Source of the DNA: a virus
DNA length: 40,433 nucleotides
Virus record (IMG/VR): IMGVR_UViG_3300038415_000184
Span: 1 to 40,433 of that record
Strand: one strand, 5' to 3'
Shown piece after piece: positions 1 to 40,433 of the stretch (within the stretch, counting starts at the first letter, position 1; the number at the start of each line of letters is the position of its first letter). The translations under genes and the position numbers were made by a program. The notes below the pieces were generated by a model. It saw only the letters and a program-made list of their open reading frames with translations. It searched no databases and was not told the origin of the DNA.

Positions 1-63
1 AAGCTAGAGGCCCACACCGGGCTAGAGAGTATGGCGAGAAGTAGAAGAAATTTCTTCACGGTT

Positions 64-1194
64 TTAGTTCGATATGACAACTTTGTGCCTTGCTCCGCCG
101 CCACCGCCCTGCTCGCTGCCCTGGGTGACGTAGGTTCCATATTGGCCCTGGTTGCGGTACTCCGTGGTGATCCAATCCTGGGAGCGGCTTGTATTCATGT
201 ACTGGACTTCATCTACCGTTGCCGATACGCTGTCACTGCCCAGAGAGTTACCGCCAACCGCCATGTCTCCCACCGGAGCATATAGGCCATTTGTAACAGA
301 AACGGGAGTGTTAGGAGAAGCGTTCAAGTAACAAGTTAGGTTTGACCCATCCCATGTTACATAGATGAAATTCATCGAACCCACCGTGGGGGCAGCGCAT
401 TGTGAACCGTGCCAGTTAGTGCTGGCGTCTTGGTGGGATGCTGCATACTGGTATGAACTAGAAGGGTGATCGTAATTCCAACCAAGAGAGTTACTGATTT
501 GATAACCAGTGAATACAGCCCCCACGCCAGTAGTGGGTGTGCTCGTTGGGTTGAACCAGAAGCTGTAGGAGTATGCAGAAATCGACGTTGTGACCGTTTC
601 ATGCACATAGTTATTGGTTGCATGATCAAACGTCGCAGCCCCATCTATCTGCCCTGAAGCACTTACCCCTGGAGTATTCACTCCAGTCCCTTGAACTCCT
701 GTAATGAAATCATACAAAGAAAGGGAGGTGCCGTTCGCAAAATGGAGACCAGAAATGAAATGGCTGTCATATGCTTGCCCAACTGTGCCGCCCTGGTAGG
801 TTGTTACTGTTGCATCATTGTAACAAACATAAGGCGTCCAGTCTACTGTATGAGATAAGGTTGGATTCAGAACGTGGGTAATGACAATTCCATTTGTCTG
901 GTCCCAGGATTCGATATCGAAATAGTATCGCGTGCTGCCAAGCGTCCCATTGCAAGCGCTCGTAGTGTCATACTCCAGATCAGCCGGAACCGTCTGTCCG
1001 TTGAATACTACAGAGTTCTGGATGTGACCGCCGCTGGCTTTGAATTGGTTCCCGGATAATATAATTGTGACGGTTTTATTGATTAGGTCGGAACTACCCG
1101 AAACCATCCCATGAGCGACGGTGATCTGGACATGGTTCGCGTATGCCCCGAACGCCGGGAGACAAAGCGCCAGAAAGAAGAGAAGCCGTTTCAT
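64..1194 (-). CDS. Secreted LamG (concanavalin A-like) domain adhesin
   Basis: The 376-residue protein starts with a clear Sec signal peptide (MKRLLFFLALCLPAFGAYA). Its second half has the LamG/concanavalin A-like pattern: an AATFD strand, a SYSFWFNP strand, IYVTWDGSNLTCYLN, a VDEVQ strand and a closing TEYRNQ motif. This fold usually binds glycans, so a role in attachment to host or environmental polysaccharide is inferred. The ATG at 1194 was chosen over a longer reading because it begins the signal peptide and lies one base past the stop of the upstream gene. It is the last gene of the late operon, beside two other adhesin-like genes. The base composition is more AT-rich than the head genes. 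A virion fibre, or a protein exported from the infected cell or lysogen, are both possible. Confidence 0.75.
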   Translation of the reverse strand: MKRLLFFLALCLPAFGAYANHVQITVAHGMVSGSSDLINKTVTIILSGNQFKASGGHIQNSVVFNGQTVPADLEYDTTSACNGTLGSTRYYFDIESWDQTNGIVITHVLNPTLSHTVDWTPYVCYNDATVTTYQGGTVGQAYDSHFISGLHFANGTSLSLYDFITGVQGTGVNTPGVSASGQIDGAATFDHATNNYVHETVTTSISAYSYSFWFNPTSTPTTGVGAVFTGYQISNSLGWNYDHPSSSYQYAASHQDASTNWHGSQCAAPTVGSMNFIYVTWDGSNLTCYLNASPNTPVSVTNGLYAPVGDMAVGGNSLGSDSVSATVDEVQYMNTSRSQDWITTEYRNQGQYGTYVTQGSEQGGGGGARHKVVISN

Positions 1195-1195
1195 G

Positions 1196-2359
1196 CTAGT
1201 CCACCGTGTAATCAATACTGCACGCCAAGGTTGTTGCAGTGCCCGTATTCGTCCCAATATGCACCGTAACCGGCGCGTGTGCAGCTACCGCGCAGGAGGT
1301 TGTGCCTCCGCACTGAGAGTTCCCATTCAGGAAAGTGCTCGTAGTGACTGTGTTGATGTCGCCTGCCGTTACTGTCATATCCGTCCCCAGCAAAGAGTAG
1401 GTTGCCTTAACGAGATTGACAACAATCGAGGTGGCTCCTGTTTGACCGCAACTCACTTTGGTTAGGTGGATTGCTGTTGCCGGATTCAGGACGGTGATTA
1501 GCCCGTCATCCCCAACTACCGGAGCGATATCAGTGAAAACGACCGTGCGCGTCACATGAGCGGTTGGGATGTCTTGAGTAATCAGAGCAGATGAGGAAAT
1601 CACATGGGAGGCGTTGTCGTGGAGAAGCTGAGTACCGTTCGTATTCACCGTCCCGCCGGCAGAGGACAGATCGACATTGGTTCCGCCTGCCGCCAACCCA
1701 AGCGTTCCGCTAATGTCGCCCATCGCGGGCTGTGTGCGTTGCTGCGTCCCAGTATTGTCCACGTAGAAGACCCATTTATGATCCGAACCAGGAGCTGCGA
1801 GAGGGACTACATCTGTTGCCACCACGGTCGTCCCGCTCCCAAGGCAGAACTGCGGGATGTGATTAGCGGAAGAGAAGAACCAAGTGTCGTAGGTTTGGGT
1901 TCCGGGACAAGCCGAGCCGAGAGTCTGTTCCCCACCACTCGCAGAAAGCGCCGTAGCCCCTGTCCCGAAGCTAGCTGCCCTCATCGGCCCGGTGATGGTC
2001 AAGGCGTGAGTCCCGGTCACATAGTTGAAGTTGGTCGCATCCTGAAGGAACGTAGTCCCATTGCCAAATGGAACCGCCGTAGAGGCCGGGACAAAACTTG
2101 TTCCCCAAGCACTTGAGCCTCCATACAATGCGAAACCAGCCCCACCGGGCCATGTCATAGAACCGCTGCCGGTTACGACCGTCCACGCGTTACTCTGGCA
2201 GGTAATGACTTGTCCAGATGAATTGAGATACCCGTATGTGGTTGCAGTGCACGCGGCCCCGATCCCGCCGGGAGGAGTGCCCGCAATAAACACCCCTGGG
2301 TACCAGATTTGGCCTAGCGCCGCGGCAGCGAATAGAACGAAGAGAATCAGAGTTTTCAT
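1196..2359 (-). CDS. Tail-fibre-like protein with signal peptide
   Basis: The protein has 387 residues. The first 17 (MKTLILFVLFAAAALGQ) are a textbook signal peptide with a cleavage site near ALG. The rest is rich in Gly, Thr, Ser and Ala and includes a GDISGTLGLAAGGTN stretch like the repeat linkers of phage tail fibres. Six cysteines occur in the mature part, which would suit an extracytoplasmic protein. The ATG at 2359 is preceded by AGAAGG at about seven bases, which decides the start over an upstream in-frame codon. It lies 19 bp downstream of the beta-helix spike gene and 1 bp upstream of the LamG gene. No enzyme motif was recognised. Receptor binding is an inference from position and composition. 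Confidence 0.65.
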   Translation of the reverse strand: MKTLILFVLFAAAALGQIWYPGVFIAGTPPGGIGAACTATTYGYLNSSGQVITCQSNAWTVVTGSGSMTWPGGAGFALYGGSSAWGTSFVPASTAVPFGNGTTFLQDATNFNYVTGTHALTITGPMRAASFGTGATALSASGGEQTLGSACPGTQTYDTWFFSSANHIPQFCLGSGTTVVATDVVPLAAPGSDHKWVFYVDNTGTQQRTQPAMGDISGTLGLAAGGTNVDLSSAGGTVNTNGTQLLHDNASHVISSSALITQDIPTAHVTRTVVFTDIAPVVGDDGLITVLNPATAIHLTKVSCGQTGATSIVVNLVKATYSLLGTDMTVTAGDINTVTTSTFLNGNSQCGGTTSCAVAAHAPVTVHIGTNTGTATTLACSIDYTVD

Positions 2360-2378
2360 GATGTGCCTTCTTGTGTTC

Positions 2379-4403
2379 CTAATAGTTAGCATAGTTCTGG
2401 GGTAGAGTGACGGTCACGAACGCCGTGCCCGCTCCTAGTGTGACCGAAGACCCGCTGCTGTTTTGAATGACCAAGGTTACAGTGTCAGCTGCATTCACGT
2501 AGGCCGTGATGGTAGCACCTTGCAGGTCCAGACTGAACCCGGCTGTAACCTGGGAACCCAACTGGGCGCCGGTTACGGTTGTAGTAGTGGTGACTCGGGA
2601 CCCGTTAGTAATCGTTCCCGGTGTCCAAGATTTGGCTCCTGAGAACTGCGGCCGGGATTCGGCAAACGTGCTGACTCCAGCGGGTATGGACTCCGGTGCG
2701 CCAGCGGTCGAACCCTGCCAGGAATTCCCAACTGATGTTACCCCAACAGAAGTGTAACCTCCCGCCGTTTCAACACGAAAACCATAGTATTGCGTTCCGG
2801 TGGCGGGGATGTCATTGTAAGCTGAGTTGTTGCTGAAGGTGCAGTAATCGCAACTCAAGCACCCTGAGCTGTAGGTCAGCGGGGCGGAGATAGGGGTATG
2901 CGGCGTAGATGCGCGCGCCGTAAAACCCGAGTAGGTCGAGGTAGGAGAGATTGTGATAAGCTGGCCATTGTCATAAGCAATGTTATTGGCTACAATACTG
3001 CCCTGTCCCCCAACGTCAATCCCTGGCCCTGACTGGCCATGGCAAATGTTTCCCTCGACTAAGTATGCGAACCCCCAAGTCTCGATGCACGATGCCGTGG
3101 AGTAAACCGGAGAACTCGCATCAGCAAAGATATGATTGTTGCGGATGATACTGTTTCTGTTGCGATAGTCACATTCCGTCACGATCCCAGATCCGTAATT
3201 CATGTCGTCGATGATGTTGCCTGAGATTTCAGAATCGATGACCGTCATGTCCATGTCTAGGCCGTAGAGGTAGTTATTTCGGAAGTAAGATTTCTGCACA
3301 CCGGCGGAGAACGATATTCCTCCTCCTACTTGGATAATGAACGGAACCGGGCTGGTCTGCGTGGTGGTCGAAGGCGTGATAGTGATTGTTCCGGGAGGGC
3401 TGTTGATGGAAGACATGCTATACATTCCGCTGTTGATCCACATGCTCCCGCCGCCGGCAGAAATTCTCCAATCACCAAATGAGCATCCGCTCACCCGAGT
3501 CACAGTAGTCCCGGAGGTGGTAGCGGTCCCGGTACAGGTAGCCCAGGGGTTCGTGCGGCTGAAGACATTATGGTTGATGTCGTTGTTCGACCCGGCGCTA
3601 AGCCCTAACCCATGAAAATCCATATTTATGATTGCGCTGTCCTTGAGGGTAAAGTAGGTGCAACTGGCGCAGGCAACGGGGGCATACCCGGCGGTCACGG
3701 TCGGGGCGTTATTCTGGTCTATCGTGAGGTTGCTGATCGTGACATTGTTGATCGCCGAGCCAAGAATCAGGTCATGGTTCAAGGTAGCGTTCTTGAGCCT
3801 GATTATGGACGAATCCGTAGACTCCCCTTGCAGGTCCACGCAGCTCGCAAGGCTAATAGCAACCGTGCTCGCGGTGGTGCTCACCATGTAGACCCCAGGA
3901 GGGAAAAACACCGTTCCGCAGCCATTGGCGGCCACATAGGTGATGGCCGCGTTGATGGCGGTGGTGTCATCCGTGGTCGCGTCTCCCTTGGCGCCGTAGT
4001 CTTTCACGTTGTAGACAGTCGTATAGCTGCCCACATCCGCCAGAAGCGTGAAGGGTGTCAGCCCGGTGCCCGAGATTTGCACATCGACATGCTGGCCAGA
4101 GGGCGACAGGTAGAAGTACCAATGTCCCGTCGAATCGGCGGTGAACGGGTTGGAATGCAGCGTGCCACCGCTACTGTCGGAATAGATTGAGGCCAACGTC
4201 CCACCGCTGCCCGTGACGTAAACCGTGACCGTGCAGGATGGGTAGGAGCGCTGGACCGGCGTAGCGGCGGAAGACAGGTATCCGACTACATTGACGGCCT
4301 GCCCGCCCTTTTCGCACCAGCCCTGGATGCGCTGCCCGGCGGAGGCGGTCGCCAGCACCATCAGCCCCGCCAGAATCGCATTGAGAATTGACTTACGCCG
4401 CAT
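2379..4403 (-). CDS. Pectate-lyase-fold (beta-helix) tailspike with signal peptide
   Basis: The 674-residue protein opens with a signal peptide (MRRKSILNAILAGLMVLATASA). At about residues 130-175 it has the Pectate_lyase_3 entry motif NVKDYGAKGDATTDDTTAIN, followed by FPPGVYMVS. Short N/D-rich rungs follow, as expected of a right-handed parallel beta-helix. Phage tailspikes with this fold bind and often cut surface polysaccharide. Active-site acids cannot be assigned by eye. The last 100 residues form a separate Gly/Thr-rich cap. The start ATG at 4403 has GGAAGGAA upstream. It sits in the receptor-binding block at the end of the late operon. A secretion signal on a virion spike is odd; an exported depolymerase is the alternative. 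Confidence 0.75.
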   Translation of the reverse strand: MRRKSILNAILAGLMVLATASAGQRIQGWCEKGGQAVNVVGYLSSAATPVQRSYPSCTVTVYVTGSGGTLASIYSDSSGGTLHSNPFTADSTGHWYFYLSPSGQHVDVQISGTGLTPFTLLADVGSYTTVYNVKDYGAKGDATTDDTTAINAAITYVAANGCGTVFFPPGVYMVSTTASTVAISLASCVDLQGESTDSSIIRLKNATLNHDLILGSAINNVTISNLTIDQNNAPTVTAGYAPVACASCTYFTLKDSAIINMDFHGLGLSAGSNNDINHNVFSRTNPWATCTGTATTSGTTVTRVSGCSFGDWRISAGGGSMWINSGMYSMSSINSPPGTITITPSTTTQTSPVPFIIQVGGGISFSAGVQKSYFRNNYLYGLDMDMTVIDSEISGNIIDDMNYGSGIVTECDYRNRNSIIRNNHIFADASSPVYSTASCIETWGFAYLVEGNICHGQSGPGIDVGGQGSIVANNIAYDNGQLITISPTSTYSGFTARASTPHTPISAPLTYSSGCLSCDYCTFSNNSAYNDIPATGTQYYGFRVETAGGYTSVGVTSVGNSWQGSTAGAPESIPAGVSTFAESRPQFSGAKSWTPGTITNGSRVTTTTTVTGAQLGSQVTAGFSLDLQGATITAYVNAADTVTLVIQNSSGSSVTLGAGTAFVTVTLPQNYANY

Positions 4404-4416
4404 GATTGGTTCCTTC

Positions 4417-5766
4417 CTACGCTAGGGTAAAACTCACAACCGCCATATCAGTATCATAAGGCCCAGCATTTGGATTCACGCAAAACCCAATAGAATCAGG
4501 AGTGAAGAAAGCCGAGAAATCAAAAGCCGTTGTTAGGTCCTTCCAATGAGCGCCGTCCATGGAAAATTGAAACAGCACATTGGATACAGAGGTGTACACT
4601 ATACGCATCCATGCTATGCATGGAGGTTGGGTTGTCAATGAGGAAAAAATATCGCTACCTCCACTTGACACAGAAGTAAACTCCGACACGTAGTAACCAA
4701 TTAAGTTACTGAAGCTTACAAGTAAAAAGGTAACGGCTTTCCCCAGCGAGCTATCATAAAGGACAACCCCGCGCCCTTGATAGCCAAGGTTAAGAAATAG
4801 AGCAGAATAACCAACCGTCAGGGTCTTGGAACCGCTCAATGCCTGTTTCAAAATGCGCAAGTTGTTACCAGCGGCCGGTGCCGTGAGATATATACAAGCT
4901 GGATTTGAACTATCAAGCGTCGCGGTCCCTTGATTGACCCACGAAAAATCTGCCGCTACTGGCGGCGTGAAGGTCGGCATCCAAGGAAAACTTGCGCCGC
5001 CTCCAGAAACTGTAGCCCACACTACGTCGTAGGCTGTATTAGAATTCTTAGTCAAAGACTGCCCGGTTGTTCCCCCTGTAGGTATTCCTACTGGCAGCCC
5101 AGTAATGTTCGTAGCAGCAATGGTAGGTGCTCCTGTCCAAGATGTGTTGCCACTGCCGTCAGTCTGCAATATCTGATGATTCGAGCCTGCATTGAGCGGG
5201 AAAGTCCACGTCCAGGCGCCTGTTGCCGGATCGACTGTAACGATCAACGAGTGAGAAGTGCCAGGGAAAATGATCTCGCTGAATGTGCCAGAGCCTCCGA
5301 AGCCTGCGATGGCCACGGCGGTGATGCTGGAAATCACCCCATCCGGGCCGACGACAATCTGCGCCACGTCGGTGCTGTCGCCATAAGTGCCGGGGACAAG
5401 ATCCTCGCCGCTCACTAGTGCCCAAGTACTAGTCTTGGCTGTGTAGCGATACAGTCGCCCGTTGTAGAAAACTACGGAGCCGTCGTAGGCCAGCGGGCTA
5501 GTACTGGATGGCAGTGCAGTGACGCTGGGAATCGTAGTCGGCTGCCCGGAGGAAGCCTTCCCAATGGCATTGGTCAGGTTCTGAGCTACGGTGGAGGGCG
5601 CAGCAGGAAGCGCCAGCGCCGCGGCGGTAGTAGCGGCTGCAGCGGCCTTCTGTGCCGCCAGTTCCTTTTGCAGGGAACCGACCTGCCGCGCCAGATCGTC
5701 CAGCCGACGGGCGGCGTCGGCCGGCAGCCCGAAGCCCTGGAACGACTTGTTGCCCAAGCCGCTCAT
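4417..5766 (-). CDS. Tail fibre: coiled-coil anchor plus receptor-binding tip
   Basis: The protein has 449 residues. Residues 10-50 form an Ala/Gln/Lys-rich heptad region (DDLARQVGSLQKELAAQKAA) that should trimerise. Around the middle is a GGTTGQSLTKNSNTAYDVVW segment, a motif common in phage tail fibres. The C-terminal 170 residues look like a beta-sandwich tip with aromatic-rich strands. Its ATG at 5766 overlaps the stop of the previous gene (ATGA), which fixes the start although the frame stays open much further upstream. It lacks the signal peptide seen in the next three genes. The tip is strongly AT-rich (38% GC at 4681-4740) compared with the anchor (73% at 5701-5760), a sign of domain exchange. 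Confidence 0.7.
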   Translation of the reverse strand: MSGLGNKSFQGFGLPADAARRLDDLARQVGSLQKELAAQKAAAAATTAAALALPAAPSTVAQNLTNAIGKASSGQPTTIPSVTALPSSTSPLAYDGSVVFYNGRLYRYTAKTSTWALVSGEDLVPGTYGDSTDVAQIVVGPDGVISSITAVAIAGFGGSGTFSEIIFPGTSHSLIVTVDPATGAWTWTFPLNAGSNHQILQTDGSGNTSWTGAPTIAATNITGLPVGIPTGGTTGQSLTKNSNTAYDVVWATVSGGGASFPWMPTFTPPVAADFSWVNQGTATLDSSNPACIYLTAPAAGNNLRILKQALSGSKTLTVGYSALFLNLGYQGRGVVLYDSSLGKAVTFLLVSFSNLIGYYVSEFTSVSSGGSDIFSSLTTQPPCIAWMRIVYTSVSNVLFQFSMDGAHWKDLTTAFDFSAFFTPDSIGFCVNPNAGPYDTDMAVVSFTLA

Positions 5767-6605
5767 ACCATGCCTCCTGCGGAGCCTTGCTCGCCGAAGG
5801 GCCGCACAATCTGGAACGGGCTGTCGCTGCCCCAAGCTTTCACCAAAACCTCGAAATCCGGCTCGTACACGCGCACTGGGGCGCCGGTGACCGTCCAGCC
5901 GTACAGCATCCCCTTGTTGGGTGGGCAGGGCAAGTACAACTTCTGCAGGGCGCCGGTCAGTGCCACAACTAGGCTGAATGAGCCAAATTCGCACGCTGCG
6001 GCGATCACGCACGTCCCGCTACCCTGCACCAAGGGGCGCACCTCGCGCACGCTGTGGTAGCCCTGCAGGCCGTGGGAAGTGGGTTGTGGCGCGAACCGCG
6101 TCACCGATACCGGCACGAGCAGCGCCGTCAACTCGCAGCCATACAGCAGGCCCGGCCCGCTCCAGAAGAAATCGAGCGCCGCATTGACGTTGAAAATGCC
6201 GTAATCCGCTGGGTTGCTCATCGGCAGGCGGCTGACGCTGCGCGCGCCGGTTAGAATCTCCTGCAGGATCGCAGTTGACCAGTTGTCAGCTAGCAGTGTG
6301 ACCGTGATCCCGTCGTCGGTCGCGGCCGCGTCGCAGTCAACAAACACGTCCTCTAGTTGCTTGGCCGCCCGGAAATCGCCGAACGTCGAAGCATTCCCGC
6401 GCACCTGGCACTCAATCGGCCCGCCGGTATCGGCCGCCAAATCGGCAAACTGTTGGATCGTCCCGTCCGCGCAGCCCACCAGGGTCACAATGCTGTCTCG
6501 GTCTTCGCTCTGCTGGTGCAGCGTCACCGCGGGGGTGTAGAGATCGGCCCACCAGCCGGGGTTCAGCAGGTTAATGGCCAGCGTGCGCGGATACGTGGTA
6601 CTCAT
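5763..6605 (-). CDS. Phage tail-region protein of unknown function
   Basis: This 280-residue protein was not recognised. It has no signal peptide or membrane segment, and is rich in beta-type sequence with six cysteines spread along it. It lies between the small CGGC protein and the coiled-coil tail fibre and overlaps both by ATGA junctions, so it is translated with the virion tail genes. A virion role, such as a baseplate or fibre-attachment protein, is inferred from position only. Confidence 0.65.
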   Translation of the reverse strand: MSTTYPRTLAINLLNPGWWADLYTPAVTLHQQSEDRDSIVTLVGCADGTIQQFADLAADTGGPIECQVRGNASTFGDFRAAKQLEDVFVDCDAAATDDGITVTLLADNWSTAILQEILTGARSVSRLPMSNPADYGIFNVNAALDFFWSGPGLLYGCELTALLVPVSVTRFAPQPTSHGLQGYHSVREVRPLVQGSGTCVIAAACEFGSFSLVVALTGALQKLYLPCPPNKGMLYGWTVTGAPVRVYEPDFEVLVKAWGSDSPFQIVRPFGEQGSAGGMV

Positions 6606-6790
6606 TTCTCACCTCGCCGGGGAGTCAGAAGCACGCGCTTGTCCAACGCTGCCGCTCTCTTCGCACACCCGCCGCAGGGCGAGATCCCCACGCTCTTAGT
6701 CACCCGAGCCACCGCAGTCCCCAGCCCCACTGGAGCTTTGAGACCAGGGATTCGCAATCGGATCTGGATGTGCTGGTTGACTTGTTCCAT
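6602..6790 (-). CDS. Small CGGC-motif phage protein
   Basis: The 62-residue product contains GLGTAVARVTKSVGISPCGGCAKR near its C-terminal half (about residues 23-46), followed by a short basic tail. Similar small phage proteins end in G-x-G-T, then C-G-x-C, then a K/R-rich helix; their function is unknown. The ATG at 6790 is chosen because the longer reading starts with TTG inside the preceding gene. It lies 4 bp after the 1248-residue gene and overlaps the next gene by ATGA. The two close cysteines could bind metal or carry a redox function; neither is shown. Confidence 0.6.
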   Translation of the reverse strand: MEQVNQHIQIRLRIPGLKAPVGLGTAVARVTKSVGISPCGGCAKRAAALDKRVLLTPRRGEK

Positions 6791-6794
6791 AAGT

Positions 6795-9700
6795 CTATCC
6801 CGAACAAGGAGCAGCCTGGAAAGTGACAATCATTGCCGTTTGGTAATTTATTAAACCCCACGGTTGCCCCCCGTAATACGCTGTGGCCTCATAGCCTCCT
6901 ACCGTATTGATATTTGCGTAAGCCACGTCCATGCCACGCTCTATGTCTTCAACGCCTTCACTGGTTTCACCATACGTGATGGTTCCAGTCATGTCTGTCA
7001 TGGCAGGGCTAACAGGGCCAGTCAAAACCCAATTTTGCACAAATTGGTTAAAGGAAGAGGCCCCCCAGTAAGGTGCGCCTGGAAGTGAAATGCCTGCTAT
7101 TGCAATTACCAATTCGTTTGCTGCTGTTGTAGTGACCACCCCGGTTTCGGCATAGAAAGGCCCTCCGGTGTACATTTCGTTGTCTGTTCTATACGCAATC
7201 TGGTCTATCCCGTTCAGGCCGGCCCATTCCATTACTACAAAAGCAACAGATCCCAACTCCGATTGCATGTTGATCGTAACTGATTGCGGCTCGGCAACTC
7301 CAGCTACTTTGTAATAAACATTGCCCTTGAAACTTCCACCTTCTGTCTGTTGACCAGTTCCTAGCGCGTTTATCCACCCGAGACCATCGAGATTTGTTGA
7401 ATCGAAATTGGGGACTACGTTGTTCATGATGGCGAGCACCAGCATGTTCCCTACCGTCGGGACTGCCCCGAGGGTAGCCGTACCAGACGCCCCTCTGAAC
7501 CCCGTCCCAACGGCGTATTGAGTCAGTGTCGCGCCCACCGTACAACAATTCGCCGTCAATGTCGCGTTTTCAGCGGGCATTGTGAACGTCGTTGAAGAGT
7601 CTGTCGGGCTGCTAATGCCGGACGTGTAATCTCCTGCCGCAGTCCACTCGGAGAAGGGCGGTGTGCACGTGGCCACAATTGGGACAACGGCCCCTTCCGC
7701 GTATGTGCCGCTACCCGTCCCGTTAATCACGGTCAAGGTGTAGGTGTTTCCAGGTGGCGGAGGAGGAGCTGGAGGTGGCGGAGATGGCGGAGACGGCGGA
7801 GATGGGATCGGCGGAGATGGCAGCTTTGAAGTCTGATAATCGAAGTATAGCCAGCCATTCTTGCAGTAGCACAGCCGCGGCGCCGGGTAAAGCATTGGCG
7901 GCTCGTAGCCGTTGACAGTCACGCCCGGCTGCCCCTCGTGCGGCAGGAATGGGTACAGATCGTCGCCCGACAGACTCTTGGCCGGCCCCAAGTCGGTGGC
8001 CATGATGCCGTTGCGCGACAGGAAGAAGATCAGCGGGCCGGTATCGAAGCACCACGGCACCAGCAGCCCGGCCCCGACGCTGGTTTCAGCAAACGAGTAG
8101 GGATTGGCCGCGTTCCCAGTCGTAGTCCCGGCGAAAAAGCGATTCGCAGTCATGGCCACGACGTAGCCGTTCCAGGTGCAAATACCCATGCCCGGCTCGG
8201 CGCTGCTGGTCAGGTCGATGAAGTTAGAGGTGTTGGCCGTCTCCGGGTTGGTGCGGTTTGTGAAATACACCCGCCCTGGGTTGATCGGGTCGCCCCAAGC
8301 AAAGAAGGTTTCGTCATACGGCCCCGTCAGGTAGGGCAGCGGATTGCCGTAAGTAGTTGGGCTGTTGATCTGGAACGGAACTCCAGTTGCCGTGTCGATG
8401 TTGTCCTCTACCTGGAACGTGTTCGCGCCCGGCGCCCCGCGAATCACCGTCGCCACGCCGTTGATGAGCACTTCAGTCCCGATGCACAGATTGGCAGGGA
8501 TCGCCACCGAAGTGCTGAAAACGGTTGTGCCGACGACCGAGCAGGTGCCGGTGATCGGGTTCTGCTGCACCGGCCAGGGCTGGAAGTCCACTTGCTCGAT
8601 CTGGTCGCCCAGTTGCGCGTCGGCGTAGTTGTCGGCGTAACTCCAGGTAGTCCCGGTATTGGGGATCGATGTGGCATACACCGGCGTGCCGTTGACGCTG
8701 GCTCCGACTCGCGCGATGTCTACCGTATCCACCTGCAGGTCCGTGCTACACGCCCCCGTCACTACCACCGGCATCCGCTCGGGGAACAGGCCACCTCGGT
8801 TGAGCGGACTCCAGGTACTCTGTGCGCCGGTGATAGTGGAGCGATAGCGGTAGCAATACTTGATCGGGTTGTCGGGATAGATCGATCCGGGGCAATTGGG
8901 GCCGTAGGTGCCGCCAATCCACCACGAATCGGCCGACATATTCACTGCCGCGCTGCAGGTCACTTCAACGCGAATAGCGGCGATGTTGGCCAGGGTGCGC
9001 GTCACGTCGGTGCCGACACGATTAGCCAGCAGCGTGGAAATCGGGATGAAGACTTCGCTCCATGCGCCGGAGCCGGTGGCTAGTTGCGTGCCGCCGGAGA
9101 TGCCGCCCGCTGCCGCAATCTGGGCCTGCAGAGAAGCGATCTGCTGTGTGAGTTGGGTTGTCGGTAGACCTTCGGCGGCCATTTGTGCTTGCGCTAGCTG
9201 AATCTGTTGTACCGCCGAAGTCATCTGCGCCAGTTGCGCCGAAGTCACCTGCTGCGTCAGGGCGCCTTGCTGCGCCGCCAGCAGGCTTTGTGAGCCGGTC
9301 GAAGCCGCTTGCAGCACATTGGAAGTGATTTCCGCCCAGTAGTAGTTGTGCAGGAAGTCGTTGCTGACCCCATCCACGTCCAGCAAGATTCGCACCATCA
9401 GCAGATTCCCCGGCGTGTCGAAAGCCAAGCTGATGTGCATCCAATCGTCGGCGGTGATAGGGCGGTTGTTGATTTGCGACAGGTCCAAGGCGATGGTTTC
9501 GCTGATCGTGCCCACTTCGTTGGTGCTGCTGGTGGGCGTGAACAGCGCCGTAACGCAGCCGCCGGTGACGCTTTCCGCCGCGAGGTGGTTGGCTGTCAGG
9601 TACATCCGTGCGCTATCGTAAAACGCTACTGCTTCCGCCGCAGCGTGCGCGCCGGATGTCGAGCAGCGGAAACTGACGGCGTTATCTTCGCCCAAGGCTA

Positions 9701-10541
9701 CAGAAAGCACCCGCACGAACTCGCTGCCCATCTGCACCAGCGAATCGCGGTCGAGCAGCGCGGTATTCGAGGTCAGCACGACGCAGCACGCGCCAGTCGT
9801 GCCCGAATCGTACTGGATAGCGGCAATCGTGGTGGCGTTGGTCGCGGCGGCCGGGATCATGTCGCTGATGACCGCCACCTCGGTGCCGATGCCGATCAGC
9901 GCACCCTTGGTCAACCAGTCCGTGGTGAGCGAACTGAAGGCCACACAAGCCCAGCCGGTGGTGCTGGAGTCGTACAGCACGGCGGCGGTAGTGGTCCCGG
10001 TCGGCACGCGCAAGGCGTCGGCGGGCGTTCCCGCAATCTCGCCCGCAGTCCATTCGGCAGCGGAATCGAAGTTATCCACCACTGAGTACAGTGGCGACCC
10101 CAGTTCGGCATCCGGCGGGCTGCCCGGCGGCGGCGTGCCCACGGCGAAACGCGTCCTATCGGCAGCTCGCACTTTGCTATAGCGCGCGCTGTCCGCCACG
10201 TACAAGAACGGTTGCACCGCCGCCAGCGGTTGGTAGGAAGCAAAAGTCAGCGGATTGCCGCTGTAGCCCGTGTCTGCCAGGGCATTGCCCAGATACAGGT
10301 TGTAGCCCGCGCCGGAGAAAGTGTAGTTCACTCCGTTTGCGTTGAAGCCTCGCAGGCTGTGGATGGGATACGAGGAAGGGGCCAAGAACGGGGCGATGGC
10401 GGGTCGGATGCCCAGCGCTCCGTCTTGCGTCGGACGCACGTTGGTGCCGATGGCCAAGCGGTCGTCTGGCACGGCATCTATAGGGCAGTTGAGCTTGATG
10501 CCCTTCTGGGTGAAACGGCTTTGCTGACGCTTGTAGTCCAT
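6795..10541 (-). CDS. Large tail protein with polyproline hinge and InlB-type repeat
   Basis: At 1248 residues this is the largest gene of the window. The N-terminal 400 residues resemble phage tail hub or stabilising proteins in position and in the opening KGIKLNCPIDAVPDDRLAIG. Residues about 417-487 are Gln/Ala-rich and should form a coiled coil. A Pro/Ser hinge lies at about 907-929, followed by a divergent InlB B-repeat domain (YTLTVINGTGSGTYAEGAVV and a later TFTMPAENATLTANC). The final 230 residues form a lectin-like beta domain. The start overlaps the stop of the adaptor gene (TGATG). The C-terminal third is AT-richer than the rest (48% GC at 7021-7080, 70% at 9841-9900). It probably links the tail tube to the fibres. 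Confidence 0.7.
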   Translation of the reverse strand: MDYKRQQSRFTQKGIKLNCPIDAVPDDRLAIGTNVRPTQDGALGIRPAIAPFLAPSSYPIHSLRGFNANGVNYTFSGAGYNLYLGNALADTGYSGNPLTFASYQPLAAVQPFLYVADSARYSKVRAADRTRFAVGTPPPGSPPDAELGSPLYSVVDNFDSAAEWTAGEIAGTPADALRVPTGTTTAAVLYDSSTTGWACVAFSSLTTDWLTKGALIGIGTEVAVISDMIPAAATNATTIAAIQYDSGTTGACCVVLTSNTALLDRDSLVQMGSEFVRVLSVALGEDNAVSFRCSTSGAHAAAEAVAFYDSARMYLTANHLAAESVTGGCVTALFTPTSSTNEVGTISETIALDLSQINNRPITADDWMHISLAFDTPGNLLMVRILLDVDGVSNDFLHNYYWAEITSNVLQAASTGSQSLLAAQQGALTQQVTSAQLAQMTSAVQQIQLAQAQMAAEGLPTTQLTQQIASLQAQIAAAGGISGGTQLATGSGAWSEVFIPISTLLANRVGTDVTRTLANIAAIRVEVTCSAAVNMSADSWWIGGTYGPNCPGSIYPDNPIKYCYRYRSTITGAQSTWSPLNRGGLFPERMPVVVTGACSTDLQVDTVDIARVGASVNGTPVYATSIPNTGTTWSYADNYADAQLGDQIEQVDFQPWPVQQNPITGTCSVVGTTVFSTSVAIPANLCIGTEVLINGVATVIRGAPGANTFQVEDNIDTATGVPFQINSPTTYGNPLPYLTGPYDETFFAWGDPINPGRVYFTNRTNPETANTSNFIDLTSSAEPGMGICTWNGYVVAMTANRFFAGTTTGNAANPYSFAETSVGAGLLVPWCFDTGPLIFFLSRNGIMATDLGPAKSLSGDDLYPFLPHEGQPGVTVNGYEPPMLYPAPRLCYCKNGWLYFDYQTSKLPSPPIPSPPSPPSPPPPAPPPPPGNTYTLTVINGTGSGTYAEGAVVPIVATCTPPFSEWTAAGDYTSGISSPTDSSTTFTMPAENATLTANCCTVGATLTQYAVGTGFRGASGTATLGAVPTVGNMLVLAIMNNVVPNFDSTNLDGLGWINALGTGQQTEGGSFKGNVYYKVAGVAEPQSVTINMQSELGSVAFVVMEWAGLNGIDQIAYRTDNEMYTGGPFYAETGVVTTTAANELVIAIAGISLPGAPYWGASSFNQFVQNWVLTGPVSPAMTDMTGTITYGETSEGVEDIERGMDVAYANINTVGGYEATAYYGGQPWGLINYQTAMIVTFQAAPCSG

Positions 10542-11893
10542 CAGGCCGTCTCCTCCGCCGGGGCCAGTTCATACGGTGTCTGCTGGTTTTCGAGCATCGT
10601 GACGGCCCGCAGGTTCTTCCAGTTGATGGCTTCGGCGCGCTCGCGCGAGGCATACGACTCGGCCACTTCCAGGAAGGAGCGGTACATCCCCATCGTGCCT
10701 TCAAACTCCGGGCCGGCCAGTTTGAAGCAAGCGGCGTGCTGGGCATTGTCGAGCAGCGCCGTCACAATATCGTTGGCCACAGCGAAACTGGTAGTACTGG
10801 GAGCCACACTGGCTGGCGAATTGCCAATACAATCCAGCGCTATTTCGTACACCTCGTCCGGAAGCGGCACCACTGCCACCAGATTGCGACCTCCGAGCGC
10901 GATAGTCTGCGGCGAGCCGGGGGTTAGATTGCGCCAGCCAGGCTGCCAGTGGTCGAGATTGAACAACGTCGAGGGCAACTGCTGCAATCCCAGCGGCCAC
11001 GCCTGCAGCACGCACGGGAAACTTTTCAGCACACCCAAGGCCGAATGGAAACGCTGCTGCGCGTAATCGGCGCGGCGGTAATCGCGCGACTGAGCATCCT
11101 GCCGCAACACCGCCGCCAGCACTCCCCAAGTCAAGGCCCAAGTGGAATCGTCGGGCAACGCCAGTGTGACCGGGGTTCCCGCACTGTAGGCATAGCCCTG
11201 CGAGACAGTCAGCAGAAGCGACAGCGCGCCTTCGGCCAGCGGCGGCGGGATGAACTGCAACTGCAGCGGCGGGGTCACATCCAGCGCGTAAGCCTGCGGC
11301 GTAGTGGGGTTCTGTTGCCAGTTGTTCGACCAGCCGTAGCCGCTGATGTCGTCGCTGCGGTCGAGTAGGCTCCACAGGCCGGATGCGGCATCCTGCCACT
11401 CAGCGCGGTGGATCTGGATTGTGGCCGGATTCAGTAGCACGCGCCCTTGCGGCGGCGGCGGGCCGGGCAGCGTCTCCTCGTCGGCCACCATCAGCCGCGT
11501 CTCACCCAGGATGCGGTCTGTCTGCTCGCCCAGGGCGGCGGCCACGGCGTCAATGCTGAACTGGCCTGTGTTGATGTAGTCCCCGGACCCCGCGTATTCC
11601 AAGAGGTGATAGCCCACCTGGGCCAGAATGTCAGTGTCAAGAACCGAATTCTGGATTGCCGGGGAGGCAATGGCCGATAGATCGTAGAAAGGAGTGCCGG
11701 CCACGGTGGTGAGTATTAAACGCTCCCGCCAGTATCCGGTGAGCACCTGGAACTCCCGAATGGCGCTGCGAACAAGATAGTCCAATTCGTTCTGGACCCA
11801 GTAATCCTTCGCCGACAGATTGATCCCCAGGCGCTGCGCGAGCAGCGTCGTCAGCGATGCGATACTGACTGGGATCGTTGACGGTATCGCCAT
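10541..11893 (-). CDS. Probable head-tail adaptor or tail protein
   Basis: The 450-residue protein has an N-terminal region (residues about 10-75) in which ITERAIREFQ-like helices and a FYDLSA element recall connector or adaptor proteins of short-tailed phages. A beta-rich middle and a C-terminal helix (YRSFLEVAESYASRERAEAI, about residues 400-420) follow. It has two PPPP runs. Position between the basic 64-residue protein and the giant tail protein supports a role at the head-tail interface. No enzymatic motif is seen. It is separated from the upstream gene by 3 bp. Confidence 0.55.
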   Translation of the reverse strand: MAIPSTIPVSIASLTTLLAQRLGINLSAKDYWVQNELDYLVRSAIREFQVLTGYWRERLILTTVAGTPFYDLSAIASPAIQNSVLDTDILAQVGYHLLEYAGSGDYINTGQFSIDAVAAALGEQTDRILGETRLMVADEETLPGPPPPQGRVLLNPATIQIHRAEWQDAASGLWSLLDRSDDISGYGWSNNWQQNPTTPQAYALDVTPPLQLQFIPPPLAEGALSLLLTVSQGYAYSAGTPVTLALPDDSTWALTWGVLAAVLRQDAQSRDYRRADYAQQRFHSALGVLKSFPCVLQAWPLGLQQLPSTLFNLDHWQPGWRNLTPGSPQTIALGGRNLVAVVPLPDEVYEIALDCIGNSPASVAPSTTSFAVANDIVTALLDNAQHAACFKLAGPEFEGTMGMYRSFLEVAESYASRERAEAINWKNLRAVTMLENQQTPYELAPAEETA

Positions 11894-11896
11894 TTC

Positions 11897-12091
11897 TCAT
11901 CGCTTCGAAGACCGCTTAACCGACTTCTTCTTACCGCGGCGCTTGACCACCGAATTGGCTGCGCGGATGGCTTGTCCCTCCGAATAGCCCCGTTCCAACA
12001 TGCTATTGGAGACGTGCGCCCACTGGCGTTTGCTTTTGGCAGACTTCGCCTTCCGCGTGTGCCGCCGCGCTGATTTTGCCGTCCACGGCAT
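11897..12091 (-). CDS. Small basic phage protein (MPWTAKS type)
   Basis: The 64-residue, very basic protein begins MPWTAKSARRHTRKAKS and carries an RGYSEGQAIRAAN segment. This pattern matches a common family of small phage and bacterial proteins that start with MPW-x-A-K-S and contain a GDEG-x-A-I-x-x-A-N helix. Their role is not known. The C-terminal 15 residues are almost all Lys, Arg and Ser, so nucleic acid binding is possible. It lies in the adaptor gene cluster, 3 bp from both neighbours. Confidence 0.6.
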   Translation of the reverse strand: MPWTAKSARRHTRKAKSAKSKRQWAHVSNSMLERGYSEGQAIRAANSVVKRRGKKKSVKRSSKR

Positions 12092-12094
12092 ACC

Positions 12095-12358
12095 CTACGC
12101 CTTTATGCTGGTGCCGGTCGGGAAAGCGCCCTTGCGACCCTCTATCGACTGCACGTCTTCGGTCACTTGAAAAGTCACCGGGCCAGCCGGCGCCGGAATC
12201 GTTTTGACCGGCTCGGGCCGCTGCTGCATCGGTGTCATCAGTTCCGAACCGGACGGTGCACCCAGCGCCACGCCGTCCTTGATACCGGGGTGCTCGCCGC
12301 CCTTGCCACCATCGGCGTAAGGCCGCGAACCCATCGGAGAACTCAGATCATTTGCCAT
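12095..12358 (-). CDS. Small phage structural-region protein, unknown
   Basis: The 87-residue protein is Gly/Pro-rich, without hydrophobic core segments, and looks partly disordered. It was not recognised. The ATG at 12358 is supported by AAAGGAG at five bases; an upstream TTG has no such site. It lies between the single-helix membrane protein and the MPWTAKS protein and is co-directional with all late genes. Confidence 0.55.
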   Translation of the reverse strand: MANDLSSPMGSRPYADGGKGGEHPGIKDGVALGAPSGSELMTPMQQRPEPVKTIPAPAGPVTFQVTEDVQSIEGRKGAFPTGTSIKA

Positions 12359-12374
12359 ATTGGCTCCTTTCAAC

Positions 12375-12638
12375 TCATCTTACGCTAGGATGTGCCTCTC
12401 TCCACGCGGTATCTTCCCTGTCGTGCTCTTCGAGCTTGCCTCGTATATGGGCTTGGTCCTGAAGAACTTGAATTTGAGTCGCCCGGATGCTCTCCACTTG
12501 AACCTGTAACGAGAGAAGGGCATTCGCATTCAAGTCAATCTTGGTGTTTAGAGATCCCCAACTTAGCGAGATTGCCGCGATGAGCATGACAATCGTGATG
12601 ATGTGTCCCGCGCCGATTTTCCATTCAATTTGAGGCAT
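12375..12638 (-). CDS. Single-pass membrane protein with coiled coil
   Basis: The 87-residue protein has one membrane helix (IITIVMLIAAISLSWGSL, about residues 13-30) followed by a heptad-rich helix to about residue 72 and a charged tail. This layout fits an inner-membrane spanin, a holin accessory or a DNA-ejection protein. Its location among virion genes, away from the lysis module at 36-38 kb, makes an ejection or membrane-contact role as likely as lysis. It starts 2 bp after the upstream gene ends. Confidence 0.5.
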   Translation of the reverse strand: MPQIEWKIGAGHIITIVMLIAAISLSWGSLNTKIDLNANALLSLQVQVESIRATQIQVLQDQAHIRGKLEEHDREDTAWREAHPSVR

Positions 12639-12640
12639 AT

Positions 12641-13630
12641 TTAAGTCCAGTAAAGAACGTGGCTTTGTAGGTAGTCGGCGTCAATCGGACCAGACAGATC
12701 CGGCCCGTGGCTCTCGTCGATCACCTTGCTGTCGAAAATCGCGTTGTCATTCTGCTGATCCCCTCGCAGCAGATCCACAAACTGTGCTTCCACCGTCCGC
12801 ATTTTCTGGAGATGAAAGGCCTTCACCTTAATGTCCACATTCGGCTGATTGGCCACCAGGTCGTGCGCGTAGTATCTGGCGCGAGCCAGGATCGTCGCAT
12901 CGCTGATCTGCTGCGGCAGCACGGCCGTAGGGGTCGCCGCCAAGTCGCCGTTAGTCATGTACTCCAGGATGTAGCCCAGGGCCTGCACCGGATGGCCTAG
13001 CCCCAACTCGAATCGCGGTCGCTGCTGCGTGTCGTTGGGGACGGTCACATAGTCCTTGCCCACTACCCACGTCGGCCAGCCGTAAGAAGTGCGCTGCGGG
13101 TCGCGCAGATCAAGTTCCTTCTGTGTGCGAAACATATTCTCGTAGCGGAAACGGTAGCCCGAGATAGGGTCCACAATCGACATCCAACGCTTGAAGTCGA
13201 TGGCCGGCGCGGGCATGTAGGGCTGGTAGATCATGTACGATCCCCCGGCGCCGCCCGTCTCCGCATAGGGCCGGTCCAAGGTGATTGTGCTCGCGCCGTC
13301 GTAGACGATGATGTTGTAGATCGGTCCGCCGGTCACGCGGAATTGGCGCAGCGTGATCGGGCTTTGCGGAGCGGCGGGCAGCGCAATCGCCAGCCACAGC
13401 GCGGAGGCGGTGGCGTCGCCGACTACGGATGCAGAGAATTGGGTCGTGGTCACGTGCCCGCCATTGATTGGCGAGGGGGTGAACCACGACCCGTTGCCCT
13501 TGTTGAACGACCAGTCGCGCGAGTCGCGGATATCCTTGTAGGCCCGCTGGACAAGCGGCAGGCAAGCCAGCGGGTCAAGATCGGAGTGCCAGGACTTCAA
13601 CTCCGCCGCAAGTTGCGCGAGTGTGCTCAC
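12641..13630 (-). CDS. Probable head-tail connector (adaptor) protein
   Basis: The 329-residue protein begins with helices typical of podoviral adaptors (LAQLAAELKSWHSDLDPLAC and LVQRAYKDIRDSRDWSF, residues 5-42), continues with a beta domain, and ends in a helical region (ILARARYYAHDLVAN). This resembles adaptor proteins that dock on the portal. The start is a GTG at 13630, since no ATG precedes it in frame after the upstream stop. It follows the capsid and decoration genes and precedes the tail genes, the usual adaptor position. Confidence 0.55.
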   Translation of the reverse strand: MSTLAQLAAELKSWHSDLDPLACLPLVQRAYKDIRDSRDWSFNKGNGSWFTPSPINGGHVTTTQFSASVVGDATASALWLAIALPAAPQSPITLRQFRVTGGPIYNIIVYDGASTITLDRPYAETGGAGGSYMIYQPYMPAPAIDFKRWMSIVDPISGYRFRYENMFRTQKELDLRDPQRTSYGWPTWVVGKDYVTVPNDTQQRPRFELGLGHPVQALGYILEYMTNGDLAATPTAVLPQQISDATILARARYYAHDLVANQPNVDIKVKAFHLQKMRTVEAQFVDLLRGDQQNDNAIFDSKVIDESHGPDLSGPIDADYLQSHVLYWT

Positions 13631-13636
13631 GGCGTC

Positions 13637-14020
13637 TCACCCCGTGAGTGTGTTGATCCACAGTTTGACGTATTCGCCGCTGAGGTCGGTGCCCGTGACG
13701 GCTTCTGTGTAAGCGGTCTGCGACTGGCCGCCAGCAGTGCCGGTGACTAGCGCAATCCACTTCAGGACGTACTTAGCTTCGGAAACGCGGATCGGCAGCA
13801 CCAGGTAGTTGCCCGTCCACGACACGGCAACCTCGATGCTGACGATCATGTTGACGCCGATAGTTGCCGCGGCTAGTGGGTCTCCGTTGGAGACGTTGCC
13901 GCCGGAAGCTACTGGCGTTGTCCCGACCCGCGTGTAACTCGACGGGCCGGTCCAAAGTCCTCGGCAATACGGTTCATTGCCGGACGGGGCAAGGGCGCGG
14001 GGAAAGGAAGAAAACGCCAT
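13637..14020 (-). CDS. Small head-region protein, unknown
   Basis: The 127-residue protein is beta-rich with no membrane segment and was not recognised. It lies 6 bp before the adaptor gene and 10 bp after the decoration-like gene, so a virion or head-completion role is likely. Its N-terminal 45 residues are Gly/Ser/Pro-rich and may be flexible. Confidence 0.5.
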   Translation of the reverse strand: MAFSSFPRALAPSGNEPYCRGLWTGPSSYTRVGTTPVASGGNVSNGDPLAAATIGVNMIVSIEVAVSWTGNYLVLPIRVSEAKYVLKWIALVTGTAGGQSQTAYTEAVTGTDLSGEYVKLWINTLTG

Positions 14021-14030
14021 ACGTCCCTCC

Positions 14031-14651
14031 TTACACCACGTCGGGGATGCCGCGCAGCAGCACCAGGGTTGTGCCGCCGGTCGTCGGAGCGCCGAGCGCC
14101 ACGCCGATCAGGGCCTTGAGAATGGTCGTAGTGACCGTCACGCCGTCGTTGGCGTTGAGCGCCAATCCCGAAGAGGCGTCCAGATACACCAGATCGCCGT
14201 CCACCGGGGTGCCGGTGAGCGTGGTGAACTTCACTTTCACTTTCCCCTTGGTCTGAATCCAGCCGTAGTACCCGGCTGTGATGACGTTCAGGAAGATGCC
14301 CGCAATGCGGCCCGTGCGCAGCGCCGAGTTGCCGTCCGTGGTGACAGTGTAGTTTTCGAAACAGGTCGTGAGCTGATCGTAGGCCCACACCGCCGGCCGG
14401 CCAACCGTCACTGCGGCCGAAGCGCTGGCGTACAGCCGCACGTACTGGAAGCAGCCGCCGTACAGCGTGCCAACCGCCGTGTCGTAGCGCACGCCGCCGG
14501 CATTGCCGTCCAGCCACACGCGCGCACCGAGTTGCGCGGCGTATGTCGCTGCACCGCTGATAGAAGCCTGGCCGCCGGCTACCGCGTCGTTGATGTCGTT
14601 CAGCGCCGGGTAGGTGGTCCTGGAAATCGCTTGAGAAGGCCCATTGGGCAT
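14031..14651 (-). CDS. Capsid decoration-like protein
   Basis: The 206-residue protein directly follows the major capsid gene. Its C-terminal half (VKVKFTTLTGTPVDGDLVYL, then an IGVALGAPTTGGTTLVLLRG ending) resembles the DUF2190 or trimeric decoration fold, in which a small beta-barrel sits on the capsid surface. The start is preceded by AAAAGGAG at about ten bases. The function is assigned by pattern and position; a head-fibre base is the alternative. Confidence 0.55.
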   Translation of the reverse strand: MPNGPSQAISRTTYPALNDINDAVAGGQASISGAATYAAQLGARVWLDGNAGGVRYDTAVGTLYGGCFQYVRLYASASAAVTVGRPAVWAYDQLTTCFENYTVTTDGNSALRTGRIAGIFLNVITAGYYGWIQTKGKVKVKFTTLTGTPVDGDLVYLDASSGLALNANDGVTVTTTILKALIGVALGAPTTGGTTLVLLRGIPDVV

Positions 14652-14698
14652 GTTGAGTTTACTCCTTTTCTTTCTGAGGAGGCGCCTCAGCTAAGTCC

Positions 14699-15859
14699 TT
14701 ACGCAGCAATCCCGTAGAACTGCTTTTGATGCCGCGGGCTGGTGCAAACCAGATTCAGCGCGGCATGGGTGCGCGCAACCACCTTGGTGGAATCCTGCGC
14801 CGGGTAGAAGCCCCACAGCCCGAACTGATAGCGCGGGCTGGCCGACAGCCGGAGCTGCCACTTGCGGGTATTGAACCAGCAGAAAACCTCGCCTACCGTG
14901 GCCACCGCAGTCGCCACCGGCAGGTTGGAGGCCGTGGCACAGCCGGACGGGACGGTGAAGGTCGAGGTCAGGTAATTGCCTAGCACCGGGTCGTTGACGC
15001 CGTAAACGGACGACGGGAAGTAGTCGTCGGGGAAGATGACCGCATCGTTCATCTTGACTCCGGTGACACCCCAGATGGCATCCTGCGCCGTGACCAGTTC
15101 GCCGCGCTGCAGCGGCTGGATCTTTTCCTTGATATAGGCGAAGGCGCGCTTGGTGGTCACGCCTAGGTCCGGCCGCTCGCGGCCGATTGAGGCATCCCAA
15201 TAGCCTTCCTCCAGGACCGAGTACGTGATCGGCCCGCCCTTGGATGTGCCTGCCGCCGCAGTCGTCGAGTCGCCGCAGTAGCGGGGGATAGAGTTCAGCG
15301 TCGAGCCGATGGCGGCGTTGCGCGTCTGGCCGCCGTAGCTGGTGAAGTACGAGCCGTCCCAGCCGGGGGTGGCGCCGTCGTTCATGGCCTCAATCCAGCC
15401 ATTGATGTCGTAAGGCCGCGTGCCCACGACGCCGGTGGTGGCGGAAGTCTGGCCATGCAGCGACATCGCAATCGCTACTTGCGCGCAGATGGAGTTCATC
15501 ATGTTCGCCGTGTTGAGGCTCAACAGGCTGAACACGGCGTTTGGCCCGACGTTCATCACGTCGATGTTCTCCATGTACTCGGGGTAGATCGACACGTAAT
15601 ACTTCGGGTCGAACCGAGTGCCTGCGATTGTCTGCACCTTGTCCAGGTTGAACTGCGCGCCAATCCCGTAGGAGTTGGTCAGCAGCGGTGCATACAGGAA
15701 TGTTTGCTGCATCGTCGAGCCACCGCCAAACGTCGCCAGACAGTGGTCTCGGATGTAAGCGAGAAAAGGTACGTCGTTGAAAAAATTATCCTGCACAACT
15801 GCCGGATAAATCTCATACAACGTAGTTGCGGATAGCTCGTCCAATGCCGGATCAGCCAT
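14699..15859 (-). CDS. Major capsid protein
   Basis: The 386-residue protein has the size and genomic place of an HK97-fold major capsid protein: directly after a coiled-coil scaffold and before a decoration-like gene. The N-terminal helix region (LYEIYPAVVQDNFFNDVPFL, residues 15-34) resembles the N-arm of podovirus capsid proteins, and a long spine helix around NTANMMNSICAQVAIAMSL (residues 116-134) follows. Upstream sequence contains a GAGGAAAGAAC ribosome site. It forms the icosahedral shell in the cytoplasm on the scaffold. Confidence 0.75.
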   Translation of the reverse strand: MADPALDELSATTLYEIYPAVVQDNFFNDVPFLAYIRDHCLATFGGGSTMQQTFLYAPLLTNSYGIGAQFNLDKVQTIAGTRFDPKYYVSIYPEYMENIDVMNVGPNAVFSLLSLNTANMMNSICAQVAIAMSLHGQTSATTGVVGTRPYDINGWIEAMNDGATPGWDGSYFTSYGGQTRNAAIGSTLNSIPRYCGDSTTAAAGTSKGGPITYSVLEEGYWDASIGRERPDLGVTTKRAFAYIKEKIQPLQRGELVTAQDAIWGVTGVKMNDAVIFPDDYFPSSVYGVNDPVLGNYLTSTFTVPSGCATASNLPVATAVATVGEVFCWFNTRKWQLRLSASPRYQFGLWGFYPAQDSTKVVARTHAALNLVCTSPRHQKQFYGIAA

Positions 15860-15917
15860 GTTCTTTCCTCATTTAACCGTTCTGGCCGGACGGGCTTGCT
15901 GGCCTCGCTCGGCGGGT

Positions 15918-16805
15918 TTACGTCTCGCGCCGGGCCGCGCCCGACGCATATTTGCCTGACATCATCGCTTCGGTGGCGCGCTGCACCGCCTCGGCCATGT
16001 TCCGTGTCCGGTCGTTGCTGGTGTTCTTGTTGGCTGAGGCGGCGAAGATCGGGCTAGGCGCGGCCGGCACTCCGAAGGGCGCCGCCGCCCGCTTGCTCGC
16101 ATCCTGCTCGAATTTGGTGCGCGCCCGTGCTTCGCCTTCGAGCCGGTAGCGTTCGGCCACGATCTCTTCTTCCTTCTGGGTGGCGCCGAACAGGTTATCC
16201 CAAACCTGGGTCGGCTTCTGGCGCAATTCCTTGGCCTTGCTCCAGACGGCTTTCATGTCCAGCGGCTTGTCGGGGAACAACTGCGCGTGCCTCACGGCAA
16301 TGTCCTGAAACTCCAACTGCAGTTCCGGCAGCGCCTGGAACAATCCTTCCAGGTCGTCCATCCGCTTACCCAGAGCGGGATCAACGGCGGGCGGCTGCTG
16401 CACGGGTTCCGGCTTTCTGGTGGGCGCTGGACCGGGGGTATGATCCCCGAAAATCTCCTTGGTCAGCGGCACGCCATAGGTCGCTTCGGCGGTCTTGGCC
16501 CGCGCCAGCGCCTCGGCCAGCACCATGTCGGCGGCTTCGCGCTGCTTCTGGGCCTCCAAAAACTGCTCCGTCATGCGCGTCCGCTCGGTTTCCAGGCCGG
16601 CGGCCTGTTCGGCGACACGCTGTTTTTCTGCGGCCAGCTCGGCTTTGCCGAGGTTCATCTTGCGATCAAACTCGTTCTGGCGCAAACCATGCTCCAGCGA
16701 GTGCTGCAAGGCCGTGGCTATCTTTTCGTCCTTGATGATCTCTTCCGCCTTGGCCGGATCGACCCCGGCGGCTGTGAGTTCCTTAACGACGGTTTCGAAT
16801 GGCAT
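15918..16805 (-). CDS. Capsid scaffolding protein
   Basis: The 295-residue protein is highly charged and mostly helical. Residues about 45-105 form a long coiled coil (KAELAAEKQRVAEQAAGLET). A Pro-rich linker follows at about 125-145, then more helix, and an Ala/Ser-rich C-terminus. A scaffold with a helical C-terminal tail next to the capsid gene is the standard layout in P22-like and related phages. It should assemble inside the procapsid and leave before DNA packaging. Confidence 0.75.
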   Translation of the reverse strand: MPFETVVKELTAAGVDPAKAEEIIKDEKIATALQHSLEHGLRQNEFDRKMNLGKAELAAEKQRVAEQAAGLETERTRMTEQFLEAQKQREAADMVLAEALARAKTAEATYGVPLTKEIFGDHTPGPAPTRKPEPVQQPPAVDPALGKRMDDLEGLFQALPELQLEFQDIAVRHAQLFPDKPLDMKAVWSKAKELRQKPTQVWDNLFGATQKEEEIVAERYRLEGEARARTKFEQDASKRAAAPFGVPAAPSPIFAASANKNTSNDRTRNMAEAVQRATEAMMSGKYASGAARRET

Positions 16806-16867
16806 CTTTCAACTCCTTCCCTTGCGGGCTGCGGATACTACGGACTGCGCCAGCGCCTCGTGGGAAA

Positions 16868-17191
16868 TCATCCCATTGCTCCGGTGGAGGGCTGGCTTTC
16901 CGACATGGAAGAACCAACGATTTCGACCAGCAGTTTGGTCAGGTTCCGTTTCAACTCCAGCACCGATTTCGATGCCGCCGGAAACTGTCTCGAAATCCCG
17001 TCAAGAGCGGTGCCTAGACCCTGGATCTGTACGCTGACAGCCTGGATCTGCTGGCGCCGCATCTGCTCCGCGTTGAGTTGCGCGGTGCTGGCCTCGTTCA
17101 CGCCCAGCGCGGACTTGTAGTCCTGCAGGCCGGAACCGGACGGCGCTGCCTGGGGCTGCGGGGAGGCGAAGGGAGTTTGTGGGCTGGTCAT
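16868..17191 (-). CDS. Small helical phage protein upstream of scaffold
   Basis: The 107-residue protein has a disordered Pro/Ser/Gln N-terminus and a helical core (about residues 35-95) with Gln and Leu repeats. It was not recognised. It lies 62 bp upstream of the scaffold and downstream of the 17.5 kb terminator, so it is the first larger gene of the capsid sub-operon. It may assist scaffold or capsid assembly. Confidence 0.5.
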   Translation of the reverse strand: MTSPQTPFASPQPQAAPSGSGLQDYKSALGVNEASTAQLNAEQMRRQQIQAVSVQIQGLGTALDGISRQFPAASKSVLELKRNLTKLLVEIVGSSMSESQPSTGAMG

Positions 17192-17208
17192 AGAGTTGAC
17201 ACCAGCGG

Positions 17209-17286
17209 CTAACGCTTCGAGCCTCTCTTGCGGAGGGCTTTCTTCGCCGACTTCATCGGCGTGTTGAGTTTGGTCGCTTTGCTCAT
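17209..17286 (-). CDS. Possible 25-residue basic micro-gene
   Basis: A short open frame encodes a peptide beginning MSKATKLNTPMKSAKKALRK, with nine lysines and three arginines. It ends 17 bp before the next gene. No convincing ribosome site is seen, so it may not be translated. It is listed because a second basic micro-gene lies next to it. Confidence 0.25.
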   Translation of the reverse strand: MSKATKLNTPMKSAKKALRKRGSKR

Positions 17287-17409
17287 GTTTCGCACCACTG
17301 CGTTCGATTGGGGCGACTGCGCGCGGACGCCGCCGCCCCGCGTTTACCCTTGCTTCGGTAGGGGACCGAACCTGTTACGGTTCGCTCGTTCTACGCGGAG
17401 CAGGTTGGC

Positions 17410-17472
17410 CTACTTCTTGCCGCGCTTGTGGCCACGCTTCCGGCGATCACAAATAGTGTTCAGAGGGATCAT
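17410..17472 (-). CDS. 20-residue basic micro-gene with strong ribosome site
   Basis: The frame encodes MIPLNTICDRRKRGHKRGKK. It is preceded by GGAAAGGAG at eight bases, one of the best ribosome sites in the window, directly after the 17.5 kb hairpin. The peptide is almost half Lys and Arg and should bind nucleic acid or acidic protein surfaces if made. The strong site without a larger frame is the main argument that it is real. It could instead be a leader peptide that regulates downstream capsid genes. Confidence 0.45.
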   Translation of the reverse strand: MIPLNTICDRRKRGHKRGKK

Positions 17473-17502
17473 CGAGGCAGCTCCTTTCCGGCAGCGGGCA
17501 AA

Positions 17503-17538
17503 CAAAAACGGCGCCCCCGGCTTTCACCGGAAGCGCCG
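17503..17538 (-). terminator. Strong intrinsic terminator inside the late operon
   Basis: The arms CGGCGC (17509-17514) and GCGCCG (17533-17538) enclose a second pair of CCGG arms, giving about ten base pairs. On the minus strand the stem is followed by TTTTTG. It lies between the terminase/portal block and the scaffold/capsid block, so partial read-through could set head-protein levels. The plus strand also has CTGTTTT after the stem. Confidence 0.65.
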
Positions 17539-17579
17539 CTGTTTTCACAAACCCGTTGCGCTAATCCTTCAAACCTAGA

Positions 17580-17789
17580 CTATGCCTGTATGTTTTGTTC
17601 TGTCAACCCCTTTCGGCGGTCTCCACGCGGCGCCGGGGCTGGAAAGGGCTTCGGGCGCACCTCCCAGACGATCCGCCCGGCGGGCGTTCCCTGGCTGAAA
17701 TTGATCTCCAGTTTGCCGGTCAACTTGCGTTGCGCGATAGTCTGGATCGTCTCGCGCAGTTCGTGGGCTGAAAACAGCAGGCGAATCAT
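17580..17789 (-). CDS. Small protein downstream of portal, unknown
   Basis: The 69-residue protein starts with MIRLLFSAHELRETIQTIAQ, a helix, followed by a strand-rich middle and a basic tail. It was not recognised. The ATG at 17789 lies 1 bp beyond the portal stop; a longer reading that runs into the portal gene was rejected. It is the last gene before the internal terminator. Confidence 0.5.
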   Translation of the reverse strand: MIRLLFSAHELRETIQTIAQRKLTGKLEINFSQGTPAGRIVWEVRPKPFPAPAPRGDRRKGLTEQNIQA

Positions 17790-17790
17790 G

Positions 17791-19842
17791 TTAACTCGTC
17801 TTAACGGTAGATCTTGTCCCTTGATCTTTTTGCGCAATCGAGGGCGGTTTGCGATTTACATTGGGCCGCCCCGGCCCGCCGCCATCGCCCTGCTGTCCCA
17901 CGCTGAGGTCTTCCTGCAAGGCGTGCATCCATTCCTGCTCGACCTCCCACTTCTCTGGCTCGGTGACTGGAGGTTTGCCATTACGCATCGCGGGCAGTTC
18001 GCCCATATTGAGGCCCAAGCCCTTGCCAATGGTATGAGCCGAAACCGTAACGCCCGCCTTCTTAGCCTGCATCAGAATCAGGTTGCGTCCGATTCTCGAC
18101 ACCTGCGCCTGGCTGTACGGCTCAATCACATATGAAAGCTGTTTGATTGTCCAGCGCACCCGTTCCCACTGGGTGTAGATCGACGAGCCAGCGCGCGGAT
18201 CTTCGCCCGGCAGATGCGAGGGGATGAGTTCGCCGGGACGAAAATCGATCATCTCCTGGACCGCGCCATCTTCGCCCAGCAGGTGGAACACCTTCTGCGA
18301 ATCCCAGAATTGCAGCGCCAGCGGGTAGAACAGAGCGTCCAGTTCCTGCGTGGCGACCTCGCCGCCGCGGGCGATGTCCTGCACTACCGGGCCGGCCTGT
18401 TCCAGGATCTTTTCGATGGAATCGGCGCTGGGCACCTGCTTAGCCTTGGCCACCGCCATCAGATCCTTAACCACGCTCAGGTTGTCCAGATTCTCAAACA
18501 GCAGCGAGACGACCTGCAGAATCCACTGCGGGACGTCCCAATGCTGCACCGGCAGCAACGGCTCGATAGGGTTGCCCATGCCACTGCTGACTTCGACCGT
18601 CTGCCCTGGCTTGCGGGTGTTGATGCGCGCCATCGCCGTTTTGTCGATCAGGTTGGGGTCGTGCTTCAGCGGCGGCTGCAGGCGCACCAGCACGCTATCC
18701 ACCACCGCCCGCAGAATCTGGTTGATGGCTTTCTGAATCCGCCAAGTATCCTGAACGATAGAGTGGCCCAGGTACTCCCAGGCGTAATCGTCGAAGCGCA
18801 TCGGCACTAGCGGCACACGACCGTGCAGGAACGGGCTGGTGCCGTCCTTGAGGATGCAGGTATCGGTCCAGATCACCCGGCGCCGCAGCGGGAACAGGCG
18901 CGCATCGTCCTCGTCGGCGGGCTTCATAATCATCTTGCCCTGCAGGTCGCGCACGCCGGCCGGGATCATCTGCCCCACGAACGGCACTTCGTACTGCCAA
19001 CTGGTCCCTGGATCGCCCATCGGGATGCGCCGCCCGGTGTTGTTTACGGAAGTGTCCATGATGTAGGTGGTGTAAACGTCCACCACCGGCATCTGGCGTC
19101 CGAAGGAGCGTTGTGGGGTGTCGAGGTTTCCCAGCACTCCATTGGGGTTGCCTACCGCGCGCTTCATGCGATCCCAAGCGCGGCCGATCCAACCCGGTAC
19201 GCTACGTGAAGGCTCAATCTTATGCTGCAATGCGGGATAGGCCGCGAGCACCAGGTGCAGCGGCACCTCTTCGCAGACTGTGACGGCATACGCTTTCTGC
19301 AAATCGAAGTCCTCGGTCAGCATGACCGGAAGAACATCGGACGGGCCATGCACCTTGCAGGCGATTTCGCCGTCGCCGAACCCGTAGAAATTGTTGTCCC
19401 ACCACAGTTCCAGATAGGCCGTGCCGAGACCACAGGCGTACTGGCAGCCTTGACGGTACTTGCGATCCTGCTTGGTGACGATCCACCACAGGTTTTTCAT
19501 CTTGTTGAGCCGGTCCACACTGACTGCGGCCTCTTTCTTCTTCGTCACCGCCTGGCCGGCTGGCTTGAGGTTCGACACCGTGGCCACCAAATCGCGGAAA
19601 TTGCGCTTGATGCGGTTGACGTGTACCGTGGAATAGCCGGTCAGTTTCTGCGGCATGTTGTCGCCCGACAGAATCTCGTAGGCGCGCGGCAACTCCGCCC
19701 AGGCGGGCTGTGATTCGATGAACGCGCGGCCCATGTCGCGCAGTTCCTTCATTCGCCCCAGTGTCAGTTCCTGGATGCCGTCTTTGTTGGCCAGCGTATC
19801 GAGGTACGACGGCGCTTCGTAAAGATCGCGGTCAAAAGGCAT
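17791..19842 (-). CDS. Portal protein (P22-like)
   Basis: At 683 residues it matches large P22-type portals rather than the 400-500-residue siphovirus type. Typical parts are an N-terminal helix set (about 20-50), a HVNRIKRNFRDLVATVSN element (about 73-90), a beta wing in the middle, and a long stem and crown region (YLGHSIVQDTWRIQKAINQI, about residues 345-365; later NLSVVKDLMAVAKAKQ). The last 60 residues are Gly/Lys-rich and disordered. The portal forms the dodecameric DNA gate at one capsid vertex and binds terminase and adaptors. It is adjacent to the zinc-ribbon gene with no gap. Confidence 0.75.
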   Translation of the reverse strand: MPFDRDLYEAPSYLDTLANKDGIQELTLGRMKELRDMGRAFIESQPAWAELPRAYEILSGDNMPQKLTGYSTVHVNRIKRNFRDLVATVSNLKPAGQAVTKKKEAAVSVDRLNKMKNLWWIVTKQDRKYRQGCQYACGLGTAYLELWWDNNFYGFGDGEIACKVHGPSDVLPVMLTEDFDLQKAYAVTVCEEVPLHLVLAAYPALQHKIEPSRSVPGWIGRAWDRMKRAVGNPNGVLGNLDTPQRSFGRQMPVVDVYTTYIMDTSVNNTGRRIPMGDPGTSWQYEVPFVGQMIPAGVRDLQGKMIMKPADEDDARLFPLRRRVIWTDTCILKDGTSPFLHGRVPLVPMRFDDYAWEYLGHSIVQDTWRIQKAINQILRAVVDSVLVRLQPPLKHDPNLIDKTAMARINTRKPGQTVEVSSGMGNPIEPLLPVQHWDVPQWILQVVSLLFENLDNLSVVKDLMAVAKAKQVPSADSIEKILEQAGPVVQDIARGGEVATQELDALFYPLALQFWDSQKVFHLLGEDGAVQEMIDFRPGELIPSHLPGEDPRAGSSIYTQWERVRWTIKQLSYVIEPYSQAQVSRIGRNLILMQAKKAGVTVSAHTIGKGLGLNMGELPAMRNGKPPVTEPEKWEVEQEWMHALQEDLSVGQQGDGGGPGRPNVNRKPPSIAQKDQGTRSTVKTS

Positions 19843-20388
19843 TTACTTTCTTCCTCTCCCAAGCCCGTCAGGTCCACGATAGGGTTCCCTGTTTGAGGCG
19901 TCGAATTCCAGCGCCTGCAGATAGAAGGCTCCGCGCCACTGGGGACGCGGTTTCTGGTTGTTTTGATCCATTGCGAAGCGGGCGAAGTCGCGTTGCGCCG
20001 GAGACATCGACTGCATCCGGTCACGCAGTGCCGAGCGACAGGCGGCTGTGTTTATCTCGCTGAGCCGGTCCTTGCCAATCTGTACCCGCTCCCATTTCTC
20101 GCGCTCCTCGCGTTCGATTTCGCGGACGATGCGGCGTTTCTCGTGCGTCTCCTGGACTTCGATGCGCTCGTATTCGGCGGGCATCTTGGCCCCGCGCTGA
20201 CCGGGGAGGGTGTACGTTCCGTCAGGCCGCTTCCAGAACTCAGTCGGTTCCGGCGCCCAGTCCTCGCCCGTGCCGATAAACTCCAGTTGCACCTCGCAGG
20301 CGGCACAGCACAGATGCCTGTTTTTTCTGAACCAGTGCCGCCCTTCGTGCCCGCAGGCTTCGCAGACGTACAGCACGCGGTCGCTCAT
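19843..20388 (-). CDS. Zinc-ribbon protein between terminase and portal
   Basis: The 181-residue protein begins with a zinc-ribbon pattern (CEACGHEGRHW then CCAACEV, residues 9-33). A long charged helix follows (about 75-105, EKRRIVREIEREEREKWERV). Genes here in other phages often encode head-completion or packaging helpers, but none was recognised by sequence. The start overlaps the terminase stop by ATGA and its stop abuts the portal start, so the three are translated together. Confidence 0.6.
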   Translation of the reverse strand: MSDRVLYVCEACGHEGRHWFRKNRHLCCAACEVQLEFIGTGEDWAPEPTEFWKRPDGTYTLPGQRGAKMPAEYERIEVQETHEKRRIVREIEREEREKWERVQIGKDRLSEINTAACRSALRDRMQSMSPAQRDFARFAMDQNNQKPRPQWRGAFYLQALEFDASNREPYRGPDGLGRGRK

Positions 20389-22574
20389 AACTCCGCCTCC
20401 ATCTGGTCCAACGCGCCGGGGTGGGAGACGCTATACTGCGTCCCGAAAAATTCCGTTAGCCGGCTGGCGCCCGCCCGCTCCTCGCCCGGCAGGATGATCC
20501 GCGGCTCCTCGCGCGACCCCAGATTGGCGTCAATGTAGCGCAACGGGCCGTCAGATTGCCTCTTCTGGCGTAAGTAGCTGATACTCTGGGCCTTACCTGT
20601 CACTTCCAGAATGTGAAGCGACAGATAGATGATCCCCAGCGCCATGAAGCGGTCGTCCTTCTGGCCACTCTCGGCGCGCATGGCTTGCACGTCTTCGTCG
20701 CGGTGCAGGGCCTGCATCTCGCGCACAAACTCGGGGCTGTTGATGTCGATTTCTCCGTCGCGCAAAGCCTTCACCAGCAGGTCGATCAGCATGGGCCGCG
20801 ACCAGCGGTTAGTGACGAAGCCGATACGCGTGGCGGTGCGTTCCGGTTTACGGCGGTCGTAGCGCCGCCAATCGTGGAAATTCGACCAGCCCCATTTCTT
20901 CAATTCAAGCTGCGTGATTTCGCCATTTAGCCCGGTTTCGATAGCGATCTTTGGCTGGCAAGTGCGCGCCCCTTGATAGAACAGCGCAAGGCAGTGCATC
21001 ATTGGCGCTAAGTCCATGGCGTTCACGTAGTTGGAAGCGAACTCGCACACCTGACCGTCGCAGCGTTCTAAGTCTCCCTTGCGTAACCCTTCGATGACGG
21101 TGTTGTCCATGCCCACGCCGTCGCCGGTATCGACTCCGAACCCGTAAGTAGCGGTCTCTTCCGGCCACTCGAAAATCAGGACCTTCCCGTCCACGCTGGA
21201 AGTCTGCCAGCCTTCCCAGCGCAGCGGCACCAACTGGTACGGGCCGATTTCGAGTATCCGGCGCGAGGTGTCGCGGTCGCGCTCGTCGGCCTGCAATCGG
21301 CCGGGCAGGATGCTTTGCGCGGCGCGGAAGCCGAACACGCCCACCGGCTCCTCGCAGGAGTGGTTGTAATCCGAAATCGTGTCCACGTCGAACACCGACT
21401 CGCCCGAAGCCATGAAGGCTTCCAAGTCGTCGGCGGCGAACTCGTGCAGAAACTTGGCCAATTCTTTTTTGGCGCGGTGGTCCTCGCGGGTAGACTCCCA
21501 GAACCACATCTGATGCCGCGGCATCTGCCAGTTCTCGGGGTAGTGTTTGCGCAACTGGTCGTTGGCCAGAACGTATTTACGGGCGCGCTCGGCATGGGCG
21601 ACCGTCACGCCCATCGGGCGCCAGTCGGGAGGGACGGGATTGCGTTTGAGCCAGGTCGGGGTGGGGTAGTAGTCCTCGCGCACGAACCACGGCAGAAACA
21701 CCGTACACCAGCGCGCCCGGCCGTTGCGCTTCCAGTAATTGCGCTTACACTGCTCCCAAGTCTTGAACAGCCAGCCGAATGGGCCTTCTCCGGTGGACTC
21801 GCCGATGCCCAGCACGTCGGGCGACTCGTGGACCGCAGGCATCAGCCCGGCGTCGATCAGGTCTTCGGCATTGAGGTACGATGCTAACTCGCTGAGGTGG
21901 AATATGTTCGGCGTGTTGCCGCGGCCGATGTCGAACTTCTGCGCGCCATGCTGAATGATGAGCCGCGAATTCTGGCGCCCGAATACGGAGCGCGTGCCGG
22001 CGCGGTTGGCGGTGCGCTCGGGCCGCAGCCACCACGGCATCAGATCGTACAGCGCGTGGTACTTCTCGACCATCTCGGCCGAGCGTTCCTTGTCCGAGGA
22101 GCCAGTGATAGCGACGATGTTGGGGTAGAAAAATGTGCGGTGCGCTACCACCATCTGCGAGTCGGTGGTGATGCCCACCTGGCGGGCCTTGAGAAACAGC
22201 AGAATAATGGCCCAACCCAGGTCTTCCAGGATGCCACGGATGTCGTTGGCGATAAGCTGCCCCTTGTTGGGGCAATAGTGGATCATTTCCTGGCCCGAAA
22301 GGATGAACCCATACCGAGTCGCAAAGTACAGATAATCCACCATGCACAACTTGCGCTCGTTCTCGACCCAGCGCGTTTCGTCTTCGTCAAACAGCAGCTT
22401 GGGAGCGCCGGTGGCACCGGGCAGCATGCCGTAGTCGTCGAAAAATTTGTCGTACTTGTCGTTGAAGTGGGCTACCGACTGGTCACACGCATCGACGGAG
22501 TGATAGATCGGCTCGAAGCCCAACTCTTGTTCGGCAATCTGCAAACCTAAGTCAACACTCCGCCTTGAGTACAT
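20385..22574 (-). CDS. terL: Terminase large subunit
   Basis: The 729-residue protein has an ATPase with Walker A at residues 129-137 (KARQVGITT) and a Walker B with the catalytic glutamate at 223-229 (NIFHLSE). The RNase H-like nuclease follows, with candidate acids at Asp482 in GVDTGDGVG, Glu546 in KIAIETG and Asp640 or Asp641 in QKDDRF. It cuts concatemers and pumps DNA into the procapsid. The length is at the high end for the family because of an N-terminal extension of about 100 residues. It lies directly before the zinc-ribbon and portal genes. Confidence 0.9.
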   Translation of the reverse strand: MYSRRSVDLGLQIAEQELGFEPIYHSVDACDQSVAHFNDKYDKFFDDYGMLPGATGAPKLLFDEDETRWVENERKLCMVDYLYFATRYGFILSGQEMIHYCPNKGQLIANDIRGILEDLGWAIILLFLKARQVGITTDSQMVVAHRTFFYPNIVAITGSSDKERSAEMVEKYHALYDLMPWWLRPERTANRAGTRSVFGRQNSRLIIQHGAQKFDIGRGNTPNIFHLSELASYLNAEDLIDAGLMPAVHESPDVLGIGESTGEGPFGWLFKTWEQCKRNYWKRNGRARWCTVFLPWFVREDYYPTPTWLKRNPVPPDWRPMGVTVAHAERARKYVLANDQLRKHYPENWQMPRHQMWFWESTREDHRAKKELAKFLHEFAADDLEAFMASGESVFDVDTISDYNHSCEEPVGVFGFRAAQSILPGRLQADERDRDTSRRILEIGPYQLVPLRWEGWQTSSVDGKVLIFEWPEETATYGFGVDTGDGVGMDNTVIEGLRKGDLERCDGQVCEFASNYVNAMDLAPMMHCLALFYQGARTCQPKIAIETGLNGEITQLELKKWGWSNFHDWRRYDRRKPERTATRIGFVTNRWSRPMLIDLLVKALRDGEIDINSPEFVREMQALHRDEDVQAMRAESGQKDDRFMALGIIYLSLHILEVTGKAQSISYLRQKRQSDGPLRYIDANLGSREEPRIILPGEERAGASRLTEFFGTQYSVSHPGALDQMEAEL

Positions 22575-22592
22575 CCGCTTGGATTATAAACC

Positions 22593-23297
22593 CTATTCAT
22601 CCTCGACCGGCGGAATCATCCGCAGCGCGGCGGCCATTTTCTTGGTCCCATCCTCGAATGACGGCAGTTCCTTGCCCACCACTACGACCGCCTGTTCGGC
22701 CTCGACTTTGGTGTTGTTGGCCTGGGCGCTCACCGTGACCTGCTGAATAGCGCCGCCGGAGCCGGGTTGCGCTATGACTCGCGCGGCTTCCATGAACAGC
22801 CGCCGGTCCCGATGCCCGTTCTCGATGTCCAGCGCGGCGGCGGCCAGCGAGCGCGCGACGGGAACGGAGTAATCGGCGCAGACCGCTGTCACCGCCAATT
22901 TGGCCACATCGAAGTTCCATTGATGCAGCACTTTAGCTATCGCGCCGACGCAGGCAGAGCGGTTCGTGCCGGAGCGCGCGGCCACCAGGTCCAGCGATGG
23001 CGCTTCCAGCCCCTTGACCCCATGCCGCCGCACCAGCCGGTCGAAAGTCTTGACGAACTTCTCCATGCCCTCCTCGCCGCGCAGCAACTCGACAACCCGC
23101 TGGCGCGCGGCGGCGATCCCCTCCACCCCCTCGGCGTCGCGCACCCGCACCAGCCGCGCCAGCCCGTCCAGCGTACCGTCGAACGCCGCCGGCGCCTCAC
23201 TGAGCCGCTGCAGCGCCGCCGTCTGGATGTTCGGCGGGGTCAACTCCATCGGCCCGGCGATGAGTTCGTTGACCGGCTTGTTGCTTTTTCTCTTCAC
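22593..23297 (-). CDS. Possible terminase small subunit or packaging protein
   Basis: The 234-residue reading uses a GTG at 23297, chosen for the upstream GGAGGAT at nine bases. An ATG at 23249 is the alternative. The middle is helical (GTNRSACVGAIAKVLHQW) and the C-terminal part has a beta segment with GGAIQQVTVSAQAN. It lies 18 bp before the large terminase, the usual place of the small subunit, but no clear small-terminase helix-turn-helix was recognised. It overlaps the previous gene by about 100 bp, which makes the exact start uncertain. Confidence 0.5.
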   Translation of the reverse strand: MKRKSNKPVNELIAGPMELTPPNIQTAALQRLSEAPAAFDGTLDGLARLVRVRDAEGVEGIAAARQRVVELLRGEEGMEKFVKTFDRLVRRHGVKGLEAPSLDLVAARSGTNRSACVGAIAKVLHQWNFDVAKLAVTAVCADYSVPVARSLAAAALDIENGHRDRRLFMEAARVIAQPGSGGAIQQVTVSAQANNTKVEAEQAVVVVGKELPSFEDGTKKMAAALRMIPPVEDE

Positions 23298-23553
23298 GCC
23301 GAATGATCCTCCACACTGTCCCTGGATTCCACTTCGCCCCGCGGCGCAACGGGTAGCCCATCTCTTCCATGCCCTCGGCAATCGCCCGCATGGTCCAACC
23401 GCGGGACCGCAAAGTCGTGATTTCATCGACCCCCAGAAATTCGTCCGGGTGGCGCGCATCCTCCCCGTAAGGCTTCTGCCCCACGCCGCGCCGCAACGGC
23501 AGCAGGCCGCCGCAGTGCGGGCACTTCTTCGGGCGGCGCTTCTTACGGGGCAT
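23197..23553 (-). CDS. Small zinc-motif and helix-turn-helix DNA-binding protein
   Basis: The 118-residue protein starts at an ATG with AGGGTGG upstream. It has a basic N-terminus, a CPHCGG knuckle near residue 11, and a helix-turn-helix resembling the C-terminal domain of serine recombinases (RSRGWTMRAIAEGMEEMGY then TVWRIIRREE). It may be the DNA-recognising small terminase subunit or a regulator of the late operon. The last 30 residues lie over the start of the next gene in another frame. Confidence 0.55.
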   Translation of the reverse strand: MPRKKRRPKKCPHCGGLLPLRRGVGQKPYGEDARHPDEFLGVDEITTLRSRGWTMRAIAEGMEEMGYPLRRGAKWNPGTVWRIIRREEKKQQAGQRTHRRADGVDPAEHPDGGAAAAQ

Positions 23554-23731
23554 CGCGGCCACCCTGAATCACGCGGAACTTGGCACGGCGTTGAGCGACT
23601 TCAACCTGGCGGACCATTTCCTTCGCAGCCTCCTCCATGCGCCGCACCCCCTCAGCAACGCGCTCCTGATAATCCGGATCGTTGATCGCTTCCTGGATTT
23701 CCTCTTCCGACAGATCACCGTAGGTTCGCAT
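23543..23731 (-). CDS. Small helical protein, first gene of late operon
   Basis: The 62-residue protein is charged and helical (SEEEIQEAINDPDYQERVAE) and was not recognised. It is the first gene after the late promoter. Its ATG lies seven bases after a -10 element, so the mRNA probably starts at or next to the start codon. It overlaps the next gene by 11 bp. Confidence 0.55.
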   Translation of the reverse strand: MRTYGDLSEEEIQEAINDPDYQERVAEGVRRMEEAAKEMVRQVEVAQRRAKFRVIQGGRDAP

Positions 23732-23738
23732 CGCCTAT

Positions 23739-23767
23739 AGCCTACACCCGGTACACTTGATTTGCAA
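23739..23767 (-). promoter_or_regulatory. Probable late-operon promoter
   Basis: On the minus strand TTGCAA (23767-23762), a 17-bp spacer and TAGGCT (23744-23739) precede the ATG at 23731 by seven bases. The -35 sits inside GTTGCAAATCAA, a 12-mer also found at the -35 of the gene at 39635. No ribosome site fits between, so the transcript should be leaderless. Confidence 0.5.
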
Positions 23768-24011
23768 CAAGGGCTTGTCGGGCGCAAGGAGCGAGGAGGA
23801 AACCTACGCAGCTGTGGGCTCCAAGGAGAAGGGAGTCTTGCGCCCGTGTCAGCAGAATACGCCGGACCCGCAGGCGTGTCAAGCCTCTTGCAATTCAGAC
23901 AGAACTGACCGAAAATGTTTGAGTGTCGTTCTCGGTTGCCGGCGGGGCGGCGGTTCTTCGAAGGCCACGCCCCACTCCAAACCGGCCGGATCGACAGCCC
24001 GGCCACTGAGT

Positions 24012-24395
24012 ATGAATTACGCCCGATTCGCCAAACTCCCCGAGGAAATCCTCCACGCAAGAGAACTAAGCCCATCCGACAGACTGGTTTACGCCGAAAT
24101 GGCCTTCCAGGCGTGGTACAAAGATACCTGCTACATCAGTCAAGCCAAAATCTCCGCCCGCACAGGGGTTTCTGCCCGGCAGGTCAGGCGCAGCCAAGCC
24201 AAACTCGAAGCCGAACGATACATCACCGGCATCGACACCGGCCTCCACAAAGTCACCACCTACCGCCTCAATTCCCGCGTTTTCGCACCCCGCAAAAAGC
24301 CGAATTATGCGGACATTATGTCCTCATCCCAGCCCCAAAGATGCGGACCTGGTGTCCTCCTTTCTAGAAACAGTAAGCCAAAGACTCTCCACTAG
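24012..24395 (+). CDS. Helix-turn-helix replication or regulatory protein
   Basis: The 127-residue protein contains a helix-turn-helix of the HTH_36/Rep type: QAKISARTGVSARQVRRSQA then KLEAERYITG (about residues 44-75). The N-terminus (ARFAKLPEEILHARELSPSD) is typical of that family. Such proteins act in replication initiation or as regulators. It is divergent from the late operon. The ATG at 24012 is chosen by domain fit; a ribosome site is weak. After residue 110 the frame may be shifted, because the next frame continues for 35 residues to 24450. Confidence 0.6.
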   Translation: MNYARFAKLPEEILHARELSPSDRLVYAEMAFQAWYKDTCYISQAKISARTGVSARQVRRSQAKLEAERYITGIDTGLHKVTTYRLNSRVFAPRKKPNYADIMSSSQPQRCGPGVLLSRNSKPKTLH

Positions 24396-24989
24396 CCCGA
24401 AATCCAAACCCCAAAACTCCACAAAAAAATTCATGAAAGTCGGACCTTAAAGGCAGTGGCGGGCGGGGGGGCACCCCGTGGACAAACATCGGCGCCGCGA
24501 CATCGGAGAGACTGAGCGCGTACCATTCGATACTGTATCCCGCCGAGTTCCGATAACCGAGTTTATGTCAACTTTTCATAATTCGCGCATGTTGTTGATT
24601 CGACGCGGGATCGCACATTAAAGCCCGCTGCGAGCGTCTGAAAATGGGACAATTCGGGGCCTCTGCGAACAATCGTGCTACGCTGCAGCGCTTGCCGGCG
24701 GCCGCAGTGAGCTGATTCGACGACGCCTCGCAGGCTTGCCGGTCGCACCCGCGATGCCTCAATTTCCCCCTAGAATCGTCGCGTTTGTCTCCATTCTCCT
24801 GTTCTCATCTTTGGCCTGGTTTCACTGAGGCGGGTTTGCTGGCGCCTGGTGGGGCGTAGCGCGTTCGCAGGGGTGCGGGTAGTGGGTAGGGAAGGGGTGG
24901 GGGTCTCGGCGCGTTGTAGGCGATTCTAGCGCGTTTGGCCGTTTCCTCGCTTTTCCTCGCTATCTACGGAGCAGGGGGAGGTGAGCCCA
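24396..24989. other. Non-coding stretch between the HTH gene and a mini-gene
   Basis: No credible gene was found on either strand. The first 55 bp may be the continuation of the frame-shifted helix-turn-helix gene. Then come G-rich runs (24463-24476 and around 24880-24905) and a relatively AT-rich part around 24550-24620. An origin or regulatory region is possible because it separates the divergent operons, but no iteron or clear site was seen. Confidence 0.4.
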
Positions 24990-25094
24990 ATGCGGTTTCG
25001 CCTTCGCCTTCCCAGAGGGTCCAGGGTCCATATCCAGGTCCTCAAGGATGGCACCATGGAAATCTACGTTCAGCCTCCAGGGCTGATCCCGTAG
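24990..25094 (+). CDS. 34-residue mini-gene with consensus ribosome site
   Basis: The frame encodes a peptide beginning MRFRLRLPRGSRVHIQVLKD, with a beta-hairpin-like TMEIYVQPPG end. GGGGGAGGTGA lies five bases before the ATG, a near-perfect ribosome site. The amphipathic strand pattern (VHIQVLKDGTMEIYVQ) looks like a real protein rather than noise. The function is unknown. A hairpin at 25105-25133 follows, without a T run. Confidence 0.5.
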   Translation: MRFRLRLPRGSRVHIQVLKDGTMEIYVQPPGLIP

Positions 25095-25205
25095 ATTGTC
25101 CAACCCCGGAGCGGCCTAGCCCGCCGTTCCGGGATCAATTTCAGTCTAACTCCTAAACTATTCAAAGTAAAGCGAAAACTCTGAGCGTAAGCGCTCATTT
25201 TATTG

Positions 25206-25235
25206 TTGACAAACAACTAGCGCTAGTTGTATTAT
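25206..25235 (+). promoter_or_regulatory. Promoter with 18-bp palindrome in its spacer
   Basis: TTGACA (25206-25211), an 18-bp spacer and TATTAT (25230-25235) lie six bases before the ATG at 25242, so the transcript should be leaderless. The spacer holds the perfect palindrome ACAACTAGCGCTAGTTGT (25213-25230). A repressor bound there would block RNA polymerase. The same TAGCGCTA core sits at this place in front of the genes at 25722 and 27494. Confidence 0.7.
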
Positions 25236-25241
25236 TGAACC

Positions 25242-25661
25242 ATGAAGAGCGATACAAAACAAGCGGGAACAATGACTTGCGGAGTATGCGGCGTTGCCTG
25301 TCAACGCTTCGGCAAGCACCGCAATGGTCTGCGTCGTTTCCGTTGTCCGCTCTGTAAGAAAACCTATACCGAAGTCCACAAGCCCGCGTTGGAGGGCAGC
25401 TACATCCCCGAGGAAAAGATCGTTCTGGCCCTCCGTCTCCTCATCGAGGGGAATTCGATTCGGAGCACGCAGCGCATTACGGACCTTGACCAAAATACGA
25501 TCATGCGATTGTTGGCGCTTTCCGGGGAGAAGTGCGAAAAGCTCATGGGCCGCTTGATTGTGAACGTCCCCGTTAAGGACGTGGAGTGTGACGAGATCTG
25601 GGGCTTCGTAGCAAAGAAGGAAGGCCACAAGGCTCAATCCGAACAATGGAACGAGAGGTAG
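25242..25661 (+). pseudogene. IS1-type transposase, 3'-truncated
   Basis: The 139-residue frame has the N-terminal zinc finger of IS1-type transposases (CGVCGVAC, then CPLCKKTY), a helix-turn-helix (about residues 62-95) and only the first catalytic aspartate (VECDEIWGFVAKKEGHK). The second Asp and the Glu are absent and the frame ends in an unrelated AQSEQWNER. It therefore cannot catalyse transposition and is a remnant. The promoter is intact and overlaps a palindrome. A remaining role as a DNA-binding regulator is possible. Confidence 0.75.
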
Positions 25662-25694
25662 TGGGTCAGTTTGAAATTCTTGGGGCTGGCCCTC

Positions 25695-25715
25695 CTTAGC
25701 GCTAAGCTGCATACT
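25695..25715 (+). promoter_or_regulatory. CTTAGCGCTAAG palindrome with -10 element
   Basis: The perfect 12-bp palindrome CTTAGCGCTAAG (25695-25706) is followed by CATACT (25710-25715), six bases and the ATG at 25722. The -35 region is poor (TGGCCC), so an activator may be needed or the promoter may be weak. The layout matches the promoters at 25206 and 27458. Confidence 0.5.
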
Positions 25716-25721
25716 GTGCGT

Positions 25722-25943
25722 ATGGCAACTAAACGCCCGCGCGATCCGATCCAGCTTGCTCACGAGGTCTTTCTGGAGTCGATAGGGGAAGCCCCGAAGA
25801 CCGAAGCGCCGAAGCCAAAGGACCCCGCAGCGGTCGCGCTGGGGCGCAAGGGAGGCGTTGCGCGTGCGGCTGCGTTGCCGCCTAAGAAACGGGCGCAGAT
25901 AGCGGCTAAGGGCGCAAAGGCGCGCTGGGGCAAGAAGCCGTAG
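25722..25943 (+). CDS. Small basic Lys/Ala-rich protein
   Basis: The 73-residue protein has an acidic-neutral N-terminus (IQLAHEVFLESIGEA) and a C-terminal half with KPKDPAAVALGRKGGVARAA and AQIAAKGAKARW. This pattern is common in small bacterial proteins of unknown function, sometimes called histone-H1-like. Nucleic acid binding is an inference from charge. The start is set by the -10 element six bases before the ATG. It lies 60 bp after the truncated transposase. Confidence 0.6.
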   Translation: MATKRPRDPIQLAHEVFLESIGEAPKTEAPKPKDPAAVALGRKGGVARAAALPPKKRAQIAAKGAKARWGKKP

Positions 25944-26117
25944 CGATATAGATATAACAGTTGCAGTCGGGCGGCCAGAAGCCTACGAACGAATAACGCC
26001 CAACATAAGGCCTTCGGCCACGGGAACAGCGCCAAACGCCGATCACGTCTGGACGATGGCCTAACTACTGGCGTAATATAGGATGAGGACGATTCTGAAC
26101 TTCAATCGAGCTGCCAC

Positions 26118-26146
26118 CACACTTGAGTGCTAGCACACTTGAGTGC
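26118..26146. repeat. 13-bp direct repeat, operator-like
   Basis: CACACTTGAGTGC occurs twice (26118-26130 and 26134-26146) with a 16-bp period. Each copy contains the dyad CACT-TG-AGTG. The repeats lie about 60 bp upstream of the membrane-protein start, where a regulator could bind. Confidence 0.45.
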
Positions 26147-26206
26147 GGCGTTAAATGCGGCTTGATTAGAGTGTATCATGAATCGCGTGTGGTTAGCGTG
26201 GGAAAA

Positions 26207-27262
26207 ATGGTTCCGGGGTCCCCGCCACTTCCCCCTAAGGACATGGCCCTCCTTCCACCTTCGGAAGCCGTTCCTTCGTCAGTCTCGCCACGAACTGGAG
26301 GGCATCGCCGGGCTCGCCATATTGTCCTGGCAATCCTTTTGTCTCTCTCTTTACTCGCGGGGGCAGGCTGGGTTTACTTCCATTGGAACGATCCGGACAA
26401 GGAGTACAAGATCGTCAACTTTAGCGCGGCATGGTTCCCCTTTGCGGTCTCCATATTCGCTGCGTTTATTCCAGACTTGGAGAAAGTCGGCAAGATGAGA
26501 CGAGTTTGGAGGATCGGAATCATCGTTGCTGGCTTCTTGTATAGTATTGTGCTTTGGCATCAGCAATCGGTTAATCTTGCCGCATCCCGACGCGACCAAG
26601 AAGGGATCGTAACCACTGCTGTTAGTAAATCTAACGATCATGCCGACCAGCAGATCAGCGGCATTAGAAAGGACGTTTCTGCAGTTCGGGGAGATTTCGC
26701 TAAAGCAAACGATCAATCTGGCCGACAGATATCTAAAATGGAAGATGAGTTAAAGGGCGCATTTGGAAGCGTTGCGACATTGGTATCCAAAACGGAGACT
26801 AATCTCAATGCCAGCATCGGCAAGGTTGGGAAACCAGAGCCGCCCGATCTAGCAAGCCTACAGTTTGGTCTGTGGGAAGAGAATTCGTCAACCGCCGGCC
26901 CAATCCTTACTTCTTCGCTTCGCCCCGATAAAGATGGTGTCTTCACTGTTGCCTTCTGGCTGACGAATAACTCTAACACCGCGATGCACTCGGTTGACGT
27001 ATGGATTGACATCTGCGACCATTGTATGTTTACTCAAGAACCAGCAGGCTTTGAAAGGCCAACGGGTATGCGAGACCAGACAAGGCACGTACGGATTTCT
27101 CTTCTCAATCCAGGGGTGGGTACGGAGAAAGGGATCCTCCATATCAAGCCCGCAAGGCCGTTTACACAATTCGAGGTTGCAATGCGATATTCGTGTGAGG
27201 TTTGCGTTAAGATGGCACCCCCACAGAAGGCCACGATCATCGCCTTACCACAAGCCCCTTGA
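26207..27262 (+). CDS. Three-helix membrane protein with coiled coil and beta domain
   Basis: The 351-residue protein was not recognised. Three hydrophobic helices lie near residues 40-62 (HIVLAILLSLSLLAGAGWVY), 75-92 (AAWFPFAVSIFAAFIP) and 105-122 (RIGIIVAGFLYSIVLW). A coiled-coil-like region follows (about 130-215), with repeats of SKSNDHADQQISGIRKDVSA type. The last 130 residues are a beta domain resembling an Ig or DUF-like sandwich. The start is uncertain: the ATG at 26207 was chosen because upstream codons lack support. GC is lower (53% at 26401-26460) than in the head genes. It is likely cargo of the mobile island; an envelope-sensing defence role is a guess. Confidence 0.55.
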   Translation: MVPGSPPLPPKDMALLPPSEAVPSSVSPRTGGHRRARHIVLAILLSLSLLAGAGWVYFHWNDPDKEYKIVNFSAAWFPFAVSIFAAFIPDLEKVGKMRRVWRIGIIVAGFLYSIVLWHQQSVNLAASRRDQEGIVTTAVSKSNDHADQQISGIRKDVSAVRGDFAKANDQSGRQISKMEDELKGAFGSVATLVSKTETNLNASIGKVGKPEPPDLASLQFGLWEENSSTAGPILTSSLRPDKDGVFTVAFWLTNNSNTAMHSVDVWIDICDHCMFTQEPAGFERPTGMRDQTRHVRISLLNPGVGTEKGILHIKPARPFTQFEVAMRYSCEVCVKMAPPQKATIIALPQAP

Positions 27263-27457
27263 CCCCGGACTAAGGCCATCTTGCCATACTCCCCGAAGCC
27301 CGAGATGTGTTATCTCCACGCTAAGGCCACGCTACCCGATTTCAACCACAAGCGCCAGAATCAGATAGCCAACCACGCACCACACAATAGCAGAGCCCGA
27401 CGCTTCTGGCAGAGAAACATACGCCCATAATTTTCTGACCGCAAGGGTAATTTCTAA

Positions 27458-27487
27458 TTGACATTTTTCTTAGCGCTAAGCTATACT
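27458..27487 (+). promoter_or_regulatory. Transposase promoter with palindrome in spacer
   Basis: TTGACA (27458-27463), an 18-bp spacer and TATACT (27482-27487) lie six bases before the ATG at 27494, near consensus and leaderless. The spacer contains CTTAGCGCTAAG (27469-27480), a perfect 12-bp palindrome identical to the one at 25695. Confidence 0.75.
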
Positions 27488-27493
27488 CAAAGC

Positions 27494-28318
27494 ATGAACA
27501 AGCTCGATACGGCTAAGCGTGCTCAGATCGTTGCAGCCATCGTGGAGGGCTGCTCAATTCGGTCCATCGTGCGCATGACGGGCGCATCGAAGAACACGGT
27601 GGCCAAGCTGCTGGTTGAGCTTGGCGCGGCCTGCCTGGAGTACATGGACGAGAACATTCGGAACCTGCGATGCCAGCGGATACAGGTCGATGAGGTGTGG
27701 AGCTTCGTAGGATGTAAGGAGAAGAATCTAACGCGCAAGAACGCGGCGCGTGGCGCGGTTGGAGACGTTTGGCTGTGGGTGGCAATCGACGCAGATACAA
27801 AGTTCATTCCCACTTGGTTCCTGGGAGACCGTGGGGCCGCTTCCGCGTACACGTTTATGAACGACCTCGCCGGTCGCTTGAGCAACCGGGTACAACTCAC
27901 CAGCGACGGCCTAAAGGTTTATCTGAGGGCCGTGGATGACACGTTCGGAACGGATATCGATTACGCAATGCTCGTGAAGATCTACGGTGAAACATCCGAA
28001 GGGCAGAAGCGTTACAGCCCGGCAGAGTGCATCGGTTGTGAACGCAAGCCCATCACGGGGAATCCCGATCCGGCCCACGTCAGCACGAGCTACGTGGAGC
28101 GCCAGAATCTCACGGTTCGGATGTCGCTACGCAGGTACACGCGCTTGACAAATGCGTTTTCTAAGAAGATCGAAAACCACTGTGCTGCGTTGGCAATTTT
28201 TTATATGTACTACAACTTCGTTAGGATTCATCAGACGTTGCGGGTGACCCCGGCGATGGCAGCGGGGGTAACGGATCGGCTCTGGTCAATTGAGGATCTG
28301 GTTGGATTGCTGGAGTAA
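27494..28318 (+). mobile_element. IS1-type DDE transposase, intact
   Basis: The 274-residue protein has an N-terminal helix-turn-helix ([20 protein letters not shown], about residues 25-44) and the three catalytic acids of IS1-type DDE transposases: VDEVWSF, then LTSDGLKVY, then [19 protein letters not shown]. The C-terminal [15 protein letters not shown] motif is typical. Unlike the truncated copy it lacks the zinc finger. Terminal inverted repeats were not found. The start is the ATG six bases after the -10; an upstream in-frame TTG falls inside the -35. The 3' end overlaps the Ntn hydrolase gene by 98 bp on the other strand. Confidence 0.8.
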
Positions 28319-29129
28319 ACCGAGGATGACAGCGTATATCGAGTTCCTTAATCATCTTAATTGCATCGGGTGGGACTCGTGGAGATCCTTCTCGTTCCCA
28401 CTCACTTCTCATTATTGCGATTAGCTCGACTAGGGTGACGCCTTTCCAGGTGAAGGAACCACATCCGCGCTTCCGTACTAACCAAGTCGTATCCCTGCCA
28501 ACTCCAGCCCTTTCAGCCATGAACTTCGCCGCAAAAACGTTGAAGATCGTTTCTTCAAGCGTCTTCTTTGGACTCTGGTTGAAGTAGTAAAGTATCGAAT
28601 CGGATGCCAACCCGCCAGATCCAATAGCGCAAAATCCTGGCTTGTCAAATACCGCGTCTTCGCCCGGCTCGTAAACCGTGAAAAGGTGCGGCTTCCCGCT
28701 GTCATCGAATCCACAGACCAAGAATTGGAGCGACCCTAGGTTTACGATCCGGATATCATTGAATAGGGTGACGAACGTGTTGGCATCAAAGATCTTCTTA
28801 CCATTCCGCTGAAATGTCGGCATATCGAGACCAAACCTGGACAGCACGCGATCCGTAGCTACCTCAACCATCCGCTCTTGGAAAGCGCGCTTAAAGCAGG
28901 ATTTGGCCGATTCTAGTGTCTTATCCGTTTCCGCGAGATATCTCCTCGCTCTTTCAATGATTGGGCTTGCATGAGTGATGTCATCTCCGGATGTCATCAC
29001 CGCCCAATCGTCACAAAGCGCATCCTGTTTTATGCAATTACCATCGGTTGAGATTGTGATCCCAGAGATCATCGTATCTGAAACAGTAACAATATACTCT
29101 TGCGCTATCGCTGCTATGCAAACTGTCAT
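28221..29129 (-). CDS. Proteasome-beta-like Ntn hydrolase
   Basis: The 302-residue protein starts MTVCIAAIA. After Met removal Thr becomes residue 1, the Asp in VSDTM is residue 17 and the Lys in NCIKQD is residue 33, the exact spacing of the Thr1/Asp17/Lys33 catalytic set of 20S proteasome beta subunits. A later [12 protein letters not shown] loop also fits that fold. The ATG at 29129 has GGAG four bases after GA, a good ribosome site. Standalone bacterial relatives exist (HslV, Anbu and unnamed Ntn proteins). The last 33 residues are read from the opposite strand of the transposase gene, so the IS may have replaced its natural C-terminus. It is 109 bp downstream of the early operon and may be transcribed with it. 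Confidence 0.7.
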
Positions 29130-29238
29130 ACGCTTCTCCTCGGAACGCTTCCAAGGATATCGCAGACGGTTGAACAGTGGCGGAGAGGGGCGCGGACGTG
29201 GGCTGGCCGGTGAGATCGGACGCCGGAAGGGAGTCACT

Positions 29239-29685
29239 TCACACCGGCCTTGTCGGTGTCAAGCCCACCGACCGGCCAAACTGACCCACTACCCTCACGC
29301 GCCCCCGCAGTTTCGGCTGAGGGCTGAGGGTCTTCCAGGGCTTCTGCCGCGGGCGCTTGCGCTTAATTGGTTTCAGCGGCGTTCCCGAGGGCAGGTAGCC
29401 GGGTAGCACGTCACGGTGCTGCTGAAGCGCCTGGCGGGCCTTCACCGCCAATTCTAGGGGTATCGTGGCAAAGCGCGCTATGTTGTACTCGTCGGCTGCC
29501 CGCCAGACCACCTGCCCGAGAACATCCGGTATCCCGAAGCCTACTAGCTCGCCGCGATCACGCAAATCTCCAGGTTCAATCCGCTCGCCCTTCGTCCGCA
29601 GTACCCAAGCCGCAAACCGGACGTTTCGCCGATAGGCGTCGTTGCCCAGCAGCGGCGCGGCCCGGATCTCGTCCGCGCGGGTCAT
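29239..29685 (-). CDS. Phage early protein, unknown
   Basis: The 148-residue protein was not recognised. It has an N-terminal helical part (ADEIRAAPLLGNDAYRRNVR) and a basic, Pro-rich C-terminal half (KPIKRKRPRQKPWKTLSPQP). It is the last gene of the early operon and overlaps its upstream neighbour by ATGA. DNA binding is suggested only by charge. Confidence 0.5.
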   Translation of the reverse strand: MTRADEIRAAPLLGNDAYRRNVRFAAWVLRTKGERIEPGDLRDRGELVGFGIPDVLGQVVWRAADEYNIARFATIPLELAVKARQALQQHRDVLPGYLPSGTPLKPIKRKRPRQKPWKTLSPQPKLRGRVRVVGQFGRSVGLTPTRPV

Positions 29686-30203
29686 GATGCTTTCGCCTCC
29701 TGGAAGCACTCGCACCTCCGCGCCGCCTCGCCGATGTACTGGTCCGGTCGGTGCGGCTGCGGCTTGCCGGGGTTCTTATCGCTCCACTCGCGCTCGCGCT
29801 GCCGCCAGCCGTCCATGATCTGCTGAGCCTGCATAAACCCCGCGTGCCCTTCGCCCAGCGGCTGCTTCAGGCGTTCCCCATCGCCCACCATCGTACAAAG
29901 CTCGTAGCTCGTGATGTAGCCCAAACCGCCGCAAATGTCGCAGTATTTCGGAGGAGGCGGCGGCTCGCGTTCGCTCTGCACCCAGACGATTACCTCGTTC
30001 AGGGTTGCTACGCTGGGGCACCTCGGCGACTCCAAACACCGGGTAATGACGCGCTGGGCTTGCATCGGATTGTCGCAGCGTGTCTCAAGATAGTGGATAA
30101 GCTCTTTCAGCCCCGCGTTCTTGTAAAGCCTCAGACTGGCAAATCCTTCCGTGCCCGCCAGCCGCGCGATCTGAAGTTTCGCAAAATTGTGGTCTATCGG
30201 CAT
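29682..30203 (-). CDS. Zinc-motif protein of the replication operon
   Basis: The 173-residue protein has a CDICGG knuckle near residue 88 and a CEC pair near the C-terminus (RRCECFQEA), so it may hold one metal. The N-terminal 80 residues are helical. Similar small zinc proteins sit beside phage replication initiators. No helicase or loader motif was found, so an accessory role in replication is an inference from position. Confidence 0.5.
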   Translation of the reverse strand: MPIDHNFAKLQIARLAGTEGFASLRLYKNAGLKELIHYLETRCDNPMQAQRVITRCLESPRCPSVATLNEVIVWVQSEREPPPPPKYCDICGGLGYITSYELCTMVGDGERLKQPLGEGHAGFMQAQQIMDGWRQREREWSDKNPGKPQPHRPDQYIGEAARRCECFQEAKAS

Positions 30204-30206
30204 GGT

Positions 30207-30500
30207 TCAGTTGATTTTCTGCATCGCAAGCGGCCCGAGCACTTCGTCTATTGTGGCTTGCTCCGCTATTTTCTCGCCGCTCTTTCTCTTCCGCGGCTTA
30301 TCGAGTAAGCGCTTCACACCATCTGGGATGTCCACCTGCGCAGCGCAAATTTCGCAGATCGAGCGCGGGCCGGTCCGCAGTGCGTTCCCGTTCTCGGCCA
30401 CGACAGTGTTGCCGTACTTGTCTTTTTTGTACCCGGCCTCGCCAGGGATAAGATGCCCATTCTTGCAATACTTCGGCGGTTGTTTGAATTCCTGCCCCAT
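30207..30500 (-). CDS. Small zinc-knuckle protein, unknown
   Basis: The 97-residue protein has YCKNGHLIPGE (about residues 10-20) and CEICAAQ (about 50-56), a likely zinc-binding pair of CxNGH and CxxC. A basic helix follows (KRLLDKPRKRKSGEKIAEQA). The ATG at 30500 is supported by AAAGGA; the longer upstream reading lacks it. It lies 10 bp after the replication gene. Confidence 0.6.
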   Translation of the reverse strand: MGQEFKQPPKYCKNGHLIPGEAGYKKDKYGNTVVAENGNALRTGPRSICEICAAQVDIPDGVKRLLDKPRKRKSGEKIAEQATIDEVLGPLAMQKIN

Positions 30501-30510
30501 ATTTTCCTTT

Positions 30511-31284
30511 CTATAGATCGTCCCATTCGTCGTGTTTCGGCTTCGGCGGGGCCGGCGTCGGCTCCTGCCAACATCGAGCATTCAGCCAACTGGCCGGATG
30601 TTTCTGATATTGTGGGTCCTGCTCCTCCAGGGAAGGCAACAGCCGCTTCAGGCCCTCTAGGATCACACTTGGCTCTGCCAACCTCGTCGCTTTCTGATAT
30701 GCGTTCCAAGCTGCGCCTGGGGCTTTTTTCCTCGGGTACAGCGCATAAAACTCCTCGAATTCTGGCGAGGTGCCGTTTAGGGTGGGCTTTTGCGCTCGCC
30801 GTTTCTTCCCCGTTCCATTCGGAGGCGAAAGCTCAAGCACAGCCGCGTCAGCGGCGGAGTGTATAGGCTCTGGCTCTGGCTTATGAACAGGCTCAGGCTC
30901 AGGCAGTGTGTTTATGTGTGTAGATTGTGTGTCTATGTGTGTATTTTGTGTGCACACTGCAAATGTAAGCCTTTTCCTTTCAAGTTTTTGTAAAACTGCC
31001 CTGTCTGCGTGCATGTGCCAGTCATGTATGACCCACCTGTACTCTGGGTCTGGGTCCAGGTAGCCCGCATGGTGCAAGGCATCTACCAGCCTACTGGCCG
31101 ACCCGTGCCAGCCCACTGCCCTGGCTATGGCCTCGTCTGAGAACCGGCCCACATCGCCGCGCGGCGCATAGTCGGCCGTAAAATGCCAAAGAAGTTCCAG
31201 TATGCCAACGGCAGAATAGATTGGGATGTGCAGAGTCGCAACCAGCGCTCTCGTTTTGGGATGTTCAGGCGTGCCACGTTTCAT
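30511..31284 (-). CDS. Phage replication initiator-like protein
   Basis: The 257-residue protein has an N-terminal winged-helix domain (about residues 25-95, FSDEAIARAVGWHGSASRLV then WVIHDWHMHAD). A low-complexity linker of Thr/His/Asn and Glu/Pro repeats follows, then a C-terminal FEEFYALYPRKKAPGAAWNA and YQKHPASWLNARCW, the signature of phage replication proteins that load the helicase. The linker is encoded by GT-rich repeats around 30908-30960. No ATPase motif is present, so a host helicase loader or a separate protein would be needed. Confidence 0.65.
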   Translation of the reverse strand: MKRGTPEHPKTRALVATLHIPIYSAVGILELLWHFTADYAPRGDVGRFSDEAIARAVGWHGSASRLVDALHHAGYLDPDPEYRWVIHDWHMHADRAVLQKLERKRLTFAVCTQNTHIDTQSTHINTLPEPEPVHKPEPEPIHSAADAAVLELSPPNGTGKKRRAQKPTLNGTSPEFEEFYALYPRKKAPGAAWNAYQKATRLAEPSVILEGLKRLLPSLEEQDPQYQKHPASWLNARCWQEPTPAPPKPKHDEWDDL

Positions 31285-31410
31285 CAGCCCTCCAGAGGCT
31301 AATGCGGGTGGGCGGCCTTCTGGAGAAGCCGCCCGTGGTGTCCCGCGTATTCAGCGCCGAGGCCTTCGTCGCTGAACTCATTTTACGCCAGTTCTTCGGC
31401 GAATTCAATG

Positions 31411-31701
31411 CTAATCCTGCCTGTCGGCTTCGGCTCCTGGCTTGACCGGCTCGTATGTTTTGGAGAAAATATCTGGCTTGCAGGGGTAAATCTCACCATT
31501 CACGCCCTTGATGGCAAAATCTCCCTTATTGCCCACCATGACACCTTCTAGTGTTTTAATTTCCGCGCTGCGAAGATCGCCCCGCTCACCCCGTAGGACA
31601 ATCTCGTTTGTCGTCACCTTGTCCATAAACCAGTCGGGGATGTAGTCAATCCCGATTCTGAACGCTTCGACGATGACGGGCTTTTTACGAAATAATGGCA
31701 T
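31411..31701 (-). CDS. Small phage protein of PGDYG type
   Basis: The 96-residue protein begins RKKPVIVEAFRIG and contains IKTLEGVMVGNKGDFAIKGV followed by GEIYPCKPDIFSKTYEPV. This is a widespread small phage family (PGDYG and relatives) with a compact beta fold and no known function. A PCKPDIF motif near the C-terminus is diagnostic. The ATG overlaps the next upstream stop (TAATG). Confidence 0.75.
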   Translation of the reverse strand: MPLFRKKPVIVEAFRIGIDYIPDWFMDKVTTNEIVLRGERGDLRSAEIKTLEGVMVGNKGDFAIKGVNGEIYPCKPDIFSKTYEPVKPGAEADRQD

Positions 31702-31868
31702 TATCTTTCCCTTTCGTCTTCCGGCTCCTCGCCGGCCTCGCGCTCAAGCTCGCGCCGCACGGCCTTGAAGTGGGCCCGCGCCAGCGAATCCCGCGGCTCG
31801 GAGCATGACACACACCACTGCCGGTCGTCGGGATTGAGCTTACCGCACTCGCCGCAGCGCCAGATCAT
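31701..31868 (-). CDS. RanBP-type zinc-finger mini-protein
   Basis: The 55-residue protein has WRCGECGKLNPDDRQWCVSC, a C-x2-C-x10-C-x2-C zinc finger of the RanBP2 type, then an Arg/Glu-rich helix. Such fingers bind RNA, DNA or ubiquitin-like partners in other systems; the role here is unknown. The ATG at 31868 has GGAGGAAGGG upstream and was preferred to a longer reading. Confidence 0.65.
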   Translation of the reverse strand: MIWRCGECGKLNPDDRQWCVSCSEPRDSLARAHFKAVRRELEREAGEEPEDERER

Positions 31869-32140
31869 CCCTTCCTCCGCGCAACCCGTTCGCGCGCCCA
31901 CTGCAGGGCTTCGGCCATCGCGTCGGCATCGCGGTTGAGGTCCAACCTACTGCGCACTTCAGCCAATGAACGCACTTTACCGGCCTCTAGGTCCAAGAGG
32001 CCCGCGATGATTCCCTCCAGGTCGTGTCGATTCTCCGTCAACTTCCGCACCTGTTCGCGGAGATCATCATATTCCGCCTTTGTCAGCGTGACCGTTGTAT
32101 ATCCCCCCGTCAGTTCGATTGTTTTGATAGTATTGCTCAT
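31865..32140 (-). CDS. Helical early protein with DADAMAEAL motif
   Basis: The 91-residue protein is a helix-rich charged protein (KAEYDDLREQVRKLTENRHD) ending in RDADAMAEALQWARERVARR. The DADAMAEAL motif is shared with the next upstream gene, suggesting partial duplication. It was not recognised. It overlaps both neighbours by ATGA. Confidence 0.5.
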   Translation of the reverse strand: MSNTIKTIELTGGYTTVTLTKAEYDDLREQVRKLTENRHDLEGIIAGLLDLEAGKVRSLAEVRSRLDLNRDADAMAEALQWARERVARRKG

Positions 32141-32547
32141 TTTTTCCTCCGCGCCCGTCGCTCAGCCAGCCGCAGGGCTTCGGCGTGCTCTGCAAAAACC
32201 GACTCCGCATAAGGTTTGTTAAGCCTCGTTAGCGAGTGCACCAACGCCTCGGCCATCGCGTCCGCCTCGCGCTCTGACCCCTCAGCCCGTTCCAAGAGCC
32301 AGCCGATCAAATTACCCAGATCGGGCAGAACAAGGGGCTTGTTGTGCGCTTTCTGCCACAGTTTGTCGGCCTCCATTGTGCGGGTGTGTTGAAAGTTGAA
32401 AAGCTGCTCGTTTTCGTTGTTCTCTTCCATTAGCTTCCGCACCTGCTCGCGGAGCCGTGCGAGTTCGGCGTCACGGGGATCCGGTGACCGCACCGTTGGA
32501 TTACGCATGGCATCACCACAAGACGTGCTATTGTAGGTTTCGCTCAT
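32137..32547 (-). CDS. Helical early protein, partial paralogue of neighbour
   Basis: The 136-residue protein has AELARLREQVRKLMEENNEN near the N-terminus and EREADAMAEAL near the C-terminus, as in the adjacent 91-residue protein, with an insert between. Both end in a basic RRARRKK-type tail. The function is unknown. The coiled-coil character suggests they may pair with each other. Confidence 0.5.
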   Translation of the reverse strand: MSETYNSTSCGDAMRNPTVRSPDPRDAELARLREQVRKLMEENNENEQLFNFQHTRTMEADKLWQKAHNKPLVLPDLGNLIGWLLERAEGSEREADAMAEALVHSLTRLNKPYAESVFAEHAEALRLAERRARRKK

Positions 32548-33143
32548 CCGCGCTCCTCCTTCGCCATCTTACGAATATGGTCTGCAGCCATTGCCAGCCC
32601 CGCATAATGCAATGGCCCAATTGGAGATGGATCGGTTGGTGTAACCGCGTCAGCGGCCTCTTCCAGCGCCCTGCGCCGTACCTCGTCGTCGTGGGCTGTA
32701 AGGGCGGCGGAGAGATTGAGCTTGTCCATCTCACATATCCGTTGCACGGCCGCATGCAATGATCGGTACTTGCAATCAGCCCTTGCCTCGTCGCGGCTAC
32801 CGCACAAACAGTCCCGGTCGCCGCAATCCATCGGCCCCCAGTAAGAGACATATTCTTGAAGAAATTTGGCATCTTTCTGATACTGCCCGAGAACTGCCCT
32901 AAGCCCATCCCGCTGCTGGATCGCCTTGTCGCATAGCTTCATCCACTTCTCAACCGATTGCATGAGTGCGTGCTCAGAAGTCTTGCGGATGGCGAGTTCT
33001 TGCTGCGCCTCGGCCAGCGCGGACAAGATAATGTCACGCGCAGCCTTCATTTTGGTCGGGTACGGATATTCAGAAAAACTCAGAAGACTAAATCCCGCGA
33101 CCGCTGCTTCCAGTTCCTTCGGATCAATCATCGGCTTCTCCAT
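32544..33143 (-). CDS. Cysteine-containing early protein, unknown
   Basis: The 199-residue protein has a helical N-terminus and a CGDRDCLCGSRDEARADC segment near residue 110 that could bind zinc. A helical C-terminus follows with ALEEAADAVTPTDPSP. The ATG at 33143 is preferred; a GTG four codons upstream is an alternative. It overlaps its upstream neighbour by 16 bp and its downstream neighbour by ATGA. Confidence 0.45.
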   Translation of the reverse strand: MEKPMIDPKELEAAVAGFSLLSFSEYPYPTKMKAARDIILSALAEAQQELAIRKTSEHALMQSVEKWMKLCDKAIQQRDGLRAVLGQYQKDAKFLQEYVSYWGPMDCGDRDCLCGSRDEARADCKYRSLHAAVQRICEMDKLNLSAALTAHDDEVRRRALEEAADAVTPTDPSPIGPLHYAGLAMAADHIRKMAKEERG

Positions 33144-33349
33144 TTTGGCCCCCACAATTTGCAGAACGCATCATCTTCTGCTTTCTCCAATGCCTTTGCT
33201 TCCCGCTTGCGCTGAATCCATACCTGCTCTTTGATGGTTAAATGGCTTTTATCCAATACGTCTATCAACAATTGCCGGCTTGAAGGAACAAGACGGCAAC
33301 TAGGAGCAGAAGCGGTAGCCAATAGCCAAGCCAGGGCGAGATCAATCAT
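33128..33349 (-). CDS. Small early protein with hydrophobic N-terminus
   Basis: The 73-residue protein begins MIDLALAWLLATASAPS, which could be a membrane or signal segment, followed by a basic helix (IQRKREAKALEKAEDDAFCK). It was not recognised. It lies in the dense early operon. Confidence 0.4.
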   Translation of the reverse strand: MIDLALAWLLATASAPSCRLVPSSRQLLIDVLDKSHLTIKEQVWIQRKREAKALEKAEDDAFCKLWGPKWRSR

Positions 33350-33416
33350 CGGCTTCTCCCTTCTTCAGCAGTTCCGCGCGCTGCTCCGGCCTGGACCTAC
33401 CAGCACAATCCTTCAC
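33342..33416 (-). CDS. Possible 24-residue micro-gene, GTG start
   Basis: A GTG at 33416 with AGGGGCGCAAGG upstream opens a frame of 24 codons (VKDCAGRSRPEQRAELLKKG then EADD) that ends 5 bp inside the next start. A longer reading over the neighbouring gene is rejected because it would overlap 130 bp. Translation is uncertain. Confidence 0.25.
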   Translation of the reverse strand: MKDCAGRSRPEQRAELLKKGEADD

Positions 33417-33427
33417 CCTTGCGCCCC

Positions 33428-33643
33428 TTACTCCCGCAGGCAGCTCAGCACCATGCGACAGCCATTGATAAACGCCTCTTCGGCTGAGGATGGCAATTCT
33501 CCGATCTCGTTGATTGTCTGTTCGATCAGGCCCCACTTCAGCGCTTCGGCCTGCCAAGCTGCAAACGCTGCGTCGCGGCAGAAGGCTTCCTTCCGCTCCG
33601 GCGTCATCACCGGCTGCGGTACGTTGACTGTTTGGTCGGTCAT
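33428..33643 (-). CDS. Small early protein, unknown
   Basis: The 71-residue protein is mostly helical (ERKEAFCRDAAFAAWQAEAL, INEIGELPSSAEEAF) and was not recognised. The ATG at 33643 overlaps the upstream stop by ATGA, which supports the start over a longer upstream reading. Confidence 0.5.
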   Translation of the reverse strand: MTDQTVNVPQPVMTPERKEAFCRDAAFAAWQAEALKWGLIEQTINEIGELPSSAEEAFINGCRMVLSCLRE

Positions 33644-33861
33644 CGCTTCTCTCCCTTCATTGTCCGCCGCAGCCGCTCCAGCCATCCACGCTTCGGAGCG
33701 TAGCCCAGTCTCTGCAAGGCTTCCTCCAGGCTCAGGCAGAAGAGGCCGTTCCATGCGTGCCCCCTGCCGGACTCATCCCGGTCGAACACACGGATTCCGT
33801 CCGGGGCGATGACCAGCACCCGCGTCGCTTTGCCGATTGCTTTGTGGATGTCGAAGTTCAT
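33640..33861 (-). CDS. Small early protein, unknown
   Basis: The 73-residue protein has a strand-rich first half (TRVLVIAPDGIRVFDRDESG) and a basic helical tail (RGWLERLRRTMKGEK). No family was recognised. It overlaps both neighbours by ATGA. Confidence 0.45.
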   Translation of the reverse strand: MNFDIHKAIGKATRVLVIAPDGIRVFDRDESGRGHAWNGLFCLSLEEALQRLGYAPKRGWLERLRRTMKGEKR

Positions 33862-34148
33862 AGTACTCCCTCGTAATCAAGAATCACAGCCATCGCTTCG
33901 TCAAAGTTCGACACAATGTTGACCTGGCCAGACCATCTTGTGTGCCACTCCTGTTCCATCAGGGTGAGCTTCCGGTCGCACTCGCGCTCGCCGGTCTTCA
34001 CCTCAAAGAGAAAGTTCGCTCCGCGCCAGCCGCAGAGTAGATCAGGGCAGCCCTTGCCAACCTCGGCGAGACTCTGGACTTGCACGCCCGCATCGCGGAG
34101 TTTTTTAACGATCTCGGCTTGCGCATTATCGATCTTGGCTGCCCTCAT
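33858..34148 (-). CDS. VRR-NUC-type PD-(D/E)XK nuclease
   Basis: The 96-residue protein has GKGCPDLLCGWRGANFLFEV then K, giving Asp36, Glu49 and Lys51 of the PD-(D/E)xK nuclease core, and an N-terminal DNAQAEIVKKLRDAG helix. This is the minimal VRR-NUC form seen in phages, thought to act on branched DNA. It sits one gene from RecT, so it probably helps process recombination or replication intermediates. Confidence 0.75.
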   Translation of the reverse strand: MRAAKIDNAQAEIVKKLRDAGVQVQSLAEVGKGCPDLLCGWRGANFLFEVKTGERECDRKLTLMEQEWHTRWSGQVNIVSNFDEAMAVILDYEGVL

Positions 34149-34333
34149 CCCCCCTCCTTCGCCCGGTCTCTGAGCCAGTCGCCTCGGTCGGCCAAGCGCT
34201 CAGTTACGACTTCCTCGGCTTCGCGGTAAATCTCACACTGCTGTTCCAGCGGTAGGGCGAAGAAGTCAAGCCCGCGCTTCTCGGCAATACGCTCGGCCTC
34301 AAACTGGGCCTGATCCTTGAAAATGCGGGGCAT
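34145..34333 (-). CDS. Small helical protein between RecT and nuclease
   Basis: The 62-residue protein is a charged helix bundle (FEAERIAEKRGLDFFALPLE) and was not recognised. Its overlaps (1 bp with RecT, ATGA with the nuclease) place it in the recombination set. Confidence 0.45.
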   Translation of the reverse strand: MPRIFKDQAQFEAERIAEKRGLDFFALPLEQQCEIYREAEEVVTERLADRGDWLRDRAKEGG

Positions 34334-35361
34334 TACCCTTTGCCTCTCAGGTATTCGCCTTTCCGCTTCTCGAATTGTTCGAAGCTCTCGCCTGCCTTGC
34401 GGGTTAGCCCTAAGCCTTCCAGAGCTTCGGATTCGATGCGATCATGCACTTTAGTCTGCGCCTCCCGGCTTCCCTCTGGCAGCAGCGGCTGGTCGTCCGC
34501 AGGGTCGATCTGGAACAGCATCTCGGCCATTTGCGGCGCCACCGGCATCTTCTTTTCGGGCGCTTCGGTAGCGTCGTCAATTTCCTGGGATTCCGCCATC
34601 TCCGGCGTGCAGGGAAGGCTATTGAACGCGCGGTGTACGCAGGTCTTGAGCGCCATGCGATCCCAGTCCGTAACCCACGGCACGCGGCGAGGATCGTTGT
34701 AAGCGAGCGTCGCAGGATCGATGGCCCGGATCTGTTCGAGGGTGAGGATGTCCGAATCCCTGTCGCGCTTGGACCGGCCCGGATTGCGGCTGCGGTGGCG
34801 GATGCGTTCGATCTCCTCCACCGTCATGATGTCCACGATGCGCTTCTCACCAGAGACGCAGTAGGCATACCCCAGTACCACCTCGCCGCGGTCGGTCACT
34901 GGCTGCAGGCGCCCGTCGATCACCATGGTTAGATTAGGCTTGTGCATGAAATGCAAGCCCTCATCGTCGTACCAGTGATCGAACGAGTCTCGCTCGCGCA
35001 CCAACTCCGCCTTGACGGTCCAGCCGGCCCGATTTGCCAGGTCGATTTTCGCGCGGTAATCCAGCAGCAGTTGGCACTCGCGGCCGAAGGGGATGAGGTA
35101 GGCGCTGCGGTCCCGAATCTCAACTTGAAGATTCGCCGCCAGCAGCACGCTGTTCAAGAAACTCGTCGGCGTCACCCCGCACAGCGCGGGCGTCTTGCGG
35201 ATGCTGTTCACGATGAGCCATCGCCAGCGCTGCAGCGTCAGTTCCTTCGGCAGCACTCCGGCGAAGCTGCGCTCGTACTTTTTCAGCAAGTCGATGAGCT
35301 TCTTGGCTGCGACCGCTTCCAACTCGGTCTGAGGGCGGGCGATCAGTTCCTGGTCAGGCAT
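34333..35361 (-). CDS. recT: RecT-family single-strand annealing protein
   Basis: The 342-residue protein has the RecT core: CGVTPTSFLNSVLLAANLQV (about residues 61-80), the YLIPFGRECQLLLDYRAKI segment (about 88-106) and a downstream GYAYCVSGEKRIVDIMTVEE region. RecT anneals complementary single strands in phage recombination and replication. No partner exonuclease of the RecE type is visible; the VRR-NUC protein nearby is not an equivalent. The C-terminal 60 residues are acidic and variable, as usual. It is preceded by a membrane-anchored small gene that overlaps by 8 bp. Confidence 0.85.
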   Translation of the reverse strand: MPDQELIARPQTELEAVAAKKLIDLLKKYERSFAGVLPKELTLQRWRWLIVNSIRKTPALCGVTPTSFLNSVLLAANLQVEIRDRSAYLIPFGRECQLLLDYRAKIDLANRAGWTVKAELVRERDSFDHWYDDEGLHFMHKPNLTMVIDGRLQPVTDRGEVVLGYAYCVSGEKRIVDIMTVEEIERIRHRSRNPGRSKRDRDSDILTLEQIRAIDPATLAYNDPRRVPWVTDWDRMALKTCVHRAFNSLPCTPEMAESQEIDDATEAPEKKMPVAPQMAEMLFQIDPADDQPLLPEGSREAQTKVHDRIESEALEGLGLTRKAGESFEQFEKRKGEYLRGKG

Positions 35362-35596
35362 TGGCCTTTGTTCCTTTCTTGGGACGCCCTGGCTTTTGAT
35401 GCAGTTCGCAATTCTCTAACGTGGCCTGACAGCGGAAAGCGCAATGTGAAAGATTGCCTTGTGCACCGTTGCTGGAAGCGTCAAATGCCCATCTGATCCT
35501 TACTAACCTCTGCTCTGCCGCATCGACAGTAGCCCAAGCCGAGTCGATGTACCGAACGCCCAAACATGGCACAACAATGACCAGCCAAATCGGCAT
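35354..35596 (-). CDS. Small protein with hydrophobic N-terminus
   Basis: The 80-residue protein starts MPIWLVIVVPCLGVRYIDSA, a possible short membrane anchor, followed by three more cysteines and a basic tail (KPGRPKKGTKANA). It was not recognised. It overlaps RecT by 8 bp and its start overlaps the upstream stop (TGATG). Confidence 0.45.
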   Translation of the reverse strand: MPIWLVIVVPCLGVRYIDSAWATVDAAEQRLVRIRWAFDASSNGAQGNLSHCAFRCQATLENCELHQKPGRPKKGTKANA

Positions 35597-35808
35597 CAGA
35601 ACCCCCTCTGCGCGCGCATCATTGCAACGCCCATGCCGAAAATCTCCTTCGCCCTCGCCGCTGCCCGGTCTGCCGCGCGGCGCTGACGCTCCGCAGCATC
35701 GTCCGCAGCGTCATAAGGGTTCGGGTCGCAATCATCCTCGCACGTCAGCGGCCGCATCCGTTCATCGTCTTCAGCGGCTGGGCCGTAGCCTCTCGGTAGT
35801 TCACTCAT
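35596..35808 (-). CDS. Small Asp/Arg-rich early protein
   Basis: The 70-residue protein is acidic in the first half (PAAEDDERMRPLTCEDDCDP) and Arg/Ala-rich in the second. It was not recognised. The ATG at 35808 has AAAGGAG at six bases. It is the second gene of the early operon. Confidence 0.5.
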   Translation of the reverse strand: MSELPRGYGPAAEDDERMRPLTCEDDCDPNPYDAADDAAERQRRAADRAAARAKEIFGMGVAMMRAQRGF

Positions 35809-35904
35809 GCCATTCTCCTTTTTCAAAAAGGGCGGCAGCAAGAGGAGGAGAGCGCCGCCGCCCTGTGCGCCTCGCCGAATTCCCCATCAAAGCGTGGCGC
35901 AAGC

Positions 35905-36078
35905 CTACGGATTCGGCGGTGTGTTCGGAATCCTCCCCACAAGCACCATCCGTATCCATTCCGACAGATCACGTTCCATTGCCTTCGCCGCAGCGGAGAA
36001 TTGCCGCCAATCGGCCTCGCTCATGCGGATACAGATCTGCCGCGTGAGCTTTTTCTTCGGCTTCTTTCCATTAGCCAT
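35905..36078 (-). CDS. Ribbon-helix-helix-like DNA-binding protein
   Basis: The 57-residue protein has a strand (RQICIRMSEADW) and two helices (RQFSAAAKAMERDLSEWIRM), the ribbon-helix-helix plan of small phage repressors such as Arc. It is the first gene of the early operon and may autoregulate it. The ATG at 36078 lies six bases after a -10 element; a longer upstream reading was rejected. Confidence 0.6.
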   Translation of the reverse strand: MANGKKPKKKLTRQICIRMSEADWRQFSAAAKAMERDLSEWIRMVLVGRIPNTPPNP

Positions 36079-36084
36079 GGACAA

Positions 36085-36114
36085 AGCATACCGCCGCAAT
36101 GCAGCGCAAGTCAA
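36085..36114 (-). promoter_or_regulatory. Early-operon promoter, leaderless
   Basis: On the minus strand TTGACT (36114-36109), an 18-bp spacer and TATGCT (36090-36085) end six bases before the ATG at 36078. No ribosome site fits. It should drive the ribbon-helix-helix gene and the RecT and replication genes after it. Confidence 0.65.
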
Positions 36115-36132
36115 CGACTATTTTGAGAGAAT

Positions 36133-36150
36133 GATGAACGAATGTTCATC
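36133..36150. promoter_or_regulatory. LexA-box-like palindrome upstream of early promoter
   Basis: GATGAAC-GAAT-GTTCATC has perfect 7-bp arms and contains GAACNNNNGTTC, the core of the LexA box in Bacillus and Actinobacteria. It lies about 20 bp upstream of the early -35. SOS control is an inference; the ribbon-helix-helix protein could also bind here. Confidence 0.45.
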
Positions 36151-36160
36151 CGAGGAAGGG

Positions 36161-36180
36161 CGCGGGGCCGAAGCCCCGCG
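36161..36180 (-). terminator. Strong hairpin ending the lysis module
   Basis: CGCGGGGC-TTCG-GCCCCGCG on the minus strand forms an 8-bp stem with a UUCG loop, 6 bp after the stop at 36186. No long T run follows, so termination may be partial or Rho-assisted. It insulates the early promoter from the lysis genes. Confidence 0.55.
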
Positions 36181-36185
36181 TTCTG

Positions 36186-36530
36186 TTAGGTGGTGGCTGG
36201 AGGAGCCGCTGGGGTGTTGGTCGTGACTGCCGCAGCCATTGCGGCCGCGTTTGCATTGAGTTGCGTGACCAGCGCCTCGATAGCAGCTGGGTTGTTTGCG
36301 GCTAAGGCGGCGGCAAGTTGCGCGGCAATGCCGTTGAGCAGTGTGATGATCGAGCCGGACACCGTAGTATCGTTTGCGACGGCCGTTGTGAGGTCTGCCA
36401 TCGCCTGAGCTTGAGTTGCCATGTCTTTTGTCTCCTGTGATTTCATCTGTTCGAGCAGTTGCTGTATTCGGTCAAGCTGCGCCTTGAGAGGCGCGAGGGC
36501 TTGCCGCAATTCTTTGGCGATGAAAAACAT
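36186..36530 (-). CDS. Ala-rich phage protein with two possible starts
   Basis: From the ATG at 36530 (GGAGGG upstream) the product has 114 residues, with a basic/helical N-terminus. From the ATG at 36422 (AGGAGA upstream) it has 78 residues, beginning MATQAQAMADLTTAVANDTT, and looks like a widespread small Ala/Asn-rich phage protein. Both ribosome sites are good, so two products are possible, as in dual-start holins, although no membrane helix is clear. Its place downstream of the holin-like gene suggests a lysis-related or virion role. Confidence 0.55.
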   Translation of the reverse strand: MFFIAKELRQALAPLKAQLDRIQQLLEQMKSQETKDMATQAQAMADLTTAVANDTTVSGSIITLLNGIAAQLAAALAANNPAAIEALVTQLNANAAAMAAAVTTNTPAAPPATT

Positions 36531-36546
36531 CGCATCCCTCCAAAAT

Positions 36547-36750
36547 CTATCGGCTCCACTTCAGCGGCGGGGTGATCGCTCCGTTGACTTGCTTCAGATT
36601 AGCCCCCAGCAAGTGCGTGAAACCGTACATCCAGCGGTAGAATTGGCTGCTGGCGGTCGTCGGCTCCGGCATGGCTTGGATGGCTGCCGAGAAGATCCAG
36701 CACGCACCCGCGACCACATACGGGTTGTGAACGAGCGATTGGAAATCCAT
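36547..36750 (-). CDS. Holin-like small membrane protein
   Basis: The 67-residue protein has one hydrophobic segment (PYVVAGACWIFSAAIQAMP, residues 10-28) and a second weaker one (FYRWMYGFTHLLGANL). Similar phage proteins with PYVV-G-x-W-I-x-SA are found near lysis genes. A role as holin is inferred from size, hydrophobicity and the enzyme gene in the same module. No antiholin was identified. Confidence 0.5.
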   Translation of the reverse strand: MDFQSLVHNPYVVAGACWIFSAAIQAMPEPTTASSQFYRWMYGFTHLLGANLKQVNGAITPPLKWSR

Positions 36751-36757
36751 AATGCTC

Positions 36758-37270
36758 CTATTGCGCCGTGCCGAAGCCCAGCGAAAAGATCAATTGGCTG
36801 CCGCTCTGGTTTGAGACATTGGAACTGACGACGCGGACCATAGGGGCAACGTACCACGTCCCCTTACCAATCGCGTGTGCAGCCATCCCGCCTGCCGACC
36901 ATGCCCAGCCGGCGCTGCCGCCGTTCCAACTTGGGCCAACCGCTCCGGTTGCGTAGACGGTCCAGGCGCCCGCTGAGAGCATTTTCTGGGCAACTCCAGC
37001 CCCTACGTTGGTTGTAACGGTGATTGGCTTTACGTTTGTTGGCACGATGTCGATCACCGTGTAGGCATACGTTCCCGTGGCGTCGGCAACTGCCCTCGCA
37101 TACATCGCAGTCCCGGCGCACTGCTGGGCCAGCGTTGAGGACGCGCCTTGATTCCAACTGGCGCCCACTCCCCAGATGTTCACGGGGTTGACTGGCGCGG
37201 GAGTTGGTGTTTGCCCGAGCGCGACGAACGCGAGCGGCAGGCAGAGCGCAAGAATCTTGATGGTTCTCAT
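36758..37270 (-). CDS. Secreted beta-rich protein with signal peptide
   Basis: The 170-residue protein begins with a signal peptide (MRTIKILALCLPLAFVALGQ) and a Thr/Pro linker. The mature part has alternating Gly/aromatic strands (NIWGVGASWNQG, AVGPSWNGGSAGWAWSAGGM, ending SGSQLIFSLGFGTAQ). The pattern, and a final phenylalanine-rich strand, resemble a small outer-membrane beta barrel. A surface protein that changes receptor exposure would fit, but this is inference. The ATG at 37270 has GGAAGGAA upstream. Confidence 0.6.
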   Translation of the reverse strand: MRTIKILALCLPLAFVALGQTPTPAPVNPVNIWGVGASWNQGASSTLAQQCAGTAMYARAVADATGTYAYTVIDIVPTNVKPITVTTNVGAGVAQKMLSAGAWTVYATGAVGPSWNGGSAGWAWSAGGMAAHAIGKGTWYVAPMVRVVSSNVSNQSGSQLIFSLGFGTAQ

Positions 37271-37512
37271 TTGACGTTTCCTTCCTTCATTTTTTGTGGG
37301 GCTGCAGGGGCACCTTGGCATTTACCACGTATGCCGGTGAGATAGTAATTCCCGTCACAATAGCAGCCCACCTGACAGTCGCTAGACCATTCGCAGGTCC
37401 CGCCGCATCGATTGAGACTGCATGGGGCCGGCTTGGTGGCCACTAATATGGCCACTGTAGCAAGTAGCACCAGCAGGAAAACGGGCAAACCTTTGCAGAA
37501 TCTGATAAACAT
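37267..37512 (-). CDS. Membrane-anchored cysteine-rich knottin-like protein
   Basis: The 81-residue protein has a signal or anchor helix (GLPVFLLVLLATVAILVA) and a domain with cysteines at 31, 36, 40, 46, 50, 52 and 65. The central spacing C-x5-C-x3-C-x-C matches squash-inhibitor and cyclotide knottins (compare SSDCQVGCYC). Disulfides can form only outside the cytoplasm, consistent with the signal. Protease inhibition or envelope binding are possible; neither is shown. It overlaps the secreted-protein gene by ATGA. Confidence 0.55.
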   Translation of the reverse strand: MFIRFCKGLPVFLLVLLATVAILVATKPAPCSLNRCGGTCEWSSDCQVGCYCDGNYYLTGIRGKCQGAPAAPQKMKEGNVK

Positions 37513-37520
37513 TTGTACTC

Positions 37521-37706
37521 CTATTTGTCCTTTCTTTCTTTCGATCCAAACAAGCGCTTGATGCCGCGCCCGATTGCCTTGGCCCCTCTGATGATGACGG
37601 GCAGCGGCACTTTCACTTCGATGTCATGTTCGGCCGGGACTTTTGAGTAGTCAGGGCCACCAGTCAGATCCAACGGGTTCATGGGGGTGCCGGGCTGGAT
37701 CTTCAC
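37521..37706 (-). CDS. Small basic lysis-module protein
   Basis: The 61-residue product uses a GTG at 37706 that overlaps the upstream stop (GTGA) with GGGGATGG before it. It ends in a basic amphipathic tail (IRGAKAIGRGIKRLFGSKER). The longer reading from 37766 would overlap its neighbour by 64 bp. It was not recognised; membrane association through the tail is possible. Confidence 0.5.
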   Translation of the reverse strand: MKIQPGTPMNPLDLTGGPDYSKVPAEHDIEVKVPLPVIIRGAKAIGRGIKRLFGSKERKDK

Positions 37707-37957
37707 GATTCCATCCCCAGTTGGTTCTTGAGTTGAGATTCGATCACGCCGATACTGACGTACCATGGCTTCTTTATCACGGACACCTGCAGGATTTGGT
37801 CCGCCTCGGCGTACTGTGCCACGGCTTCAACACCATGCCCGCTGATCGCCCATGAATCAGGCCCCTCATCGGCCAGCACACTCGCACCGGCCGCCTTGAG
37901 CTTGTCGAGAAGCGTTGCGATCTGATCGCGCGTGGCGTAGACAGTGAAAGTGTTCAT
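37703..37957 (-). CDS. Small lysis-module protein, unknown
   Basis: The 84-residue protein has an alpha/beta pattern (TFTVYATRDQIATLLDKLKA, VSVIKKPWYVSIGVIESQLK) and no membrane segment. It lies between the transpeptidase-fold enzyme and the basic protein, overlapping the first by ATGA. Confidence 0.5.
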   Translation of the reverse strand: MNTFTVYATRDQIATLLDKLKAAGASVLADEGPDSWAISGHGVEAVAQYAEADQILQVSVIKKPWYVSIGVIESQLKNQLGMES

Positions 37958-38316
37958 GCTGTTACCTCAAGCCTGCGGTCCGTGTCGTCCGCAATCTGCT
38001 GGCGAATTGGATGCGCCATCACGATGCAGCCTTTACTAGCCGAGCCGGGAAATCGGATCGAGTCAGCATGTAACCGGAAGCCGCTGCGGCCGAACATCTG
38101 GTTTGTCGGATCGGGCGTCAACGGGAAGCATAGCGGCCCGTCGATGGGGTCAGTATAGGGTTCTCCGATGGTGTAGAATCCCTGCGGGAGCGGCCCCACG
38201 TTGGGGACCGCCTGCATTTCGGAATCGTTCTTGCCCGACCCGGCACCAGCGTAGCCGACGCCGACCACGATGCCATCCTGCGTCAGTTCGCCCGTCGATT
38301 GGCTGTAGACGTACAT
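37954..38316 (-). CDS. Tlde1/DUF2778-type peptidoglycan enzyme
   Basis: The 120-residue protein has GPLPQGFYTIGEPYTD (residues 41-56), GRSGFRLHADS with His83 and ASKGCIVM with Cys97. This is the L,D-transpeptidase-like Tlde1 (DUF2778) arrangement, in which a His/Cys pair acts on tetrapeptide stems of peptidoglycan. In other systems Tlde1 is a type VI effector; here its position upstream of a holin-like gene makes it a candidate endolysin or wall-modifying enzyme. It has no signal peptide. The ATG lies eight bases after a -10 element. Confidence 0.7.
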   Translation of the reverse strand: MYVYSQSTGELTQDGIVVGVGYAGAGSGKNDSEMQAVPNVGPLPQGFYTIGEPYTDPIDGPLCFPLTPDPTNQMFGRSGFRLHADSIRFPGSASKGCIVMAHPIRQQIADDTDRRLEVTA

Positions 38317-38320
38317 CCGA

Positions 38321-38353
38321 TTGAATCATAGAGCATGTTGCGTTACAGTACAA
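38321..38353. promoter_or_regulatory. Two overlapping divergent promoters
   Basis: Plus strand: TTGAAT (38321-38326), 17 bp, TACAGT (38344-38349), six bases, GTG at 38356. Minus strand: TTGTAC (38353-38348), 17 bp, TATGAT (38330-38325), eight bases, ATG at 38316. Each -10 overlaps the -35 of the other, so only one polymerase can bind. Both mRNAs should be leaderless or nearly so. Confidence 0.6.
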
Positions 38354-38355
38354 GC

Positions 38356-39570
38356 GTGAACAAGCCACAATCCTTCCCCACCCTGCCGACGCTTCGCAAA
38401 CGGGCGGCCAAATCCCCCACGTATGAAAACCTGATTAACCTCGAAAGCGGCCTCCGCCGCACTGCCCGGCTGGCCGAAGCCCACGGCGTTCTGGAGAAGG
38501 CGCTCCGCCTGAATCCGCAGCAACCTGCAGGCTGGGTCAATGCTGCCCAACTCTACAGCGACTTGGGCAATTTTGCAGAAGTCCCCAGCCTGTTCCAGCG
38601 GGCGCTGCAATGCTTTGAGAAGCAGGGCCTTGCGCCGACGATGGCCAAGGACACGCTGCTAGGCTTTGCCTACAGCATGATGCGGCTAGGCCAGTTCAAG
38701 TACGCCTGGCCGGTCTGGGAGGGTGCCCGCGTCGGCGTGAGTTGGCACCCCTTCCCCCACACCTATCCCTGGCGCGGCGAGCCGGTCAAGAAACTGGTTG
38801 TGCTGCCCGAGGGCGGCTACGGCGACGGTTTCCTGTTCTCGCGCTGGCTGCCGTTGCTAGCCCAGCGAGTGCCCGAAGTAGTCTTCATTGTTTGGGACAG
38901 ATTGTACGAGTACATGGCACACGTTGCCGGCCGCTACGTTCGCGTGTTCCCGATGTCGCACGAATGGCGCTACGCCGAATTGAGCGAATACACCCACTCC
39001 ACCAGCCTGATGAGCCTGCCCGCGGAATTGGGTATGGAGTCTTGGGCCGACATCCCGCCGTCGATTGACTGGACCCCGCCGGCGCACATCATCCATCCAC
39101 CTCTGAACTGGATCGGCTACTGCTGGTGGGCCGAAGAAAACGGTTCCCAGCGGCGTATCCGGTCGTTGGATCAGATGACCGCAGATCGCGTCGGCAAGGC
39201 GCTGGCGAAACGCTGCGAGCGGGTTGTTTCCCTCGTCCCGGAGCAGCAGCGGCTGTACGAGCAGCAGACCGCTCCGCGCTGCCCCAAGGGCGTCACCCAA
39301 GACGAGGCCTTGCTGGACGGCTGGGAGCAGACCGCACGAACGATCCTGAAGTGCCGGCTAGTGGTGTCAACCGATACCGCCGTAGCGCACTTGGCGGGGA
39401 CGTTGGGCGTCCCGACGCTGCTGTTGCAGCCGGTGCGGAGAGATTGGAAATGGGGGCTTAGCGGAGTGAATCTCCCGCCGTGGTACGGTTCCACTTTCCG
39501 CGAGTTCACGAACGACGATCCCGAAGGTTGGAACGGGGACGCGCTACTAAAAGTCCTTCAATCTTATTGA
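38356..39570 (+). CDS. TPR and glycosyltransferase family 9-like protein
   Basis: The 404-residue protein has two TPR-like units near the N-terminus (about residues 28-95, HGVLEKALRLNPQQPAGWVN and AQLYSDLGNFAEVPSLFQRA). A GT-B-like domain follows with VVLPEGGYGDGFLFSRWLP, the glycine-rich nucleotide-site loop seen in family 9 and related enzymes. Near the C-terminus STDTAVAHLAGTLGVPTLLL resembles the sugar-nucleotide-binding helix of heptosyltransferases. It may modify host surface glycan or virion proteins. The GTG start is supported by the -10 six bases upstream. It is on the opposite strand from the lysis genes. Confidence 0.65.
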   Translation: MNKPQSFPTLPTLRKRAAKSPTYENLINLESGLRRTARLAEAHGVLEKALRLNPQQPAGWVNAAQLYSDLGNFAEVPSLFQRALQCFEKQGLAPTMAKDTLLGFAYSMMRLGQFKYAWPVWEGARVGVSWHPFPHTYPWRGEPVKKLVVLPEGGYGDGFLFSRWLPLLAQRVPEVVFIVWDRLYEYMAHVAGRYVRVFPMSHEWRYAELSEYTHSTSLMSLPAELGMESWADIPPSIDWTPPAHIIHPPLNWIGYCWWAEENGSQRRIRSLDQMTADRVGKALAKRCERVVSLVPEQQRLYEQQTAPRCPKGVTQDEALLDGWEQTARTILKCRLVVSTDTAVAHLAGTLGVPTLLLQPVRRDWKWGLSGVNLPPWYGSTFREFTNDDPEGWNGDALLKVLQSY

Positions 39571-39608
39571 TTTGCGCCCGCTCTACAAAGATTTTCGTTG
39601 CAAATCAA
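39567..39608. repeat. Inverted repeat TTGATTTGC / GCAAATCAA
   Basis: The 9-bp arms TTGATTTGC (39567-39575) and GCAAATCAA (39600-39608) are perfect complements around a 24-bp centre. The right arm overlaps the -35 of the next gene and repeats the late-promoter element at 23757-23768. A regulator dimer could bind. Confidence 0.45.
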
Positions 39609-39627
39609 CGCCTTTCATCGGTAAACT
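39598..39627 (+). promoter_or_regulatory. Leaderless promoter of the right-hand regulator
   Basis: TTGCAA (39598-39603), an 18-bp spacer and TAAACT (39622-39627) lie seven bases before the GTG at 39635. The -35 is inside GTTGCAAATCAA, shared with the late promoter. Confidence 0.5.
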
Positions 39628-39634
39628 CGCAATT

Positions 39635-40327
39635 GTGAACCGCTGGAAAGAGCGAAACCGGCAGATCGCACGTCACCAGGGGATAGTGAAAGTCTACGAA
39701 ACGAATCAAGAATTAGAGTATCTGCGGGGCAAAGAGAAGGAGCTTGTCGCCCAGTGGCAGCCGGAACGCATCGCTGCGCTGAAGGATCGCTGCAAGGTGC
39801 CAGTATCACGAATCGTTGCTTTGCTAGGGATTACCGCGAGCGCGTTCTCGAAACTGGCCTCCGGCGACTTTACCCCCTCCGGCCCGCTGTGCCTGCGGAT
39901 GGGCCAGTTGGAAGAGGCAGCCGATGCTGGTGAACTGCACTCCGGGAAACAAGTCATCCCCAGCCAGCGCGAGATGCGGCGCCGGATGTCGGCCTTCCGC
40001 TCGTGGTGGTTTAACCGACCGCCCACTGCAGAGTTCCCTTTGGTGTCCGTGGAGGTATGCGTGCACTGGGGCAAGTCACCCTACGAGCACATGCGGTTGC
40101 CGGTGAAACCATTCCCCAAGCTGCGGTTGCAGAAGTTTGACGGATTAGTCAATGTGGTGCGGACGATCACCGTAGCAATCCGCAAGCTGGCCCAAGCTAA
40201 TGCCCGGCTCTACTGGACGCAAGCCGAGGCTGAGTTCTGGGAACGCTACGCCCGCGACACCTTACCCGAGGTCGTGCTGGGTCGCCAGCAGATCATCCGA
40301 CACGCTCGAAGCATGAAAGGAAAATAA
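39635..40327 (+). CDS. Helix-turn-helix regulator, unknown family
   Basis: The 230-residue protein has an N-terminal helical region and a helix-turn-helix at about residues 57-80 (VSRIVALLGITASAFSKLAS), the plan of an XRE-type or Cro-type domain. The C-terminal 130 residues are alpha/beta and were not recognised. The GTG at 39635 fits the promoter spacing better than the upstream in-frame start, which would overlap the promoter. It lies between the glycosyltransferase-like gene and an excisionase-like gene and may control the late or lysis promoters that share its -35 element. Confidence 0.55.
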   Translation: MNRWKERNRQIARHQGIVKVYETNQELEYLRGKEKELVAQWQPERIAALKDRCKVPVSRIVALLGITASAFSKLASGDFTPSGPLCLRMGQLEEAADAGELHSGKQVIPSQREMRRRMSAFRSWWFNRPPTAEFPLVSVEVCVHWGKSPYEHMRLPVKPFPKLRLQKFDGLVNVVRTITVAIRKLAQANARLYWTQAEAEFWERYARDTLPEVVLGRQQIIRHARSMKGK

Positions 40328-40433
40328 TGGGAAGTCAAGAATTTTTACCGGAAAGGCGGGCCTACGCCCTGGCCGAAATGAGCTACCAGACTGGCTTGAG
40401 CATAGGTTTTCTGAAACTTGAGATCCGACGTGG
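40327..40433 (+). CDS. Excisionase-like helix-turn-helix protein, partial
   Basis: The frame is open to the window edge (35 residues seen). RRAYALAEMSYQTGLSIGFL then EIRR is the MerR/excisionase-type helix-turn-helix found in small phage regulators. GAAAGGAAAA lies before the ATG, which overlaps the previous stop (TAATG). The rest lies outside the window. Confidence 0.55.
   Translation, partial: MGSQEFLPERRAYALAEMSYQTGLSIGFLKLEIRR

Follow-up and report, generated by a model that had tools for sequence, protein, structure and literature searches.

Virions of tailed phages are taught as being assembled wholly in the cytoplasm. At the locus analysed here, three consecutive genes of receptor-binding type, encoding a LamG protein, a fibre-like protein (fib2) and a beta-helix tailspike, each open with a sequence that resembles a Sec signal peptide. 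We asked whether these signal peptides are genuine, and what export of such proteins would mean for a tailed phage.

Signal peptides at the fibre locus

The window, that is, the whole stretch of DNA that was analysed, is a linear virus record of 40.4 kb in which the late genes lie on the minus strand. Among annotated phages, its terminase and capsid protein were nearest to those of Tunturi_1 (29% and 32% identity, respectively), an isolated podovirus of Tunturiibacter, a genus of Acidobacteriota, and the order terminase, portal, capsid, gp11, gp30 and gp31 is common to both phages. Thus, the host of the window phage is probably, although not certainly, an acidobacterium. Past gp31, a gene of 280 aa is followed by a fibre gene without a signal peptide and then by the beta-helix, fib2 and LamG genes (Table 1). 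The GC3 of the fibre genes (1-5766), with or without a signal peptide, was 0.53-0.67, and that of core virion genes was higher (0.71-0.81). Elsewhere, in a mostly minus-strand region, a transposase-like gene with a weak PHROG transposase match (27458-28318, plus strand) and a second, short zinc-finger/HTH-like ORF (25242-25661, plus strand) are likely insertion elements in the phage.

Table 1. Features of the fibre locus of the window phage
Feature	Position	Strand	Basis or remark
Fourth signal-peptide gene, start only, runs past the window edge	1..59	-	GTG at 59 (TTG at 80 or GTG at 104 possible); VKKFLLLLAILSSPVWASS
LamG gene, 376 aa	64..1194	-	Pfam Laminin_G_3, 5e-10
LamG signal peptide MKRLLFFLALCLPAFGAYA	1138..1194	-	Score 6.76; predicted cleavage between MKRLLFFLALCLPAFGAYA and NHVQ
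fib2 (fibre-like gene), 387 aa	1196..2359	-	ORF and SD; low-complexity fibre-type sequence, 8 Cys
fib2 signal peptide MKTLILFVLFAAAALG	2312..2359	-	Score 6.64; by-eye cleavage between MKTLILFVLFAAAALG and QIWY, score puts the site two residues earlier
Beta-helix tailspike gene, 674 aa	2379..4403	-	Pectate lyase-like, Pfam 2.6e-17; PHROG tail spike 1.9e-13
Pectate lyase-like beta-helix region, residues 131-290	3534..4013	-	Pfam; PDB matches mannuronan epimerases, beta-1,3-glucanases
Tailspike N-terminal domain, residues 24-130	4014..4334	-	HMM family whose members occur either with a signal peptide or without one; AlphaFold model
Cys57, second cysteine of the covarying pair	4233..4235	-	Domain alignment
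Cys30, first cysteine of the covarying pair	4314..4316	-	Domain alignment
Tailspike signal peptide MRRKSILNAILAGLMVLATASA	4338..4403	-	Score 6.6; predicted cleavage between MRRKSILNAILAGLMVLATASA and GQRI
Fibre without signal peptide	4417..5766	-	Starts MSGLGNKSFQGF; in the same operon; N-terminus conserved in relative L014

Gene starts were re-derived from the DNA, and signal peptides were called using a rule-based score of the n-, h- and c-regions, which is a rule of thumb and not SignalP. The tailspike and fib2 genes start at ATG codons (4403 and 2359) preceded by the Shine-Dalgarno sequences AGGAAGG and AGAAGG, respectively, and the ATG of the LamG gene (1194) directly follows the fib2 stop codon (TAGCATG). 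The three N-termini scored 6.6-6.8, and each had the features of a Sec/SPase I signal: a short positive n-region, a hydrophobic h-region and small residues at -3 and -1, all within the first 15-30 residues. When the score was calibrated, 12 of 13 known E. coli signal peptides scored 5.3-7.1 and one was missed; a score of at least 6 was reached by 3 of 4995 shuffled N-termini and by none of 119 core virion genes of relatives. The chance origin of three adjacent signal peptides is negligible. A sequence-only reading of the window had described the LamG, fib2 and beta-helix genes as starting with strong signal peptides and the neighbouring fibre as lacking one; the re-derived starts, scores and calibration bear out the former as textbook Sec signal peptides, and the same scoring agrees with the latter. 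By eye, neither LamG nor fib2 contains a twin arginine; the spike begins with MRRKS, a poor Tat motif, and its domain with a cysteine pair (see below) argues for Sec rather than Tat.

Beyond these three, signal peptides were found on a fourth gene, which starts at 59, and on two adjacent genes near the other end of the window (36758-37270 and 37267-37512) with signal or anchor sequences. One of the latter two encodes an 81-aa protein with eight cysteines and the other a 170-aa protein, whose signal MRTIKILALCLPLAFVALG is followed by Q and which might be a small barrel; neither protein had a family match.

The tailspike N-terminal domain and its cysteine pair

The tailspike combines a right-handed pectate lyase-like beta-helix with an N-terminal domain of virion type. 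This domain of approximately 105 residues directly follows the signal peptide and is common to many otherwise different proteins. Searches with tblastn showed homology (1e-7 to 1e-4) between this domain and the one with which tailspikes of Serratia and E. coli phages begin. When its AlphaFold model (pLDDT 84.5) was compared with the PDB, podophage tail machines, those of Pam1 and Pan3, were the best matches (E 0.01-0.03, probability 1.00); the viral matches were tailspikes and a depolymerase. By homology, we take the domain to be a putative virion-attachment domain. A pattern search (alignment A4), which covers close relatives only, gave one match in 84,980 prokaryotic species genomes.

Because the domain occurs with and without a signal peptide, it provides a natural experiment. 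We compared 64 viral contigs with this domain, 43 signal-bearing and 21 signal-less, in which five borderline signal calls were counted as present by eye. A pair of cysteines, the first where the domain begins and the second ahead of the strand TVTVY, was present in 37 of the 43 signal-bearing copies versus 0 of the 21 signal-less copies (Fisher 7e-12, a value that treats related copies as independent and hence overstates the case). The two cysteines were nearly always present together or absent together. On a tree built without the cysteine columns, the signal changed 9 times and the cysteine pair 8 times. Well-supported independent contrasts numbered three, which is too few for significance, and were never discordant (on average, 2.7 changed in the same direction, 0 in the opposite direction and 0.3 were unchanged). 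The clearest contrast was between sister copies (branch 97/84), L171 (G009) with the signal and the cysteine pair and L172 (G013) with neither, and both spikes lie between gp11 and gp30 in their respective genomes. Further, a copy nested among exported ones (L200) lost the signal and both cysteines, and the copy L219 kept the signal and lost both cysteines. The pair is missing from 6 of the 43 signal-bearing copies, indicating that disulfides are not required.

The signal-less copies begin at a Met (MQRVQGW...) that corresponds to the expected start of the mature exported protein. Conversely, a Met lies within the first three mature residues of 5 of 38 distinct exported copies, compared with 0.9 expected (p = 0.002), as if a signal had been placed ahead of an old start codon. 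In the alignment, Met1 of the E. coli phage spikes falls on the Met that follows ...APTWA in one exported copy (L228). In most exported copies, the residues at -1 and -3 are small and the conserved domain follows shortly after; a few copies, such as L173 and L187, have atypical c-regions. The signal peptides of exported spikes often end before Gln (A-Q or G-Q; L189, L196, L201, L207, L208 and L212, at about 2930-3000), possibly a habit of the host lineage. One signal-bearing copy (L210) matched PHROG families for virion structural proteins (6.5e-41) and tail spikes (8.7e-24).

The sequence-only reading had offered three reasons for the signal peptides: disulfide formation in the periplasm, secretion as free depolymerases or receptor blockers, and recent capture of host proteins. 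Of these, disulfide formation is the best supported, by the cysteine pair of the spikes. It had also expected homologues without the signal to speak against export. Such homologues exist, yet they lack the cysteines and start at the position of the mature protein, and they thus support export rather than refute it.

Neighbouring genes and recurrence in related phages

The evidence from cysteines and from a virion domain concerns the spike only; for fib2, the support consists of the signal and the fibre-like sequence. No Pfam match and no significant PHROG match were obtained for fib2, and these searches found no virion-attachment domain in it. In a related phage (contigs L056 and L064), a protein of 810 aa without a signal contains, at residues 200-545, a region homologous to the LamG protein; only the LamG module is common to the two proteins. 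The cysteines of LamG and of the L064 protein were out of register, so that the cysteine comparison was uninformative for LamG, and an AlphaFold model of LamG from three sequences was discarded (pLDDT 33). The LamG proteins of L011 and L017, phages 99.5-100% identical to the window phage elsewhere, shared approximately 42% identity with that of the window overall; the N-terminal end was the same, the last 20 residues were nearly so and the middle was different. This difference is an apparent cassette exchange of a receptor-binding module.

The fourth gene begins just beyond the LamG stop codon. Its counterpart in the near-identical contig G001 encodes 2109 aa, comprising a signal peptide, LamG and three repeats of the choice-of-anchor Z family, which was modelled on bacterial proteins. 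The signal-bearing 2109-aa protein of L017 (2711-9040) likewise contains LamG and three such repeats (NF058597, 3.7e-61); a motif further along the protein recurs in the next gene, of 183 aa. A heparinase-type lyase, suggested by the look of the central part of the fourth gene, was dropped; a phmmer search against the PDB was empty. In G001, the 2109-aa gene is followed by a gene of 183-190 aa and then by one of 129 aa. In a more distant relative, L014, the counterpart of the 129-aa gene directly follows the fibre gene, suggesting that the signal-peptide genes form a variable cassette at the fibre locus.

Related phages share the feature, but sporadically. In Tunturi_1, five genes of one tail-module cluster (gp12, gp13, gp14, gp16 and gp17) carry signal peptides, as do gp113 and gp114 of Tunturi_4, a siphovirus unrelated to Tunturi_1. 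The structural genes of Tunturi_3 have no strong signal peptide, and thus not all Acidobacteriota phages have the feature. In a set of 15 metagenomic relatives, large fibre-type genes with signal peptides were found in the tail modules of G007, G009, G012, G018, G020, G021 and others, but not of all; several relatives lacked a strong signal-peptide fibre. The survey by capsid gene covered 10 kb only, a stretch from which the fibre genes are often missing. Three of its matches, in L048, L050 and L101 (at 9866), resemble capsid genes whose start was placed too far upstream, and they were not counted. A 400-aa gene of Tunturi_1 annotated as 'tail protein' (53744-54946; L009:8745-9947) starts with MNTKILLLSLLLTGCATG, a lipoprotein-type signal, and is distant from the tail genes. 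A text search of the Tunturi paper (PMC11924767) for signal peptides, structural proteins and SDS-PAGE came back empty, and in the open-access literature we found neither virion proteomics nor a published precedent for exported tail fibres of tailed phages.

A proposed split assembly line and its alternatives

On this evidence, export of the spike and fibre proteins, as predicted from their sequences, is well supported, and we infer that the exported proteins attach to virions. Our main reading, to which we assign a probability of roughly 0.55, is that the window proteins are receptor-binding or glycan-degrading tail proteins that are exported, mature in the periplasm and join tails at lysis. 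The chains would cross the inner membrane by Sec and lose the signal peptide, and the mature chains would then fold and form disulfides in the periplasm. There they would wait during the cytoplasmic assembly of capsid and tail, until holin and endolysin open the compartments at lysis and the fibres could attach to tails. Such late attachment is plausible because P22 tailspikes bind finished particles in vitro.

The main competitor, which we consider unlikely, is that the proteins are free enzymes or lectins, soluble depolymerases or glycan binders released to the periplasm or medium, where they would loosen exopolysaccharide to the benefit of progeny or compete for receptors. Signal-bearing pectate-lyase-like, GDSL-like, DUF2961 and LamG modules do exist, and a bacterial enzyme, WceF, combines a tailspike fold with a Tat signal (PMC7949094). 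However, the first mature domain of the spike is of the virion type and would be useless to a free enzyme, versions without a signal are found at the same locus, the signal-bearing L210 carries virion structural modules, and no element for outer-membrane secretion was seen by eye. A much less probable explanation is that export mainly keeps a harmful or sticky activity from the cytoplasm or blocks early joining to tails, with disulfides being a secondary adaptation. The six signal-bearing copies without the pair would fit that explanation, but the signal-less versions of the same spikes imply that cytoplasmic folding is tolerated.

It is improbable that the genes are morons, cargo captured from a host and placed in the tail operon, whose products, secreted proteins of the host or surface proteins like Lom, would alter the surface of the infected cell by superinfection exclusion or receptor masking. 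A precedent is lambda lom, which encodes an outer-membrane protein with a signal peptide and lies between spike and side-fibre genes (PMC12309495), and the choice-of-anchor Z repeats and the lower GC3 of the fibre genes point the same way; the signal-less fibre, however, has an equally low GC3, and LamG has a homologue without a signal that forms part of a longer protein in a related phage. Neither the spike nor LamG is an outer-membrane beta-barrel of the Lom type, the spike being pectate lyase-like and LamG ConA-like according to Pfam. The recent host capture proposed by the sequence-only reading is not supported for the N-terminal domain of the spike, given its tailspike homology and its single match in the pattern search of 84,980 prokaryotic species genomes for close relatives, and is possible for the LamG-like genes, given those repeats. 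Least probable of all is an uncleaved hydrophobic N-terminus that serves as an inner-membrane anchor during assembly or as a hydrophobic segment for tail attachment. Cleavage is a prediction and the atypical c-regions would suit such an anchor, but in most copies the small residues lie near the conserved domain, signal-less homologues begin at that point, and a conserved cysteine pair that goes with the signal is most readily understood in a protein located outside the cytoplasm.

We give about even odds to a broader scheme: in Acidobacteriota phages, and probably in other soil phages, capsid and tail would be made in the cytoplasm, and Sec-exported, oxidised receptor-binding parts would be joined at lysis, with spikes switching route by gain or loss of a signal ahead of the old start, together with the disulfide. 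If true, this would give phage morphogenesis a further compartment and a step of disulfide formation and leave phages free to use extracellular-type domains, and the usual cytoplasmic expression of such spikes may yield misfolded protein. The isolated phages Tunturi_1 and Tunturi_4 make the idea testable.

Known systems share parts of this scheme. The coat proteins of filamentous phages are virion proteins made with Sec signal peptides, as proposed here, and these virions assemble in the membrane, whereas tailed phages assemble in the cytoplasm. The tailspikes of Serratia phages MyoSmar, MTx and Spe5P4 and of E. coli phages ep3, ECO1230-10 and Alux-21 have an N-terminal domain homologous to that of the window spike, several have a pectin-lyase or depolymerase-type body, and their genes are sited in the structural module; in contrast to the window spike, they have neither signal peptide nor cysteine pair and begin with the domain from residue 1. 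Tunturi_1 and Tunturi_4 resemble the window phage in having several tail-module genes with signal peptides, and gp12 of Tunturi_1 has the same N-terminal domain as the window spike, but their receptor-binding modules are different. Lambda Lom is likewise encoded by a signal-peptide gene within a tail-fibre locus (PMC12309495), but it is a beta-barrel inserted in the outer membrane of the host and not a fibre. WceF of Pantoea stewartii, a biofilm enzyme of bacterial origin, is exported, as proposed for the window spike, and has a trimeric tailspike fold (PMC7949094), but it uses a Tat signal and is encoded outside any phage operon.
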